Assembly (NCBI GenBank): GCA_007695355.1
Contig: REDX01000164.1
Coordinates: 1-60,830 of the forward strand
Direction: 5' to 3'
DNA length: 60,830 nt
Origin: Planctomycetota bacterium
Lineage (GTDB): Bacteria; Planctomycetota; UBA11346
A program made the position numbers and the translations under genes. How positions within the stretch are numbered: position 1 is the first letter of the stretch; the number at the start of each line of letters is the position of its first letter. Positions 1 through 60,830 of this stretch are shown piece after piece. A model generated the notes under the pieces. That model did not search any database and had not been told where the DNA came from. It worked only from the letters and a program-made list of their open reading frames with translations.

Positions 1-98
1 CCAACACCCCTCGGCGCCAGGTCGGTGGCTTGCGCCACCTCCTGTTTCGGGGGCTGTGCCCCCGGAACCCCCCCCCACCGGAAGGTGTTTGTCGGGAC
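1..98. repeat. Hairpin-rich direct repeat, copy 1
   Basis: A stretch of about 98 bp recurs at 245-341 with a few substitutions and a 1-bp indel. Each copy holds two hairpins, one with stem GGTGGC/GCCACC and one with stem CGGGGGC/GCCCCCG around a 3-base loop (TGT here, GGT in copy 2). It opens with a 19-bp word (5-23) that recurs with one mismatch beside the other tRNA of the window (56543-56561). No convincing protein is encoded. Copy 1 may continue beyond the left edge. Confidence 0.8.
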
Positions 99-244
99 TC
101 AGGTGAAACGGGCAAGCGGTTTCACCTGTGGCCCAGGGGGTTTGGGGGCGCAGCACCGCAGGCTCCATAGAATCGAGCTTGCTCGATGGAGCCGGAGGTG
201 TCGTAGCCCCCAAGAAACAAAGAGCGCTGCGCGATGGTATCCAT
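99..244. other. Spacer between repeats, nested inverted repeats
   Basis: No gene is seen. The spacer holds a hairpin with 10-bp arms (CAGGTGAAAC / GTTTCACCTG, from about 100 to 128). It also holds a nested structure in which GGGGGC and GCCCCC enclose GCTCCAT/ATGGAGC, which itself closes on CGAGC/GCTCG. The plan of an outer stem with inner small-loop hairpins matches other intergenic elements in the window. Confidence 0.55.
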
Positions 245-341
245 CCAACACCCCTCGGCGCCAGGTCGGTGGCATGCGCCACCTCCTGTTTCGGGGGCGG
301 TGCCCCCGGACCCCCCCGCACCGGAAGGTGTTTGTCGGGAC
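245..341. repeat. Hairpin-rich direct repeat, copy 2
   Basis: Second copy of the repeat at 1-98, about 244 bp away. Loop bases and a few stem positions differ, but both internal hairpins still pair fully, so the structure is kept where the sequence varies. It lies about 230 bp upstream of tRNA-Ala. From 342 to 572 there is no supportable gene; that stretch probably includes the tRNA promoter, which I cannot pinpoint. Confidence 0.8.
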
Positions 342-572
342 GGTGCCCCTTAGGGCCTACCCCACCATTTGCAGGAGGGCTTGGGGGGAGGAGACCACGC
401 CTCGTCCCCGCAAGAGCACAGGATGTAACGTCTTCTTTGCAGGCGGCAAGTCGGGGAATTTTCGTACTTGCACCTGGACACCTCCTTGGCAGTATGCCCG
501 CCTTGCCGGTGGAAGGGCCTCAAACGGCTGTCCCCGGCGCTTATGGGCAGCACCCTGCTGCACCGCTTATTC

Positions 573-648
573 GGGGGCATAGCTCAGCTGGTAGAGCGTC
601 TGCATGGCATGCAGAAGGTCAGGGGTTCGACTCCCCTTGCCTCCACCA
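573..648 (+). tRNA. tRNA-Ala (anticodon GGC)
   Basis: A complete 76-nt cloverleaf. The acceptor stem is GGGGGCA/TGCCTCC, the anticodon stem is TCTGC/GCAGA with loop ATGGCAT (anticodon GGC), and the T-arm is AGGGG TTCGACT CCCCT. The 3' CCA is encoded. It reads alanine GCC and GCU codons. A strong terminator follows 4 nt later, so it appears to be a single-gene transcript. Confidence 0.96.
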
Positions 649-652
649 TTTT

Positions 653-683
653 CACCCACGGCTTTGCCCGTGGGTGTTTTTTT
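653..683 (+). terminator. Rho-independent terminator of tRNA-Ala
   Basis: A 9-bp stem (CACCCACGG / CCGTGGGTG) with a 6-nt loop is followed directly by seven T residues. It starts 4 nt after the tRNA CCA end. Confidence 0.9.
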
Positions 684-727
684 GCCCTAATTTCCTCTGT
701 ATTTACTTCTCTCGTCCGTTTCTCATA

Positions 728-1159
728 ATGGGAATTGTGACCAGCACTAACTCGCAAACCATTGTTCGCTGCGGCATCTTGTGGCAGGATCAGCAGCATA
801 GCGAACTCTTGCGCTGCATTCGCAATCTGCAGCAAAAGATCCTGGATAAGACCCTGGATATGACCGAACTCAATCGCATTCGCACCTTTCTGGTGTGGTA
901 TGTTGATCTGCACTTTGCCACCGAAGAGGCCTATATGGCTGAATTGGCATACCCTGGCAGGGCGGCCCATAAGGCTGAGCACGAGGGAATGACAAACAAG
1001 CTTATGAACCTTTTTGAGGTCATCGAAGATGGCATGGGACACCCCGACCTACACGCTTGCGCCCAACTCTGCGTCGATCTGAATAAGTGGTACCTCAGCC
1101 ACATTGCCGGCCCAGACCAAGACTTAGCCGCCTTTTTGAAGCAGCAGGGAGTCCGCTAA
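728..1159 (+). CDS. Bacteriohemerythrin
   Basis: A 143-residue single-domain hemerythrin, the usual length for bacterial members. The di-iron ligands are all in place: His24 (QQHSE), His62 and Glu66 (HFATEE), His81 and His85 (HKAEH), and His125 with Asp130 (HIAGPD). Such proteins bind O2 reversibly at a non-haem di-iron centre and are thought to store, deliver or sense oxygen in the cytoplasm. The frame is open far upstream through the tRNA and repeats, but homology begins only at this ATG, so the longer form is rejected. No clear Shine-Dalgarno sequence is visible. The next gene starts 55 bp downstream on the same strand. Confidence 0.93.
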   Translation: MGIVTSTNSQTIVRCGILWQDQQHSELLRCIRNLQQKILDKTLDMTELNRIRTFLVWYVDLHFATEEAYMAELAYPGRAAHKAEHEGMTNKLMNLFEVIEDGMGHPDLHACAQLCVDLNKWYLSHIAGPDQDLAAFLKQQGVR

Positions 1160-1214
1160 GCCTGGACTTATGTAAAGTCTCGTACAGGATTAGTGCCGAC
1201 GAAAGGACTATCCC

Positions 1215-2168
1215 ATGCGCCTTCTCCATTTGGGCCTCATTGCCCTGCTCTGCCTCCTCGGCACCCTAACCCTGGCGACAGAAGAGATTAATCCCCCAGA
1301 CCATCCCTTTCTCTGGCGCATCAGCGGCATTGATGGCGGGCCGGACTCCTTTGCTTTTGGCACCATCCATCTCTCCGATCCCCAGGTGACCACCTTCCAT
1401 CCTCAAGTGCTAGCGGCCCTGGAAGCGGCTGATGTCACCTACACTGAAATCCCCATGGGGCCCGCAGATATGGCGGAAATGATGATGGCCGCCTACCTGC
1501 CGGCTGGCCAGCGCCTCAGCACCCTGCTTCCGGCTGAATTACAGCAGCAGCTCGATAGAGAATTACGCCTCATCAATCGTCACCTTTCTCTCGTCCAGTT
1601 TGATCGCATTAAAGTGTGGGCCATCGCCGCAAGCATTTGGGTGTTGGAGAATGAGATGAAGCACGCCGGTAAACCATCGGTGGATCTCATCGTTTGGCGC
1701 GAGGGTCAACAAGAGGGTAAGGAATCACGGGCCCTGGAAACCATCGCCGATCAACTGGCCATTTTTGATAATATGCCGATGAATGAGCAGCTCGACATGC
1801 TACGCGAGACTTTAGAACTCCGTGCCCAATTGCGCGAAGAGGGCCGGGATGCTCTGCAGGAACTCATCGCTTTCTACCGTGCCGGCCGCACCGATAATTT
1901 TGACGAATACCTCGAGTTATTTGGCTTCAATAGTGAAGACGAACAAAGCCTGAAGTTCATGGATAAATTGCTGGGCCAGCGCAATGTGCAGATGGTCGAA
2001 AAGATGGTGAAGCACATGCGCGCTGAACCGGATCGGGTCCACTTCTTTGCCGCCGGGGCAGCTCACTTTATTGATGCCGACGATGGCATTCCAGCCCTGC
2101 TACGTCAGGCCGGAGTAGAGATCGAGCGCCTGCTGCCGCCGCCAGTTCTCGAAGCGGCTACTCCGTAA
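1215..2168 (+). CDS. TraB/GumN family secreted protein
   Basis: 317 residues. A hydrophobic signal peptide covers roughly residues 1-21. The family's GTIHLSDP motif follows (residues 49-56), and the C-terminal segment (FFAAGAAHF, then GIPALLRQAG) matches the conserved end of TraB/GumN proteins. Members resemble Tiki-type metalloproteases, with the GxxH elements as candidate metal ligands. The true substrate is unknown, so no reaction is assigned. The start has AGGA upstream (about 1203). Its last 11 bp overlap the end of the convergent bat operon. Confidence 0.85.
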   Translation: MRLLHLGLIALLCLLGTLTLATEEINPPDHPFLWRISGIDGGPDSFAFGTIHLSDPQVTTFHPQVLAALEAADVTYTEIPMGPADMAEMMMAAYLPAGQRLSTLLPAELQQQLDRELRLINRHLSLVQFDRIKVWAIAASIWVLENEMKHAGKPSVDLIVWREGQQEGKESRALETIADQLAIFDNMPMNEQLDMLRETLELRAQLREEGRDALQELIAFYRAGRTDNFDEYLELFGFNSEDEQSLKFMDKLLGQRNVQMVEKMVKHMRAEPDRVHFFAAGAAHFIDADDGIPALLRQAGVEIERLLPPPVLEAATP

Positions 2169-2853
2169 CCACCAGCAACTGATCCACAGGCACTCGGCCC
2201 CGCCGGCCGCGAGCATCCTCGACCAGCACCCCGGCGCTAGTCGCGTTAGCGTCGACGAGACGCAGCAGGCTGGCCGGAGGGATGGTGAGCGGCTCATCGG
2301 CATCCAACTGCACCAGGGCCAGGGCGCTGGAGCTGACCGCCCAGGTCTGTCGGTGATCAAGGCTGCGCAGTACCAGCACCGTCAACCATAGGGAAAGCAC
2401 TAATACGGCGATCTGGACCAGGGGCCGGGGCAGCCGTGCGCTCAGCGACCAGCCAACGAGCAGGCTGGCGACTAAGCCGAGTGCGCCTCCCCACCAGGGC
2501 CCTGCCAGAATGGCAAGGGGACCCAAGTAGGCGCTCAATAGGGGCGGCAGCTGATCTTCTAGCTGGGCCTGCAAGGCCTGCCGCGGCGGCTCCGCCCAGG
2601 GAGCGAGGCGGTGCGCCGTGGCCATGGCCCAGAGGGCCTGGGCCGGTTCATCGGCAGCCGCTGCCACCACGCCAAGATCATACCAGCGCGTCCAGCGCGC
2701 CGAGTCTCGGGCCTGTTCCTCGATAAGGGGCAGCAGATCGCGGGCGCGGTCCTGCTCCCAGGCGGTGCGCCGGGGATCTTCCCCTGCCAGCCACACCTGA
2801 TTCCCCATATGCAGCACCAACAACAGCACGGTGAGTCGCCAAACCGAAAACAT
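2158..2853 (-). CDS. BatE-like TPR/SH3-like membrane protein
   Basis: 231 residues and last gene of the moxR/bat operon. It has an N-terminal signal anchor, a short helical TPR-like segment (about residues 30-100), two central membrane helices (about 107-165), and a C-terminal small beta domain (about 170-231) resembling the SH3-like tail of BatE proteins. AGGAG lies 9 nt upstream of the ATG. The start overlaps the batD stop as TAATG, so the two are translationally coupled. BatE function is known only from operon context (aerotolerance or envelope stress). The stop overlaps the convergent TraB-like gene by 11 bp. Confidence 0.7.
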   Translation of the reverse strand: MFSVWRLTVLLLVLHMGNQVWLAGEDPRRTAWEQDRARDLLPLIEEQARDSARWTRWYDLGVVAAAADEPAQALWAMATAHRLAPWAEPPRQALQAQLEDQLPPLLSAYLGPLAILAGPWWGGALGLVASLLVGWSLSARLPRPLVQIAVLVLSLWLTVLVLRSLDHRQTWAVSSSALALVQLDADEPLTIPPASLLRLVDANATSAGVLVEDARGRRGRVPVDQLLVVTE

Positions 2854-4406
2854 TAGGGATACTCCTGCAGTTCCATGAGAATCGCTCGCTCCTCGGCGCT
2901 CAGGGGCTGGTCACCAAAGCGTGCTGCCTCCAGGGCGCGCAGGGCCTGCAGGGCCCGCTGCCGCTGGGGCAAAGGTAGCGCGGGGCCGATGAGGGCATCG
3001 GCGAGGCGATTGGCCTGGGCCAAATCACCGCTGGCCAAGGCTCGCGCCAATTGCCGGCCGCGGTGTGGCTGGGGACGCCAATGGCGCAGCCGCCAGGCCC
3101 AGGGAAGGAGGGCACCGCAAACCAAGGCAAGAACAAAACCCCACCACAGCCAGCCCAGGGGCAGGCGCGCAGAGACCTCGCGCCACAGGGGCACGAGGGG
3201 GGCCTGGGGTTCATCCGCCAATGCCGTCCGCGCGGGCAGAACCGGCGCCGCAGGGGCCTGCGCAATTTGTCCTGGAGCTTCCGGCGCCCCGAACACCTCC
3301 AGATTCAGGGCTTCGCTGGTCGATTGCCGGTAGCTGCGGGTCTGCGGATCAAGCCAGCTGAGTTCAAAGGCAGGAATGGTGTAATCGCCAGCGGTTTCGG
3401 GAATCACCTGGAAATCCCAATCCCGCTGCCCCCGCTCTGATCCCCCGCGCTGGGGCACCGGATAAATACGCAGGCCGGGAATAGCTGGGATCTGCGGTGC
3501 CGGCAGTTGGTCCAACTGGGGGCCGCGTATGCGCAGGCGTAAACGGGCCCCCTCGCCCACCCGAATGCGTTCTCGGTCTAATTCGGCACTCATCGCCAAA
3601 GGTCCAATAATCGGGCTGACTCCGCTAGCCAGCCCAAGGTGCGAAATATCGTGGACGAGGAGGGTTGCCGGTGCCAGGTTCAAACGGCGCTCTTGTACCG
3701 GGCCTTGACGGTTCCGTCGCTGCAGCGGTACTGGAGCCCCATAAACCTGCCCACCACTCACCGCACTGGTCAAACCCATGCGTAAGCTAGTCACCTCCCA
3801 AAGTCGGCCCTGGGCGTCTAGAGCATAGCCGCGTTGGCGAGAGGTGCTGCCCAGGGAGCGCGCCCAGGAGCCCAAGCGAGGCTGCCAATCGCTATCGACT
3901 TCCCAACCGCTGCGCTCGGGCGCGAACACCCTCAAAAGCATCTCGGTGGCCTGACCAGGCAGGATATGGTCGGGCTGGAAACGCACCTGGGCGCTGGCTT
4001 CGTGGCCGAGAAAGCCCTGCCGCCCCTGCACTTCCAAAAACTGTCCGCTATCAAGTTGCTGCCGCTGTCCTTGTCGCTGGATTTCGACCTGCGGCAGAGC
4101 CCAATTACCCTCCAAGCGGGCAATGACATCCACCTCCATAATCACCCCTGCAGTACCAGCGGCGGTGACAAAGCGACCCGTCCGATGGTGTAGTAGGCGC
4201 AACTCCAGCCCCTCCGTCGGCAGCAGTTTGAGATCGCTTATCTGGTCAACGTGCTCTCCCGTGAGACGCAGCTGGCCGGTGGCTTCCATGCCCACCGGAA
4301 GCGGATCGGGCAGGACGTAGGCCAGCTCCAGCGCATCCATGCGAGGCGCCAGCAAGGAAGCCAGCAGCAGGAGAAATGGCCAAGCCATAGACGAACGCAC
4401 TACCAT
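2853..4406 (-). CDS. BatD-family protein
   Basis: 517 residues. It has an N-terminal signal peptide, several Ig-like beta modules (about 25-385) with the usual BatD wording 'VGEGARLRLRI' and 'IPAIPGLRIYP', one membrane helix near 410-435, and a cytoplasmic tail rich in Ala, Leu and Arg. BatD proteins sit in the envelope and are thought to form a complex with the VWA proteins BatA and BatB. GGAG lies 7 nt before the ATG. The first 7 bp overlap the end of the batB-like gene. A second, shorter BatD-like gene lies upstream in the same operon (8505-9473). Confidence 0.85.
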   Translation of the reverse strand: MVVRSSMAWPFLLLLASLLAPRMDALELAYVLPDPLPVGMEATGQLRLTGEHVDQISDLKLLPTEGLELRLLHHRTGRFVTAAGTAGVIMEVDVIARLEGNWALPQVEIQRQGQRQQLDSGQFLEVQGRQGFLGHEASAQVRFQPDHILPGQATEMLLRVFAPERSGWEVDSDWQPRLGSWARSLGSTSRQRGYALDAQGRLWEVTSLRMGLTSAVSGGQVYGAPVPLQRRNRQGPVQERRLNLAPATLLVHDISHLGLASGVSPIIGPLAMSAELDRERIRVGEGARLRLRIRGPQLDQLPAPQIPAIPGLRIYPVPQRGGSERGQRDWDFQVIPETAGDYTIPAFELSWLDPQTRSYRQSTSEALNLEVFGAPEAPGQIAQAPAAPVLPARTALADEPQAPLVPLWREVSARLPLGWLWWGFVLALVCGALLPWAWRLRHWRPQPHRGRQLARALASGDLAQANRLADALIGPALPLPQRQRALQALRALEAARFGDQPLSAEERAILMELQEYP

Positions 4407-7400
4407 GGCTGACTCCGATCCGGCTCGCCTTGGGCATTGCGGCGCAGCATACGACGAAGGGCATCATAAGGACTTTGCCCCTCCTCTCCAAGCACCGTTT
4501 CCAACCAGCGTTCGGCATCAAGGGCCTCCGGATCAACCGGGGCAGGTGGCGGTGATGGATCCCGGCCCGATCCCCGGACATCATCATCGGGGAGATCCTG
4601 GGCCAATGGCTCATCGGCGCCGGCGCGCCCTGGTTCCCTTTGCTCATCGTCATCGTCCTCGGCGCTGCCCGGCTGCTGGCCCAGCTGCGGCGGGCTGGGC
4701 TCGTCGGCGCCCGGATCTTCAGCGCCGGGATCAGAACCGGTTTCGGCCCGTTCATCCCCTTCAGCGCCTTCATCGCCGGGGCTGGACTCTTCCCCGCTCT
4801 GGCTCTCGTCTGGCTCACCCTCTTCGGCGCCAGCAGCGGCGACTCCGGTGCCAGCGGCATCCTCGCCAGCGGATTCATCGGATCCCTGATCACCTTCGCT
4901 GCCCTCACCGGTCTCGTCCTCGGCGGCGAGCTGGGGTTCTAGATCCGGGGGATCTTCAGCGGCAGCGGGAGCGACAATAATCTCGATCTGCGCCATCGCC
5001 GTGGCCGACCAGCGATCGCTGACTTGCAATTGCAGCTGCCAGCGACCGACCTCCTGGGGGGCACCCGTAAGAATGAGGCGGCGAGTGTCCTCGCCATCGA
5101 TGCGCCATTCCATACCCGGCGGCAGGGAACCCGAAAAGCGCTCCCAGTCCATAGGAGCGGTTCCATCCGCCACTGTCACCACCTGACGCAGCCCCCGGGC
5201 CTGGATGAGCTGCAGCCGTTGCGGAGGCACCTGGGGCGGCGGCACCACCGGCAGACTGAGGCTAAAGCTGCGCGATTCGCCGCCCAAGGCCGCCAAGTGC
5301 AGGGCCAAATCGACCCTTCCCGGCCGCGGCGGCGTGGCCTCAATCAATCCCCCGGAGCTCAAGGCCAGCCAGGGCAGGGGCTGCGGCTGTTCGGCCGCCA
5401 GCTGCCACTGGTAATTGCCCGGCCGACCGCGCACCCGCAGCGGATGGCGATAGGGATGGCCGGCGGTGGCCGGGGGCAGCTGTTGGCGATCCGGCGCAAA
5501 ATCCGCCACCACCCTAAGACTCAGTTCTTGGGCAAAGCGACTGCCATCGCGGTCAGCATACTGCAGCTGTAGGGGAAAGGTGCCGGACGCTTCGGGAATG
5601 CCCCAGATATGAAAACGATGGCCATAGGCGCGACCGCGTAAACCGGGCGGCAGGCCCTGGAGTTGCCAGTCCCCGGTGCTGGCCGCAGCCATGCTCAGCT
5701 CTGCCCGGTAGACCTGCCCCTGCACCGCCAGGGGCAACTCGCCGCCCTCAAGGGCCAGCGGGGGCAGCACCCGCCACTGCCAAAGCAGGGCTGGCGCTTC
5801 TGGATTATCGACGCTCAGCAGAAGCTGGTAGACACCGACCCGCTGGGGGCTGCCCCGCAAGCCTCTTTCATCTAGGGTCATACCCGCCGGCAGGCCGCTT
5901 ATCCGCACCGCCTCGGCCTGCCATTGGGAAGGCCAGCCGGGCAGGGTCTCCAGGGCATAGGGCTGCCCCACCCGGCCATCGGCAAGCTGGTGGCGACGGC
6001 GGGTGGTGGCAGCCAGGGGCAGCGCCGCCGCCCGCTCTTCCGCCAACTGCTGGCCAAGGATTCGCAGGCGGGCATCGTCATCCCGCCGTTCTAAGCCCTG
6101 GCTCACCGCCTCGAAGGCAGCCTCTAATCGGCCGGCGTGGCGCTCTAGCAAGGCCAGGGCAAAGAAGGCCGCCGCCGCCAAGCCATCGTCGTCGCTGCGG
6201 CTGGCCTGCTGCAGATGGCTGCGACGGCGGTGCTGGGCGGTCTCCGGCAGACGCTTAGCAAGGGCGTAGTGGGCGGCGCTAAAATCAGGGAATTGCTCAA
6301 GCAAGGCGGCCAGGCGACGACGGGCCTCGGACCCCTCCTCAAGCGCGCTGGCAAGGGTCAACTCCTGCCAAACGCTGGGCGGCCAGGGGCTTTCCGCCGC
6401 CATTAAACCCTGGCTGGCGCTGCCCCCCCAGGCCAAGAGAACGATAAGAGCGAGACTGCGCCGGGGCAGGCCGATGAGCAGCAGGCCCAAGCTCAGGCTG
6501 ATCAGGGCCAGCAATAGGGGCAGTTGGTAGCGCCCCTGGGCCTGATTACGATACACCGTCTGCCAGGGCGAAGCCTGGAGATGGCGATCCATGTGGTTGA
6601 GGATGGCCTGCAGATCGCTGCCATCGGTGGTTGTCAGCTGACTCATGCCGCCGCTCTGAGCGCTCACCCATTCCATGGTCGCCGTGGCCACCGGCATCGG
6701 CCGTTCCATACCATCCAAGAACAGACTCACCTCTTGGCGAGGATCTCCCATAATCAAAGAATAGATGGGAACACCCATGCTACGCGCCCGTGATAAGGCC
6801 CGGCGCAGTTCCTCTTCATTGGGGTCATCGCCATCGCTAATCAGAAGGATCGCGCGACTGGCCGGATCCACCGATTCCAATAAACTCAAAGCAGCGGAAA
6901 TTCCCGAGCCAATGGCGGTACCCTGGTCTTGACGCAAGAAAAGTTCTGGTCGTAGTTCCTCCAACATTCGGCCCAGGGCCAGGTGATCGGAGGTGGGGGG
7001 ATGGCGCACCGTGGCGATGCCGGCGAAGGGCACCAGGGCGAGGCGCAAATCCGGGCGCATCTCCACCAGGTCGCGAATCTTAAAGTGGGCATAGTCAATA
7101 CGGCTCGGATAAAGATCGGTGGCATCCATCGAACGCGAGCAGTCCAAGAGAATGACCAGGGTAATCCCGCTCTCACCCCGCTCTTCATCCGCCTGACCCC
7201 AGCGCGGTGAAGCCAGGGCCAAGACCATCGCCGCCAAGGCGCAGAGCACCAAAACATCATGCAGCAGCACCCGCGGGCCAACGCCGTGGCGGTGTAGCCG
7301 CGGCTCATCGGCACCCAAGGAGCGCTGGCGACGATGGGCCACCGCCATCAGCACTCGCCGCACCAGCAGAACCAGGGCCAAGGCCGGCAGCAGCCACAGC

Positions 7401-7441
7401 CAGCCAGGGCTGCCAAAGGAGATGGCAAGATCGGCGTTCAC
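4400..7441 (-). CDS. BatB-type VWA protein fused to TPR and Ig-like domains
   Basis: 1013 residues, about three times a normal BatB. Order: two N-terminal membrane helices (about 12-30 and 60-77); a von Willebrand A domain (about 92-300) with an intact MIDAS motif D100-C-S-R-S104; two further membrane helices (about 310-345); a TPR-like helical region (about 365-470); putative Ig-like modules of the He_PIG type with 'GLPAGM' and 'GLPPGL' turns (about 480-840); and a long acidic Asp/Glu/Gly/Ser segment (about 845-980). Elsewhere BatB and BatC (TPR) are separate genes, so this looks like a BatB-BatC fusion with an added adhesion-like region. The GTG start overlaps the batA stop (GTGA). Confidence 0.82.
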   Translation of the reverse strand: MNADLAISFGSPGWLWLLPALALVLLVRRVLMAVAHRRQRSLGADEPRLHRHGVGPRVLLHDVLVLCALAAMVLALASPRWGQADEERGESGITLVILLDCSRSMDATDLYPSRIDYAHFKIRDLVEMRPDLRLALVPFAGIATVRHPPTSDHLALGRMLEELRPELFLRQDQGTAIGSGISAALSLLESVDPASRAILLISDGDDPNEEELRRALSRARSMGVPIYSLIMGDPRQEVSLFLDGMERPMPVATATMEWVSAQSGGMSQLTTTDGSDLQAILNHMDRHLQASPWQTVYRNQAQGRYQLPLLLALISLSLGLLLIGLPRRSLALIVLLAWGGSASQGLMAAESPWPPSVWQELTLASALEEGSEARRRLAALLEQFPDFSAAHYALAKRLPETAQHRRRSHLQQASRSDDDGLAAAAFFALALLERHAGRLEAAFEAVSQGLERRDDDARLRILGQQLAEERAAALPLAATTRRRHQLADGRVGQPYALETLPGWPSQWQAEAVRISGLPAGMTLDERGLRGSPQRVGVYQLLLSVDNPEAPALLWQWRVLPPLALEGGELPLAVQGQVYRAELSMAAASTGDWQLQGLPPGLRGRAYGHRFHIWGIPEASGTFPLQLQYADRDGSRFAQELSLRVVADFAPDRQQLPPATAGHPYRHPLRVRGRPGNYQWQLAAEQPQPLPWLALSSGGLIEATPPRPGRVDLALHLAALGGESRSFSLSLPVVPPPQVPPQRLQLIQARGLRQVVTVADGTAPMDWERFSGSLPPGMEWRIDGEDTRRLILTGAPQEVGRWQLQLQVSDRWSATAMAQIEIIVAPAAAEDPPDLEPQLAAEDETGEGSEGDQGSDESAGEDAAGTGVAAAGAEEGEPDESQSGEESSPGDEGAEGDERAETGSDPGAEDPGADEPSPPQLGQQPGSAEDDDDEQREPGRAGADEPLAQDLPDDDVRGSGRDPSPPPAPVDPEALDAERWLETVLGEEGQSPYDALRRMLRRNAQGEPDRSQPW

Positions 7442-8508
7442 CGCGGCACCCCCCGCAGGCGGGGCTCGGCCAAGAAGGCCAAGAGCAAGAAGGCCAAGGC
7501 CAGGCCCAGGGGCAGGGTATGGCGATCAATGAAATGCTCGCGCCGCCGCACCCGATGGACGGTGGGCTCGAGTTCATCGAGGCGGGCAAAGATTTCGATC
7601 ATATCTTCCCGCGTATCGGCGTGCATGGCGTAGCCATCGGCCTCGGCGACGATTTCTTCCAGGCGCTCCTGCTCAGGTAAAAATTCCGGCCAATGATCGC
7701 GGATCGACACCAGACGCCGCTGGCCAAAGCGGTGCAGGGCAATGGGATCGGTCATTAGGCCATTGCGGTCACCAACGCCAATGGCATGCACGCGAACGCC
7801 CATGCGATAGGCATTGGCCGCCGCTACCACCGGATCCACCCAATTGGGAAGACGGCGGGAATCGCGGCCGTCGGTGAGAATAATAATCGCCCGTCCATCG
7901 GCATCCTCATCGCGCAGATAGGGCAGGCAGACGGCAATGCCGAGGCCGGTATTGGTCCCCGGCCCCACCACCCCCCGGGTAGGAATGCCATGGGGGCCCA
8001 GGCTGCGCCAATCCTCGCGCATTTGCCGCTCCACCGTGCGCAGCATCTGCACTAAGCTATCGTGATCGAGGGTGGGCGGTGTCGCCATGAGGGCGGTGGA
8101 ACCGAAGAGCCCAAGGCCAATGCGATCCGATGGACGATTGGCGATAAAAACTTCAGCATCGGCGAACACCGCCTCCAGGCGATCCATTCGCGTCCCATCG
8201 GCGGCGAACATATCATCAGCCACCATCGAGGCCGAAAGATCCATCAGCAGCACCAGATCCCGGCCGCTGTATTCCCGCTCGACAATCGTCCGCCCGTACT
8301 GGGGCCGCGCCAAGGCGATAACCATCGCTGCCAAACTAACGGCCAGCAGTAAGCGGTGCAGCAGCGGCCCGCGGCTCGGCCGCAGGGCGCGGGCCGCAAG
8401 GAGGTAGGCGCCAAAATAAATGGCATTCTGCCGCGGCCGCCACAGCAGCAGCAGCAGAGGCAGAATCAGCGCCAGCAGCCACCAAGGATCGGCCAGACGC
8501 CAACTCAT
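7438..8508 (-). CDS. BatA-like VWA protein
   Basis: 356 residues from the chosen ATG. Two N-terminal membrane helices (about 8-22 and 50-70) precede a VWA domain with MIDAS DLSAS, a distal Thr (GTNTG) and the Asp of ILTDGRD; a C-terminal membrane helix ends the protein. This is the classic BatA layout, with the metal-binding domain facing the periplasm between membrane anchors. The frame is open 96 bp further upstream, but the start at 8508 is preferred: it forms an ATGA overlap with the preceding gene, and the first residues then lead directly into the conserved helix. Confidence 0.88.
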   Translation of the reverse strand: MSWRLADPWWLLALILPLLLLLWRPRQNAIYFGAYLLAARALRPSRGPLLHRLLLAVSLAAMVIALARPQYGRTIVEREYSGRDLVLLMDLSASMVADDMFAADGTRMDRLEAVFADAEVFIANRPSDRIGLGLFGSTALMATPPTLDHDSLVQMLRTVERQMREDWRSLGPHGIPTRGVVGPGTNTGLGIAVCLPYLRDEDADGRAIIILTDGRDSRRLPNWVDPVVAAANAYRMGVRVHAIGVGDRNGLMTDPIALHRFGQRRLVSIRDHWPEFLPEQERLEEIVAEADGYAMHADTREDMIEIFARLDELEPTVHRVRRREHFIDRHTLPLGLALAFLLLAFLAEPRLRGVPR

Positions 8509-9473
8509 GGAGCTGACTTTCCAGAAGCTGAAGGCGAACGCTGAGAGGACTGCTGCAGCTCCATCTGTAGCTGTTGCAGCAGGCGCTCCTGCTGATCGAG
8601 CCAATTCTGGCTGCGCTGGATGAGGACCTGCACGGGCAGGGCAGCGGCCCCCTGCGGGGCCCAGCGGCTTCCTTCAATCTCCTCCAAAATGGCCAGGGCA
8701 GTGCTGAAATCGCCGGCGGCTTCTTGCCGGCTCTGCAGGTGCTGCAGGCACTCATGAAGGGTGGCATTGGCACCGGCAAAGCCGAGCACCGCCCCCAGAT
8801 ACTCGCGCAGGGCCAGGGAGAGGCCGTGCGCCTGGTCGGCGCTGGCCAGGCCATCGAGCTGGGCCAGGCGCTGACGGCAGCGCGGCAGGGGTGGCAGGGC
8901 CAATGGGGCCAGGGGACGGCGGCGCCACCACAGCCAGCCCCCAAGCAGGGCGAGCAGCAGCAGGCCCAGGCCAAGCATCCACCAGGGAGAGGGTGCCGCC
9001 GGCAGCGTCCACGGCTGCTCCGGTGCCGCCGGCAGGCCTAGGCTGGACATGGCGCCGGCGGGCAGCACCTCGATCAGCAGATCTTCGGAGCGCAGCTGCT
9101 GCAGTTGCCCATCGGCATCCCGGGCCAGCACCTCGATGCCGGCCAGGCGCAGGGCCCCGGCTTCGTCAGGGCGCAGCTGAAAGCGCTGATACCAGCGCCA
9201 GCGCTCCTGGTCAAATTGGGCCTCCGCCGCCGCCACCGAGCTCAGCGGCAGCTCATCCAGGGCCACCGTCCAATCCGCCTCCCCCTGCAGCTGCCAGGAG
9301 CGGGGGATGCTCACGGTAATTTCCACGCCGACGCTTTCACCCGCCGCCAAAGCCGGACGATCCGCCGCCAGGATGACCCGCGCCGGCTCGGGCTCGACGG
9401 CCATGAGCGCCGAGGCAAAGACGAGCCAGCTGGCAAACAGCAACGCCAAGCATGAACGAGGGCGAGGGAGCAT
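8505..9473 (-). CDS. BatD-like single-span membrane protein (DUF4381-type position)
   Basis: 322 residues: signal peptide (about 1-24), an extracytoplasmic beta domain beginning with a BatD-like module (about 30-150), one membrane helix (about 172-190) followed by a Trp/Arg-rich stop-transfer segment, and a cytoplasmic helical tail ending in a Gln-rich stretch. In moxR operons this slot, between DUF58 and batA, is commonly held by a DUF4381-type protein with the same topology. I cannot tell by eye whether this is DUF4381 or a short BatD. It starts 5 bp after the DUF58 gene ends and overlaps batA by 4 bp. Confidence 0.65.
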   Translation of the reverse strand: MLPRPRSCLALLFASWLVFASALMAVEPEPARVILAADRPALAAGESVGVEITVSIPRSWQLQGEADWTVALDELPLSSVAAAEAQFDQERWRWYQRFQLRPDEAGALRLAGIEVLARDADGQLQQLRSEDLLIEVLPAGAMSSLGLPAAPEQPWTLPAAPSPWWMLGLGLLLLALLGGWLWWRRRPLAPLALPPLPRCRQRLAQLDGLASADQAHGLSLALREYLGAVLGFAGANATLHECLQHLQSRQEAAGDFSTALAILEEIEGSRWAPQGAAALPVQVLIQRSQNWLDQQERLLQQLQMELQQSSQRSPSASGKSAP

Positions 9474-9478
9474 GGGGC

Positions 9479-10411
9479 CTACCGTCTCCGTGAGCGCCGC
9501 GCCCGGCGCTGCAGGTGACGGCTTATATCCATCACCACATCGCTGTCGCTGCGCAGGTCAAAAAGGTCGCATCCAGCGTGCACAAAAGCCGCTTCAACCG
9601 CTGCGCGCTGCTGCTGCCAAAGATCGGCATAGGCGCGGGCTGCCCGGCGACCGCCGGCGAATACCCGCTGCCCGGCGTATTCCGGATCCGCCAAATTCAA
9701 AGGACCGCCGCCGCTAGGCAGGGCCTCTTCGCTGGGGTCCACCACCCGTAATCCCAGCATTTGATGGCTGCGACCGGCATGGCCCAGCGCCGTCTCCAGG
9801 CCCAGCACCGGATCAAGAAAATCGCTGATCACCACCATACAGCCAGGCCGCTGCAGGGCGCGAGCGCTCTCCTGAACCAATTTCGCCAGATCGCCCTCGC
9901 CGTGGCGTTGGGGAGTAACCAGGATTTCACGCAAGATACGCAAGAGATGGTTGCGCCCACGGCGGCAAGGTACGTGCCGTAATTGGCCCTGACGTTCAAT
10001 GTTCAGACCTACCTTATCACCGTTCTGTAAGGCGATAAGTGCGACCACCGCTGCCGCCTCGGCTGCCGCCACCATTTTACTGCGGCTATCGTTTATTCCC
10101 CCGCAGCCCATACTTCCGGAAGCATCGACAATCAACATCACCGAGAGCTGTCGCTCTTCGCGGTACACTTTGACAAAGGGCCGGCCCGAGCGGGCGGTGA
10201 CATTCCAATCGATGTGCCGAATATCATCGCCGGCCTGATACTGTCGGACCTCGTCGAATTCCATACCCTGGCCGCGAAAGCGACTGCGGTATTGGCCACT
10301 CTGGCGATTGAGATGGCGGGCGCGCACGCCGAGGGCGAGACGCTTTACCCGGCCGAGCAGAGCAGCGAGCTCCTCGGGATCGTGTTCCGGGGCTTGCGCC
10401 TCAGGCCTCAC
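9479..10411 (-). CDS. DUF58 family protein
   Basis: 310 residues with no membrane segment. The DUF58 signature is clear: a charged 'GQYRSRFRGQGMEF' segment, 'DDIRHIDWNVTAR', 'VKVYREER', then a VWA-like core with 'VDASGSM'. DUF58 proteins nearly always follow MoxR ATPases and are thought to be their client or adaptor. The GTG start overlaps the moxR stop (GTGA), implying translational coupling. Confidence 0.93.
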   Translation of the reverse strand: MRPEAQAPEHDPEELAALLGRVKRLALGVRARHLNRQSGQYRSRFRGQGMEFDEVRQYQAGDDIRHIDWNVTARSGRPFVKVYREERQLSVMLIVDASGSMGCGGINDSRSKMVAAAEAAAVVALIALQNGDKVGLNIERQGQLRHVPCRRGRNHLLRILREILVTPQRHGEGDLAKLVQESARALQRPGCMVVISDFLDPVLGLETALGHAGRSHQMLGLRVVDPSEEALPSGGGPLNLADPEYAGQRVFAGGRRAARAYADLWQQQRAAVEAAFVHAGCDLFDLRSDSDVVMDISRHLQRRARRSRRR

Positions 10412-11433
10412 GGCACCGGCACCTGACGTAAAAGCTGGGCAATCACCGCATCGCTATCGAGATCCTCGGCCTCGGCCTCGAAGCTCAAAATCAGACGATG
10501 GCGCAGAATGTCTGGGGCCACCGCTTTGACATCCTGCGGGGTGACAAAGTGCTGGCCGGAAAGCATGGCGTGGGCGCGGGCCGCCTGGGCCAGACTCATC
10601 ACCGCCCGCGGCGATGCCCCAACTTGAATCAGCCGCGGCAATTCACCGGCCTCGGCAGAACGATCGCGGCTGCGCCGCACCAGGGCCAAACAATAGTCTT
10701 TGAGCCGATCATCGATGTGAACCCCATGCAGGGCGCTGCGCAAAAGGCCCAGGTCCTCCAATCTCAGCACCGGCTCGACCCAGGATTCCTGGGGCGAAAG
10801 GGAGCGATCGAGGACCTCGCGCTCTTCGGCAGCGGATGGGTAATCGACGCGCACCTTCATGAGAAAGCGGTCGGTCTGAGCTTCGGGCAGAGGATAGGTG
10901 CCCTCTTGCTCGATGGGGTTCTGGGTTGCCAATACCAGAAAGGGGCGGGGCAGGGGAAAGGTTTCATCACCAATGGTCACCTGGCGCTCCTGCATCGCCT
11001 CCAGCAGGGCCGACTGCACCTTGGCCGGAGCCCGGTTAATCTCATCGGCGAGCACCAGGTTGGCAAAAATCGGCCCGCGCTTGGCGGCAAATATACCGCC
11101 CTCGTAAATGCGGGTGCCGATAATATCGGCCGGCAGCAGATCTGGGGTAAACTGCACCCGAGCAAAACTGGCGTGCCAGCAGGCGGCGAGGGCCTTCACC
11201 ACCGTGGTCTTGGCGAGGCCCGGCAGGCCTTCGAGCAGACAGTGACCATCGCAGAGCAGGCAGATAATCAAGCGGCGCAGTAGCTCACGCTGCCCCACCA
11301 AGACCTTCGCCATCTCCGTTTCCAGGGTGGCAATCATCTGCGCCGCCTGGGCCGGCGAAAGGGAGGGAGAAGTGGCAGGAGAAGTGGCAGGAGAAGTGGC
11401 ACCGGAATCCGTGCCGTCAGCGGTTGTGGTCAT
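10408..11433 (-). CDS. MoxR-family AAA+ ATPase
   Basis: 341 residues from the chosen ATG. Walker A reads GLPGLAKTT, with Walker B 'LVLADEINRAP' and sensor region 'LATQNPIEQEGTYPLPEAQ DRF', all diagnostic of MoxR. These AAA+ chaperones are proposed to assemble or activate VWA proteins, here the two BatA/B-type products downstream. The start at 11433 is chosen over an in-frame codon 75 bp upstream because GGAGGG sits 5 nt before it. Near the N-terminus a 12-bp unit is repeated three times (11367-11402) and encodes a low-complexity Thr-Ser-Pro-Ala stretch. Confidence 0.94.
   Translation of the reverse strand: MTTTADGTDSGATSPATSPATSPSLSPAQAAQMIATLETEMAKVLVGQRELLRRLIICLLCDGHCLLEGLPGLAKTTVVKALAACWHASFARVQFTPDLLPADIIGTRIYEGGIFAAKRGPIFANLVLADEINRAPAKVQSALLEAMQERQVTIGDETFPLPRPFLVLATQNPIEQEGTYPLPEAQTDRFLMKVRVDYPSAAEEREVLDRSLSPQESWVEPVLRLEDLGLLRSALHGVHIDDRLKDYCLALVRRSRDRSAEAGELPRLIQVGASPRAVMSLAQAARAHAMLSGQHFVTPQDVKAVAPDILRHRLILSFEAEAEDLDSDAVIAQLLRQVPVP
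11367..11402. repeat. Three 12-bp tandem repeats inside moxR
   Basis: GAGAAGTGGCAG occurs twice, followed by a third copy with one change. It encodes TSPA-type tetrapeptides just before the AAA+ domain, probably a flexible linker that can vary in length by slippage. Confidence 0.85.
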
Positions 11434-11585
11434 GCGCCCTCCAGATTGAGTACTGCAAATCAAGGCCTCAGCCTGCCCCAGGTCCCTGCCCTGACAACCG
11501 GCCGGCAAGAAGCGTGACGGTTCCGCACCTCACACCCCCAGCCCGGCTGCGTAGCCGGCGAGACCAGGCAGTGGGCAATAAAGGA

Positions 11586-11630
11586 ACAGCCCCCCTTCCA
11601 TCTCCAGACGGAGTAAGGAAGGGAGGCTGT
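11586..11630 (-). terminator. Probable flgE terminator
   Basis: An inverted repeat with 14-bp arms (11586-11599 and 11617-11630, one mismatch) and a 17-nt loop lies 27 bp beyond the flgE stop. The following T tract on the minus strand is short (CCTTTAT), so termination strength is uncertain. Confidence 0.6.
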
Positions 11631-11656
11631 CAGCCCAAGCAACAGAATAGGAGCGA

Positions 11657-14314
11657 CTACCTGGTCAGATTCGCCAATTCTTCGAGGATGCGGTCGGTGG
11701 TTTGAATCACACGAGCCGATACCTGGAAGCCACGCTGGGAAGTAATCAACTTCGTGAATTCAGTGGCGATATCGACATTCGAACCTTCCAAGGCCGAGCC
11801 GGTTATAAAGCCGGCATTTTCACCGGGCACCCGGCGAATGGGATCACCGGAGGCGGTGGAGCGCTGCCAGAGATTGCCCTCGGCGCCGGTGAGGCCCTCA
11901 GGATTGCGGAAGGTGGTGAGCGGCAGCTGCACCAGCTTGCGGCTAATACCGTTGGTATAGAGGGCGATAATATCGCCTTCTGGAGTCACCGAGAGGCTAT
12001 CCAACTTACCATCACCATAACCATCCTGGCTCACCGCCGCAGCGGTACTGGCCGAGCCAAATCCGGTGAGGCCATTAAAGGTCCGACTCTGACCAAAATT
12101 CATGAACATGGTGGCCGGGGTGGTGGGACCGGTGGAATTCCAATTGACCTGGATGCTTTGATTGGACGGCCGGCCAACGTGGGTGAGCTCGGAGAGGGCG
12201 GTGCCGAAAATAGTGGCATTGACCCCCAGAAAGCGACCGCTCTGGTCAAACTCAATGCCGGTCACCAAATCATCGACCAGCTCACCGCGCTCCTGGTTCA
12301 CATTGACCACCATATCCCAGCTATTGATCTTGGCGCCGGAACCGGGCTCGGTACGGGTGCCGACGCGGAAGTAGCGGGCCTCCACCGTATGACGACCGCC
12401 TTGGGCATCGTAGACCTGAATCGAGGAACTGACAAATTCCGGAACCAGACGCGAACGATACCAATCAAAGGTGCCATTGGTTTCATTGAGGTACTGCCAG
12501 GCATGGGCATCGGTGCCGCCGCCTTCTTGGAACATATTGGGCACGCCATCGCCATTGGCATCGTTGGTGAGATTAATCCCGAAGGCATCGGGAATAATCA
12601 GGGTTTCCAATTCGATGGGATTGGCCATCGCCCCCGCGGAAATCACCGAATATTCAATGCGATCACCGGGGCCGACATGGGGGAAGCTGGGCAAGCGGAA
12701 GGCGCGTTCGTCTGCCGAAAGGCCGGTATAATCGCCGGCGGGAATAATAATATTGCCGCGCTCAGTCCCATTAATCCGCATCGAGATGCCGATCGGCTGA
12801 GTAATATTATCCGCGGGAACCGTAAAGCGGGGATCCACCAAACCGACATCGGCGGTATCGGCCACGGTCACCGGGCCATGGGTCACCGGCACATTGACCT
12901 GGGTCAGATTAATCGACTGATTAAGGCCGGGCCGGAGGGTGCGGATATTGAGGTCGTTATAAGGCGTTGCCGTATTATTGGTAATGCGATAGGCGAAATC
13001 GGTGCCCAGGCCCAATTGCGGCACCGAGGGCATGGAAAAATCGCGGCCGCTGGGATAGGTGCCACCGGGGATGGTAAAGCTGCCGCGCACGGTGCCGCCG
13101 GGCTGCTCCAGAATCTCCACCGTCATCTCGGGCACTGGGGTTGCCGAGGCGGGGACCGAAAACCGCGGATTAAAGAGGTCGACGTCGGCCTGGGTATTGA
13201 GGGTAAAGGTGGCGGTGGTGACGGAGCCATTGGCCGGCACATTGACGCCGGCCAAATGGGGATTGCCGGACAGGGCCGGCGAGGGTTCATTGGTGAAGGT
13301 GGTCTTAACTGGAATCGGATTATTGGTGGGTACCGCCGCCATATCCGATTCACCCTCGCCAAAGAATACCGAGAAGCCATCGCCAGAACCGATTGAGGTA
13401 ATCAGCAGATTACCATTTTCAATACGGGCATTGGCAAAGCGATCCGAGCCCTGGCTGAAAACATCGTTGAGCTGGCTCACCAATTCACCGACGGTGCCGC
13501 GATTCGATCCTGGGGTAATCGGCGCCCAAGGATTAATACTGAAGGTGCCTGCGTAAGCTTCGCCATCGGGCCGAGTGCCAAAGACATACATGGTAATAAT
13601 GTCATCTTCGGGGCTGCCGCCGGGCTGGGTTGAGGGCGGAACCGCATCGCCATTAAAAAGATTGAGGTTGAGAAGGCCGGTTTCCTCAGTGGCAGTTTGA
13701 TTGGTGAGGGTATCGCGCAGGGGAAAGATGGAGGTCAGATTGGTACCGCGCAGGGCCGGGGTATTGGAATTGAGGTTGCCCTGGAATTCAATCTCGGAGG
13801 TACGGCGGGGAGGGAAGGCGTCATCGACCGGCACCTCCAAGGGCTCGGCAGTGGAGGCCAGGCTCTGATTGCCCTGGTTATCCACATCCAAATTGTAGCG
13901 ATTACCGATGAGGCGATAACCGGTAGAAAGGTGGACCAAATTATTGGCTTCATCCAGGCCGAAATTACCAACCCGAGTATAGAAAGAGCGGGTGCCATCG
14001 GTGACTTCGAAGAAGCCTGCGCCCTGGATGGCCAAGTCTAGGGTACGGCCGGTGGCCTGCAGGGCACCCTGGCTCATATCCACCTCAATCGAGGCGCCGT
14101 CCACACCCAAGCCCACCTGCCGTGGGTTTTGACCACCAACATTATTACCGGCCGCTGCGCCGGCAAAGGTGGTTTGGATCAGGCTGGTAGCAAAGGTAAC
14201 ACGACTACCTTTAAAGCCCGGGGTATTGACATTGGCCAGGTTGTTGGAGGTCACATCCAGCGCCAGCTGGTTGGTGAGCATTCCGGTTACACCGCTGGAG
14301 AGAGCGCGTTGCAT
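11657..14314 (-). CDS. flgE: Flagellar hook protein FlgE (long form)
   Basis: 885 residues, about twice a typical FlgE. The N-terminus (MQRALSSGVTGM, then NNLANVNTPGFKG) and C-terminus (TSQRGFQVSARVIQTTD) are the coiled rod/hook D0 segments, and residues 85-105 (LDLAIQGAGFFEV) are the conserved FlgE/F/G core. The extra length is central and includes a duplicated beta module (about 365-465 and 478-575), probably exposed on the hook surface. The start at 14314 has AAGGA about 9 nt upstream; the frame is open further, through a MITE-like repeat, and that part is rejected. No other flagellar gene is in the window, so flgE stands alone here. Confidence 0.9.
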   Translation of the reverse strand: MQRALSSGVTGMLTNQLALDVTSNNLANVNTPGFKGSRVTFATSLIQTTFAGAAAGNNVGGQNPRQVGLGVDGASIEVDMSQGALQATGRTLDLAIQGAGFFEVTDGTRSFYTRVGNFGLDEANNLVHLSTGYRLIGNRYNLDVDNQGNQSLASTAEPLEVPVDDAFPPRRTSEIEFQGNLNSNTPALRGTNLTSIFPLRDTLTNQTATEETGLLNLNLFNGDAVPPSTQPGGSPEDDIITMYVFGTRPDGEAYAGTFSINPWAPITPGSNRGTVGELVSQLNDVFSQGSDRFANARIENGNLLITSIGSGDGFSVFFGEGESDMAAVPTNNPIPVKTTFTNEPSPALSGNPHLAGVNVPANGSVTTATFTLNTQADVDLFNPRFSVPASATPVPEMTVEILEQPGGTVRGSFTIPGGTYPSGRDFSMPSVPQLGLGTDFAYRITNNTATPYNDLNIRTLRPGLNQSINLTQVNVPVTHGPVTVADTADVGLVDPRFTVPADNITQPIGISMRINGTERGNIIIPAGDYTGLSADERAFRLPSFPHVGPGDRIEYSVISAGAMANPIELETLIIPDAFGINLTNDANGDGVPNMFQEGGGTDAHAWQYLNETNGTFDWYRSRLVPEFVSSSIQVYDAQGGRHTVEARYFRVGTRTEPGSGAKINSWDMVVNVNQERGELVDDLVTGIEFDQSGRFLGVNATIFGTALSELTHVGRPSNQSIQVNWNSTGPTTPATMFMNFGQSRTFNGLTGFGSASTAAAVSQDGYGDGKLDSLSVTPEGDIIALYTNGISRKLVQLPLTTFRNPEGLTGAEGNLWQRSTASGDPIRRVPGENAGFITGSALEGSNVDIATEFTKLITSQRGFQVSARVIQTTDRILEELANLTR

Positions 14315-14522
14315 GGCTGTTTCCTTTCCCACCGCAATGGGGAGCGAGCGTTGTGCCCGCGTGCTGGAAAGGATGACGCAACCGCCGTGCCGAAACTCCC
14401 ACCGGGCCTCAGAAGGCCCCAGAGCCCTCCGGGGCAAGCCGGTGCCAAGGGCTAGCCGGTGGCCGAGAAGGCAATTCAACCACCTGTAAGTAATAGCTTT
14501 AAGTGAAAACAGCCGCCGTATC

Positions 14523-14681
14523 GTGGTCTGAGTCAAGCAGAGTGCAACATATCCGCAGCCCCGGAATGCTGGATTCAAGGCGGGATGACGACGGTGTGGC
14601 AACGCCACCTCGAGGAAATCCCTACGCAGAAGACGGCGTTGTGCGGCTAGGATAGGATGCCGGATTTCTGGCTCAGACCAC
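14523..14681. mobile_element. 159-bp MITE-like element, copy 1
   Basis: Exactly 159 bp and roughly 90 % identical by eye to the element at 36530-36688. The ends are perfect 10-bp terminal inverted repeats (GTGGTCTGAG / CTCAGACCAC). Inside is a small hairpin (GTGGC AAC GCCAC). It has no coding capacity and no transposase, so it is best read as a non-autonomous miniature element. It sits about 210 bp upstream of flgE. The rest of 14315-14692 shows no gene and presumably carries the flgE promoter. Confidence 0.75.
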
Positions 14682-14692
14682 TAGTGACAGGT

Positions 14693-15043
14693 CTAGAGGG
14701 CAATCAATCCCAGCAGCAGGCATGCGATAAGGGCCATGCTGGTGGCCGCATATTTGTAGACGATCCACTGCTTAACCCCGGCGCGGCTGCCGTGCTGGGC
14801 GATGAGATCGGCGGCCACCGGGCCGCCACGCTGGAGATTCAGCTGGGTTTCCCGGGCCAAGGCCCCCTTAAAGCAGGCGAAGGCAAAGAGAAAGGGGAGC
14901 ATGACCATCGCCATGCTGGAGGGGCTACTCATGCCTTCTGAGCCCAGCATCTGCCACAAGAGGCTGGCCAGGGCAAGCAGGCCTGCCGCCACGGCCAAGC
15001 GCTGGAGAAGTTTGGGCAGGGGATGGGAAAAGGCGACCAGCAT
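14693..15043 (-). CDS. Small hypothetical membrane protein
   Basis: 116 residues with three likely membrane helices (about 12-33, 45-63 and 94-115) and no family that I recognise. It follows grpE with an 8-bp gap and should be co-transcribed with dnaJ and grpE. The frame is open upstream inside grpE, but that part is Arg/Pro/Trp-rich and looks like a shadow of grpE. The ATG at 15043 is the first sensible start after the grpE stop. No strong ribosome binding site is visible. Confidence 0.6.
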   Translation of the reverse strand: MLVAFSHPLPKLLQRLAVAAGLLALASLLWQMLGSEGMSSPSSMAMVMLPFLFAFACFKGALARETQLNLQRGGPVAADLIAQHGSRAGVKQWIVYKYAATSMALIACLLLGLIAL

Positions 15044-15050
15044 GAAAAGC

Positions 15051-15740
15051 TTACGCCGTCTCGTCGATATCGTTGGTGGTATCCACGGGGGCATCTTTTT
15101 CCGCATCCTGTCCCGCCGATACCACCACTTGGGCGGCCCGTACCAGTTGCTCACCCAATTTAAAGCCGGCCCGCTGCACCGCGACAATATGGCCCTTGGG
15201 CAGATCGCTGGGGATTTCCGCCACCACCTCGTGGTGCGCCGGATTAAAGGGGCCTTGGCTCTCGATGGGGGCAATGCCTCCTTCATTGAGGGCACTCAGG
15301 AGGCCATCGCGAATCATTGTCACGCCCATGGCGAAATCCATAAAGGCATCGGGATTGGCGGCCTCCAAGGCATGACCAAAATTATCCATCTGCAGCAGTA
15401 ATGGCCGCGCAAAGCGGGCAATGGCGCGATTACCAGCCTCTGCCGCTTCGCGGCGCAGGCGCTTACGAATATTATCAAAGTCCGCGCGCTCGCGCAGCAG
15501 TTGTTCTTTAAGCCCTTGATTTTCCTGCCGCAAGAGGGCAAAGGCGTCGAGAGGAGCCTCGGCTTCTGCGCCCTGCTCTTCGTTTGCTGCCATACTTTCA
15601 GCCAGTTGCTCTGCCAATTCATCATGCTGATCGTCGTCGATCTCAGCGGCCGCCTCCTCGTGGTTATCGGCGGCATGAATTGGCTCATGCTCGTGCTGAT
15701 CATCGGTGGCGGAGTTGGGATTCGATGCGTCGTGGGTCAC
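15051..15740 (-). CDS. grpE: GrpE nucleotide exchange factor
   Basis: 229 residues. GrpE releases ADP from DnaK so that the chaperone cycle can turn. It has an acidic disordered N-terminus (about 1-65), a long dimerisation coiled coil (about 70-125, with 'RADFDNIRKRLRRE') and the C-terminal beta wing containing 'GPFNPAHHEVVAEIP'. The start is taken as GTG at 15740 because AAAGGA lies 6 nt upstream; the longer frame begins with TTG inside that ribosome binding site. It lies 77 bp after dnaJ. dnaK is not in the window. Confidence 0.93.
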   Translation of the reverse strand: MTHDASNPNSATDDQHEHEPIHAADNHEEAAAEIDDDQHDELAEQLAESMAANEEQGAEAEAPLDAFALLRQENQGLKEQLLRERADFDNIRKRLRREAAEAGNRAIARFARPLLLQMDNFGHALEAANPDAFMDFAMGVTMIRDGLLSALNEGGIAPIESQGPFNPAHHEVVAEIPSDLPKGHIVAVQRAGFKLGEQLVRAAQVVVSAGQDAEKDAPVDTTNDIDETA

Positions 15741-15817
15741 TGCAGGTCCTTTAGTCAATTATGATTCATTCAGGGTCACTCAATGGGAAGCCGGGGATCT
15801 ATGCCACCCCGGAATAT

Positions 15818-16948
15818 CTATTCAAAGAGGCTTTTGAGCTTATCGAAAAAACCGCGATTCGCCTCTTCGATGGAGGTGGCTTCAAGATCCGCTAACTCCC
15901 GCAGCAACTCACCATGGCGGCCAGCGGGCTTCTTCGGTACATGCACATTCACCACCACCAGTTGATCACCACGGCGGCCATAGCCATTGGGCACGCCCTG
16001 CCCGCGCATACGCAAGATCTCGCCGGGCTGGGTGCCGGGGGGGATCTTCAGCTTGGCTTTGCCTTCAAGGGTGGGCACTTCGATATCGGCGCCCAAACTC
16101 GCCTGAGCATAGCCCACCGGCACCCGGCAGACCACGTCATCGCCATGACGCTCGAAAATATCGTCGGCCTTTATCGAGATATAGACGTAGAGATCACCCC
16201 GTGGCCCGCCCTCGCGGGAAGGTTCACCCTCACCGGAAACCCGCAGCCGCGAGCCATCCTCAATGCCGGCCGGGATCGGCACCTTAATTTGCACCTTACG
16301 GCTAATCAGACCCTCGCCATGGCAGCTCTCGCAGGGGTCGGTGATAATCGTTCCCCGACCATGGCAGGTGGGGCAGGTGGTTTGCACGACAAAGAAACCT
16401 CGGCCTTGGCGAACTTGGCCGACACCGCCGCAGGTTTGGCAGGTGGTAGGTTTAGTGCCCGGCTTGGCGCCGCTGCCATGGCAGGTATCGCAGACCTCAT
16501 GGCGGCGCAGATCGATGGTTTTGGTGACCCCAAAGACGGCCTCACGGAAAGTGAGCTCAATGCCAATCTTGAGGCTGGCACCGGCCGCCGGCCCTGATCT
16601 GCCGCCACCACCGCCACCGAAGAAGGATTCGAAAATCGAGCCACCACCACCGCCAAAAATATCACCAAAGGATTGGAAAATATCCTCCATCGATGAGAAA
16701 CCGCGACCTGCGTGCCCCATGCCATCAACACCAGAATGGCCGTATTGGTCGTAACGCTGACGCTTGGCGTCATCGCTCAATACTTCGTAGGCCTCTGCGG
16801 CTTGCTTAAACTTGGTCTCGGCCTCTTTATCGCCGGGATTGCGGTCTGGATGGTATTGCATCGCCAGCTTGCGATAGGAGCGCTTAATCTCATCGGCGCT
16901 GGCCTCGCGACTGACTCCCAATACTTCGTAGTAATCCCGTTTCGACAT
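15818..16948 (-). CDS. dnaJ: Chaperone protein DnaJ
   Basis: 376 residues, the normal length for full DnaJ. The J domain (about 1-70) has HPD at 33-35. A Gly/Phe-rich linker with runs of Gly follows (about 75-125). The zinc domain has all four CxxCxGxG motifs ([32 protein letters not shown]), and the C-terminal substrate-binding domains are complete. It delivers unfolded clients to DnaK and stimulates its ATPase. The start MSKRDYYEV is preferred over an in-frame codon 60 bp upstream. AGGAG lies 11 nt before it. It heads the dnaJ-grpE-membrane protein cluster. Confidence 0.96.
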
Positions 16949-17144
16949 AATCGCATGTGCTCCTGAAAGGGCCATCCCGCCCGTCACTGATCGGCAAGCA
17001 GGGACCATCGGTGGTCGATCCGACGGGTTTCGCCGGTCGTTTTGACCCAGAAACGCCAGAGTTTAGGGCATGTATGGGAATGACCAGCAATCATCAAGCC
17101 ATGAATTCAGGGCGCCTCAAAGCTTGTCTCCGGGAGCGCCGATC

Positions 17145-17255
17145 CAATGGCGGGAAGCTAAGGCCAACCTGGGACTGGCGCACTCCAGTGCGCCAGGGAA
17201 AACAGCACCCGCGCAGCGGGTTTCCCCTGTTTTTGGCCTTAGCTTCCCGCCATTG
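17145..17255. repeat. Multibranched palindromic element
   Basis: Perfect 23-bp arms (17145-17167 and 17233-17255) enclose two hairpins: CTGGCGCACT/AGTGCGCCAG with a 2-nt loop (17175-17196), and ACCCGC/GCGGGT with loop GCA (17207-17221). The predicted fold is a long stem opening into a three-way junction. No coding sequence or T tract is present. It is the only notable content of the 366-bp gap between dnaJ and the secreted-protein gene, and resembles the elements at 51911-52046 and 56117-56177 in plan but not in sequence. Confidence 0.8.
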
Positions 17256-17314
17256 ATCGCCGAGTCATGATTTTAGGCAGACACTGGGGAAGGCGCCGTC
17301 ACGGGCGTTGCCGT

Positions 17315-17920
17315 TCAGGGATCCGTTGCGGCATCGCCATCGGCTGCCGATTCGCCCTCAATCTCTAAGCCAGGGCCGAGGGCTTCCTCGTCCGGCACAA
17401 GCACCGGCGCCTCGGTGACTTCTGCAAGGTCAGCCGACGGCGCTTCCGGCGCCCCATCAGCCTCCTCGGCGGCGACTTCTTCACGCTGTGGCTGGAGGTA
17501 TTCGTGATTCAGCAGGCGCCTAGCCAGTTGCAGGCGGGCCTGTTCGGCCTGCCGTAAACGGGGCTGCAGCAGCGGGTGCAGTTCCTCATCAATCTCGGCG
17601 AGAATGGTTCCGGCCTCAACAAAGACCTTGCCGGCTTCGGCCGGGGATTCCCGATCGAGCCAGGCCCGGGCTTCAAGCAGCGCGACCTCTACCGCCTGCA
17701 GTTGGGAACGGGCCCGACTCAGGCGCTCGCGCTTGGCGGCATCAAGATCCCGTTCTGCCTCCACATCGGCGGCCAGGGCGCGCAGCAATTCAGCAGCCCG
17801 CTGCTCTTCCTCGGGAGTCAATTCCTGAGTAAAGCCAAGGGGACTCAAGCTGAAGGCAAGGGAGAGGACAAGACCAAGGGCGCCGCCTACTCGGCAAACT
17901 GCAAGAAAACGATGGTTCAT
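17315..17920 (-). CDS. Hypothetical secreted coiled-coil protein
   Basis: 201 residues. A signal peptide (about 1-31) precedes an Ala/Glu/Arg/Leu-rich helical region (about 34-140) of probable coiled coil, then an acidic Ala/Glu/Pro-rich tail. I recognise no family. The ATG overlaps the hisF stop by 4 bp, so it is coupled to hisF, but the topology gives no reason to link it to histidine synthesis. It probably lies in the periplasm. Confidence 0.7.
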
Positions 17921-18690
17921 CGCACAGCCACTCCCTGGGATCGCATGGCATCCTTAATCGCCCCCACGGTATAGGCGCCAGAGTGAACCATGCTCGCCAC
18001 GAGGGCGGCATCGGCGCCACCAGTGGTAACCGCATCCACCAGGTGCTCTGGCTTGCCGCCGCCACCGGAGGCAATTACCGGAATACCCACCGCATCGGCG
18101 ACGCGGCGGGTAATGGTCAGTTCATAGCCTTCTTTAACCCCGTCGGTGTCGATGGCATTGAGACAGATCTCACCGGCGCCCAGGGCCTCAGCCTCGCGCA
18201 CCCAGGCCACCACATCGCGACCGGTAGCGGTGCGGCCACCATCGATCCAAACCTCATAGCCACTAGGAAACTGGCTGCTTTCACCCACCTGCTTGGCGTC
18301 CACGCCCAGTACCACGCACTGGGCGCCAAAGGCCCGAGCCCCCTCGCGAATCAGCTCAGGGTCGCGCACTGCCGGGGAATTAAGACTCACCTTCTCTGCC
18401 CCCGCCAACAATACCGTCCGCATCTGTTCTACCGAACGAATGCCGCCACCCACCGAAAAGGGGATGAAAATTTCCGCCGCCACCCGAGACACCACGTCGA
18501 TAAAGAGATCGCGCTTTTCGGCGGAAGCTGTAATGTCGTAAAACACTAATTCATCGACGCCCTGCTGATAATAGCTGCGGGCGAAGTCAACCGGGTCACC
18601 AAGATCTACATTGCCTTGGAAACGCACGCCTTTGGTGACTTGGCCAGAGCGCACATCTAGGCACACAATGACGCGCTTGGTGAGAGCCAT
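17917..18690 (-). CDS. hisF: Imidazole glycerol phosphate synthase subunit HisF
   Basis: 257 residues, normal length. HisF uses ammonia from HisH to convert PRFAR to imidazole glycerol phosphate and AICAR, joining histidine and purine synthesis. The TIM-barrel motifs are intact: catalytic Asp12 (VCLDV) and Asp131 (LGVDAK), plus phosphate-binding loops 'VGGGIRS' and 'ASGGGGKP'. No hisH or other his gene is adjacent; it lies between a DUF164-like gene (7 bp upstream) and a secreted-protein gene (4-bp overlap), so the his pathway is dispersed in this genome. Confidence 0.96.
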
Positions 18691-18697
18691 CGCTCCC

Positions 18698-19417
18698 TCA
18701 GCTTTCGTCGCCGACGGCTTCGGTAAGGTAGAGAATGCCGTTGGTCATGGGATCAGTAACCAACTGCCCATTACGGATGCGCTCGCAGTCATTATGGGAG
18801 ATGATCTGCCCCAGGGGGGTGGCCCGTGTCAGGGGGTGAATCGGGATGAGGGGGTGCTTATGCCGGGCCTCAATCAAGCGCTCGTAAACCTCTAGGAACT
18901 TGGCATCACAATTGCGCCGTTTCTCTTGGTAGATGCGCTCAAGCTCTTCGGCTGAAGTTGCCGCATCCGCCGGCTCTTCCAAACCGGCCATAAAGTTGTC
19001 GTATTTGCCTTGAATTTCATCCAGCTTAGCCTGCGCCGCCGCGGCTTGGGCCTGCAGCGCTTCGACTTGGGACCCGAGGCTGGTTAAACTTTCTTGGCGC
19101 AGCTTTTTTTCTGCCTTGGCGTGCTCGACGCCATTGATGCATTCCAAATACTCTTTATTTGTCTTGGCTTCCATCTGTTTGCCGCGCAACTCCTGAATCT
19201 GCGCATCACAGCGTTCGACATCGGCGGTATACTGGCGAATCAAGGCGCCCTGATCGTCAACCTTCTTGGCTGCAGCTTGTTGGAGGCGCTGGAATTTGGC
19301 CAGCGCTGCTTCGGCCTGCTGGCGCTTGCTGTCCCGCCCTTCGCGGGTGGATCGCAGGCGTTGGCGCTGTTCGTTGACCTGATGAAGGTCCAGCAGTTGG
19401 GCGATGGCAGGATGCAT
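18698..19417 (-). CDS. DUF164-type coiled-coil protein with degenerate zinc ribbon
   Basis: 239 residues. About residues 10-165 form a long antiparallel coiled coil, including '[17 protein letters not shown]', a conserved signature of the C4-type zinc-ribbon (DUF164) family. Family members end in a ribbon with two CxxC pairs. Here the tail keeps the final 'NGILYL' where the family has CGRILY, but only one Cys remains in the region (HNDCERI), so zinc binding is probably lost. The start at 19417 has GGAGAA 8 nt upstream. The family is thought to act near nucleic acids or translation but is poorly defined. It heads an operon with hisF. Confidence 0.8.
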
Positions 19418-19644
19418 GTGGTATTCTCCGTGGGCTCGGCACCGGGTAACGGCGCCACCCCCGGGCATGACCGCAGCGAGCAGATGGAGCCATCCGGGGG
19501 CAGGGCCACATGGTGTAAGCGGTGGCCGAGTCAGCAAGGGTCTGTTTCCCCTTTGCCACTCAGGCGACGGTGGGCCGTACACCGCCGCCAGACCCTTCGG
19601 GGACCGGGGATGGTCTTTTCAGCATTTCCCCTAGTCTTAAGGCA

Positions 19645-21570
<1,926 letters not shown>

Positions 21571-21576
21571 GCGATT

Positions 21577-22578
21577 ATGGAGCTGCGCTTCCTCGGCACC
21601 TCCGCCGGCACCCCCTCGCGTCATCGCAATGTCAGTTCCCTCGCCCTGCGCCGGGAAGATGGTTTAGTCTGGATCTTCGACTGCGGCGAAGGTACCCAGC
21701 AGCAAATTCTCCGCAGTTCCATTAAGCCCAGCAGCATCGACCGCATTTTCCTTACCCACCTCCACGGTGACCATAGCTATGGCCTCTTCGGCCTCATCTC
21801 GGCCCTTGCCGTACATGGCCGCGGCCGCCGCCCCCTGGCGGTGGTGGGCCCGAAGGGTCTGCGCGACATGCTGACATGCGTCCTACGCTGCTCCCATGCC
21901 CACTTTGCCTTCCCCCTCGAAATTGAGGAAATCGACGGTGCCGACTGGCAGGGCAGTCTCGACGGTTGGCAGATCCAGGCCCGCCCGCTACAGCACCGCG
22001 CCCCCTGCTTTGGCTACGCCCTGCAGGAACCCCCAGGCCTTGGGCGCCTAAATCGAGAACGGGCCGAGGCCCTCGGCATCCCCCCGGGCCCAGAGCGCGG
22101 ACGGCTAGTGCGCGGTGAAAGCATTACCCTCGCCGATGGTCGGCAGATTCACCCGGAGATGGCAGTGGAACCAGCCAAACCTGGCCGACGCATCGTTATC
22201 CTCGGCGACACCAGTGATTCTCGCGCCATCTACGAAGCCGGCGCCGGCGCCGATATCCTCGTCCACGAGGCCACCTTCACCGGCGACCTTGAGGCCAAGG
22301 CCCGGGAATGGGGCCATTCAACCGCAGCGATGGCGGGAGACTGCGCCCGCGATATGGGCGTCGCCCATCTCGTCCTCACCCATTTCTCTTCCCGCTATGG
22401 CGATCACGGCGAGGATTGGCAGCGGGCACGAGCAACCCTCATCGCCGAAGCGGCAGACCGCTGCCCAGGAGTCCATGTGCATGCCGCCGAAGATTTTGCC
22501 ATCGCCAGCTTGGCCCGCCGCGCCGATGCCGAAAGCCAGCCAGCACTCCACTGGCGGCGGGATGAGGCGCAGTCATGA
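21577..22578 (+). CDS. rnz: Ribonuclease Z
   Basis: 333 residues, the usual length of the short bacterial form. This metallo-beta-lactamase nuclease cuts tRNA precursors after the discriminator base to make the 3' end. The zinc motif HLHGDH is at 61-66, preceded by 'DCGEGTQQQ'; further ligands lie in 'LGDTSDS' and 'LTHFSSRY'. Both tRNAs in the window encode CCA, so its main use may be on CCA-less tRNAs or other RNAs. It overlaps the next gene by 4 bp. Confidence 0.93.
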   Translation: MELRFLGTSAGTPSRHRNVSSLALRREDGLVWIFDCGEGTQQQILRSSIKPSSIDRIFLTHLHGDHSYGLFGLISALAVHGRGRRPLAVVGPKGLRDMLTCVLRCSHAHFAFPLEIEEIDGADWQGSLDGWQIQARPLQHRAPCFGYALQEPPGLGRLNRERAEALGIPPGPERGRLVRGESITLADGRQIHPEMAVEPAKPGRRIVILGDTSDSRAIYEAGAGADILVHEATFTGDLEAKAREWGHSTAAMAGDCARDMGVAHLVLTHFSSRYGDHGEDWQRARATLIAEAADRCPGVHVHAAEDFAIASLARRADAESQPALHWRRDEAQS

Positions 22579-23297
22579 GCCGCCGCCTCGATGCCTGGCT
22601 AGCCAGCTGCGGCCTTGGTAGCCGCAGCGAAACCCGCATCCTTATCCGCAAGGGTCAGGTCCAGGTGAATGGTGAAACCACCAAGCAACTAGCCCTGCAG
22701 GTGGGCCCAGATGACTTGATTGAAATCGCTGGCAAGCCAGTGATTCCGCCTCGCAGTATCCCCCTCACCCTGCTGCTGCACAAACCCCTGGGCTATAGCT
22801 GTAGCCATGATGTGCGCGAACAGCCGATTATCGACGATTTACTCACGCAGTGGTCTGGGCATAGCCTCAATAGCGTCGGCCGACTCGATCGAGACACCAG
22901 CGGCCTCCTCGTCCTCACGGATGACGGACAGTTACTGCACCGCCTCATCCACCCCAAGCGCAAGGTGCCCAAGCGCTACCGCATGACCTACCGCGGGACC
23001 CTTGACCCCCGGGCGGTAGAGTTCGTTGCCGCAGGCCTGCAATTGCCGGACGAGGACAAGCCCTGCCTGCCCGCCCGGCTAGAGCTCCAGCAGCCGGGGG
23101 CTGCCACCATGATCCTCCACGAGGGCCGCTACCACCAAGTACGGCGAATGATTCAGGCCCTCGGCGGCGAGGTTGAAACCCTGCACCGCGATGCGGTGGG
23201 CAGCCTCCGCCTCCCCGCAGACCTCGCCCCCGGCGAACTGCGGGAAATCCGCGAGGACGAATTGGCCCTGCTGCAGGGCCTAGACTCCCCAGATTAA
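22575..23297 (+). CDS. rsuA: RsuA/RluB-type pseudouridine synthase
   Basis: 240 residues. An N-terminal S4 RNA-binding domain (about 1-58) is followed by the catalytic domain with 'GRLDRDTSGLLVLT' (nucleophile Asp105) and 'KRYRMTYRG'. The short length and 'EGRYHQVRRM' segment fit the RsuA subfamily, which modifies U516 of 16S rRNA, but RluB, RluE and RluF are close relatives, so the target is inferred. The ATG overlaps the rnz stop, pairing two RNA-maturation enzymes in one transcript. Confidence 0.88.
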   Translation: MSRRLDAWLASCGLGSRSETRILIRKGQVQVNGETTKQLALQVGPDDLIEIAGKPVIPPRSIPLTLLLHKPLGYSCSHDVREQPIIDDLLTQWSGHSLNSVGRLDRDTSGLLVLTDDGQLLHRLIHPKRKVPKRYRMTYRGTLDPRAVEFVAAGLQLPDEDKPCLPARLELQQPGAATMILHEGRYHQVRRMIQALGGEVETLHRDAVGSLRLPADLAPGELREIREDELALLQGLDSPD

Positions 23298-23321
23298 GTC
23301 AGAGACTGGCCACGATGACAA

Positions 23322-23372
23322 GGCTTAAGCGAGATGAGAAGAGCCAGACTGCTGCGCTCTGTCGCTTGAGCC
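23322..23372. other. Nested intergenic hairpin
   Basis: GGCTTAAGCGA (23322-23332) pairs with TCGCTTGAGCC (23362-23372) with one G-T pair, enclosing a shorter AGAGC/GCTCT stem. It lies 25 bp past the rsuA stop and has no T tract, so it could be a weak terminator or a processing site. Confidence 0.45.
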
Positions 23373-23435
23373 AGCCGGAAGTGGTTTAGGCTGCGGCCCA
23401 TTGCCCGGCAACGACGGGTTGGGAAGGATGGCCGC

Positions 23436-24767
23436 ATGGCTCAAAGGACAGCAGGAGGCATTCCACCTGCACAGGGGCGCCAAGCTACTGGTTGGCCATG
23501 GTGGCGTCACTGCGCCCTATGGGTCTGTCTGGTGATAACTGGAAGCATCCTTCAGGCCCAAGAGTCGGTGATTGCTGATCGCGTCGTGCGCTACGTCAAC
23601 GACGAAGTCATCACCCAAAACGAAGTTTGGCAGGAAGTGCGCTCGCGCTTTTTAATCATGCAGCGGGCCGGAGCCGAGATTCCCAGCGAAGAGCGAGCGC
23701 ACCGGGCATTTATCGAAAACCTTCGCCAAGAAACCCTCGAACGCCTCACCGATGAAATGCTCTTGGTGCAGGAAGCCAGGCGTCTGGGCGTACAGTTGGA
23801 CCTCGTCTTTATTCGCCGGCAGGTGCGTGATTTTATCCGCGATAATAATCTCAGCCCCACCGTTGCCCAAGAGGCACGGGAACAGCGCCGGCGCATTCGC
23901 GAGAATCAAATCCATGCCGTGCAGCGCTTTTACGAAAGTCGATCGCCAGCTATTACGCCCAGCGATATCCATCGCTTCTACACCGAAAATCCCGATATCT
24001 TCGCCATGCCGCAGCAGGTTTGGGGACACCGCCTGCTTCTGCGCCCATCCAGCCCCGAAGACCACCGCCGCTATCAGCGGGATCTCATGGCGCTATTGCA
24101 ACGGGTGCAGACCGATCCCCTTCCGGCAGTCGCCGGTGCCATCGAGGATGAACAATTGTCGCAGATTGCCCGCGCCGAGGAGGGCGAACGAACCCAGCTG
24201 CTCACCCAGGCCCTGCGCAGCGTTTTAGAACGCATTCCGGCAGAGGCTCCGGCCCGCACCCGCCAATTAGCCGAACAGCTGCAAGACACCCTCGCCCGGG
24301 GGACGCGCATGCGCGACAGCGCCAGCGTGCGCCACCTCCTCAGCGCCATCGCCGAGGAAGTCAATGCCCTTGAAGATGCGGAAATGAGACTCCAGCGTTT
24401 CATCGAACGCACCCGCGAACATAGCCAGGGGCCCCGCGCCGAGCAGGGCGGAGATCTTGAGTGGCAGGAAATCGGCAGCCAAGACGCCACCATGGAAGAG
24501 TTCCTCTTCGCCACCCCCGTCGGCCAGAGCTCTCAGCCCTTCACCCTTGGTGAGTTCCTCTGCCTCGTATTTGTCCGCGATCGCGTCGATGACACCCTCC
24601 TTGGCCTGCGTGAATCAACCCCACAAATTCGTAGCCACCTCCGTCGTGAGCGCGAGCAGGCGGTTCGACAACGTCTGGTCAGCCAGCTGCGGCGCCGCGC
24701 GCTGATCCGCGATATGGATATTGATATGCGCCTGCCACCGGAATGGTTTATACATGAAGGCTCCTAA
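23436..24767 (+). CDS. SurA-like periplasmic chaperone/PPIase
   Basis: 443 residues. After a signal anchor (about 25-42) comes the SurA N-terminal wording 'VVRYVNDEVITQNEV' (about 50-64) and the helical chaperone domain (to about 185). The following region has parvulin-like pieces (HRLLLRP near 195; FATPVGQSSQPFTLGEFLCLVFV near 350-375), but between them is a charged helical insertion of about 130 residues. Prolyl isomerase activity is therefore uncertain; an outer-membrane-protein chaperone role is more likely. GGAAGG lies 8 nt upstream of the ATG. The next gene begins 3 bp after the stop. Confidence 0.8.
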   Translation: MAQRTAGGIPPAQGRQATGWPWWRHCALWVCLVITGSILQAQESVIADRVVRYVNDEVITQNEVWQEVRSRFLIMQRAGAEIPSEERAHRAFIENLRQETLERLTDEMLLVQEARRLGVQLDLVFIRRQVRDFIRDNNLSPTVAQEAREQRRRIRENQIHAVQRFYESRSPAITPSDIHRFYTENPDIFAMPQQVWGHRLLLRPSSPEDHRRYQRDLMALLQRVQTDPLPAVAGAIEDEQLSQIARAEEGERTQLLTQALRSVLERIPAEAPARTRQLAEQLQDTLARGTRMRDSASVRHLLSAIAEEVNALEDAEMRLQRFIERTREHSQGPRAEQGGDLEWQEIGSQDATMEEFLFATPVGQSSQPFTLGEFLCLVFVRDRVDDTLLGLRESTPQIRSHLRREREQAVRQRLVSQLRRRALIRDMDIDMRLPPEWFIHEGS

Positions 24768-24770
24768 ACC

Positions 24771-26252
24771 TTGCCTCTGATCTTAGAGCCCCATGGCACC
24801 GCCGTGGTGCTTTTAATTGGTGGCGTCCTATTGGCTGTCAGCGTCCTTGCTAGCCGCTTTGCCACCCGTCGTGGTATTCCCCTGGCGCTTCTGTTTCTCT
24901 TTATTGGCATGGCGGCCGGTACCGATGGCATCGGTGGCATCATCTTTGAAGATTACCACCTCACCTTTCGCGTCGGCACGGTTGCCCTAATTCTCATTCT
25001 CTTTGATGGCGGCCTCAATACGCCCCTGCGCAGCCTGCGTACCTCCATCGCCCCGGCTTCCATGCTCGCCACCTTGGGGGTGGTGCTGACCGCTGCCCTC
25101 GTCGCCGCCGCAGCCGCCCTCTCTGGCATGCTGCCCTGGCAGCATGCCATTCTCCTCGGTGCCGTGGTGAGCTCTACCGATGCGGCGGCGGTATTTTCCA
25201 TTCTCCGCTCGTCGAATCTAAATTTACGCAAGCGCACCGCCAGCACGCTAGAGCTGGAATCCGGCGCCAATGACCCCATGGCGGTCATTCTCACCATGGC
25301 CGCCGCCACCGCCATCGCCCAGGATAGCTTCATCGGCTGGGGCTCCCTCTTGGAAGCGGTGGTGCAATTAGCCGTTGGCATGGGCCTAGGCATTGCCGCC
25401 GGCTATGGCTGCTCACACCTCTTGGCCCGGGTACGCTTCATTAGCGGCGGGCTCTATCCCGTACTTACCGTAGCCCTGGCCATGCTCACCTTTGCCATGC
25501 CCAGCCTCATGTGGGGTTCGGGCTTCCTTGCTGTCTACGTAGCGGCAGTGATTATCGGCAATAATCGCCTGCCCCACCGTAGCAGTCTGCGCCGGGTGCA
25601 CGATGCCCTGGCCTGGTTTTCCCAGGTGGGCCTCTTCCTCATGATGGGACTCCTGGTTACCCCCAGCGAACTCTGGCGCATCGCCGGTTGGGGATTATTC
25701 ATCGCCTTCTTCCTTGCCCTGGTGGCCCGTCCCCTCGCCGTTTTCCTGTGCCTGCTGCCCTTCCGCTTTGCCCCCCGCGAAACCCTCTTCCTCGGCTGGG
25801 TGGGACTGCGTGGAGCAGTGCCCATTCTCCTTGCCACCATCCCGGTCCTGCAAGGAGTTGAACACGCCCACTACATTTTCAACGTGGTCTTCTTTATTGT
25901 GGTGATTAATGCGATTATACCCGGCATGACCGTGGGCTGGGCCACTCATCGCCTGGGTCTCAATGTGTCTGCTCCGCCCAATCCGGGGGCGGTTATGGAA
26001 ATTGACGCCCTCTATGATTTAGACAAGGAAGTGCATTCCTTCTTTATCCAGGAAGCCTCCTCTGTGGCCGGCACCCACATCTGCGATATCCCTTGGCCCG
26101 ATGATGCCTCTGCCCTCATGATCGTCCGCGGTCGCGCCCTCATCACCCCCAAGGGCCATACCGAAGTCATGGTAAACGACCACGTTTATGTCCTCTGCAA
26201 TGCCGAAGATCTCGTCTTTTTGCAATTGCTGATGGGCACCCAAGAAGACTAG
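24771..26252 (+). CDS. NhaP2/CvrA-type K+/H+ antiporter
   Basis: 493 residues. About 12 membrane helices (to about 400) contain CPA1 family motifs 'FDGGLNTP', 'SSTDAAAVFS', 'ESGANDPMAV' and 'GLRGAVPI'. A cytoplasmic RCK_C (TrkA-C) domain follows (about 405-493). This layout is that of NhaP2-type antiporters exchanging cytoplasmic K+ for H+ under RCK control. The start is TTG at 24771, with AAGG in the end of the preceding gene; no ATG fits the first helix. Cation preference is inferred from architecture. Confidence 0.88.
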   Translation: MPLILEPHGTAVVLLIGGVLLAVSVLASRFATRRGIPLALLFLFIGMAAGTDGIGGIIFEDYHLTFRVGTVALILILFDGGLNTPLRSLRTSIAPASMLATLGVVLTAALVAAAAALSGMLPWQHAILLGAVVSSTDAAAVFSILRSSNLNLRKRTASTLELESGANDPMAVILTMAAATAIAQDSFIGWGSLLEAVVQLAVGMGLGIAAGYGCSHLLARVRFISGGLYPVLTVALAMLTFAMPSLMWGSGFLAVYVAAVIIGNNRLPHRSSLRRVHDALAWFSQVGLFLMMGLLVTPSELWRIAGWGLFIAFFLALVARPLAVFLCLLPFRFAPRETLFLGWVGLRGAVPILLATIPVLQGVEHAHYIFNVVFFIVVINAIIPGMTVGWATHRLGLNVSAPPNPGAVMEIDALYDLDKEVHSFFIQEASSVAGTHICDIPWPDDASALMIVRGRALITPKGHTEVMVNDHVYVLCNAEDLVFLQLLMGTQED

Positions 26253-26280
26253 CTCTTTGCCGTCGGGTCACCGTCGGGAG

Positions 26281-26298
26281 AATTGGCCAAAGCCAATT
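26281..26298. terminator. Hairpin between convergent nhaP2-type and atpC genes
   Basis: AATTGGC CAAA GCCAATT forms a perfect 7-bp stem between two convergent operons. It lacks a clear T tract, so termination is an inference from position. The rest of 26253-26443 holds no gene. Confidence 0.4.
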
Positions 26299-26443
26299 AC
26301 GGATAGGCGCCGTTCTCAACCATCGCTGCATCCCTAGCGGTAGCCGGCCCAAACAAATCCCGGCAGGCGTGCAATCGCGCATGCCACAATCGCCCTTCGC
26401 CCTGCCTCAGGCCAGCAAAACCCTGCCTTGCGGCCGGCAAATC

Positions 26444-26854
26444 CTAAACCTGCTTGGTCTCAGGCACGGCCTTGCCGGCGCTCTGCAATTGGGTTTTAAG
26501 CCAGTGGGCGCGGGCCTTGGCCTGGGTGAGGGCCATCGGGTCGTCATAGCTGGCGGCATCAAGGGCTAAGAGCTCGTCAATCAGGCGGCCTTCTGACACA
26601 TCGGCAAGCAAGGCGGCAGATTCAGCGAGAATGGTAATCTGATCATCCACCACCTGCAGCACGCCACCATCAACCACGTAGACCACCCGCGGGTGACTGG
26701 CGTGCTCTAAGGTCAACTTGCCGGAGCCCAATTGACAGACCATCGGGGCGTGGCGGGGAAGAATACCGCGCAAGCCATCGTGGGCCGGCAGGATAACGTG
26801 ATCCGCCGGATGGTTAGGGAGCTGGCGCTCGGGAGTGAGGATGGTCACCTGCAT
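26444..26854 (-). CDS. atpC: ATP synthase epsilon subunit
   Basis: 136 residues. The N-terminal beta sandwich is clear (QVTILTPER, GILPRHAPMV, VVDGGVLQV), and the C-terminal helical part is of normal length. The subunit links the gamma rotor to the c ring and restrains ATP hydrolysis. The start at 26854 lies 4 nt after the atpD stop; the frame is open upstream inside atpD, but that part is an Arg/Pro-rich shadow. It is the last gene of the atp operon. Confidence 0.93.
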   Translation of the reverse strand: MQVTILTPERQLPNHPADHVILPAHDGLRGILPRHAPMVCQLGSGKLTLEHASHPRVVYVVDGGVLQVVDDQITILAESAALLADVSEGRLIDELLALDAASYDDPMALTQAKARAHWLKTQLQSAGKAVPETKQV

Positions 26855-26858
26855 GGCT

Positions 26859-28418
<1,560 letters not shown>

Positions 28419-29309
28419 TCACGACATGGCCTCCACGGCACCAACGATTTCGGCAATCTCTTGGGTGATTTTGCCTTGGCGCACCCGGTTATAGGTGCGA
28501 TTGATCGTCTTGAGAATATCGGAGGCAGCATCGGTGGCATTTTTCATCGCCACCCGACGAGCATTGTGTTCACCGGCGGAGGTTTGCAGCAGGGTGCTGA
28601 AAAGGGCGGTCCGCACGGTTTGCGGGATCAGCGCCTCAAGCATTTCCACCGGCGATGGGCTGTAGAAATATTCCGGGCCGATGGCAGGCAGGGTTTCCGC
28701 GGCCATCTCCAAGCTGCCGCCCTGACTGCCTCCACCGGCGGGAAGCAACACCGCAACGCTAGGCTCTTGACGGGCAACATTGATAAAGCGGGGGTAGACC
28801 ACTTCGACACGATCAATCTCGCCGGCGAGGTAGCGTTCCATCAGAGGCTCAATCACTTCAAGGGCCTGACTGTAACGCGGGGCATCCATAATCCCGCCAA
28901 AGCCCTGGGCTGGCTCGTAGCCAAAATAACGCAGGGTCGAATACCCCTTCTTGCCCAGGGAAATGATTTCAACCTCGGCCGCCTGTGCTTCGTGGGCCTT
29001 AATCGTTTCTAGAGCATGGCGCAGAATATTGGCATTAAAGGCACCGCAGAGTCCGCGATCTGAGGTAGCCACCAAAAGCACCACCCGCTTGACCTCGCGG
29101 CTGGCGAGGAGGGGATGCTCTGCGGCCCCTTCACTGGCAGCGCAGTCGCGCACCAGCTTGGCCAGGGCCTCGGCATAGGGCCGAGAGGCGTCAGCTGCCT
29201 CCTGGGCCTTACGCGCCTTGGACGACGCCACCAATTCCATGGTACGCGTTATCTTACGCGTATTGGCGATGGTCTTGCGCCGCTTGAGGAGTTCCTGGGT
29301 ATTGGCCAT
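28419..29309 (-). CDS. atpG: ATP synthase gamma subunit
   Basis: 296 residues, normal length. Terminal helices carry the family signatures: N-terminal 'RRKTIANTRKITRTMELVA' and C-terminal 'NRTYNRVRQGKITQEIAEIVGA'. The central Rossmann-like part has 'SDRGLCGAFN'. This is the central rotor shaft of F1. It lies 45 bp after atpA and 57 bp before atpD. Confidence 0.95.
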   Translation of the reverse strand: MANTQELLKRRKTIANTRKITRTMELVASSKARKAQEAADASRPYAEALAKLVRDCAASEGAAEHPLLASREVKRVVLLVATSDRGLCGAFNANILRHALETIKAHEAQAAEVEIISLGKKGYSTLRYFGYEPAQGFGGIMDAPRYSQALEVIEPLMERYLAGEIDRVEVVYPRFINVARQEPSVAVLLPAGGGSQGGSLEMAAETLPAIGPEYFYSPSPVEMLEALIPQTVRTALFSTLLQTSAGEHNARRVAMKNATDAASDILKTINRTYNRVRQGKITQEIAEIVGAVEAMS

Positions 29310-29354
29310 GAATCTACTTGGGGCTGAGGTGAATGGGGATGGAAGGGCTGGAGA

Positions 29355-30971
29355 TCACGCGATCCCCTGCTCCTGCTTAAAAGCGCTAACAATGCGGGGA
29401 ATGGCCTGCTTGAGGGTGGTGAGACCCTCGTCAGTCAGGGCCTTCTTAGCATTGAGTTCGTCGATTAGCACGTGGAACTCGGCGTGGATGCGTTCGATAA
29501 AGAACTTCTCGAAGGCCAAAACCTGATCCACGGGCAGGCTGTCCAGCATGCCCAGGCCGGCGCCCTGAATGGCGAGCACCTGATCGGCAACTTCCATCGG
29601 GGAACCCTGGCCCTGTTTGAGCAGTTCCACCATGCGTGCGCCGCGATCCAGCTGGCGCTGGGTGGAGGGATCCAACTCGGTGCCGAGCTGGGCGAAGGCT
29701 TCCAACTCGCGGTAAGCAGCGAGGTCCAAGCGCAGGGTGCCGGCAACCTTTTTCATGCCCTTAATTTGAGCCGCACCGCCAACCCGGGACACCGAGATAC
29801 CGACGTCCACCGCCGGCCGCTGACCACCGTTGAAGAGGTCCGGCTGGAGGTAGATCTGGCCATCGGTAATCGAAATCACATTGGTGGGAATATAGGCTGA
29901 AACCTCGCCCTCCTGGGTTTCAATCACCGGGAAGGCGGTCAACGAACCACCGCCGAGGGGATCAGAAAGCTTGGCCGAGCGCTCGAGCAAGCGGGAGTGG
30001 AGATAGAAAACGTCACCAGGGTAGGCTTCACGGCCGGGTGGACGACGCAGCAAAAGCGACATTTCGCGGTAGGCGGCAGCCTGCTTGGAAAGATCGTCAT
30101 AGGCGATAAAGGTGGCAAAGCCACGGCCGCCATCGGCCACCGACTGCAGGCTATAACGGCCATCGCTGCCTAATTCAGGCAGACCATTCGCCCCGTGTTT
30201 CCAGGTATTATACATAAAGTATTCAGCCATGGCGGCGCCAGCATAAGGCGCCAGGAACTGCAGCGGAGCCGGCGCCGAGGCCGGAGCAGAAACGACAATG
30301 GTGTAATCAAGGGCGCCGGTTTTTTCTAGCTCGCGGACGATGCCAGCAACGGTGGACTCTTTCTGGCCGATGGCGACGTAGACGCAGATAACGCCCTTGC
30401 CCTTTTGGTTCATAATGGTGTCAACGCAGATCACGGTTTTGCCGGTCTTGCGGTCGCCGATCACCAATTCGCGCTGACCGCGGCCCACCGGGATCATGGC
30501 ATCAATGCACTTCAGGCCGGTTTGCAGGGGTTCGTGCACGCTCTTACGATCGGCCAAGCCGGGGGCCGGACTCTCAACCTTGCGGGTGCCATCGGCCTTA
30601 ATCGGGCCCTTGCCGTCCAAGGGACGCCCCAGGGGATCCACCACGCGGCCAAGCAGGCCCTGGCCCACCGGCACCTCAAGCACGCGCTGGGTACGCTTGA
30701 CCGTGTCGCCTTCGCTTAAACCCCGGTAGTCGCCCAGGATCACGCTGCCCACGGACTCTTCTTCGAGGTTCAGCGCCAGACCGTAGTTACCGCCAGGAAA
30801 CTCCAGCATCTCGCCGGCCAGGCAGTTACCGAGGCCGGAGATACGGGCGATGCCGTCGCCAACTTGGAGAATGGTGCCCACCTCTTCCACCGCGATATCG
30901 CCGCTGGTGGCGCCAAAGTTGCGCAGCTGTTCCTTAATGACCGCAGTCATCTCATCAGCACGGATTTTCAC
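29355..30971 (-). CDS. atpA: ATP synthase alpha subunit, with insertion
   Basis: 538 residues against about 505-515 usually. The non-catalytic nucleotide site has the P-loop GDRKTGKT and '[13 protein letters not shown]', and the VISIT-type signature appears as '[12 protein letters not shown]'. The added length is an insertion of about 24 residues between 'MAEYFMYN' and '[10 protein letters not shown]'. Alpha and beta both carry lineage-specific insertions in the nucleotide-binding domain. The GTG start has AAGGAG 7 nt upstream and overlaps the atpH stop (GTGA). Confidence 0.96.
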
Positions 30972-31549
30972 GCAGCATCTCCTTCTTCCAATTCTACCAG
31001 CGCCAGGGGGGCGCTGCGGATGGCAGCACGGGCGTCGCGCAGACGTCGGCGCGCGCTGCCATCAATGAGGGTGTCGCCATAACGCAGACTCAGGCCGGCG
31101 ACAAGGCCTTCATCCACCTGCCAGTCGATCCGGGTGCCAAGACCCAAAACCCGCTTTAGGCTGCTTTCCACAGATCGCCGCACGATCTCATCGGCTGGGG
31201 TAGCCGTGGACACCACCACCCGCACAATGCCGAGGCGCTGCTCTTCGAGCAAGACCAGGGTGCGCAAAATAGCCGGCAGCGCTTCTAAGCGTCCGCGGTT
31301 GGCCAAGAGGCAGAGAAAATCCACCAAAAGCGGGCTCAGGCGTTCGGCGAATATGGTGCGCAGGGCTTCGCGAACCTTGGCCCGGGGCCGACCACCACCA
31401 GCAAGGGTGGCGATAAGCTCTGGACTCGCGGCCACCGATTCGGCAAGCATGGCCGCTTCTGCCACCACCGATTCACGCTGGCCGGCTTCCTCTGCGGCCT
31501 CAATGAGGGCGCTGGCGTAGACGTGAGGGACGGTGGCCGGGGTGCTCAT
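30968..31549 (-). CDS. atpH: ATP synthase delta subunit
   Basis: 193 residues. Delta caps F1 and joins the peripheral stalk. The N-terminal helical domain begins '[12 protein letters not shown]', and the C-terminal '[11 protein letters not shown]' segment is typical. It overlaps atpF upstream and atpA downstream by 4 bp each, so translation of the three is coupled. Confidence 0.9.
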
Positions 31550-32127
31550 GCCTGCACCCCAAAGACGTCTTCTTCATAGGCCGTGACGGCGGTCTGCACC
31601 AGTTCTTGCTGCAACTGTGCATCAAGGTTCCGGCGAATCACGGCTTCAGCGACTTGGGTGGCGATCACTGCCACCTCTTCGCGCAGGGCCACCACCGCGC
31701 CGTGGCGGGCGGTGTCGATATCACGAAGGGCGCGAACGCGCAGCCGATCGGCCTCGGCACGACCCGCCTCGACAATGCGATTCTTGTGCTCGTTACCTTC
31801 GGCTTCGGCACGGCGAATCATCTCGGCGATCTTGGCTTCGGCTCCGGCCAATTGGCGATCTAATTCGGCCTGCAATTCGGCAGACCGACGGTTATTGGCT
31901 TCGGCCTGCTCGATCTGCGAAGCGATACGCGCTTCCCGAGCATCAATGGCTGAGACCACCGGCTTAATGCCCCACTTCAACACAATCAGCACCGCCACCA
32001 CGAAGGCAAAGAGGCCGAAGAAGAAGTCGGGGATGCTATTGGCGATAAACTCGATCATCACGTCCTCATTTCCCCAGTCCGGGGACTCGGGATCCAGGGT
32101 GAACGGGCTATCACCACCACTGGACAT
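31546..32127 (-). CDS. atpF: ATP synthase b subunit
   Basis: 193 residues. One N-terminal membrane helix ('FFFGLFAFVVAVLIVLKW', about 33-50) is followed by a long Glu/Ala/Arg coiled coil, the peripheral stalk. The residues before the helix are more numerous than usual; an in-frame ATG at 32058, giving MIEFIANS, is a possible alternative start. Confidence 0.92.
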   Translation of the reverse strand: MSSGGDSPFTLDPESPDWGNEDVMIEFIANSIPDFFFGLFAFVVAVLIVLKWGIKPVVSAIDAREARIASQIEQAEANNRRSAELQAELDRQLAGAEAKIAEMIRRAEAEGNEHKNRIVEAGRAEADRLRVRALRDIDTARHGAVVALREEVAVIATQVAEAVIRRNLDAQLQQELVQTAVTAYEEDVFGVQA

Positions 32128-32164
32128 TCATGCCCAGGGGGGGCGATTTCCAGGTACCACCCGA

Positions 32165-32392
32165 TCAGAGGATCAGGCAGAGCAGACCAACCACCACGCC
32201 GAAGAGGGCTACGCCTTCAATCAGCGCGGCGGCGATAATCATGGTACCCTTGAGGTCACCAGCGGCAGAGGGCTGACGGGCAATGCCTTCAAGGGCAGCG
32301 GCGGCCAGCTTGGAGATACCGAGACCAGCACCGATGACAGCGAAAGCGGCGGCGATGCCGGCACCGATGGGAGCAAGGCTGATGACGTCCAT
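32165..32392 (-). CDS. atpE: ATP synthase c subunit
   Basis: 75 residues in two membrane helices joined by the polar loop 'ARQPSA'. The ion-binding carboxylate is Glu59 (ALIEGVALFG). The helix-1 Gln and the Ser after Glu that mark Na+-binding rings are both absent, so the ring is predicted to carry H+. The start at 32392 has AAGGAG 8 nt upstream; the frame is open 24 bp further but without a binding site. Confidence 0.95.
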   Translation of the reverse strand: MDVISLAPIGAGIAAAFAVIGAGLGISKLAAAALEGIARQPSAAGDLKGTMIIAAALIEGVALFGVVVGLLCLIL

Positions 32393-32437
32393 GAAAAGAC
32401 TCCTTCGATTGCACACCCCATTGTGGGGTGATGGGGG

Positions 32438-33574
32438 TTAATGATCAGGATGCACCGAGGCACCCACGAAGAGGGCGCTCAGCAGGGTGAAAACGTAGGC
32501 TTGGATAAACGAAACCAAGAGCTTCAGCAGGAAAATCGCCACAGCAATGAGGATGCCAAAGCCGCCAAGGGCAGTTGCCATGATTTCGCTGGCACCCGCC
32601 GAAATAACAATGAAGAAAAGGGTGGTGAAACTCAAGACCACCACATGGCCGGCAAACATATTGGCAAACAAACGAATCGCCAAGGCGGCAGGCTTAATGA
32701 TCAAACCCGCCACTTCAATGACCGCCAAAATAAGCCAAATGCCCAACCCCATGGGGTTGAGGGTGAAGGGCACGGGGACCAAGGTTTTCCAGTAGGTGCC
32801 CACCCCCTGCGCCCGCATACCGCAAAAGAGCATGGTTACCAAGGTGGCGAAGGCGAAAGCCCCGGTAATCGCAATATGGGCCGAGGCAGCGCCGCCCCCC
32901 GGCACCAAACCAAAGAGATTAAAGGCCAGAACCGCGAAGAAAATCGCGGTAAAATGGGCAGTCCAGGCATCGCCATGATGGATATTGGGGCGCACCACCT
33001 CGTTACGAATGTAGATGGTGACAGCCTCAATCATGTGCTGAACCCGATTCACCGGCTTCAACTGTTCAGGACGACGGCGGCCCCAAACGCAGACAAAGAG
33101 GGCTACCAGCAGCAGGGCAACGCTGCCGAAGAAGGTCATATGATTGAAAAAGGCCAGGGGCTTGGGGAAAGTGCCAATTACCGCCTGGTTTTCCGCCAGG
33201 GCCATGGCCTGGGCCAGGGAATTGGCGTCAAAGGCCAATTCACCTTCGCGGAGTTCTTGAACCCGCAGCACGTACTCGCCGGCCCAGGTCAGTTGACTGG
33301 CAGTGGGCTCGACGGTGCCAAAAGCTGGGTCTACCTTCAGATATTTAAAGGCGTAATCGGCATATTTAGGGGAATTAAAGATCAGTAGGGGGCGCCCGGT
33401 GGGATCCCAGGCCGGCCATGGCAAACTGTGATGCTTAAGCGCACCGATAAAGGAAAAGCCGCCGCTGGCCGCTTCTGCCGTTGGCGCCGATTGCTCGAGT
33501 TCGACGGCTGCTGCCGCGGAAGCGTCAACCGTCTCGGCTGTCTCGGCCGCAGGGTATTCCAAGATATCATCCAC
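32438..33574 (-). CDS. atpB: ATP synthase a subunit
   Basis: 378 residues, longer than most because of an Ala/Glu-rich N-terminus and an extra extramembrane segment of about 120 residues before the first helix (about 147-165). The essential stator Arg is in 'IRLFANMFAGH', and the following helices are standard. The start is taken as GTG at 33574, with GGAG 7 nt upstream. The frame also offers TTG at 33580, which would sit too close to that site. It overlaps the preceding gene by 8 bp. Confidence 0.92.
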   Translation of the reverse strand: MDDILEYPAAETAETVDASAAAAVELEQSAPTAEAASGGFSFIGALKHHSLPWPAWDPTGRPLLIFNSPKYADYAFKYLKVDPAFGTVEPTASQLTWAGEYVLRVQELREGELAFDANSLAQAMALAENQAVIGTFPKPLAFFNHMTFFGSVALLLVALFVCVWGRRRPEQLKPVNRVQHMIEAVTIYIRNEVVRPNIHHGDAWTAHFTAIFFAVLAFNLFGLVPGGGAASAHIAITGAFAFATLVTMLFCGMRAQGVGTYWKTLVPVPFTLNPMGLGIWLILAVIEVAGLIIKPAALAIRLFANMFAGHVVVLSFTTLFFIVISAGASEIMATALGGFGILIAVAIFLLKLLVSFIQAYVFTLLSALFVGASVHPDH

Positions 33575-33950
33575 CGGCAATCTCCGTCGCGCTCATGGCA
33601 GATACGGCTTTGACACTCAAACTCCGCGCCACCAGGGCACTGTCAATGATCAAGGCAGCGACGAGACCAGCAGCCGCAGCCAGACAGGCAGTTAAAAGGT
33701 GGACTTCTGGCACCTGCGCCATGAGCAAACAAAAAACCGCCACCAGTACCAAGCGCAGCATCATGCCGCCAACAATGCCCGCCAATACCGCGGTTACGCC
33801 ATGGGCCGCCACCAAGCGCAGGGTGACCAGACCCATTAGCGCCGTTACCGCGGTAAGGCCCGAAGCGGCCAGCAAGGCCAATGAATAGGGCCCCTGCGGA
33901 AGGATCAGGCCCAGCACAGCCAAGCACAGCGCTGGCAGCAGGGCCATCAT
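33567..33950 (-). CDS. ATP synthase I-like accessory membrane protein
   Basis: 127 residues with four predicted membrane helices and almost no loops. Its position just before atpB and its size match the poorly conserved AtpI/AtpR-type proteins that accompany F-ATPase operons and are linked to c-ring assembly or Mg2+ uptake. I cannot assign the subfamily by eye. The ATG overlaps the stop of the upstream gene (ATGA). Confidence 0.65.
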   Translation of the reverse strand: MMALLPALCLAVLGLILPQGPYSLALLAASGLTAVTALMGLVTLRLVAAHGVTAVLAGIVGGMMLRLVLVAVFCLLMAQVPEVHLLTACLAAAAGLVAALIIDSALVARSLSVKAVSAMSATEIAGG

Positions 33951-34354
33951 CGCAGGAACTCCTTGACCACCTGATAAAGGCCGGCCGCGATAAAGAAGAG
34001 GGCGCCGCCAACCATCCCCCAGGGCAGGGAGTCAAGCCAGACATCAATGCCATAACCAATGCCCAGGCCAATCATCACCGAGGCGGCAAGAACATAGCCA
34101 ACGTGCAGGCCCTGCCAGTGGCCGTTGGTGGCATGAGCGGGGCGGCTATCCTGATCTTGACTATTCTGCGCTTGGTCAGATTGAGACGACTCGAGATTCC
34201 CCCCCCTTGGCTCTGGCGGCAGGGCCTGCGACCAGAGTCCCACCGGCCCAATCAGCGCAGAGCCTTGGGCGACAGCACAGGTCACTGGCCGAGCAGGAAG
34301 CCAGGCGCCGAGCGGCAGCATACGAAATGGTGAATCGACCATGGGGGACGGCAC
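33947..34354 (-). CDS. AtpZ/AtpI-type (ATPase gene 1) protein, first gene of the atp operon
   Basis: 135 residues. The C-terminal half has two membrane helices with the family wording 'GLGIGYGIDVWL' and 'GGALFFIAAGLYQVV'. The N-terminal half (about 1-80) is polar, Pro/Gln/Ser-rich and unlike known members. The GTG start at 34354 is supported by AGGAG 5 nt upstream. The operon promoter should lie in 34355-34582; a TTGACA on the minus strand at 34410-34415 is a weak -35 candidate without a clear -10. Confidence 0.7.
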   Translation of the reverse strand: MPSPMVDSPFRMLPLGAWLPARPVTCAVAQGSALIGPVGLWSQALPPEPRGGNLESSQSDQAQNSQDQDSRPAHATNGHWQGLHVGYVLAASVMIGLGIGYGIDVWLDSLPWGMVGGALFFIAAGLYQVVKEFLR

Positions 34355-34582
34355 CGTAACTCCTGTGCTGCAATTTGGAGGAGTTGGCAGTGTGGTCTCC
34401 CCTTTCCTCTGTCAACAAGGGGCAATGTGGCATGGATAGAAGATGCAAGGTCTTACCCCTTCCAGCTTCCACAAAACTCAATCAAGGCCTCTAACACCTT
34501 CCAGTGAGGCCAGTAAACAACTGGAATTCACCATCGAACCGGCCATGCTCGGTTTGACAGCCACCAACGCCAGGAGATGCCC

Positions 34583-35230
34583 ATGCACCCATTCCGCGCC
34601 CTACTGATAACTGCCCTCTGCTGCAGCCCCCTGCTGGCCGCCGATGACGAGGCCGTCGCCGCCCTGGAAGGCGGCACCCCGCTGCCCGCGGGAGAACACC
34701 ACTTCACCTTCCCCAGCATTGCCAAGCAAAGCATTAGTTTCATCTCCGAGGCCGATGAGCGCATCGCTGGTGTCGTCGCCTTCTCTGGGGAAGCCGCCCT
34801 CGGCCATGCCACCTTTGATGTCAACGGCGGCAGTGGCAGCGCCTCGCTCAGCCTGGCAGTTGCCGATATGCGCACCGGTGACGCCACCCGCGACGAACAT
34901 ATGTGGAGCAGCGGCTGGCTCGATGCTGAAAACCATCCCACCATCACCTTTTCTGATGTCAGCTTGCGCCAGCGTTCGCCAACCGTATGGGAAGTTACCG
35001 GCACCTGGACGATCAAGGGCGTAAGCCGCGAGAAGACCAGCCTCGCCAATATCCGCTTTATCCCCACCTTCCCGCGCTTTGGCGAGAATATTGTGCGGGT
35101 GCGCACCAGCTTTGACATTCCAATCAAGGAATTCGGCATTACCAATGCAGCCGTGGGCACCCCTGCGGTGGCCGAAGTTTGGCAGATTGAAGTTACCCTG
35201 CTTGGTAAATTGGGCGCCAAAGAGGAATGA
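34583..35230 (+). CDS. YceI family periplasmic protein
   Basis: 215 residues with a signal peptide (about 1-20). The YceI lipocalin-like barrel is recognisable by 'GHATFDVNGG', 'RDEHMWSSGWLDAENHPTI' and 'WEVTGTWTIKGVSRE'. The family binds isoprenoid-type lipids in the periplasm. Of two ATGs 6 bp apart, the second is chosen because AGGAG is 6 nt before it and only 0-1 nt before the first. It is divergent from the atp operon. Confidence 0.88.
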   Translation: MHPFRALLITALCCSPLLAADDEAVAALEGGTPLPAGEHHFTFPSIAKQSISFISEADERIAGVVAFSGEAALGHATFDVNGGSGSASLSLAVADMRTGDATRDEHMWSSGWLDAENHPTITFSDVSLRQRSPTVWEVTGTWTIKGVSREKTSLANIRFIPTFPRFGENIVRVRTSFDIPIKEFGITNAAVGTPAVAEVWQIEVTLLGKLGAKEE

Positions 35231-35739
35231 GCCGAGCCTCGCGCAGCTGTGGCATCGGCGCCCTGATAACCCTCGGCTTGTGCCTTTCCATCATCCCCCT
35301 GGCATGGTTATTTGACCGCGCCAGCGGGGTGACCGGCTGGGAAATGGCGGAGGTGGACAGCGAGATGCTGGCGGCAGCCAGCGAGGCCGAGGACCGTCAA
35401 TCCTTTCTCGATCTCTTTGGCTTTAGCGAGCGTGATCCGGTAAGCGAGCAGCTAAGCCTCATCGGCCGCACCGGGCCCTTCACCCAGCGCGGCCAAATGA
35501 CGCGCTTTGTTTGGGTTGCCCCAGAGCGGATAATCGATTCGCCCTTTGGCCCCCTCATCGTCTTTGACCGCAGCGCCGGCGAAGAGCTGCTGCAGGCGCA
35601 AAGCCTGCGCAATATTGCCCGCCTGACTACGGTGGCGATGGCCCTGCTCGCCAGCCTCCTCGCCATCGGCTGGCTGAGCTTACGGCGCCGCCGCCCAGCG
35701 ACGCATCGCAATGCTATCGATGGCAATCCGGCGGGGTAA
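35227..35739 (+). CDS. Hypothetical two-span membrane protein
   Basis: 170 residues. Membrane helices lie at about 9-30 and 133-151, with an extracytoplasmic region of about 100 residues between them and an Arg-rich cytoplasmic tail. No family is recognised. It overlaps the YceI gene by 4 bp, suggesting a joint envelope role. The last 60 bp overlap the end of the convergent SDR gene. Confidence 0.65.
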   Translation: MSRASRSCGIGALITLGLCLSIIPLAWLFDRASGVTGWEMAEVDSEMLAAASEAEDRQSFLDLFGFSERDPVSEQLSLIGRTGPFTQRGQMTRFVWVAPERIIDSPFGPLIVFDRSAGEELLQAQSLRNIARLTTVAMALLASLLAIGWLSLRRRRPATHRNAIDGNPAG

Positions 35740-36390
35740 ATCCACCAAGTAGCGGGTGGCCTCGGCGACGTCCTCGGGCTGAATCATCGCCTCGTCATCC
35801 AGATCCGGACGGGTTGCCCGTACCATATCCGTAGCCACCCCGCCGGGCATTATACAGGCAACGCGCACCCCAAAGGGTTGCGCCTCCGCGCAGAGAGACT
35901 TGGTAAACCCGGCAATCGCATGCTTGGAGGCAGTGTAGGCAGCCTGATTCGGGTAACCACGATGGGATACCACCGAGCCGATCGTAATAATCGTGCCCGC
36001 TTCAGCTAAGCGCATGTGGCGAAAGGCGGCGCGGCAACAGGCAAAGGTGCCCAATACATTGACCCGCATGATCTCCTCTAAAAGGCCATCGTCAGTGTCG
36101 ACAAAGGGGCGGTTGACAGCAATACCGGCATTGGCCACCAGGACATCTAAACGGCCGTGCCGAGCCACAATCTCTGCCACCAACTCATCAACCGCCGCAC
36201 TATCGGTCATATCACAAGCCCGGGGATGGGCCTCACAGCCGAATCCGCGCAGCTCCTCGGCCTGCTGGGTTAAGGGCTCCAGCCGCCGCCCACAACCATA
36301 GATCACGGTCCCTGGCGCCGCAAAATGGCGGGCGATGGCGGCACCGATGCCACTTCCAGCCCCGGTAATCAACATAATGCGCTCTGCCAT
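35680..36390 (-). CDS. Short-chain dehydrogenase/reductase
   Basis: 236 residues from the chosen ATG. The classical SDR motifs are present: TGAGSGIG (9-16) for the cofactor, 'NAGI' for fold stability, 'GSVVS' for the catalytic Ser and 'YTASK' for the catalytic Tyr/Lys pair. An Arg pair after beta-2 (GCGRRLE) suggests NADP(H). The substrate is unknown. ATGs at 36390 and 36402 both have purine-rich upstream sequence. The longer frame runs into the MITE-like repeat and is rejected. Confidence 0.85.
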   Translation of the reverse strand: MAERIMLITGAGSGIGAAIARHFAAPGTVIYGCGRRLEPLTQQAEELRGFGCEAHPRACDMTDSAAVDELVAEIVARHGRLDVLVANAGIAVNRPFVDTDDGLLEEIMRVNVLGTFACCRAAFRHMRLAEAGTIITIGSVVSHRGYPNQAAYTASKHAIAGFTKSLCAEAQPFGVRVACIMPGGVATDMVRATRPDLDDEAMIQPEDVAEATRYLVDLPRRIAIDSIAMRRWAAAP

Positions 36391-36529
36391 CTCTCTCCCC
36401 ATGCCACCCCCCTCCCGTCGCCAGCGCGAACAGCCAGCCCTGGACCTGTCAATGGCAGCGACAATGAACCCGCAGTCAAGCCCCTGCGTTTTGGCATGAG
36501 GAAAGCTAATGTCTAGGAGATCAGACCTC

Positions 36530-36688
36530 GTCGTCTGAGTCAAGCAGAGTGCAGCATATCCGCAGCCCCAGAATGCTGGATTCAAGGCGGGATGACGACG
36601 GTGTGGCAACGCCACAGCGAGGAAATCCCAACGCAGAAGACGGCGTTCCGCGGCAAGGATAGGTTGCAGGATTTCTAGCGCAGACCAC
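36530..36688. mobile_element. 159-bp MITE-like element, copy 2
   Basis: Same length as the element at 14523-14681 and roughly 90 % identical by eye. Its terminal inverted repeats are more decayed (GTCGTCTGAG against GCGCAGACCAC at the right end), so it may be the older copy. It lies between the divergent SDR and EboD-like genes. The rest of 36391-36726 shows no gene. Confidence 0.72.
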
Positions 36689-36726
36689 TAGGGCAGCCGC
36701 CACAGCGGCGATAGGTGAGGACAGCC

Positions 36727-37926
36727 ATGCAACATCGCTATTCGGTACAGGTCTCTTGGGAGATGCGCCTGCATTTTACCAATCAAACCTTCGCCCTCGA
36801 TAATGATTGCCTCCTGCGGGTACTCAGCGAAGGCGAACCACCGCCAAGTCAGCGCCCTCGGCGCTGCCTCATTTTCATCGATTCAGGTGCCCTTGCCGCC
36901 GATCCCGGCTTAAACGCCCGCATTCACGCCTGGTTTGCCCACCATGCCGAGGCCGGCATCCACCTTGCCGCCGAGCCACAAATCGTCAGCGGTGGCGAAA
37001 GCGCCAAAGATGGCCTCGCCATTGCCGAGCGGGTAGGCCGCTGCTGCCTCCAGCACGGCATCTGCCGTCACAGTTTTATCATCATTATTGGCGGCGGTGC
37101 TGTCCTCGATGCGGTGGGCCTGGGTGCCAGCCTGGTTCACCGTGGGGTTCGTCAAATTCGCATGCCCAGCACCGTGTTGGCCCAGGACGATGCGGGACTA
37201 GGGGTCAAGAATGGAGTCAATGCCTTCGGCAATAAAAACTTCTTCGGCACCTTCCAGCCACCCTGGGCGGTCATTAACGATGCGGCCTTTGTCGCCCTCT
37301 GTCCCGAACGCGAGCGTCGCTCCGGACTCGCCGAGGCGGTGAAAGTGGCAATTATCAAGGATGCGCGCTTTTTTAGCTGGCTGGCTGGGCACGCCCCGCA
37401 GTTGCTCGACCGCCAGCGTCCCGAGCTCCTCCAGCAGGCGATTCAGCGCTGCGCCGAACTGCACCTTGATCATATTACCGGTAATGGCGATCCCTTTGAA
37501 CAGGGCTCCTCCAGACCCCTGGATTTCGGCCACTGGTCGGCCCACTGCCTCGAGGTCCTCTCCCAGCACCGCCTCAACCATGGCGAGGCGGTGGCCATCG
37601 GCATCGCCATTGATTGCTGCTACGCCGTGGCCATCGGCGCCTTAAGCCAGCACGAATGTGCCGCCGTCCTCGACTGCCTCGAGACCATCGGCTTTCGCCT
37701 TTGGGACCAAGCCCTGCACCTACGCGACGCCCACGGCCAGCGCTGCATTTTCCAAGGCCTTCAGCAATTCCGTGAACATCTCGGCGGTGAATTAACCCTG
37801 GCCATGCCCCGCGGCCTAGGTGCACGCCAAGACATTGGGACCTACGATCTGCAACTTGCTGAACACGCCCTGCTGCAGTTGGCAAAACGCAGCAAGCAGC
37901 GGATCGGCCATCTTACTCAATCTTGA
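36727..37926 (+). CDS. EboD-like sugar-phosphate cyclase (3-dehydroquinate synthase fold)
   Basis: 399 residues. NAD-binding 'IIIGGGAVLDAVG' and the strongly conserved block 'HRGVRQIRMPSTVLAQ' with 'GVKNGVNAFGNKNFFGTF' match EboD more closely than AroB. Metal-ligand segments 'AEAVKVAIIKD' and 'LNHGEAVAIG' are present. AroB makes 3-dehydroquinate; EboD acts on an unknown substrate in the ebo pathway tied to export of small molecules. None of the other ebo genes is adjacent. The start at 36727 has GAGG 6 nt upstream; an in-frame GTG 12 bp earlier is less likely. Confidence 0.8.
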   Translation: MQHRYSVQVSWEMRLHFTNQTFALDNDCLLRVLSEGEPPPSQRPRRCLIFIDSGALAADPGLNARIHAWFAHHAEAGIHLAAEPQIVSGGESAKDGLAIAERVGRCCLQHGICRHSFIIIIGGGAVLDAVGLGASLVHRGVRQIRMPSTVLAQDDAGLGVKNGVNAFGNKNFFGTFQPPWAVINDAAFVALCPERERRSGLAEAVKVAIIKDARFFSWLAGHAPQLLDRQRPELLQQAIQRCAELHLDHITGNGDPFEQGSSRPLDFGHWSAHCLEVLSQHRLNHGEAVAIGIAIDCCYAVAIGALSQHECAAVLDCLETIGFRLWDQALHLRDAHGQRCIFQGLQQFREHLGGELTLAMPRGLGARQDIGTYDLQLAEHALLQLAKRSKQRIGHLTQS

Positions 37927-37999
37927 GCCAGCCCCCCCAAAAAAAAGATCGGTGACTGAATTCCCAGCAGTGACTTCTGCCGAGGGCTGCTAGACTGTC

Positions 38000-40801
38000 A
38001 TGAGCATGAGCACCGAGGACATCGCCCGCGCCGAAACGGTGGGCTTTTCGCAGATGGTCGTCCCGGCCAGTATGCTGGGCAAAGGCCATCGCATTGGCCC
38101 CTATGAAATCATCAGACCCCTCGGCCGTGGCGGGGTGGGAGTGGTCTATCATGCCCGCGTGATCGAGAGCTGCGCCCTGCCCGTGGGCCGCGAAGTAGCA
38201 CTGAAAGTCCTGCGTCAAGAACACCTCTCAGAGGCTGATCACCGACGCTTTACCAGGGAAGCTGCCTACCTTCAAGCCCTAAGCCATCATGGCATTACGC
38301 GAATCTATGACATCGGCGACTACCACGGCCGGCCCTATATGGTCATGGAATTAGTTGATGGACAGTGCCTTGACGACCTGCTTAACCGACGCGATAGCGC
38401 CGAACCCAGCGCCCTTGCCCCAGGCCATGCCTCTGATTTGGTTATCCAGGTACTCGAAGCTCTCCACGTCGCCCATATCGCCGGCATTACTCACCGCGAC
38501 CTGAAACCCGGTAATCTGATGATCACCCCGGCTGGCCAGGTGAAGGTTCTTGACTTTGGCATGGCGCAGCGAGTGGGCGGCGAAAGTCGCCTTACCGCTT
38601 CTGGATCCATCCTTGGCACCCCCGCCTATATGAGCCCCGAGCAAGCCCGGGGTCATCGCGAATGGATTGGCGCTCACTCCGACATCTACGCCATGGGTGC
38701 AGTGCTCTACGAATTGGTTACCGGCTACCAGCCCTTCCGCGCAGAAAATTCCGTGGCCGTCCTACGCGCGATTATTGAAGAACCCCTCACGCCCCCTTCA
38801 CAATTGGTACCCAATCTACCCGTCCACCTTGAGACCATCATTCTCACCAGCATGGCCAAGGATCCCAGAGACCGCTACCCAAGCGCTGAATCCATGGCCG
38901 AGGACCTGCGCCGCTTTCGCCGTGGCAATAAACCCCGAGCCCAGCGCATACCCTTCTATCGACCCTGGCTGCGGGCCGCCTATTACCACCGCAGTGTCAT
39001 TGCCACTTCTGGCCTAGTTCTTTTTGCCGTTTCCGCAGTGGCGACGGCTGCCATCGCTCAACCCTGGGCACAAGAAAAGCCCCCAGAGCTAACGCCCACG
39101 CCCATACTCATCGCCAATGATGCCCCGGACCCCTGGCTAACCAACTGGCAGCATCCAGAATCCCTTGGCGCCTCCATTACTGCCGCCGCTCGCTGGGATC
39201 AAGAACGGGCCCCTGGCCTTACCATTTTTACGCCGGTTCAACCCGATAATCGAGATCGTAGTATCACCGCAGAGTCCGATGTGCGCATACGCTTCACCGC
39301 CCAGCACCAACGAGGTGGCACACCCGCCCGGATCCTCTTTAGCGATCGCAGTCTCGGCCAAGGCTATAGCCTGGTACTTGGCGAAAACCTGCGCCTTAAG
39401 CGCCCGCGACTTGGTGAAAGTAGTCAGCAACTGGCCATTATCTCTAGCAACCCCTGGCCTGACGATGAACCGGAAACGATTTTCACCATAGAACGGCAAG
39501 GAAATGTCATTGAAGTTTATGCTCAATCGCCTCGATTGAACAACGGCCCCGCAAGCCTCGTCCTGCGCCACGTTGACCTGATCCCCCTCGAAGGATCCGA
39601 TCACAGCGGCATTCACTTCCTTATCCAACCGGATAGCACCGCCATTCGTCAAATCACCATTGAGCGACGACGGCGCTCGGAAATGGTTTCCCGCCTTGAA
39701 CTCGGCGACGCCCTGCGCCAGGACGGCCAATTTGTCCGCGCCGAGCGGTTTTACCGGGATTTCCTCCGCGATTTTCCTGATTCACCACGGGCCCGAGATG
39801 CTCGCTATCGCCGCGGCCTCTGCCTGAGCGCCCTAGGACGTCATAATGAAGCCCTCGAAGTCTTTCTTCAGGTGGCGGCCGAATCCGAAAATGACCCCCT
39901 CTACTCAGTTTCCGCAAGCTTTCAGGCCTGGCAATCCACCCTCAGACTAGGCCGACTCAGTGAGGCCGAACGCTACTTCGAATCAATTCGTTCGCGCTAC
40001 GATCTCGCTACGTTGCTTGCCTATGCCAGTGAAGACTTGATTAGCGCCCTACCCCAGCGCTATATCGACACTGCCCGCCAAGAAGGCCCGATTGACCCCT
40101 GGCGCGCCATTTCCCTCTTCGATACCGCCGCCGATATCGGCGAATACCTTCAATTAGTCCCGGTTCAAGCCGCTGCCCGCATTGGTGCCGCAGATATCCT
40201 AGCCAGCCTCGAACGCTGGGAGGAGGCAGAAGAGCGACTGCTGCAAATCTTGGCCAACGAACAGACAGGACGCCAAATACGGCTAGGGACCCTTGTTCGC
40301 CTGGCCCAAATGCAACGTCTACGCGAGGAGTATCAGGCTGCCGAAGCCACCTACCGCATCGCCCTGGAACTCGCCGATAATCCCCATGGAGATTTCGCAC
40401 AATGGACGCGATTATGGCTTTCTGATCTCCTTACCACTATGAATCGCCACACCGAAACCTATTCCCTATGGAATGATTTATCATCCTACGATTCGCTGGT
40501 TGGCGCCATCGCCCGCAACCTGCTTGGTCCATTAATCGACATGCCATTAGATGGCCCCCCCCATCGCATCAACGACATCGCTTACTTTAACGCCATTGCC
40601 GGAATCCTCGCCGGCAATCGGGATCGTTTTGAAGAATGGTTTCAAACCGCCCTTTCATTAAGTGAACCCTTCGAATGGCCCCAACTCCTGCTTGGCGACG
40701 CTTGGCAAAGCGAAGAACATCTCATGCAAACCTGGCATCGCTATCCTTCGCGCATCAATGTACGGGATCCTGAGATGGACGCTGGCTACCCTGTCGACTA
40801 G
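38000..40801 (+). CDS. Membrane Ser/Thr protein kinase with TPR sensor
   Basis: 933 residues. The kinase domain (about 34-310) has GRGGVGVVY, Lys69 (VALKV), HRDLKPGN (165-172), DFG (185-187) and SPE (212-214). One membrane helix (about 333-353) leads to a beta-rich domain (about 375-555), similar in position and style to the tail of the kinase at 19645, and then TPR repeats (about 560-830). It resembles planctomycete kinases that scaffold or sense envelope components. No Shine-Dalgarno sequence is seen at either of two ATGs 6 bp apart. It stands alone, convergent with the chemotaxis-like operon. Confidence 0.9.
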   Translation: MSMSTEDIARAETVGFSQMVVPASMLGKGHRIGPYEIIRPLGRGGVGVVYHARVIESCALPVGREVALKVLRQEHLSEADHRRFTREAAYLQALSHHGITRIYDIGDYHGRPYMVMELVDGQCLDDLLNRRDSAEPSALAPGHASDLVIQVLEALHVAHIAGITHRDLKPGNLMITPAGQVKVLDFGMAQRVGGESRLTASGSILGTPAYMSPEQARGHREWIGAHSDIYAMGAVLYELVTGYQPFRAENSVAVLRAIIEEPLTPPSQLVPNLPVHLETIILTSMAKDPRDRYPSAESMAEDLRRFRRGNKPRAQRIPFYRPWLRAAYYHRSVIATSGLVLFAVSAVATAAIAQPWAQEKPPELTPTPILIANDAPDPWLTNWQHPESLGASITAAARWDQERAPGLTIFTPVQPDNRDRSITAESDVRIRFTAQHQRGGTPARILFSDRSLGQGYSLVLGENLRLKRPRLGESSQQLAIISSNPWPDDEPETIFTIERQGNVIEVYAQSPRLNNGPASLVLRHVDLIPLEGSDHSGIHFLIQPDSTAIRQITIERRRRSEMVSRLELGDALRQDGQFVRAERFYRDFLRDFPDSPRARDARYRRGLCLSALGRHNEALEVFLQVAAESENDPLYSVSASFQAWQSTLRLGRLSEAERYFESIRSRYDLATLLAYASEDLISALPQRYIDTARQEGPIDPWRAISLFDTAADIGEYLQLVPVQAAARIGAADILASLERWEEAEERLLQILANEQTGRQIRLGTLVRLAQMQRLREEYQAAEATYRIALELADNPHGDFAQWTRLWLSDLLTTMNRHTETYSLWNDLSSYDSLVGAIARNLLGPLIDMPLDGPPHRINDIAYFNAIAGILAGNRDRFEEWFQTALSLSEPFEWPQLLLGDAWQSEEHLMQTWHRYPSRINVRDPEMDAGYPVD

Positions 40802-40894
40802 CAACAGGGCAATACAACGACAGGGGTTCGACCGCATCGAAATACTGAAACTTCAGAATCGCATGATTGCCATACCATTCGCAAGGGTCCAACG

Positions 40895-42349
40895 TCAGGA
40901 ATAGGCCTGGACAGAAATGGCGTCCACTGGTCGGACAATGTGGGCCGACCACCGCAATCCCTCGTATTCACGGTACCCTTGAGTACGAGAACTGCCTATG
41001 AGGTAGCGAATCTGGTCATGCAGCAAAAGTCCGGAACAACTAGCCCCGCGGTCTAAGCAGTGATGTTCATCGGCAATGCGCGGCTTCATGCCAACGGCGA
41101 AACGCTGTGGGTCAGTGGTTTCAATAATGATTCCATCGCGATTCGTGTAAAAGGCCGCTGCTCCTGGTATCGGTGACCCTAAGCGGTCCATCGGCAGGCA
41201 GGTGCGTAAAATAGTCTGCGCCTCGGTATCCCAATCAAAGAGAATGCCAAGGACGCCAATCGCCTCGCCCTGGCGCACGCCGTTGCGGCGTATGCCCCCA
41301 ACATAAATGAGGGAACGATCCTTGGTGCGTTCAAGGGGCGACTGCACCACGTCCTGAACCGCATATTCGCTGGAATCAGCAGTGCGCATGCCCGATTGAA
41401 ACCACTCGTGATCACTCACATTAAGCTTGCGCAATTCATTGCGCATTTCCAATCGCGAGCAGGCAACGATATCGCCATTACGATCCGCCAGCACCAGATT
41501 ACGATACATGGTGTAACTCGCATTAATCACCTTAAGACGCTTACTGGCGGCCTCATAAACATCCTCCCCCGGACTCTCCAAGGCTGACCAGAAGTATTGA
41601 TCGGTACTCCACCAGCGAATATCCGCAGCCCTTTCGAAAAGATTGCGATCGATAACGTCGATGGCCTGTTTTGAACTATTCTCCAATGCCCGAAGGTTCA
41701 TCTCGAGTTCACCAACGGCCATTTCAGCCAGGAGTTTTTCCATCATGCTCGTGGCAAAATCACCGGTCTTGGTGATTTGGTCAAAAATTGGCCCCAATGC
41801 CACCCCACGCTTGCCCAGTTTACTGGCAAAGACGATTCCGTTCAAGGAAATCAATTGGATAGATTCTTTATCGTCTTGAATTTTTATGTAAGTCTCTTTA
41901 TTCACATCCGGAATAATCTGCGAGTGCAGCAAATCCTCAGGCTGCAGCAAGCTCTTACTGGCATCCACTCGCTGACTAAAGATTGCTGATTTAGGCAAGA
42001 CAAGATGGCTATTCCAGCCCAGACCTGGATATTCGAGATAGCCATCCGTTTTCGCGGTGAAAATAGCAGAATCTTCGCCCTCAAAAATCAAGTAGTCATT
42101 AATTCGCTCACCCTTTGAGAGGCTCCGATGCCGACGTGGGAGATGGGCATAGGTTGATACCGGAACCACCGCGGGATCGCTGGAGCCAATAATGGTTCCC
42201 GTTCCATCGGTGAAAAAACTGTACCATCCATCCAATACTCGGCCCCGGGAATCAGTCGGCATGTAATCATCGAGGATCATCTGTGCCTCACCCTGGAAAT
42301 CAAAAAAACACACCCATGGCGCCCAAAGTCCGGCCGGCACTGTCGCCAT
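40895..42349 (-). CDS. Cache-type sensor protein, 3' part after a frameshift
   Basis: This 484-codon frame continues the gene at 42300-43322. Its true sequence begins at about 42308, within a run of seven T residues on the coding strand; the residues before that are a shadow of the other frame. It completes Cache module 1 and carries the whole of module 2 ('IDRNLFERAADIRWWS', 'MYRNLVLADRNGDIVA', 'YAVQDVVQSP', 'SLIYVGGIRRNG'). No membrane helix, HAMP or methyl-accepting domain is visible. Without the 1-base shift, the joined protein would be about 808 residues. Confidence 0.75.
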   Translation of the reverse strand: MATVPAGLWAPWVCFFDFQGEAQMILDDYMPTDSRGRVLDGWYSFFTDGTGTIIGSSDPAVVPVSTYAHLPRRHRSLSKGERINDYLIFEGEDSAIFTAKTDGYLEYPGLGWNSHLVLPKSAIFSQRVDASKSLLQPEDLLHSQIIPDVNKETYIKIQDDKESIQLISLNGIVFASKLGKRGVALGPIFDQITKTGDFATSMMEKLLAEMAVGELEMNLRALENSSKQAIDVIDRNLFERAADIRWWSTDQYFWSALESPGEDVYEAASKRLKVINASYTMYRNLVLADRNGDIVACSRLEMRNELRKLNVSDHEWFQSGMRTADSSEYAVQDVVQSPLERTKDRSLIYVGGIRRNGVRQGEAIGVLGILFDWDTEAQTILRTCLPMDRLGSPIPGAAAFYTNRDGIIIETTDPQRFAVGMKPRIADEHHCLDRGASCSGLLLHDQIRYLIGSSRTQGYREYEGLRWSAHIVRPVDAISVQAYS

Positions 42350-43322
42350 TCTCCCGCACCGCAGTTGAATAGATCAGAGAATTGTCCTGATCTGGCTCGA
42401 CGTGACTTCCGCATAAATCCCGCACCGCATATTGTGTGGCATCTTTGGTCTGCATGGCATCAAGAAACCATGACTCGTCCGCCACCGAGGTTCCCAATAA
42501 GCCCTCTCGCGTTTGCTCATTGCTGCTCGCAACAATACATCCTTGCCTGTCTGTAATTACAAGATCACGATAAAGCGTGTAGCTATTGTTTATGTCTTCA
42601 AGGCGATCGCAGGCAAACCTCACTTTACCGCCAATATCTTCGCAGGCAGCGCGAAGCTTGGCGATCACATCCGTGGTGTCTTCAGTCAGCAGCAAACAAT
42701 TGTCTGCGTCGATGAGACAGTCAAGCGCTCCACGAAACCGGCTTAGATTTTCAGGGTTAGCGAGCTTACCAGCAGACACACCTGATTGCGATCGCAGGTA
42801 TTCGCAGGCCTTAACGACTGGGTCTGAAGCCCCTGGTTTAACTCCAATGGCTTCCGCAGACTGTAAAAGATTCGTTACCGCATCGAAAAGCGACAAGCAA
42901 TCAGCAAAGGCCGTTTCCAAACTCCACCAACGCACATCGCAAGTGCGTTCAAGTAAGTTACGGTCCAACAAATTGATTTTAATATAAGCCGTTGTCGAGA
43001 AGATACTCTTGCAGAAATCCTCTTTTGCCTGGTAAAACTGATCAAATAAGCGCTTCGTAACTCCAAGCAGTTGAAAAGAAAAGTTTTCGACCTTTTTCAT
43101 AAGGTCCGTGATTTGTTCTTGCTCGGTGACATTTTCGGATATTTCAACGGCGGTACATTTTCCCTGGTTACAAATCGGAAAAATCCCACTTAACTCTCCT
43201 ATAATTCGCTCATAAAATTCTCGGTGCTCATACGTGATCACGGGATTGAAAATCGAGAATTTTGCCGCCTCAGCGGCCATTACGGATGGAGAATCAGTGG
43301 GCTGTGTATCCATTGGCTTCAT
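42300..43322 (-). CDS. Cache-type sensor protein, 5' part, frameshifted at T7
   Basis: 340 codons. A helical N-terminal region (about 30-110) precedes Cache module 1: 'DRNLLERTCDVRWWS', 'LYRDLVITDRQGCIVAS', 'YAVRDLCGSHV', 'SLIYSTAVRENG'. The frame ends 'AMGVFF' then TGA, exactly where module 2 reads 'GVLGILFDWDTEAQ'. Dropping one T from TTTTTTT (42302-42308) restores 'VFFDFQGEAQ' and the rest of the module. The gene overlaps cheW by 4 bp (ATGA). It has no signal peptide, so it may sense in the cytoplasm. Biological slippage, recent mutation or a base-calling error are all possible. Confidence 0.78.
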   Translation of the reverse strand: MKPMDTQPTDSPSVMAAEAAKFSIFNPVITYEHREFYERIIGELSGIFPICNQGKCTAVEISENVTEQEQITDLMKKVENFSFQLLGVTKRLFDQFYQAKEDFCKSIFSTTAYIKINLLDRNLLERTCDVRWWSLETAFADCLSLFDAVTNLLQSAEAIGVKPGASDPVVKACEYLRSQSGVSAGKLANPENLSRFRGALDCLIDADNCLLLTEDTTDVIAKLRAACEDIGGKVRFACDRLEDINNSYTLYRDLVITDRQGCIVASSNEQTREGLLGTSVADESWFLDAMQTKDATQYAVRDLCGSHVEPDQDNSLIYSTAVRENGDSAGRTLGAMGVFF

Positions 43323-43873
43323 GATTGTTCACCTCCTCCTGCTGGCAGGAGATCGTTTAAGATATTGAGTACTGATATTTCAGACAAAAATCCGTCTTCC
43401 AGTTCATAAACCGCAGTTATGAAGTCATGGCTGAGATTAGCCGGTGGCGGGTGGCGAACCGTCGAGCGCACTCGGTGCACCCGGTCCATACTGTCGACCA
43501 GCAAGGCTACCGGTTCATCAAAAGCCTGAATATTGAGCTCGGCCGCCTCCTGACATAGATGAAAGCGATCTTCCATTAACATCAAACGGCAACCATGGTC
43601 TTCGCGGCCAATTTTCATAATTCGACTGATATCCAAGTAATTTAGCGTGCCTGTCGATGGCGAGTGATCCGATTCCTCGCCACGATCGGCCAAACACAGC
43701 CGCAAGTCAATCACCGCAGCGCTGACCCCGCGCAGACTGATAATACCTGCCAAGCGACGATCGCTGCCCGGGACCGGGGTTATCGGCAAAGGACGCACAA
43801 TTTCTTCCACCGAAAATACCGGCACTCCATAGCGATAACCATTCACCATGAACCCACATATGTCCGCATTCAT
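43319..43873 (-). CDS. CheW-like coupling protein
   Basis: 184 residues. The CheW fold is recognisable from 'YGVPVFSVEEIVRP', 'PGSDRRLAGIISLRGVSAAVIDLR' split by a polar loop, and 'EPVALLVDSMDRVHRV'. CheW links receptors to the CheA kinase. The ATG overlaps the natural end of the CheA reading frame (TGA at 43870-43872) and its stop overlaps the sensor gene, so all three were built as a coupled unit. Confidence 0.9.
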   Translation of the reverse strand: MNADICGFMVNGYRYGVPVFSVEEIVRPLPITPVPGSDRRLAGIISLRGVSAAVIDLRLCLADRGEESDHSPSTGTLNYLDISRIMKIGREDHGCRLMLMEDRFHLCQEAAELNIQAFDEPVALLVDSMDRVHRVRSTVRHPPPANLSHDFITAVYELEDGFLSEISVLNILNDLLPAGGGEQS

Positions 43874-44070
43874 GCTTTACCCCTGCGGCTCTTCATTACC
43901 TGCTCCGCCAGACGATGGACGATGCCAATAAGATCATGTTTGTCTATCTTAACCGCATATTCATCAAATCCCGCCTTCAAACCTCGACGTCGAGATTCAT
44001 CGTCTGCCAGAGACGTTAATGCAAGAACGGGCAAATGACGAAGACCTGGATCGCCTTTAATTCGCTGAAC
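43870..44070 (-). pseudogene. Detached 3' end of the CheA-CheV receiver domain
   Basis: In the same frame as CheA and beyond its TGA, 66 codons encode the missing half of the receiver domain: 'VQRIKGDPGLRHLPVLALTS' with the conserved Thr/Ser, then 'DEYAVKI' with the conserved Lys. The frame ends at TGA 43870-43872, overlapping the cheW start by 4 bp. It has no start codon of its own and would be made only by readthrough or after repair of the stop. Confidence 0.8.
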
Positions 44071-46920
44071 TCATTCAAAGCCGTTCATCCGCGGCATCTC
44101 AATGTCTGATATAATAAAATCAAAATATTCACGCTGGCGCTGCAAGAGATCCCATGCCTGCTGACCATCCTCCACAACCTCCAATTCGATGCCTGGGATT
44201 TGAAGGTAAGAACTGACGAGCTTGGCGAAGAATTTATTATCCTCAGCCAATAGTACTCGGGTTACCCCGGACAGCTTCTGCTGTGCCGCAAAGGCTTCCG
44301 GCATGGCGCGTTCAGCCAAGGCATACAAGTCTACCAAGGTTACGACGTGGCCTTCATAATATGCCGTACCCACCACCCCATTCTTAGAGTCATTATGTGC
44401 ATCAAAGGATTCGGAGAAATCCGCTATGCGCAAATTAGAGCCCACCAGAATGCCAAGCGGCTTGGGCACCCGAGCCGGTAAGATCAGATGGTAGGCTTCA
44501 ACTTCACGATGGGGCGTTACCTCAAGATGCTCTTCTAGTCGTAACAAAGGAATGGTGGCATCCTTGAGTTGGTAGTATTCTCGCTTACCTATACGATGAA
44601 TGTCCTTGGCTGCGATTTGCTCTATCAAAGTGATCATCATTAAGGGGATGGCGAAAAATTCCCCCGGCGCATTCTCAAAGGTAATCATCTGCTGCGCTGT
44701 CTTCAAAGCTGATTTTGCCTGAAAGCGATGCTCTGGTAAATCATGCAGCCGCAGGCCTCGCTTCTCGACAATCCCCGCTACATCCAGCATCATAACCACC
44801 GATCCATCCCCCAGCACCGTGTGCCCGCAAAATCCCGGAACCGACTGTAAAAGTTTGGGGGTAGAACGCACCACCACCTCTTCGACGCCAACCACAGCAT
44901 CGACTAAAATGCCAAAGAGAGCACGGCGGAAATCTAATACGATCAGCGTCTGCCTATTTCTCCGGCGGTCTCCACCAGTGCGCTGATGGGCAAAGCGTTG
45001 GGCATTTTCATGGCTTTCTGTTTGTCGGCGATCAGCGATGCGAGATCGACGATCAAGCTTCACTTCACCAGTAAGCGGGTGAAGGAAGGTGCGTTCAAGA
45101 CTGAGGCAGTCTTCGAGATGGACGATGGCTAATACTTTATCGCGCAATTGATAGACATCTTCACCGTCTAACTGCTTAATGTAATCCCGCTGATCCTGGG
45201 GATCAATTTGGATAATCTCGTTCACCGCGGTCTGCGGCAAAACAAAGCGCTGACCTGCCACCTCGACAACAATGGCGGAAATCAGCGACGACGAGACAAC
45301 GGTCTGGGTGAGCGGCAGGCGAAATGCAAAGATCGTCCCGGCCCCAAGATTGGTGTGCACCTCTACGGCACCGCCAATGCGCTCGACATTGGTCTTCACC
45401 ACATCCATGCCGACACCACGACCTGAAACATCGGTGCTTTGATCTTTAGTGCTAAAACCAGGAGAAAAAATCAAATGCAATATCTCGCGTGGACTCATCG
45501 CGCGGGCCTTTTCTGCGCTAATCAATCCCTTGTCAATCGCCTTGGACCTTACCCGTTCATGATCGATGCCGCCGCCGTCATCCTCAATTTCGACAATAAC
45601 CTCACCGCTTTGATGGTAGGCCCGCAGCATAATCCGGCCAACTCGCGATTTTCCGCGCTCTTGACGCACAGCGGGATCCTCGATGGCATGATCAACAGCA
45701 TTGCGCACCATGTGATTCAAAGGATCGGCGAAGGCCTCGATGATCGTCCGGTCTAATTCTATGTCTGCTCCAATTGCCTGAAATTCTACTTCCTTGCCTA
45801 ATTTATTCGCCAGATCACGAACCGGCCGGCGAAAGCGCTCAAACAAGCTGCCAATGTGTTGCATCCGCTGCTGAACCACACTCTTGTGCATTTCCGTAAT
45901 GCATCGAGACAGCACCGCAAACGATATATCTTCTTGGAAATTGTAGCGCGAAAGCATTTGATTGCGCGCCATAACCATATTGCCAGTGGCCTCTAATAAC
46001 TCATCGAGTAAACGGGTACTCACCCGCATCGACGAGCCTTCGCTTGCCGCCGCATGGCCACCGGAGCTTTTCTTCTCCTTGGCCTGGGAAGAGGGTGGGG
46101 CAGGAGGCGGGGAAGAGATCGATTTGACTGGCGGTGAGGGGGCGACTTGCACTACTGCCTGATCCGCCGCCGGCTGCGGTCGATCAGGCACCGCAGCTGA
46201 AGCCTTCGCAAGGGGCAGGGCCGGCACCAACTGCCCCGCATGAAGCTCATAAAGGGAGGCAATGATATCTGCGGGCATTTCACTCTGCAGCTCTAACTCG
46301 ACCATCTGCCCAGCCTCGCTTGGCCGGATGTGCAGAGAGCACACCTCACCAATTTTGCTGAAACCCTCAAAAATGCCCTGGGCACAGTCGGGCAACCCAC
46401 GCAGCTGCGCTAATGGCGCCTCGATGCAATACCTTGTCACCGCCGACACAGACGGTGATGCTGGCACGCGATCCAGGGCCGATGCCTCTGACGCATCAAC
46501 CTCCACCGCCGCCGTTTCTACATCAGGCCTCGCTATTCCATCGATCTGCGGTGCCGCCGCAGCTGGGATTTGCCCATTCAAACGGCGACAAAGGTCAGCG
46601 ACATCGGCGTCCTCGCCCTCCAGCAAGCAGCCTAAACCGTCTACGGCGGCCAGCATTTGGTCGGCGATGGCAGGCGTCAGGGATAGGTTCCCCTTGCGTA
46701 CCTCGTCCATCAAAGCCTCGGCATGATGGGCCAAAGTCACTAAATCATTGAGATCGAGAAAGCCAGCACCGCCCTTAATTGAATGCACGGCGCGAAAGAT
46801 TTCATCCACGGTTTCAGCATCAACACCACCGCTGGACTCCAGACGCAGCAGATGCCGCTCCACCTGCGCCAGGGCGGCAAGGGATTCAGCCTTAAATTCC
46901 TCGGCCAAGGCTTCATCCAC
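44071..46920 (-). CDS. CheA histidine kinase fused to a CheV-like module, ending at an in-frame TGA
   Basis: 949 residues before the stop. Order: HPt domain with His46 (AVHSIKGGAGF); a possible P2-like region (about 160-235); Pro-rich linker; dimerisation helices (about 295-375); kinase core with N-box 'HMVRNAVDHAIED' (403-415), DDGGGID (447-453) and GRGVGMD (500-506); CheW domain 1 (about 540-735); CheW domain 2 (about 742-875); and a receiver domain from 888 with the acidic pair 893-894 and phospho-Asp939. It stops at TGA (44071-44073) just after 'MPRMNGFE', half-way through the receiver. The kinase parts should work, but the receiver is incomplete. The start is GTG at 46920. Confidence 0.88.
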   Translation of the reverse strand: MDEALAEEFKAESLAALAQVERHLLRLESSGGVDAETVDEIFRAVHSIKGGAGFLDLNDLVTLAHHAEALMDEVRKGNLSLTPAIADQMLAAVDGLGCLLEGEDADVADLCRRLNGQIPAAAAPQIDGIARPDVETAAVEVDASEASALDRVPASPSVSAVTRYCIEAPLAQLRGLPDCAQGIFEGFSKIGEVCSLHIRPSEAGQMVELELQSEMPADIIASLYELHAGQLVPALPLAKASAAVPDRPQPAADQAVVQVAPSPPVKSISSPPPAPPSSQAKEKKSSGGHAAASEGSSMRVSTRLLDELLEATGNMVMARNQMLSRYNFQEDISFAVLSRCITEMHKSVVQQRMQHIGSLFERFRRPVRDLANKLGKEVEFQAIGADIELDRTIIEAFADPLNHMVRNAVDHAIEDPAVRQERGKSRVGRIMLRAYHQSGEVIVEIEDDGGGIDHERVRSKAIDKGLISAEKARAMSPREILHLIFSPGFSTKDQSTDVSGRGVGMDVVKTNVERIGGAVEVHTNLGAGTIFAFRLPLTQTVVSSSLISAIVVEVAGQRFVLPQTAVNEIIQIDPQDQRDYIKQLDGEDVYQLRDKVLAIVHLEDCLSLERTFLHPLTGEVKLDRRSRIADRRQTESHENAQRFAHQRTGGDRRRNRQTLIVLDFRRALFGILVDAVVGVEEVVVRSTPKLLQSVPGFCGHTVLGDGSVVMMLDVAGIVEKRGLRLHDLPEHRFQAKSALKTAQQMITFENAPGEFFAIPLMMITLIEQIAAKDIHRIGKREYYQLKDATIPLLRLEEHLEVTPHREVEAYHLILPARVPKPLGILVGSNLRIADFSESFDAHNDSKNGVVGTAYYEGHVVTLVDLYALAERAMPEAFAAQQKLSGVTRVLLAEDNKFFAKLVSSYLQIPGIELEVVEDGQQAWDLLQRQREYFDFIISDIEMPRMNGFE

Positions 46921-47107
46921 AGCGGAAGCCCAAGAGCAGATAGACTAGCACCGAAGTGCACTTTCGAGAGTTGGCTAATATTTGTCCATTATGAATGCTG
47001 GCCAAACCTTCCGCAACCATTAATTCCTTGGATCGACTGATAGGTTTGGATGTACAGCTTTGGCTATCAGCACCATTCTTTAAACAGTGTTAAGTAAGTA
47101 GACACAC

Positions 47108-47160
47108 TACAGGACTATGATATAATAATATAGCATTTACTGACTGTGACACAGTCTCAT
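47108..47160 (-). promoter_or_regulatory. Candidate promoter/operator of the chemotaxis-like operon
   Basis: A perfect dyad GACTGTG-A-CACAGTC (47142-47156) lies next to a strongly AT-rich patch (about 47118-47138) that offers TATATT and TATTAT as -10 candidates on the minus strand. Such AT richness is rare in this window. It is about 200 bp upstream of the CheA start. No good -35 box is seen, so the dyad could bind an activator or repressor. The rest of 46921-47217 shows no gene. Confidence 0.4.
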
Positions 47161-47217
47161 GAAGCGGTACAGATAGAGGGGTTTTCCTTCATTTCGTTAC
47201 CCTCCAAAAAAAAAATC

Positions 47218-48384
47218 TCAAGCCAAGAATAACCCACGCACCTTTGAAGCCGGAACGGCATGCTCCATATCATCTCGGCGCAGCATCGTTACTGGTGTGA
47301 TTTTCCCCTCGTGCACCAAACGCCTAAGATCCCTGGCTGACACAATCATTTGCTCACGTGGCTTGACCGACACTGTCCACCGCTGCAATGGCGCCCCAGA
47401 CTGTGGGTTACCCTGCGATAAAACCGCCGCCAGCGCCCGCGAATCGGACCTATTTTCATCGTTCCGACGAGCCACTACTGGCCTGCCGATGAGGGTTGAA
47501 GGTGGGCGGAAAAGTCCCCTGCAGCGCACTGCTGCTATATATTGGCCACCTCCCTCTGGACGTAGCAAGGTTTTATGCTCAAGGCGTCCGCGGCGGGCTA
47601 GATTGCAGACATGCTCCCAACTTACCGCTGCACATTCAGACCCTTCAAGGACTACGTGCCAACGATGGGCCTCCGGATGATCCTCTGGTTGCACTACCAA
47701 AGAGCGTCCAAGGCTACTGAGATCCTGAGTGCTGAAGGCTCCGCTATCTTGGCGGGCAAACCCACTGCTTAGGGGTTTTGCCACTGGTGGCGTTGCCGTG
47801 CGATGATAACAGGGCAATTCGGCGGTAGCCATAGGATCTCCACCATTAAGCAGGGCATCAAGCCCTTGCCGCGGCAGCAGAGAATCTTCTGGCGCACCGC
47901 GAAGTCTTGCCGCCACTGGGCAATCCACCAACACTTGAGCCATGGCTTGCAAGGTTTCACGATTCAAACGGTTGTCTCCACAACTCACTGATGGTTGCCA
48001 AGTTCCGCTAAAAGGATTGAGCCAGCATCTATTGATGCGATCAAAGTAGCGCAATCGGGGTTCCCGCATAATGGTTTCGCGAATCCAATAATACCACCGA
48101 AGGCAATGCAGAATCCGCAGGCTTTTACGCGGTGCACTTACCCAGCGAGGATGGTTCTGCAGCCATCGAATCATCGCTTCCTGACCATCAAAGCCGATAT
48201 CTACTCGCTGGCAGGTTAATGGCTCGATCCAGTGTAAGCGGTCAAAGGTGAACACCTGAAACAGGACATCAGAACGCAAGAGCTCGATGATATCAGCCCG
48301 ACCAATACGCTGGGAGCCGGGGGGAACAGTGAGGCCATTATCTGCACGGCGTTGAGTGACCTGAGTAATAATCTGAGGTGGCAT
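47218..48384 (-). CDS. Protein with two C-terminal GYF_2-like repeats
   Basis: 388 residues, no signal peptide or membrane helix. The N-terminal half (about 1-150) is Trp/Arg-rich with 'CWLNPFSGTWQPSV' and belongs to no family I know. A Pro/Ser linker follows. The C-terminal half has two modules of about 50 residues (about 240-292 and 335-388). Each starts with W-x-V, has 'LARRGRLEHKTLLR' or 'LVHEGKITPVTMLR', and ends 'RGLF', as in GYF_2/DUF4339 domains. The start has AGGAG 8 nt upstream. A run of ten T follows the stop on the coding strand. Confidence 0.7.
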   Translation of the reverse strand: MPPQIITQVTQRRADNGLTVPPGSQRIGRADIIELLRSDVLFQVFTFDRLHWIEPLTCQRVDIGFDGQEAMIRWLQNHPRWVSAPRKSLRILHCLRWYYWIRETIMREPRLRYFDRINRCWLNPFSGTWQPSVSCGDNRLNRETLQAMAQVLVDCPVAARLRGAPEDSLLPRQGLDALLNGGDPMATAELPCYHRTATPPVAKPLSSGFARQDSGAFSTQDLSSLGRSLVVQPEDHPEAHRWHVVLEGSECAAVSWEHVCNLARRGRLEHKTLLRPEGGGQYIAAVRCRGLFRPPSTLIGRPVVARRNDENRSDSRALAAVLSQGNPQSGAPLQRWTVSVKPREQMIVSARDLRRLVHEGKITPVTMLRRDDMEHAVPASKVRGLFLA

Positions 48385-48547
48385 GCAGCGACTCCTGTAG
48401 CATAACGAGACATGGGGATGTCTTAGACCACACCGTTAAGTATCTCTTCGTTAATGGCAATTGTCTACGCACATACTGTTCCAAAGTCCAGTTCCTTCCC
48501 TCATCTTAGAGGCTTGGCCCCATCGGGAATTACGACATTATGCCCGC

Positions 48548-49300
48548 ATGCTAAATCTGATGGATGTATCGAAGACCTTCGTCGATCCGGGCCGAGGGGT
48601 GGTACGGGCGGTGGATGGGATCAGCCTGCGGGCTGAGGATGGGGTAGTGGTATTGGTGGGGGCCAATGGCGCCGGTAAAACCACCCTCCTGCGCCTGATC
48701 TCGGGGATTCTTAAGCCCGATAGCGGGCGCATTACCGTATGCGGCCATGATGTCAGCCAGGATCCCGATGCGGTGCGCCGACGTCTCGGCTATCTCTCCC
48801 CTGCCACCAAACTGTATCCACGCCTGACCGGGCGCGAAATGCTGGCCTATGCCGCGGGCTTTTACGGCCTTGAAACCAACGCCTGCAAGCAGGCCATTGA
48901 GCGGGTGACCAGCGCCTTCGGCCTGGAGGAATTTCTCAACCAGGCCTGCGGCAAGCTGTCGACGGGCCAGGCCCAACGGGTGAATCTCGCCCGCGCCCTG
49001 ATTGCCGACCCCCCCCTGCTGGTGCTCGATGAACCGACCACCGGCATGGATTTGGTGGCCGCCGCCGAAGTGGTTAAAGCCGTGGAGCAAGGCTCCCGCC
49101 CTGGCCGGCTGATCCTTTTCTGCACCCACGATACCTCGGAAGTCGAAGCGGTGGGCGGGCGTCTCCTGGTCATGCGCCGGGGCCAGATCGTTGAAGATGG
49201 GCCGGTCGCCGATTTGGGCGGCGGTCACCAGCTACGCAGCCATATCTATGCCGCCCTGGAGCATCAGCGCGGGGCTCCGGCGTCGGAGACATCGCCATGA
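48548..49300 (+). CDS. ABC transporter ATP-binding protein (NatA-type)
   Basis: 250 residues. Walker A is GANGAGKTT, the signature LSTGQAQ, Walker B 'LLVLDEPTTGMD', and the switch His lies in 'FCTHDTSE'. It is closest in style to NatA/CcmA exporters that pair with ABC-2 permeases. The start at 48548 leads directly into the domain; the frame is open 87 bp upstream without support. Its stop overlaps the permease gene by 4 bp. Confidence 0.92.
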   Translation: MLNLMDVSKTFVDPGRGVVRAVDGISLRAEDGVVVLVGANGAGKTTLLRLISGILKPDSGRITVCGHDVSQDPDAVRRRLGYLSPATKLYPRLTGREMLAYAAGFYGLETNACKQAIERVTSAFGLEEFLNQACGKLSTGQAQRVNLARALIADPPLLVLDEPTTGMDLVAAAEVVKAVEQGSRPGRLILFCTHDTSEVEAVGGRLLVMRRGQIVEDGPVADLGGGHQLRSHIYAALEHQRGAPASETSP

Positions 49301-51495
49301 ATCCCCGCCTCGTCGCCCATATTTTCCGCAAGGAGGGTTTGGAAATCCTCCGCGATCGCCGCACCCTCTTCGTCAATGTCCTGCTGCCGATTCTGCTCTA
49401 TCCGGTGCTGGCAATTATGGGCATTCAACTCAGCCAGGTGGCGCAGCCGGGGCCCAGCGACTGGATGCGCCTGGCCATTGTCGACGGCGACCAGCGACTT
49501 TTAGGGGCCCTGCCCCTGGTCGGGCCCGAGGCCGCCAGCGAGCTGGCCGAGGTCGATGAGGGCCTGTTACGCAGCGGTGAACAGCCCTTGAGCCTGGTCA
49601 GCCTGGCCAGCGAGGATGCCGACTGGTTCCGCCAGCGGGCCAGCGATCTACGCGCCGCCGAGGACACCGACTCCATGCGCGAAGAGACGGTGAGCCGCCT
49701 GCGCCAGCAGCGCCTGGCAGTGGTCCTGGTTGCCGACCAGGATGAGCACCAACGCCAGCGCTACACCTTGCTGGTCGACGATGCCCACCCCCGCTTTGAT
49801 ATCGGCTGGCCGGTATTGCAGCGCCAACTGGGGGAGCTGCGCCAGCAACGCCTGCGCGAACACCTCAGCGGCCACGGTCTAGATGCCGAGACCGTTCTCG
49901 ACGCCCAGCCCAGCAGCACCTTCCGGCTCGCCGCCTCGGCGGAAAACCTGCGCGTGCGCTTAGCCGCGATTATCCCTATTATTCTCGTGATGCTGGCCAT
50001 TAGCGGTGCCTTCATGCCCGCCATCGACCTCATCGCCGGCGAGCGCGAACGCGGCACCCTCGAAACCCTCCTCGCCCTGCCCGGTGATCGCGGCGATATG
50101 TTTACCGGCAAGCTGCTGGTGGTGGCCGCCTCCAGCATTATCAATGTCTGCCTGAATTTGCTGAGCCTGGGGGTCACCGTGGCAATTATTGGCAGTAATC
50201 TGCCCATCCCCGGGGCCAGCGGCGGCAGCCTCATCGATCCGGTGACCCTTGCCCTGGCCGCCGTCATGCTGCTTCCCCTCTGCCTCACCCTGGCCGCGGT
50301 CTGCCTCGGCGTGGCTGGCCTCGCGGCCAGCACCAAGGAAGCGCAAAACTACCTCGGCCCCCTCTTTATTGTTATCCTCGCCCCCGCCATGGCCGCCCTA
50401 CTGCCCACCCTGGGCCCCAGCGCCGGCATCGATTTGGTACCCATTCTCGGCCAGGTTTTAGTTCTTAAGGAAATCCTCCAAGGCCCTGAAATTCCCTGGG
50501 GCCACGTCATTCTCTCCACCGTCAGTGCGGTGGTGGTGGCCTGGGTGGTGATCGGCTGGTCGGCGCGACTGCTGGAACAAGAGCACTTCCTCTTTCCCGG
50601 CATGCAGCGCGGCGGCTGGGGCATTTTCCGCCGCCCCGGAACCCTCCAGCCCAGCACCCCCGGCGGCCTGGAAGTGCTTGCCCTTTTCGCCGCCGCCATG
50701 GGCAGCTTCCTGGTGGTATCGGTGCTGGTAAGCGGACTGCCGCCGGGCCCGGCACTGATCCTCGCCCAGGCCGGCGGACTCCTCGCCCCCGTCCTTATCC
50801 ACACCACCCTCGGTGATTACAATCGCGAACAAACCCTCTTCCTGCGGCGCCCCAATGCCCGCGCCCTGGGCGTTTCCCTGGCCCTGGTGCCGCTGGCGAT
50901 GGCCCTCTCGATTGCCCTCGGCCAGGTTCAGGCCCCCTTTATCCCGCCCTCAAACATGGAGGAGCTGCGCATGCTGGAGGAGGTCTTGAATCGCATCCGT
51001 GCCCAGGGGGGCATCGTCCTGCTGCTGATTGTGGCGGCGGTAACCCCCGGTATCTGCGAAGAATTCCTCTGCCGCGGCTCCCTGCTCTCCGGCCTGCGCC
51101 GCAGCCTTGGCCCCATCGGCGCCATTGTCCTCTCGTCGATTATTTTCGGCCTTATGCACATGAGCCCCTGGCGCTTTGCGCCGCAGGCGGTGCTGGGAGT
51201 GGTGCTGGCGGTGCTGGTCCTGCGCAGCGGCAGCCTGTGGACCGCAGTCATCGTCCACATTGGCCACAACGCCCTGATTTTGGTGCTGGCCCTCAGCTTT
51301 GGCGAGGCCAGCGGCGCCGACGAACTTGACCCCTTAGCCATAAACCACCCAGCCGCCCCCCTCATGTGGCTGGGAATAGCCGCCTTCATTGGCCTCATTA
51401 TCTGGCGCCTGCTCGTCCTCTTGCCTAGCTCGCCAGGGGATTATGGTTCCACCATCAAGGATGACCACCATGCCCCACCAGATCGAGATCAGTGA
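49297..51495 (+). CDS. NatB-like ABC-2 permease fused to a CPBP intramembrane protease
   Basis: 732 residues. The N-terminal ABC-2 permease (about 1-430) has a membrane helix at about 25-45, an extracytoplasmic loop of about 200 residues, and five or six helices with 'ERERGTLETLLALP'. The C-terminal part (about 455-710) is a CPBP (Abi) protease with motif 1 'EEFLCRG', motif 2 'FGLMHMSPWRF' and motif 3 'HIGHNA'. CPBP enzymes are relatives of Rce1. The fusion suggests export of a peptide or prenyl substrate coupled to its cleavage. The substrate is unknown. Confidence 0.88.
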   Translation: MNPRLVAHIFRKEGLEILRDRRTLFVNVLLPILLYPVLAIMGIQLSQVAQPGPSDWMRLAIVDGDQRLLGALPLVGPEAASELAEVDEGLLRSGEQPLSLVSLASEDADWFRQRASDLRAAEDTDSMREETVSRLRQQRLAVVLVADQDEHQRQRYTLLVDDAHPRFDIGWPVLQRQLGELRQQRLREHLSGHGLDAETVLDAQPSSTFRLAASAENLRVRLAAIIPIILVMLAISGAFMPAIDLIAGERERGTLETLLALPGDRGDMFTGKLLVVAASSIINVCLNLLSLGVTVAIIGSNLPIPGASGGSLIDPVTLALAAVMLLPLCLTLAAVCLGVAGLAASTKEAQNYLGPLFIVILAPAMAALLPTLGPSAGIDLVPILGQVLVLKEILQGPEIPWGHVILSTVSAVVVAWVVIGWSARLLEQEHFLFPGMQRGGWGIFRRPGTLQPSTPGGLEVLALFAAAMGSFLVVSVLVSGLPPGPALILAQAGGLLAPVLIHTTLGDYNREQTLFLRRPNARALGVSLALVPLAMALSIALGQVQAPFIPPSNMEELRMLEEVLNRIRAQGGIVLLLIVAAVTPGICEEFLCRGSLLSGLRRSLGPIGAIVLSSIIFGLMHMSPWRFAPQAVLGVVLAVLVLRSGSLWTAVIVHIGHNALILVLALSFGEASGADELDPLAINHPAAPLMWLGIAAFIGLIIWRLLVLLPSSPGDYGSTIKDDHHAPPDRDQ

Positions 51496-51868
51496 CCAAA
51501 GCATCCGTATCGATGGAAAGCTCACCCCCCTGAGCGATGTCCTGCATGCAGAGGCCAGCATTATTGAAGACTGGATCCGCGTTGCAGTCATCCTCGCGGT
51601 GGCCTTGGTGGCACCGATTTTGGTTATGGTTGCCATTACCTTGGCTGATGGCAGCGCCCAACTGGGCCTGTGGTTTGGCCCGATTACCTTTGTCATCACC
51701 GCCATCCTTGGCCTCATCGGCTGCGCCATCGGCGCTGCCTGGAAAAAGCCGTGGGGGGTGATTATCGAGCGCGTCGAATTTGGCCACAGCACCCTGCTGC
51801 GCTGCGACTCCGCTGATGAGGCCGAGAGCCTCGCCGAGCGCATCCGCGCAACCATCAGCAAAGCCTAA
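51470..51868 (+). CDS. Small two-span membrane protein
   Basis: 132 residues. An N-terminal polar segment (about 1-30, 'IEISDQSIRIDGKLTPLSDV') is followed by two membrane helices (about 40-60 and 68-92) and a cytoplasmic alpha/beta tail. The arrangement recalls DUF6232-like proteins, but I cannot confirm it. The start at 51470 has AAGGA 8 nt upstream. It overlaps the end of the permease gene by 26 bp in another frame. Confidence 0.65.
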   Translation: MPHQIEISDQSIRIDGKLTPLSDVLHAEASIIEDWIRVAVILAVALVAPILVMVAITLADGSAQLGLWFGPITFVITAILGLIGCAIGAAWKKPWGVIIERVEFGHSTLLRCDSADEAESLAERIRATISKA

Positions 51869-51910
51869 GAAAAGGCTCAGTCCACTCGCCGAAATTCGGC
51901 ACCGGCTCAT

Positions 51911-52046
51911 GGGCGGCTCAAAGCTCACCCTGGATGAGGAATCCCCGCTTCGCGGTGGATGCTTTTAGCGCAAAAGCGCCCTGCTCAGGGTATTTTGCTG
52001 GCCGATCAGGAGATCGGCGATCCCGGGGGCAAGCCTTGAGCCGCCC
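51911..52046. repeat. Multibranched palindromic element
   Basis: Perfect 11-bp arms GGGCGGCTCAA / TTGAGCCGCCC (51911-51921 and 52036-52046) enclose a series of hairpins: CCGC/GCGG (51945-51955), GCTTTT/AAAAGC (51961-51977), CCCTG/CAGGG (51979-51990) and GCCGATC/GATCGGC (52001-52018). No gene lies here. The plan equals that of the element at 17145-17255. Confidence 0.75.
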
Positions 52047-52136
52047 TGGCGCAGGCCCCATCTTCGGCGTGGACTCGCCAGCGGATCAGCTAGGGTGCGG
52101 GCTCGTTTCGGGGCCATGCGCCCCAGGGAGTTCGCC

Positions 52137-52778
52137 ATGGGTCGCCTTATCTGTCTATACGCCACCTCCATTACCTGCGGTTTTTGCATGATGGCTCTGG
52201 AAATCCTCGGCGCCAGAGTCCTGCAGCCCTTCTTCGGCTCCGGCATTGATGTCTGGGCAGCGATTATTTCGGTCTTCATTCTCAGCCTTTCCATTGGTTA
52301 CTGGATGGGCGGCCGGATTGCCGACAAGGCCACCAACAATCGCCCCCTGGCGATTGTTATTATTATTGCCGCCATTTGCTATCTTCTGCTGCCGATCTGG
52401 GCGCGGCCAGCCCTTGAGGCCATGGGCCCAGAGGTGCACACTGCCCGCGGTGGCGTGCTCTTCGCCGCCCTGGTGCTCTTCCTCCCGCCCTCCCTCCTCC
52501 TTGGCTGCATTTCACCCATGCTGGTCAAGCTGGTCTTCGTTGGCGCCGAGCGGGTTGGCCGCTCCACCGGCACCCTCTATGCGGTCGGCAGCTTCGGCAA
52601 TGTCATGGGCATCCTGGCAACCGATTATATCCTCCTCGTCTCCTTTGATCTCAACCCCAATATTCAGGGCATGGGCATCGTTATGGGCCTGCTCGGCATT
52701 GCTCACTTACTGATCCCCATCGCCGGCACCAGCGAACGCAAGATCGACCCCCAAACCCTGGTTGAGGCCGCGCCATGA
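52137..52778 (+). CDS. Membrane half of a spermidine-synthase-like protein
   Basis: 213 residues and about six membrane helices, with 'MALEILGARVLQPFFG', typical of the N-terminal membrane part of fused MFS/spermidine synthase proteins, and 'YAVGSFGNVMG'. It overlaps the next gene, which holds the soluble part, by 4 bp. The start at 52137 has AGGGAG 6 nt upstream; two earlier in-frame starts lack support. Confidence 0.78.
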   Translation: MGRLICLYATSITCGFCMMALEILGARVLQPFFGSGIDVWAAIISVFILSLSIGYWMGGRIADKATNNRPLAIVIIIAAICYLLLPIWARPALEAMGPEVHTARGGVLFAALVLFLPPSLLLGCISPMLVKLVFVGAERVGRSTGTLYAVGSFGNVMGILATDYILLVSFDLNPNIQGMGIVMGLLGIAHLLIPIAGTSERKIDPQTLVEAAP

Positions 52779-54379
52779 ACCACCCTCCGGCCCCAGCCCA
52801 CCGTGGCGCTGTGCGCATGAGCTCGATGGTGCTGATCGCCAGCTTTGTCCTCGCCATCGTGCTGAGTTTCAGCTTTGCCGACGATCCCTACCGCCTCTCC
52901 ACCATTGGACACCCGGTGGATCAAATCGCCCTTGCTCACCGCGATAGCCCCTACTCCCATATTACCTGGGTCATCTCAGAAGCGCATAATTACGCTGAGC
53001 TGCGTTTCTTTGATAAGGTGGAAGGCGGCGTCTGCCTCGTGCCCAGTTGGGCTGACCTCGCGCAATTCAATCGCGATGGGGCCTTGGATCACCTGCTGAT
53101 GCCCGCCGACGCAAACCTTGACGGCGCTCCGCCAAGCCGTTCCTGGCCAGCCGATCGCCCCAAGCCCAATCCCGGCACCCTCACCAAGTCGGCCTATGTA
53201 AATATGTTCTCGGCAGGCGTCTTACTTAACGATCGCCTGATCGCCGAGGCCGGTGGTGACCCCCGCCAGGCCAAGGCCAATATTCTCGTCGTTGGCCTGG
53301 GCTCTGGGGTCGGCATTAGCCTGCTTACCCATCACTTCCCCGAAGCCTCCATCGCCGTCGTCGATATCGATCGCGTGGTCATCGATATGGTGGTCGATCA
53401 CTATCCTTTCCTTGCCTGGCTGCGTCATCAGCAGACCAGCGATGGCCGGCCACGCCTAAAAATGGGCCGCGAAGAGGCCGTGGATGCCCGCCAATACATT
53501 CGCCACGAATCCCTGCGCAATGACGATGGGCGGCGCTATGATCTGGTGATTATCGATGCTTTTACCGATGGCAGCACCATTCCTCCACACCTCATGACCA
53601 GGGAATTCTATGAAGAAGTCCGGGCCATTATGCCCGATGACGGCATTGTCCTCTCAAATATTATTGGCAGCTACACCGGTCGACAGCATCGCATTCTTGG
53701 CGGCAGCATGCGCGCTCAACAAGATGCCGGCTTCAGCCACGTTCACAATATTCCCCTCATGCACGGGGCGCGCGAACTCAATCCCGAGCAAACCCGCAAT
53801 AATATTGTCCTTGCCAGCGCCGTGCCCATAGACCCTGAAGGTCACGCCGCCGGCTGGCAGCGCCTCAACCGCTGGCAGCCCTATCCCGAACTTCCCACCC
53901 GCCGCTTTATTTCCCGTCTGATCTGGCTCATTGATAACAACCCGAACCGCATCTATGCGATCTCAGCCCAGGCCCCGATTTCCGCCGATGGGCGCTGGGA
54001 CAGCCTACGCAGTCGCCTGCGCCAGCTGGTGGGCAATCAGGCCGGCATGGATAATCCAGCGCTCTGGGGCATGAGCCAAGACAGCAGCCTGATCGAGGAA
54101 GCGCAAGCCATGGTGCTCGCCGATTTTCCCCGCGCGGTGGGCTGGAATAGCCCTATCCCCCGTGGCACCCGCATCCTCTTTCAGGAGATCGACTGGGTAC
54201 AACTGGCCCGAGATAATTGGCAGGGGGCGATAAACGAATCAAGTCGTCGACAAGTTCCCGGCCGGCGTTTACTGCACCGGGCAGATCACCTTATTGGCGA
54301 AGACGCCCGGGGCGGCTGGATCCCCAGGGTCCCTCGCTTTACCGACGCCCGGCCCAACGCCGATCTCTATAATCGCTAA
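52775..54379 (+). CDS. Spermidine-synthase-like methyltransferase-fold protein
   Basis: 534 residues. A single N-terminal membrane helix (about 17-35) is followed by a Rossmann-type domain with 'ILVVGLGSGVGISLL', acidic 'VVDIDRVVIDM' and 'YDLVIIDAFTDG'. These match the aminopropyltransferase/SAM-binding fold, but the spermidine synthase diagnostic 'GGGDG' is replaced by GLGSG, so polyamine synthesis cannot be assumed. It is coupled to the membrane half by ATGA and probably works with it at the membrane. Confidence 0.75.
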   Translation: MNHPPAPAHRGAVRMSSMVLIASFVLAIVLSFSFADDPYRLSTIGHPVDQIALAHRDSPYSHITWVISEAHNYAELRFFDKVEGGVCLVPSWADLAQFNRDGALDHLLMPADANLDGAPPSRSWPADRPKPNPGTLTKSAYVNMFSAGVLLNDRLIAEAGGDPRQAKANILVVGLGSGVGISLLTHHFPEASIAVVDIDRVVIDMVVDHYPFLAWLRHQQTSDGRPRLKMGREEAVDARQYIRHESLRNDDGRRYDLVIIDAFTDGSTIPPHLMTREFYEEVRAIMPDDGIVLSNIIGSYTGRQHRILGGSMRAQQDAGFSHVHNIPLMHGARELNPEQTRNNIVLASAVPIDPEGHAAGWQRLNRWQPYPELPTRRFISRLIWLIDNNPNRIYAISAQAPISADGRWDSLRSRLRQLVGNQAGMDNPALWGMSQDSSLIEEAQAMVLADFPRAVGWNSPIPRGTRILFQEIDWVQLARDNWQGAINESSRRQVPGRRLLHRADHLIGEDARGGWIPRVPRFTDARPNADLYNR

Positions 54380-54393
54380 GCGCGGAGGCTGCC

Positions 54394-55287
54394 ATGGCGC
54401 GCATTCTCACCATTACCGCCAATCCCCTCCTCGATTTCCTGAGTAGTCAGGCCCTGGTTCCTGGTAAGGTGACCCGCTGCCCGGCACTCAGTCCCATGGC
54501 CGCCGGCAAGGGCATTAATGTCGCCCGCGTGCTCCAGCGCCACGGCCACCAGACCTGCGCCTGTTTTTTCGCCGGTTCCCACACCGGTGCCATGCTGAGC
54601 GAAGCGGTTGCCGCCGATGGCATCCCCACCCTCGCCATCCCCACCCGGGCGCGCCTGCGCATTGGCCTCATCAGCGCAGCCAATGAAAACCAAGCCCAAG
54701 GATCCTTATTGGAGGATGGCTTCGCCGTTGAAGAGGATGAGGCCCAGGCCCTCCTCGACGCCGTCAATGGGCGCATCGCCGATCAGGACCTCGTCATCAT
54801 AAGCGGCAGCGTTCCTGACCCCCGTCTGCAGCAGCTCTACGCCAAGATCGCCGCCGAGTGCCAAAATCAGCAGGTGACCTGCTGGATCGACAGCTATGGA
54901 GCAGTCATGGATGCGGCCCTTGACTCCCCCCATCCACCCAGCTTAAGCAAGCCCAATCGAGAAGAATACGCCATGGGCAGCCAGTGGGCAAACGTCGAAG
55001 AACTCCATATTACCGATGGCGGCAAGGGCACCACCATCCGCCGCCCGGAGGCCAGCTACCAGCTTAGCCCACCGCCAGTGCAAGAGATCAACCCCGTTGG
55101 CAGCGGCGACTGCTACCTCGCTGGCCTCGCCCATGCGCGACTCAGCGGCTGGGAACTCAGCGATCAGTTCCGCTATGCTGCCGCCTGCGGCGCCGCCAAT
55201 GCCGCGCGCTGGGATGTGGCGCAAATTGCACCCGGCCCCGCCATCGATGTCCTGCTGCCCCAGGTGCGCATAAGCGAAGCCCGTTGA
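54394..55287 (+). CDS. PfkB-family sugar kinase (1-phosphofructokinase type)
   Basis: 297 residues. The N-terminal 'TANPLLDFLSS' and 'AAGKGINVARVLQRHG' place it in the FruK/LacC branch (1-phosphofructokinase or tagatose-6-phosphate kinase). The catalytic signature is 'NPVGSGDCYLAG', with the general base Asp, and 'LSKPNREEY' marks the nucleotide side. It phosphorylates a sugar phosphate; which one is not clear. GGAGG lies 5 nt upstream. No PTS genes are nearby. Confidence 0.85.
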   Translation: MARILTITANPLLDFLSSQALVPGKVTRCPALSPMAAGKGINVARVLQRHGHQTCACFFAGSHTGAMLSEAVAADGIPTLAIPTRARLRIGLISAANENQAQGSLLEDGFAVEEDEAQALLDAVNGRIADQDLVIISGSVPDPRLQQLYAKIAAECQNQQVTCWIDSYGAVMDAALDSPHPPSLSKPNREEYAMGSQWANVEELHITDGGKGTTIRRPEASYQLSPPPVQEINPVGSGDCYLAGLAHARLSGWELSDQFRYAAACGAANAARWDVAQIAPGPAIDVLLPQVRISEAR

Positions 55288-55343
55288 AGCCGGCCAATGA
55301 TTCGGCCTTCTCCCCGGCCCCAGCGCCCTAGCATGACAGCACC

Positions 55344-55835
55344 ATGGCCCTGATTCCCGTTCGTGTCAGCAACCTCATCATCGATGCCGCAAACGACCAT
55401 CAGGCCCTTGTACTGCGGGAAATTGACGGCGAGCGCCACCTTGATATCGCCATTGGCCTCTTTGAAGCCCTGGCCATTCAGCGCTCCTTGCATCAGGAAG
55501 ACTTTCCCCGCCCCCTCACCCATGATCTCTGCGCCATGCTTATCACTGCCTGTGAAGCCCAACTGCAAGGGCTGCGCATTACCGGCTGCGAAGAGGGCAC
55601 CTACCTTGCCCACCTACATCTCGCATGCGCCCATAAAGACATCGAAATGGACTGCCGCCCCTCCGACGGCGTCGCCCTCGCCCTGCGCAGCCCCGGCTGC
55701 GGCATCCTCATCAATGAAGAGCTTCTCAATCAGCCAGCCAGCAGCAGCGACGACGCAACTGAGAACGATCAAGCCTCGGAGGACGACGCTTATAACGAAG
55801 AGGATGACGAGAGCGACGATTGGGACGAGGACTGA
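55344..55835 (+). CDS. Bifunctional nuclease family (BFN/DUF151) protein
   Basis: 163 residues. The DUF151 core covers about 1-130: 'RVSNLIIDAANDHQALVLRE', 'LDIAIGLFEALAIQ', 'RPLTHDLCAML' and 'DCRPSDGVALALR'. A plant member has RNase and DNase activity; bacterial roles are little known. The tail (about 132-163) is almost all Asp, Glu, Ser and Asn, an unusual acidic extension. Confidence 0.88.
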   Translation: MALIPVRVSNLIIDAANDHQALVLREIDGERHLDIAIGLFEALAIQRSLHQEDFPRPLTHDLCAMLITACEAQLQGLRITGCEEGTYLAHLHLACAHKDIEMDCRPSDGVALALRSPGCGILINEELLNQPASSSDDATENDQASEDDAYNEEDDESDDWDED

Positions 55836-55928
55836 ACTCGAAACCAGGTCTTGAGCTACCCTGCCCCCGAATCCGAGTCCGCGCTTGCCTCAGCGCAGAC
55901 AGAGCCATTATCCGGCCTTCCCGTTTGA

Positions 55929-56006
55929 CGGGGCGTAGCTCAGCCTGGCTAGAGCGCCTGGTTTGGGACCAGGAGGTCGCATGTTCGAATCATGTCGCCC
56001 CGACCA
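55929..56006 (+). tRNA. tRNA-Pro (anticodon TGG)
   Basis: A complete 78-nt cloverleaf. The acceptor CGGGGCG/CGCCCCG has the C1-G72 pair typical of bacterial tRNA-Pro, the anticodon stem is CCTGG/CCAGG with loop TTTGGGA (anticodon TGG), and the T-arm GCATG TTCGAAT CATGT and CCA are encoded. Its 3' 32 nt recur twice downstream as part of a tandem array. Confidence 0.96.
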
Positions 56007-56177
56007 AAATAAAGACCCCGCTTAAGAAAGTGGGGTCTTTTTTTATGGGGATCGCCTTGCTGCATGGATTCGAACATGCGGCTCTTACCTCTTGTGATCA
56101 GCAAAGCTGATCACAGGTCCGGGGGGACGGGCTTGCCAACCCCGGCAAGCCCTACGCGCTGCGCGCGTTCCCCCCGG
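55975..56177. repeat. Array unit 1: tRNA-Pro 3' end plus structured spacer
   Basis: From the last 32 nt of tRNA-Pro, through its terminator, to an inverted T-arm copy (56067-56080, exact complement of 56181-56194), a hairpin of 10-bp arms with loop AAA (56093-56115), and a three-way junction: outer stem GTCCGGGGGGA/TCCCCCCGGAC (56117-56127, 56167-56177) around GGGCTTGCC/GGCAAGCCC and ACGCGC/GCGCGT. Unit length is 203 bp. Confidence 0.88.
56011..56044 (+). terminator. Rho-independent terminator of tRNA-Pro
   Basis: AAAGACCCC / GGGGTCTTT, a 9-bp stem with a 12-nt loop, runs into an uninterrupted T tract. It begins 5 nt after the tRNA. Confidence 0.9.
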
Positions 56178-56383
56178 ACGGTCGCATGTTCGAATCATGT
56201 CGCCCCGACCAAGAGAAAGCCTCCACTTCAGTAAGTGGGGGCTTTTTTATGGCCATCGCCTTGGTGCATGGATTCGAACATGCGGCTTTTAGCTCTTGTG
56301 ATCAGCAAAGCTGATCACAGGTCCGGGGGGACGGGCTTGCCAACCCCGGCAAGCCCTACGCGCTGCGCGCGTTCCCCCCGGAC
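56178..56383. repeat. Array unit 2
   Basis: Second unit, 206 bp, nearly identical to unit 1 after the terminator. It begins with a 32-nt copy of the tRNA-Pro 3' end including CCA (56178-56209), then a different terminator-like hairpin (AGCCTCCACTT/AAGTGGGGGCT followed by T6), the inverted T-arm, the AAA-loop hairpin and the same three-way junction. No 5' half of a tRNA is present, so this copy cannot fold as a tRNA. Confidence 0.88.
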
Positions 56384-56415
56384 GGTCGCATGTTCGAATC
56401 ATGTCGCCCCGACCA
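56384..56415 (+). repeat. Third copy of the tRNA-Pro 3' end
   Basis: 32 nt identical to the tRNA-Pro T-arm, acceptor strand and CCA. It closes the array. The bases after it (CTTTTAGCTC) also occur within unit 2, so the junction resembles a recombined unit. Confidence 0.88.
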
Positions 56416-56722
56416 CTTTTAGCTCAGGGGCGATGCCCCTACGGCTGCTGCGCAGCCTACCCCACTGGCTTTGGCGGGGTTCACCCGAATCGGCAAGCCG
56501 ATTCGCCTGTGGGCGCATCGCGGCGCGATCATATGCGCCCACCACCCCTTGGCGCCAGGTCCCCGCTTAAGTAAGTGGGTCTTTTTATGGCGAATAAACC
56601 TCGTTACCAAGGCGGAAGCCACGGACGGTGGGACTCTTGTCCCACCAGAGTGCCTGGCCGAGCTAGCGCTCGGGAAACCCGCGACCACAAAGCGAAAAGC
56701 CACCCATTCTGCAAGCACCTGC
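56416..56722. other. Hairpin cluster downstream of the tRNA-Pro array
   Basis: No gene. Successive hairpins: AGGGGC/GCCCCT (loop GAT), GGCTGC/GCAGCC (loop TGC), CGAATCGGC/GCCGATTCG, GTGGGCGCAT/ATGCGCCCAC enclosing ATCGC/GCGAT, then the 19-bp word shared with the tRNA-Ala locus (56543-56561), a terminator remnant with T5 (about 56564-56587), GTGGGAC/GTCCCAC (56628-56645) and CCGAGC/GCTCGG. Many apices read GC-loop-GC. Confidence 0.7.
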
Positions 56723-57325
56723 TCAATCCTTCTGCCCTTCGCCCTCCGGCGCCGGAACCGCCATCTCCGACTGCCAACTGGCGAGCAATGATGCCGGATC
56801 AAGATCGTCCAATGCCTTTTCCTCCTCGGCTAGTATGCCCTCGACCCAGATCGCTAGGCGCGTGTAAGCCCCCTGCAATTCCTGGGGAATCGTTTGGTAC
56901 CAAGTGCTGGTGCGGGTCGGATTGGGCAGATAGTGCCAGGTGCCATCAAGGCGGATGAGATAAAAGGGCATAAGGATCAACTGGCGACGAGCATCCGCAT
57001 TCACCACCCGCAAGACCAGCACCGCCGCATCATCGTCCTGGCGGCTGGCAATGGCAGCAAAGCCGTGCACACCTTGTTCAATCCGCTCGATGTTTTCCCG
57101 CGTTGCGCTGCGCGAGCGCCGCAGCACAAACTCCCTAGAGATCGGCGCCAAAAACTCCAGAACTGCGTCCGCATCTCCCTGATATTTGAGCTGGCGCAGG
57201 TGGGCCAGGGCTTCCTCGGCGCTGCCCTGCATCGGCAGGGCGGCCGGGGAAGGCTCTGCTGCAGCTAGGCGCTGGGACAGGCCCATGACGCCAATAAAAA
57301 GGAAAACTGCAAGCATGCGTATCAT
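56723..57325 (-). CDS. Hypothetical secreted protein
   Basis: 200 residues with a signal peptide (about 1-22). The mature part is a single alpha/beta domain with 'LRQLKYQGDADAVLEFL', 'WHYLPNPTR' and an acidic helical tail. No family is recognised; the shape recalls small periplasmic proteins with an NTF2-like fold, which is only a guess. The start at 57325 has GGGAGG 6 nt upstream, better than an in-frame codon 60 bp earlier. Confidence 0.7.
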   Translation of the reverse strand: MIRMLAVFLFIGVMGLSQRLAAAEPSPAALPMQGSAEEALAHLRQLKYQGDADAVLEFLAPISREFVLRRSRSATRENIERIEQGVHGFAAIASRQDDDAAVLVLRVVNADARRQLILMPFYLIRLDGTWHYLPNPTRTSTWYQTIPQELQGAYTRLAIWVEGILAEEEKALDDLDPASLLASWQSEMAVPAPEGEGQKD

Positions 57326-57510
57326 CGAAGCCTCCCGCTTACTGGGGCTTAGCTGAGAGCTCAGGGCAGCACTCAACCTTCTCACCGTCCCTATCCTATT
57401 AACGCCAATCGCCGCTGGCTGTTGGTTTGACTTAACGACAAGCCACCATGCAGGGCTTGGGCAAGATTGGGAAATCGGGCATTAAGGTAAATGACTACCT
57501 CAGTAATAAA

Positions 57511-57528
57511 CAGTCCAATGGTGGACTG
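57511..57528 (+). other. Hairpin in the queE leader
   Basis: CAGTCCA ATGG TGGACTG forms a perfect 7-bp stem 62 bp before queE. The region does not match a preQ1 riboswitch that I can recognise. Apart from this, 57326-57590 shows nothing definite. Confidence 0.4.
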
Positions 57529-57590
57529 CCACACTTCTGGCCCATGCTGCGCCACAAGCCCTTCCCCTGCCCCGTCACCCCGGAGCTGCC

Positions 57591-58232
57591 ATGCGCCCCG
57601 CCTACCAGGTCAAAACCTGCTTTGGCCCCACCATTCAAGGTGAGGGCCCGCGCCAGGGTGCGCCCTGTGTCTTTCTACGCCTGGCCGGCTGCAATGCCTG
57701 GGACGGCCGCAGCGAGACCCGGGCGGAAAGCGCCTGCCCCTACTGCGATACCGATTTTCGCGGCGGTGAGCCCCTGGACGCGGCGGCGATTCTGCAGCGC
57801 CTGCGGGAGCTCTGCCAGGGGCGCAGCGGCCTCGGCCTAGTAATCAGCGGTGGCGAGCCCCTGCTGCAGGTGGACGAGGAGCTCATAGCCCTGCTCGCCC
57901 CCCACTTCCCCTGGATCGATATTGAAACCAATGGCACCCGCCCGGCTCCGCCCCGCCCGCCCCAGGTGCAGGTGGTCTGCTCACCCAAGGCGGTGCCAGG
58001 CCAGCCCCTGGTGGTGGTCCCCGATGCCTGGAAAATCCTCATCCCGGCCCAAGAGCAATTTTTAGCCCAGGCCCTGGAGAGCCCGGCCCCGGTGTGGCTG
58101 CAGCCCGTATGCCCAGACCACGGCCCCAGCGGTCCCGCCTATGCCGCCAACCTCGCCCGCTGCCTCGATCTCGCCTACCGCCATGGCTGCCGCATAAGCA
58201 TCCAAGCCCATAAATACCTTGGCGTCGAATAG
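57591..58232 (+). CDS. queE: 7-carboxy-7-deazaguanine synthase QueE
   Basis: 213 residues. This radical SAM enzyme converts 6-carboxytetrahydropterin to 7-carboxy-7-deazaguanine in queuosine synthesis. The QueE-type cluster motif is C34-x14-C49-x2-C52 (CPYCDTDF), preceded by the substrate segment 'FGPTIQGEGP', and 'ISGGEPLLQ' is the SAM-binding GGE motif. GGAG lies 6 nt upstream of the ATG. queC, queD and queF are not in the window. Confidence 0.94.
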   Translation: MRPAYQVKTCFGPTIQGEGPRQGAPCVFLRLAGCNAWDGRSETRAESACPYCDTDFRGGEPLDAAAILQRLRELCQGRSGLGLVISGGEPLLQVDEELIALLAPHFPWIDIETNGTRPAPPRPPQVQVVCSPKAVPGQPLVVVPDAWKILIPAQEQFLAQALESPAPVWLQPVCPDHGPSGPAYAANLARCLDLAYRHGCRISIQAHKYLGVE

Positions 58233-58250
58233 GCCCAGCCCCTTTCGTCC

Positions 58251-60221
58251 ATGGCAGCGATTGCCGCGACAGCCTCTCCCCCACCAGCCCAAGAAGAACA
58301 GGCTGTGCCACAGCCGCCCCCCCAGCCCAGGACCTGCCTTGCAGCAGGGCCGCAAGACCCTTCCAATGGCAGCATGCCCAGTGTGCGAATTATAGATGGC
58401 CCCGGCGCCGGCCTAGCGGTGGAGCTCCAAGACGCCTTAAGCATTGGCCGCGATCCCAGTTGCGGCCTGCAATTGGCTGATGTTAAGGCCAGCCGCCGCC
58501 ACGCCCTCATCTCCCCCCAGGCCGAGGGTTGGCAATTGCGCGATAGCGGCAGCGCCAACGGCATTTGGCAGGGCAAGGAGCGCATTAGCCAGCTTGATTT
58601 GAGCGATGGCAGCGAATTCCGCATTGGCGGCACCGTCCTGCGCTTTGAAGATTCTCACCAGATTCCCCCGGGCAGCGCCGACGATCAGGCCTGGGGCGAA
58701 ACCATTACCGGCCTGGAAAGTAGCGGGCCCGGTGAGTCGGCGCTCTTCACCACCGAATCCAGCCTAAGCGCCGGGGCTAACGATTACCTCCTGCTGCTGC
58801 ATCAGGTGGTGCACCGCAGCCAGGGCACGGCCAGCCGGGAAGAACTTTTTGATATCCTCGACAATGTCGCCGCCGATGCCCTCGACGGCGATCGCTGCGC
58901 CGTCTTTCTCCCCAAGGATAGCGGCTGGCTGCTGTGGCCGCCGCACGAGCGACGGCTGCGCGCCCGCTTTGGCGCCACCCCCTTCGCCGGCACCCTGCTG
59001 AGCACCGCCCGCCAACGCCTGCAGCCCCTGCTGTGTACCGCCCGTGGCGACCTCGACCCCAGCATGAGCATGGCCCAGGCCGGCCTGCGCTCGGCCATGG
59101 TGGCCCCCCTGCGCATTGGCAGCGAGGTACATGCCCTGCTCTATGTCGATCGCCTGGAAAGCAGCACCCCCTTTAGCCGCCGCGATCTCGAATTTTTAGA
59201 GGCGGTGGCCAACCAGCTAGCGGTGCGCTTGCATAATATGAGCGAACTCTCCCGCCTCTCGGCCGAGGTTGAACGCCTCTCGGTAAGCCGGCCGCGGGAA
59301 CAGGTAACCCTCATCGCCAACGCAAGCAACCGCGAAACCTGGCGGCGCTTTATCGAGAGCGCAGCCCAGGTGCAGCAGCCGGTGCTGATAGTTGGCGAGC
59401 CCGGCACCGGCAAGCGCAGCCTGGCCAAGGCCATTCACCAGGCCTCGGAGCGCGCCAGCGCCCCCCTGCAAATGCTGGCCTGCGCCAGCTTGGATGAATC
59501 CGCCTGCGAATTGAGTCTCTTTGGCCGGGCTGCTGGCAGCGCCGACGAAGCCCGGCCCGGCCTGCTTGAGCTGGCCCACCAGGGCAGCCTGCTACTGGAC
59601 GACATTGGCAGCCTTAGCCCCCTCCTGCAGCGCCGCGTGCTGCAGGTCCTGGAGGAGGGCCAGTGCCAGCGCCTCGGCGAAACGGCCCCGCGCCAGGTCG
59701 AAGTCCGCCTCTTCGCCACCCTGCAACCCGGCGCTGAGGACGGACTGATTCCTGAACTCGCCCAGGCGCTCAGCACCATGCGCCTGGATCTCCCCCCCCT
59801 GCGCGAGCGCGGTGAGGATCTGGACCTGCTGATTGAGCACGCCATCGCCGAAAGCGCTGAACGCCTCGATCAACCGGTGCGCAGCCTCAGCCCCGAAGCT
59901 CGCAGCCTGCTCTTAGGTTACGCCTGGCCGGGGAATATCCGCCAATTGCGCAGCGTTATTGAGCGCGCCATGGTCATCGCCCACGGCCCCCTACTCCAGG
60001 CCGAAGATTTGCCCGAGCACCTGCGCGAGGACGCCGGCCACAGCCCCGCCCCCAATGGCAATACCCAGTTGCCCCTGCTTCCCCTCGCGGAAATGGAGCG
60101 CAGCCATATTCTGCGCATGCTCGAACACTGCGGCGGCAATAAAAAGGCCGCCGCCGAACTTCTCGGCATCGACCGCTCTACCCTCTACGCCAAGCTTCGC
60201 CAATATGGTGTCCATGGCTAA
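58251..60221 (+). CDS. FHA-GAF-AAA-Fis regulator lacking the GAFTGA loop
   Basis: 656 residues. A Pro-rich N-terminus (about 1-42), FHA domain (about 44-140; 'IGRDPSCGLQL', 'ASRRHA', 'GSANG'), GAF domain (about 175-335), AAA+ domain (about 350-570; Walker A GEPGTGKR, Walker B 'LLLDDIGSL', 'LPPLRERGEDL') and a Fis-type HTH (about 610-656) give the layout of an NtrC-class activator. However, the sigma-54 contact loop GAFTGA is missing: 'LFGRAAGSADEARPG' stands in its place. It may regulate DNA without sigma-54. The start is uncertain: an ATG at 58374 would remove the Pro-rich part. Confidence 0.85.
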   Translation: MAAIAATASPPPAQEEQAVPQPPPQPRTCLAAGPQDPSNGSMPSVRIIDGPGAGLAVELQDALSIGRDPSCGLQLADVKASRRHALISPQAEGWQLRDSGSANGIWQGKERISQLDLSDGSEFRIGGTVLRFEDSHQIPPGSADDQAWGETITGLESSGPGESALFTTESSLSAGANDYLLLLHQVVHRSQGTASREELFDILDNVAADALDGDRCAVFLPKDSGWLLWPPHERRLRARFGATPFAGTLLSTARQRLQPLLCTARGDLDPSMSMAQAGLRSAMVAPLRIGSEVHALLYVDRLESSTPFSRRDLEFLEAVANQLAVRLHNMSELSRLSAEVERLSVSRPREQVTLIANASNRETWRRFIESAAQVQQPVLIVGEPGTGKRSLAKAIHQASERASAPLQMLACASLDESACELSLFGRAAGSADEARPGLLELAHQGSLLLDDIGSLSPLLQRRVLQVLEEGQCQRLGETAPRQVEVRLFATLQPGAEDGLIPELAQALSTMRLDLPPLRERGEDLDLLIEHAIAESAERLDQPVRSLSPEARSLLLGYAWPGNIRQLRSVIERAMVIAHGPLLQAEDLPEHLREDAGHSPAPNGNTQLPLLPLAEMERSHILRMLEHCGGNKKAAAELLGIDRSTLYAKLRQYGVHG

Positions 60222-60225
60222 AGGT

Positions 60226-60293
60226 TAGCGATAGGCGATCGACCGGCGACCATCGCCGATAAACGACAGCCGATCGCCAAAAAACCATCGCTA
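60226..60293. terminator. Nested palindrome between convergent genes
   Basis: Three concentric stems, TAGCGAT/ATCGCTA, GGCGATCG/CGATCGCC and GGCGA/TCGCC, fill the 74-bp gap between convergent genes. An A6 run lies inside the right arm, giving a T run on the minus strand. It is a probable bidirectional terminator. Confidence 0.55.
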
Positions 60294-60295
60294 GC

Positions 60296-60733
60296 TCACA
60301 CATCTCCGCCGGGCTGATCCAGTAATTCCCAAATCCGCTCTTCTTCTTCGGTTCCTTCGGAGCCAACGATAATTTCGCTATCAAACAAGCGAACTTCGCC
60401 AACTCCGCTCTTGTAGAAATATTCAAATTCCGATGTCGACACTTCGCTATCCACATCGAAGAAACCGGTGCCCGAGGTGCTGCCCACAGCCCGCCCCTCA
60501 ATGCGAATGCTGCCATCGATACCATTGGGCGATGTCGCCGCCACATCGCTAATGCGCCAGATGACCCGCCCCTCGCCGGAAATATTTCCCAGCGGGGTGA
60601 ACTGACTGTAATTGTAATCAAAAAAGTAGGCAAATCCGGCTTGCGGGTTAAGCGGCATGAAAGGCGTCATTAAGCCGACTACCTGTGACGCGGCATTGGT
60701 TGGCTCAAGATCGATATCGTAGCTAATGCTCAT
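60296..60733 (-). CDS. Hypothetical protein, probably the 3' part of an interrupted gene
   Basis: 145 residues from the only in-frame ATG. It is rich in Gly, Ser, Asp and aromatic residues with a beta-sheet look, possibly surface or extracellular. It has no signal peptide and no good Shine-Dalgarno sequence. The frame upstream also looks coding ('GTGSSYRDAF', 'GDWIWW') up to an in-frame TGA at 60800-60802, and again beyond it to the window edge. The real gene may start outside the window and be interrupted here. No family is recognised. Confidence 0.5.
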   Translation of the reverse strand: MSISYDIDLEPTNAASQVVGLMTPFMPLNPQAGFAYFFDYNYSQFTPLGNISGEGRVIWRISDVAATSPNGIDGSIRIEGRAVGSTSGTGFFDVDSEVSTSEFEYFYKSGVGEVRLFDSEIIVGSEGTEEEERIWELLDQPGGDV

Positions 60734-60830
60734 CCACCAAATCCAATCGCCAAAGGTGGTAAAGGCATCGCGATAGCTAGAGCCAGTCCCAAAATCGGCT
60801 CAGTCGGAACGGTCATAAAACGATGGCGCG

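Follow-up and report, generated by a model that had tools for sequence, protein, structure and literature searches.

A tandem array behind a planctomycete tRNA-Pro gene, probably composed of RtT-type units

The window studied here, a stretch of 60,830 nucleotides from a member of the Planctomycetota, contains an intact tRNA-Pro(UGG) gene with encoded CCA (55929-56006, forward strand; recognised by ARAGORN and by Rfam RF00005 with 64.9 bits) whose 3' end reappears downstream within tandemly arranged units. What are these units, and do they correspond to any family already described? A sequence-only reading of the locus had named no family with such a plan. The RtT elements of Escherichia coli do have it, as they consist of a tRNA 3' end, an inverted T-arm, a folded core and again the tRNA 3' end in tandem, and the array is probably best explained as a small number of RtT-type units trailing a tRNA gene in tandem.

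Anatomy of the array behind tRNA-Pro(UGG)

The last 32 nucleotides of the tRNA, CCA included (GGTCGCATGTTCGAATCATGTCGCCCCGACCA), recur as direct repeats on the forward strand at 56180-56211 and 56384-56415, each copy being identical at 32/32 positions. The sequence-only reading had thus counted the three occurrences correctly, while the spacings of 203 and 206 bp which it gave have to be replaced by 205 and 204. Behind the tRNA, whose own 3' end stays intact, a terminator-like hairpin is found at 56011-56044 (forward strand; repeat analysis and consensus scan). It is followed by an exact 14-nt inverted copy of the T-arm of tRNA-Pro at 56067-56080 (reverse strand; GATTCGAACATGCG), which was identified by repeat analysis and stands out in a shuffle test with a match score of 14 compared to a best score of 10 among 200 shuffles. 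Fold prediction and covariation indicate a hairpin with an AAA loop, H1 (TGTGATCAGC-AAA-GCTGATCACA), at 56093-56115 and a three-way junction at 56117-56179, both on the forward strand, before the second copy of the tRNA 3' end is reached.

The second unit repeats this order. Its terminator-like hairpin (56216-56248, forward strand) was missed by the consensus scan and is recognised by the direct-repeat families D2/D3 only; the inverted T-arm at 56271-56284 (reverse strand) is again an exact 14-nt match, and H1 (56297-56319, forward strand; repeat analysis and fold prediction) and the three-way junction (56321-56383, forward strand; fold prediction) are predicted as in the first unit. All four elements named in the sequence-only reading are therefore present in both units, and its description of the units as gene-free and structured holds as well, since they fold with z values of -10.3 and -9.5 and no shuffled sequence folds as well. 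The two units are 97% alike. As they differ to this extent, and as the same plan is encountered on independent contigs, among them a two-unit array lying within a 273-kb contig of a third genome, the artefactual duplication of a single unit during assembly, which the earlier reading had named as a possible refutation, is unlikely.

In a scan of the array no promoter-like site was found. Together with the terminator behind each copy of the tRNA end this means that an RNA product of the units would need read-through. Apart from the tRNA, the Rfam scan of the window region returned weak chance matches only, such as RT-13 with 23.5 bits at a cut-off of 69.

Directly behind the third tRNA 3' end lies repeat D (56416-56558, forward strand; CTTTTAGCTCAGGGGC..CGGCGCCAG), a dispersed multi-hairpin repeat which occurs at many further sites of the genome (also at L025:509-790, L026, L027, L029 and L031), often directly after stop codons and sometimes in tandem (139 bp at contig C11). 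The third copy of the local terminator-like hairpin (56561-56586, forward strand; repeat analysis and consensus scan) follows it.

Related units at other tRNA genes

The same genome (G000), whose closest protein relatives mark it as planctomycete, harbours a second array behind tRNA-Pro(CGG) on contig C288, which runs off the contig end and in which the 3' end of this tRNA is copied at 30/32 nt. Repeat D is present within this array, too; because it intervenes, neither here nor behind the last copy in the window is the tRNA 3' end directly followed by the terminator-containing repeat. We considered tRNA-Pro(GGG) as the source of the altered T-stem found in the C288 copy and rejected it; its acceptor end differs, which leaves in-place compensation or conversion from another tRNA.

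In a sister genome of the genus (G001), tandem units with a period of 206 bp are built on the initiator tRNA, tRNA-fMet (contig C234). The tRNA-fMet gene lies on contig C59, the end of which matches C234 over 111 bp at 99%, and we infer from this overlap that the two contigs join; the unit-bearing planctomycete genomes are drafts. Across the Pro(UGG), Pro(CGG) and fMet loci the period of the related units amounts to 199-206 bp, and the inverted T-arm fits the respective local tRNA at 14/14, 14/14 and 18/21 positions. Neither tRNA-Pro gene of the sister genome carries units, and both genes are single: a plain terminator follows tRNA-Pro(CGG), and a D-like repeat directly follows tRNA-Pro(UGG). 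Hence, the units are not essential in that genome.

Structural alignment of the Pro and fMet cores places 97.6% of the cells in pairs and reveals 16 pairs changed on both sides, a result reached by none of 500 shuffles. The alignment was fitted to the structure of the model and comprises four sequences, of which two are nearly identical, drawn from three loci. For these reasons the covariation within the unit core is strong but narrow.

Two further observations concern tRNA-fMet. Searches of the G000 assembly recognised no tRNA-fMet gene; the assembly contains a 35-nt relic of an fMet unit (L190:1487-1521, reverse strand, corresponding to C173:16986-17020) which comprises the end of the three-way junction and the tRNA-fMet 3' end with no adjoining tRNA. 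Apart from this relic we found no unit away from a tRNA. At L174:1-117 the hairpin core preceding the first fMet 3' end of the contig is of another kind, and its initial 11 nt are identical to a portion of the tRNA-fMet anticodon arm.

The sequence-only reading had proposed to search relatives with a covariance model. Such a scan of the phylum, in which seven candidates were scored per genome and the E-values are rough, detected the core in the two genomes of the genus and in none elsewhere; matches in G008 looked spurious when read. An exact-pattern scan of the genome contigs for the core gave no match. Seven pattern matches on viral contigs proved to be coding-like sequence devoid of array features, one further viral match to the model is weak (20.8 bits, L209), and the plasmid and phage searches yielded one short match each, confined to the tRNA end.

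Arrays of comparable layout do occur beyond the genus. In G009, which belongs to another genus of the same family (g9), two units of about 304 bp follow tRNA-Pro(UGG) on the 273-kb contig mentioned above (C32, locus L014), and a 24-nt stretch antisense to the anticodon arm and variable loop (23/24) occurs twice in tandem. In G029, from another planctomycete family, a hairpin core is enclosed by perfect direct repeats of 78 bp and 65 bp, respectively, at two tRNA-Pro genes, the repeat being composed of 13 nt of the tRNA plus terminator and spacer. Among 135 planctomycete tRNAs, 7 are accompanied by a copy of their 3' end scoring at least 12, as are 7 of 36 in E. coli, compared to none after shuffling; the shuffles, as those of the inverted-piece test, preserve single-base composition only. 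A preference for tRNA-Pro is no more than suggested by G000 and G029, the two genomes in which most tRNAs were examined, since loci from the other planctomycete genomes were mostly fetched as tRNA-Pro.

At seven loci from planctomycetes and E. coli the inverted piece corresponds to the local tRNA, and wherever it is significant it starts about 50-65 nt behind the tRNA. The shuffle test gave no significance for the inverted piece at the loci of G029 and G033 and at argV and argZ of E. coli.

Comparison with RtT and other known elements

To our knowledge, RtT, to which the 178-bp repeats of the tyrT operon (rttR) belong, has been described only from gammaproteobacteria and its role is uncertain. 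As a positive control we analysed E. coli K-12, where three units of 178 bp follow tyrV, each of them ending in 19 nt of tRNA-Tyr, containing a 22-nt inverted copy of the T-arm region (86%) and recognised as RtT by Rfam RF00391 with 134-137 bits. Further RtT elements are located in the tyrT-tyrV interval, at lysV (47.3 bits) and, below threshold, at argV and argZ, where the plan is present in part and the inverted piece is weak. The order of elements at lysV is that of the window array, as terminator and spacer are duplicated there, too. The number of annotated RtT units at the tyrT locus ranges from 0 to 5 among E. coli strains, the spans of the arrays changing in increments of roughly 178 bp, and the tRNA end is intact in the allele without units; the comparison of copy number among strains which the earlier reading had suggested thus finds variation in this analogue. 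E. coli annotation lists RtT as an sRNA derived by processing of the tyrT transcript. Statements on the function of RtT, among them a connection with the stringent response (PMC4986893, which cites Bosl and Kersten 1991), come from secondary sources.

Both RtT and the planctomycete units are located directly behind tRNA genes, at several different tRNAs. Both are arranged in tandem, with a period of 178 bp in RtT vs. 204-206 bp in the planctomycete, both possess a hairpin-rich core, and in both each unit ends in the local tRNA 3' end with CCA. At tyrT, tyrV and lysV the inverted piece of the same tRNA, starting 50-60 nt past the tRNA, is present at an offset similar to that of the planctomycete units, a feature which is our own reading of the E. 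coli loci and not part of a published definition. In contrast, the tRNA copy is longer in the window units (32 nt compared to 18-19 nt), their core is made up of the AAA-loop hairpin and the three-way junction, and each of them carries a terminator-like hairpin, whereas none is seen in the tyrV units. The phylum and the tRNAs concerned differ as well, the planctomycete units being found at Pro and fMet. RF00391 had no match in the region of the window searched at E values up to 5, none at L001, C288 and C234 at E values up to 10, and none in a set of 59 genomes to which G000 belongs. The planctomycete units are thus RtT-like in plan and not members of RF00391, and they may have converged on the plan of RtT.

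BIMEs, which rtT is stated to resemble (PMC2965389), and GTAG-tagged REPs (PMC3733652) share with the units the character of short palindromic non-coding repeats behind genes. By eye, CTAC (GTAG on the other strand) adjoins palindromes in repeat D and one arm of a window unit, while GCAG takes this place in the C288 unit. BIME and REP sequences, however, exist as many dispersed copies, whereas the planctomycete unit is present in few copies, at tRNA genes only, and includes tRNA-derived parts. Integrative elements inserting at tRNA 3' ends likewise repeat the tRNA 3' end and leave the tRNA intact. Unlike them, the unit is devoid of genes, measures about 170 bp, carries flanks, terminator included, that are copies of local sequence, and shows related cores at different tRNAs.

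Origin and possible role of the units

The arrays follow a common rule, S-core-S, in which S is the local tRNA 3' end, at several loci extended by terminator and spacer, and the core is a hairpin-rich non-coding module whose opening part, about 50-65 nt past the tRNA end, is an inverted segment of the same tRNA. A founding event can be envisaged in which a palindromic core settles behind a tRNA gene while local sequence is duplicated and part of the tRNA is copied backwards. Strand switching at the hairpins of the tRNA itself or the insertion of a REP/BIME-like element are candidate routes to the backward piece. Recombination between the repeated tRNA 3' ends would subsequently add or remove units and in every case leave a functional tRNA behind; such exchange, for which the E. 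coli alleles provide support, is assumed for the planctomycetes by analogy. Read-through transcripts might be trimmed at the CCA ends and thereby release unit RNA, and it is again the analogy to E. coli which suggests that planctomycete units could do so during tRNA processing.

The sequence-only reading had proposed a tandem of minimal integrated satellites. In this view a tyrosine recombinase supplied in trans would insert a gene-free element of about 205 bp into the tRNA 3' end, which is regenerated each time. The presence of n cores and n+1 tRNA 3' ends next to an intact tRNA agrees with this, as do the exact differences by whole units seen in the E. coli analogue and the tyrosine recombinases encoded in both G000 and G001. 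Yet the search for such enzymes which that reading had called for, successful in so far as six integrase matches turned up in the genome, located none of them on the array contigs C142 and C288, and no unit occurs away from a tRNA bar the 35-nt relic. Around the cores, which are related within each phylum, the tRNA end is in each case that of the locus itself (Pro, fMet, Tyr, Lys or Arg), and so, at several loci, is the terminator. Since an integrase brings one fixed site, whereas the flanking repeats are local, a site-specific satellite does not fit and we regard this origin as improbable. The integrase genes near the ends of tRNA-Phe, Pro(GGG), Ser and Gly look like ordinary islands. Even less credible, and largely refuted, is the reading which the earlier analysis had named as its own potential refutation, that of decayed tandem tRNA duplicates among ordinary intergenic hairpin repeats with no special unit. 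Hairpin repeats are indeed abundant in the genome, and repeat D is found within both of its arrays. Every copy, however, is devoid of the 5' part of the tRNA, related cores with compensated helices recur at three tRNA genes in two genomes, and the relatives checked have no tandem intact tRNA-Pro genes at this place.

A third explanation takes the unit to be a structured RNA under selection. It would be cut from tRNA read-through, and its backward piece could pair either with the tRNA itself or with the forward copy, thereby tuning the supply of that tRNA or the stress response. Compensatory helix changes, the fit of the backward piece to the local tRNA at seven loci and the annotation of RtT as an sRNA with its stringent-response link speak for such a role. 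On the other hand, the same tRNAs do without units in the sister genome, a terminator precedes each unit and the independent sequences are few, so that we hold it to be rather unlikely. A slightly better, though still small, chance may be given to the broader idea that RtT is one instance of a cross-phylum bacterial class whose units rebuild themselves from the host tRNA, with a reverse copy at an almost constant distance and a forward copy at the 3' end, and in which the reverse copy acts on the tRNA at the RNA level.

Returning to the RtT-type array which we prefer, it is the cross-phylum regularity which makes the locus interesting. The plan of RtT in Planctomycetota, with unrelated sequence, at other tRNAs and with a similar offset of the backward piece, suggests either a general generation of such units by tRNA genes or a shared function, and the planctomycete arrays provide independent cases for testing both.

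Some minor observations may be added. A tRNA-Pro whose anticodon looks like GGG is represented by its 3' part at a contig end (start of the reverse strand of L202, contig C75 of G000); a tyrosine recombinase gene is present on the same contig, and there is no array. An IS200-like (Y1) transposase gene at L123:1387-2202 (reverse strand) represents the sole PF01797 match in the genome, and no flanking by unit-type or D-type repeats was seen. Finally, hairpin repeats also adjoin tRNA ends at L030:352-430, L040, L050, L055, L098 and L118, namely the 3' ends of Val, Ser, Leu and Lys tRNAs and the 5' end of an Arg tRNA, some of these tRNAs lacking an encoded CCA.
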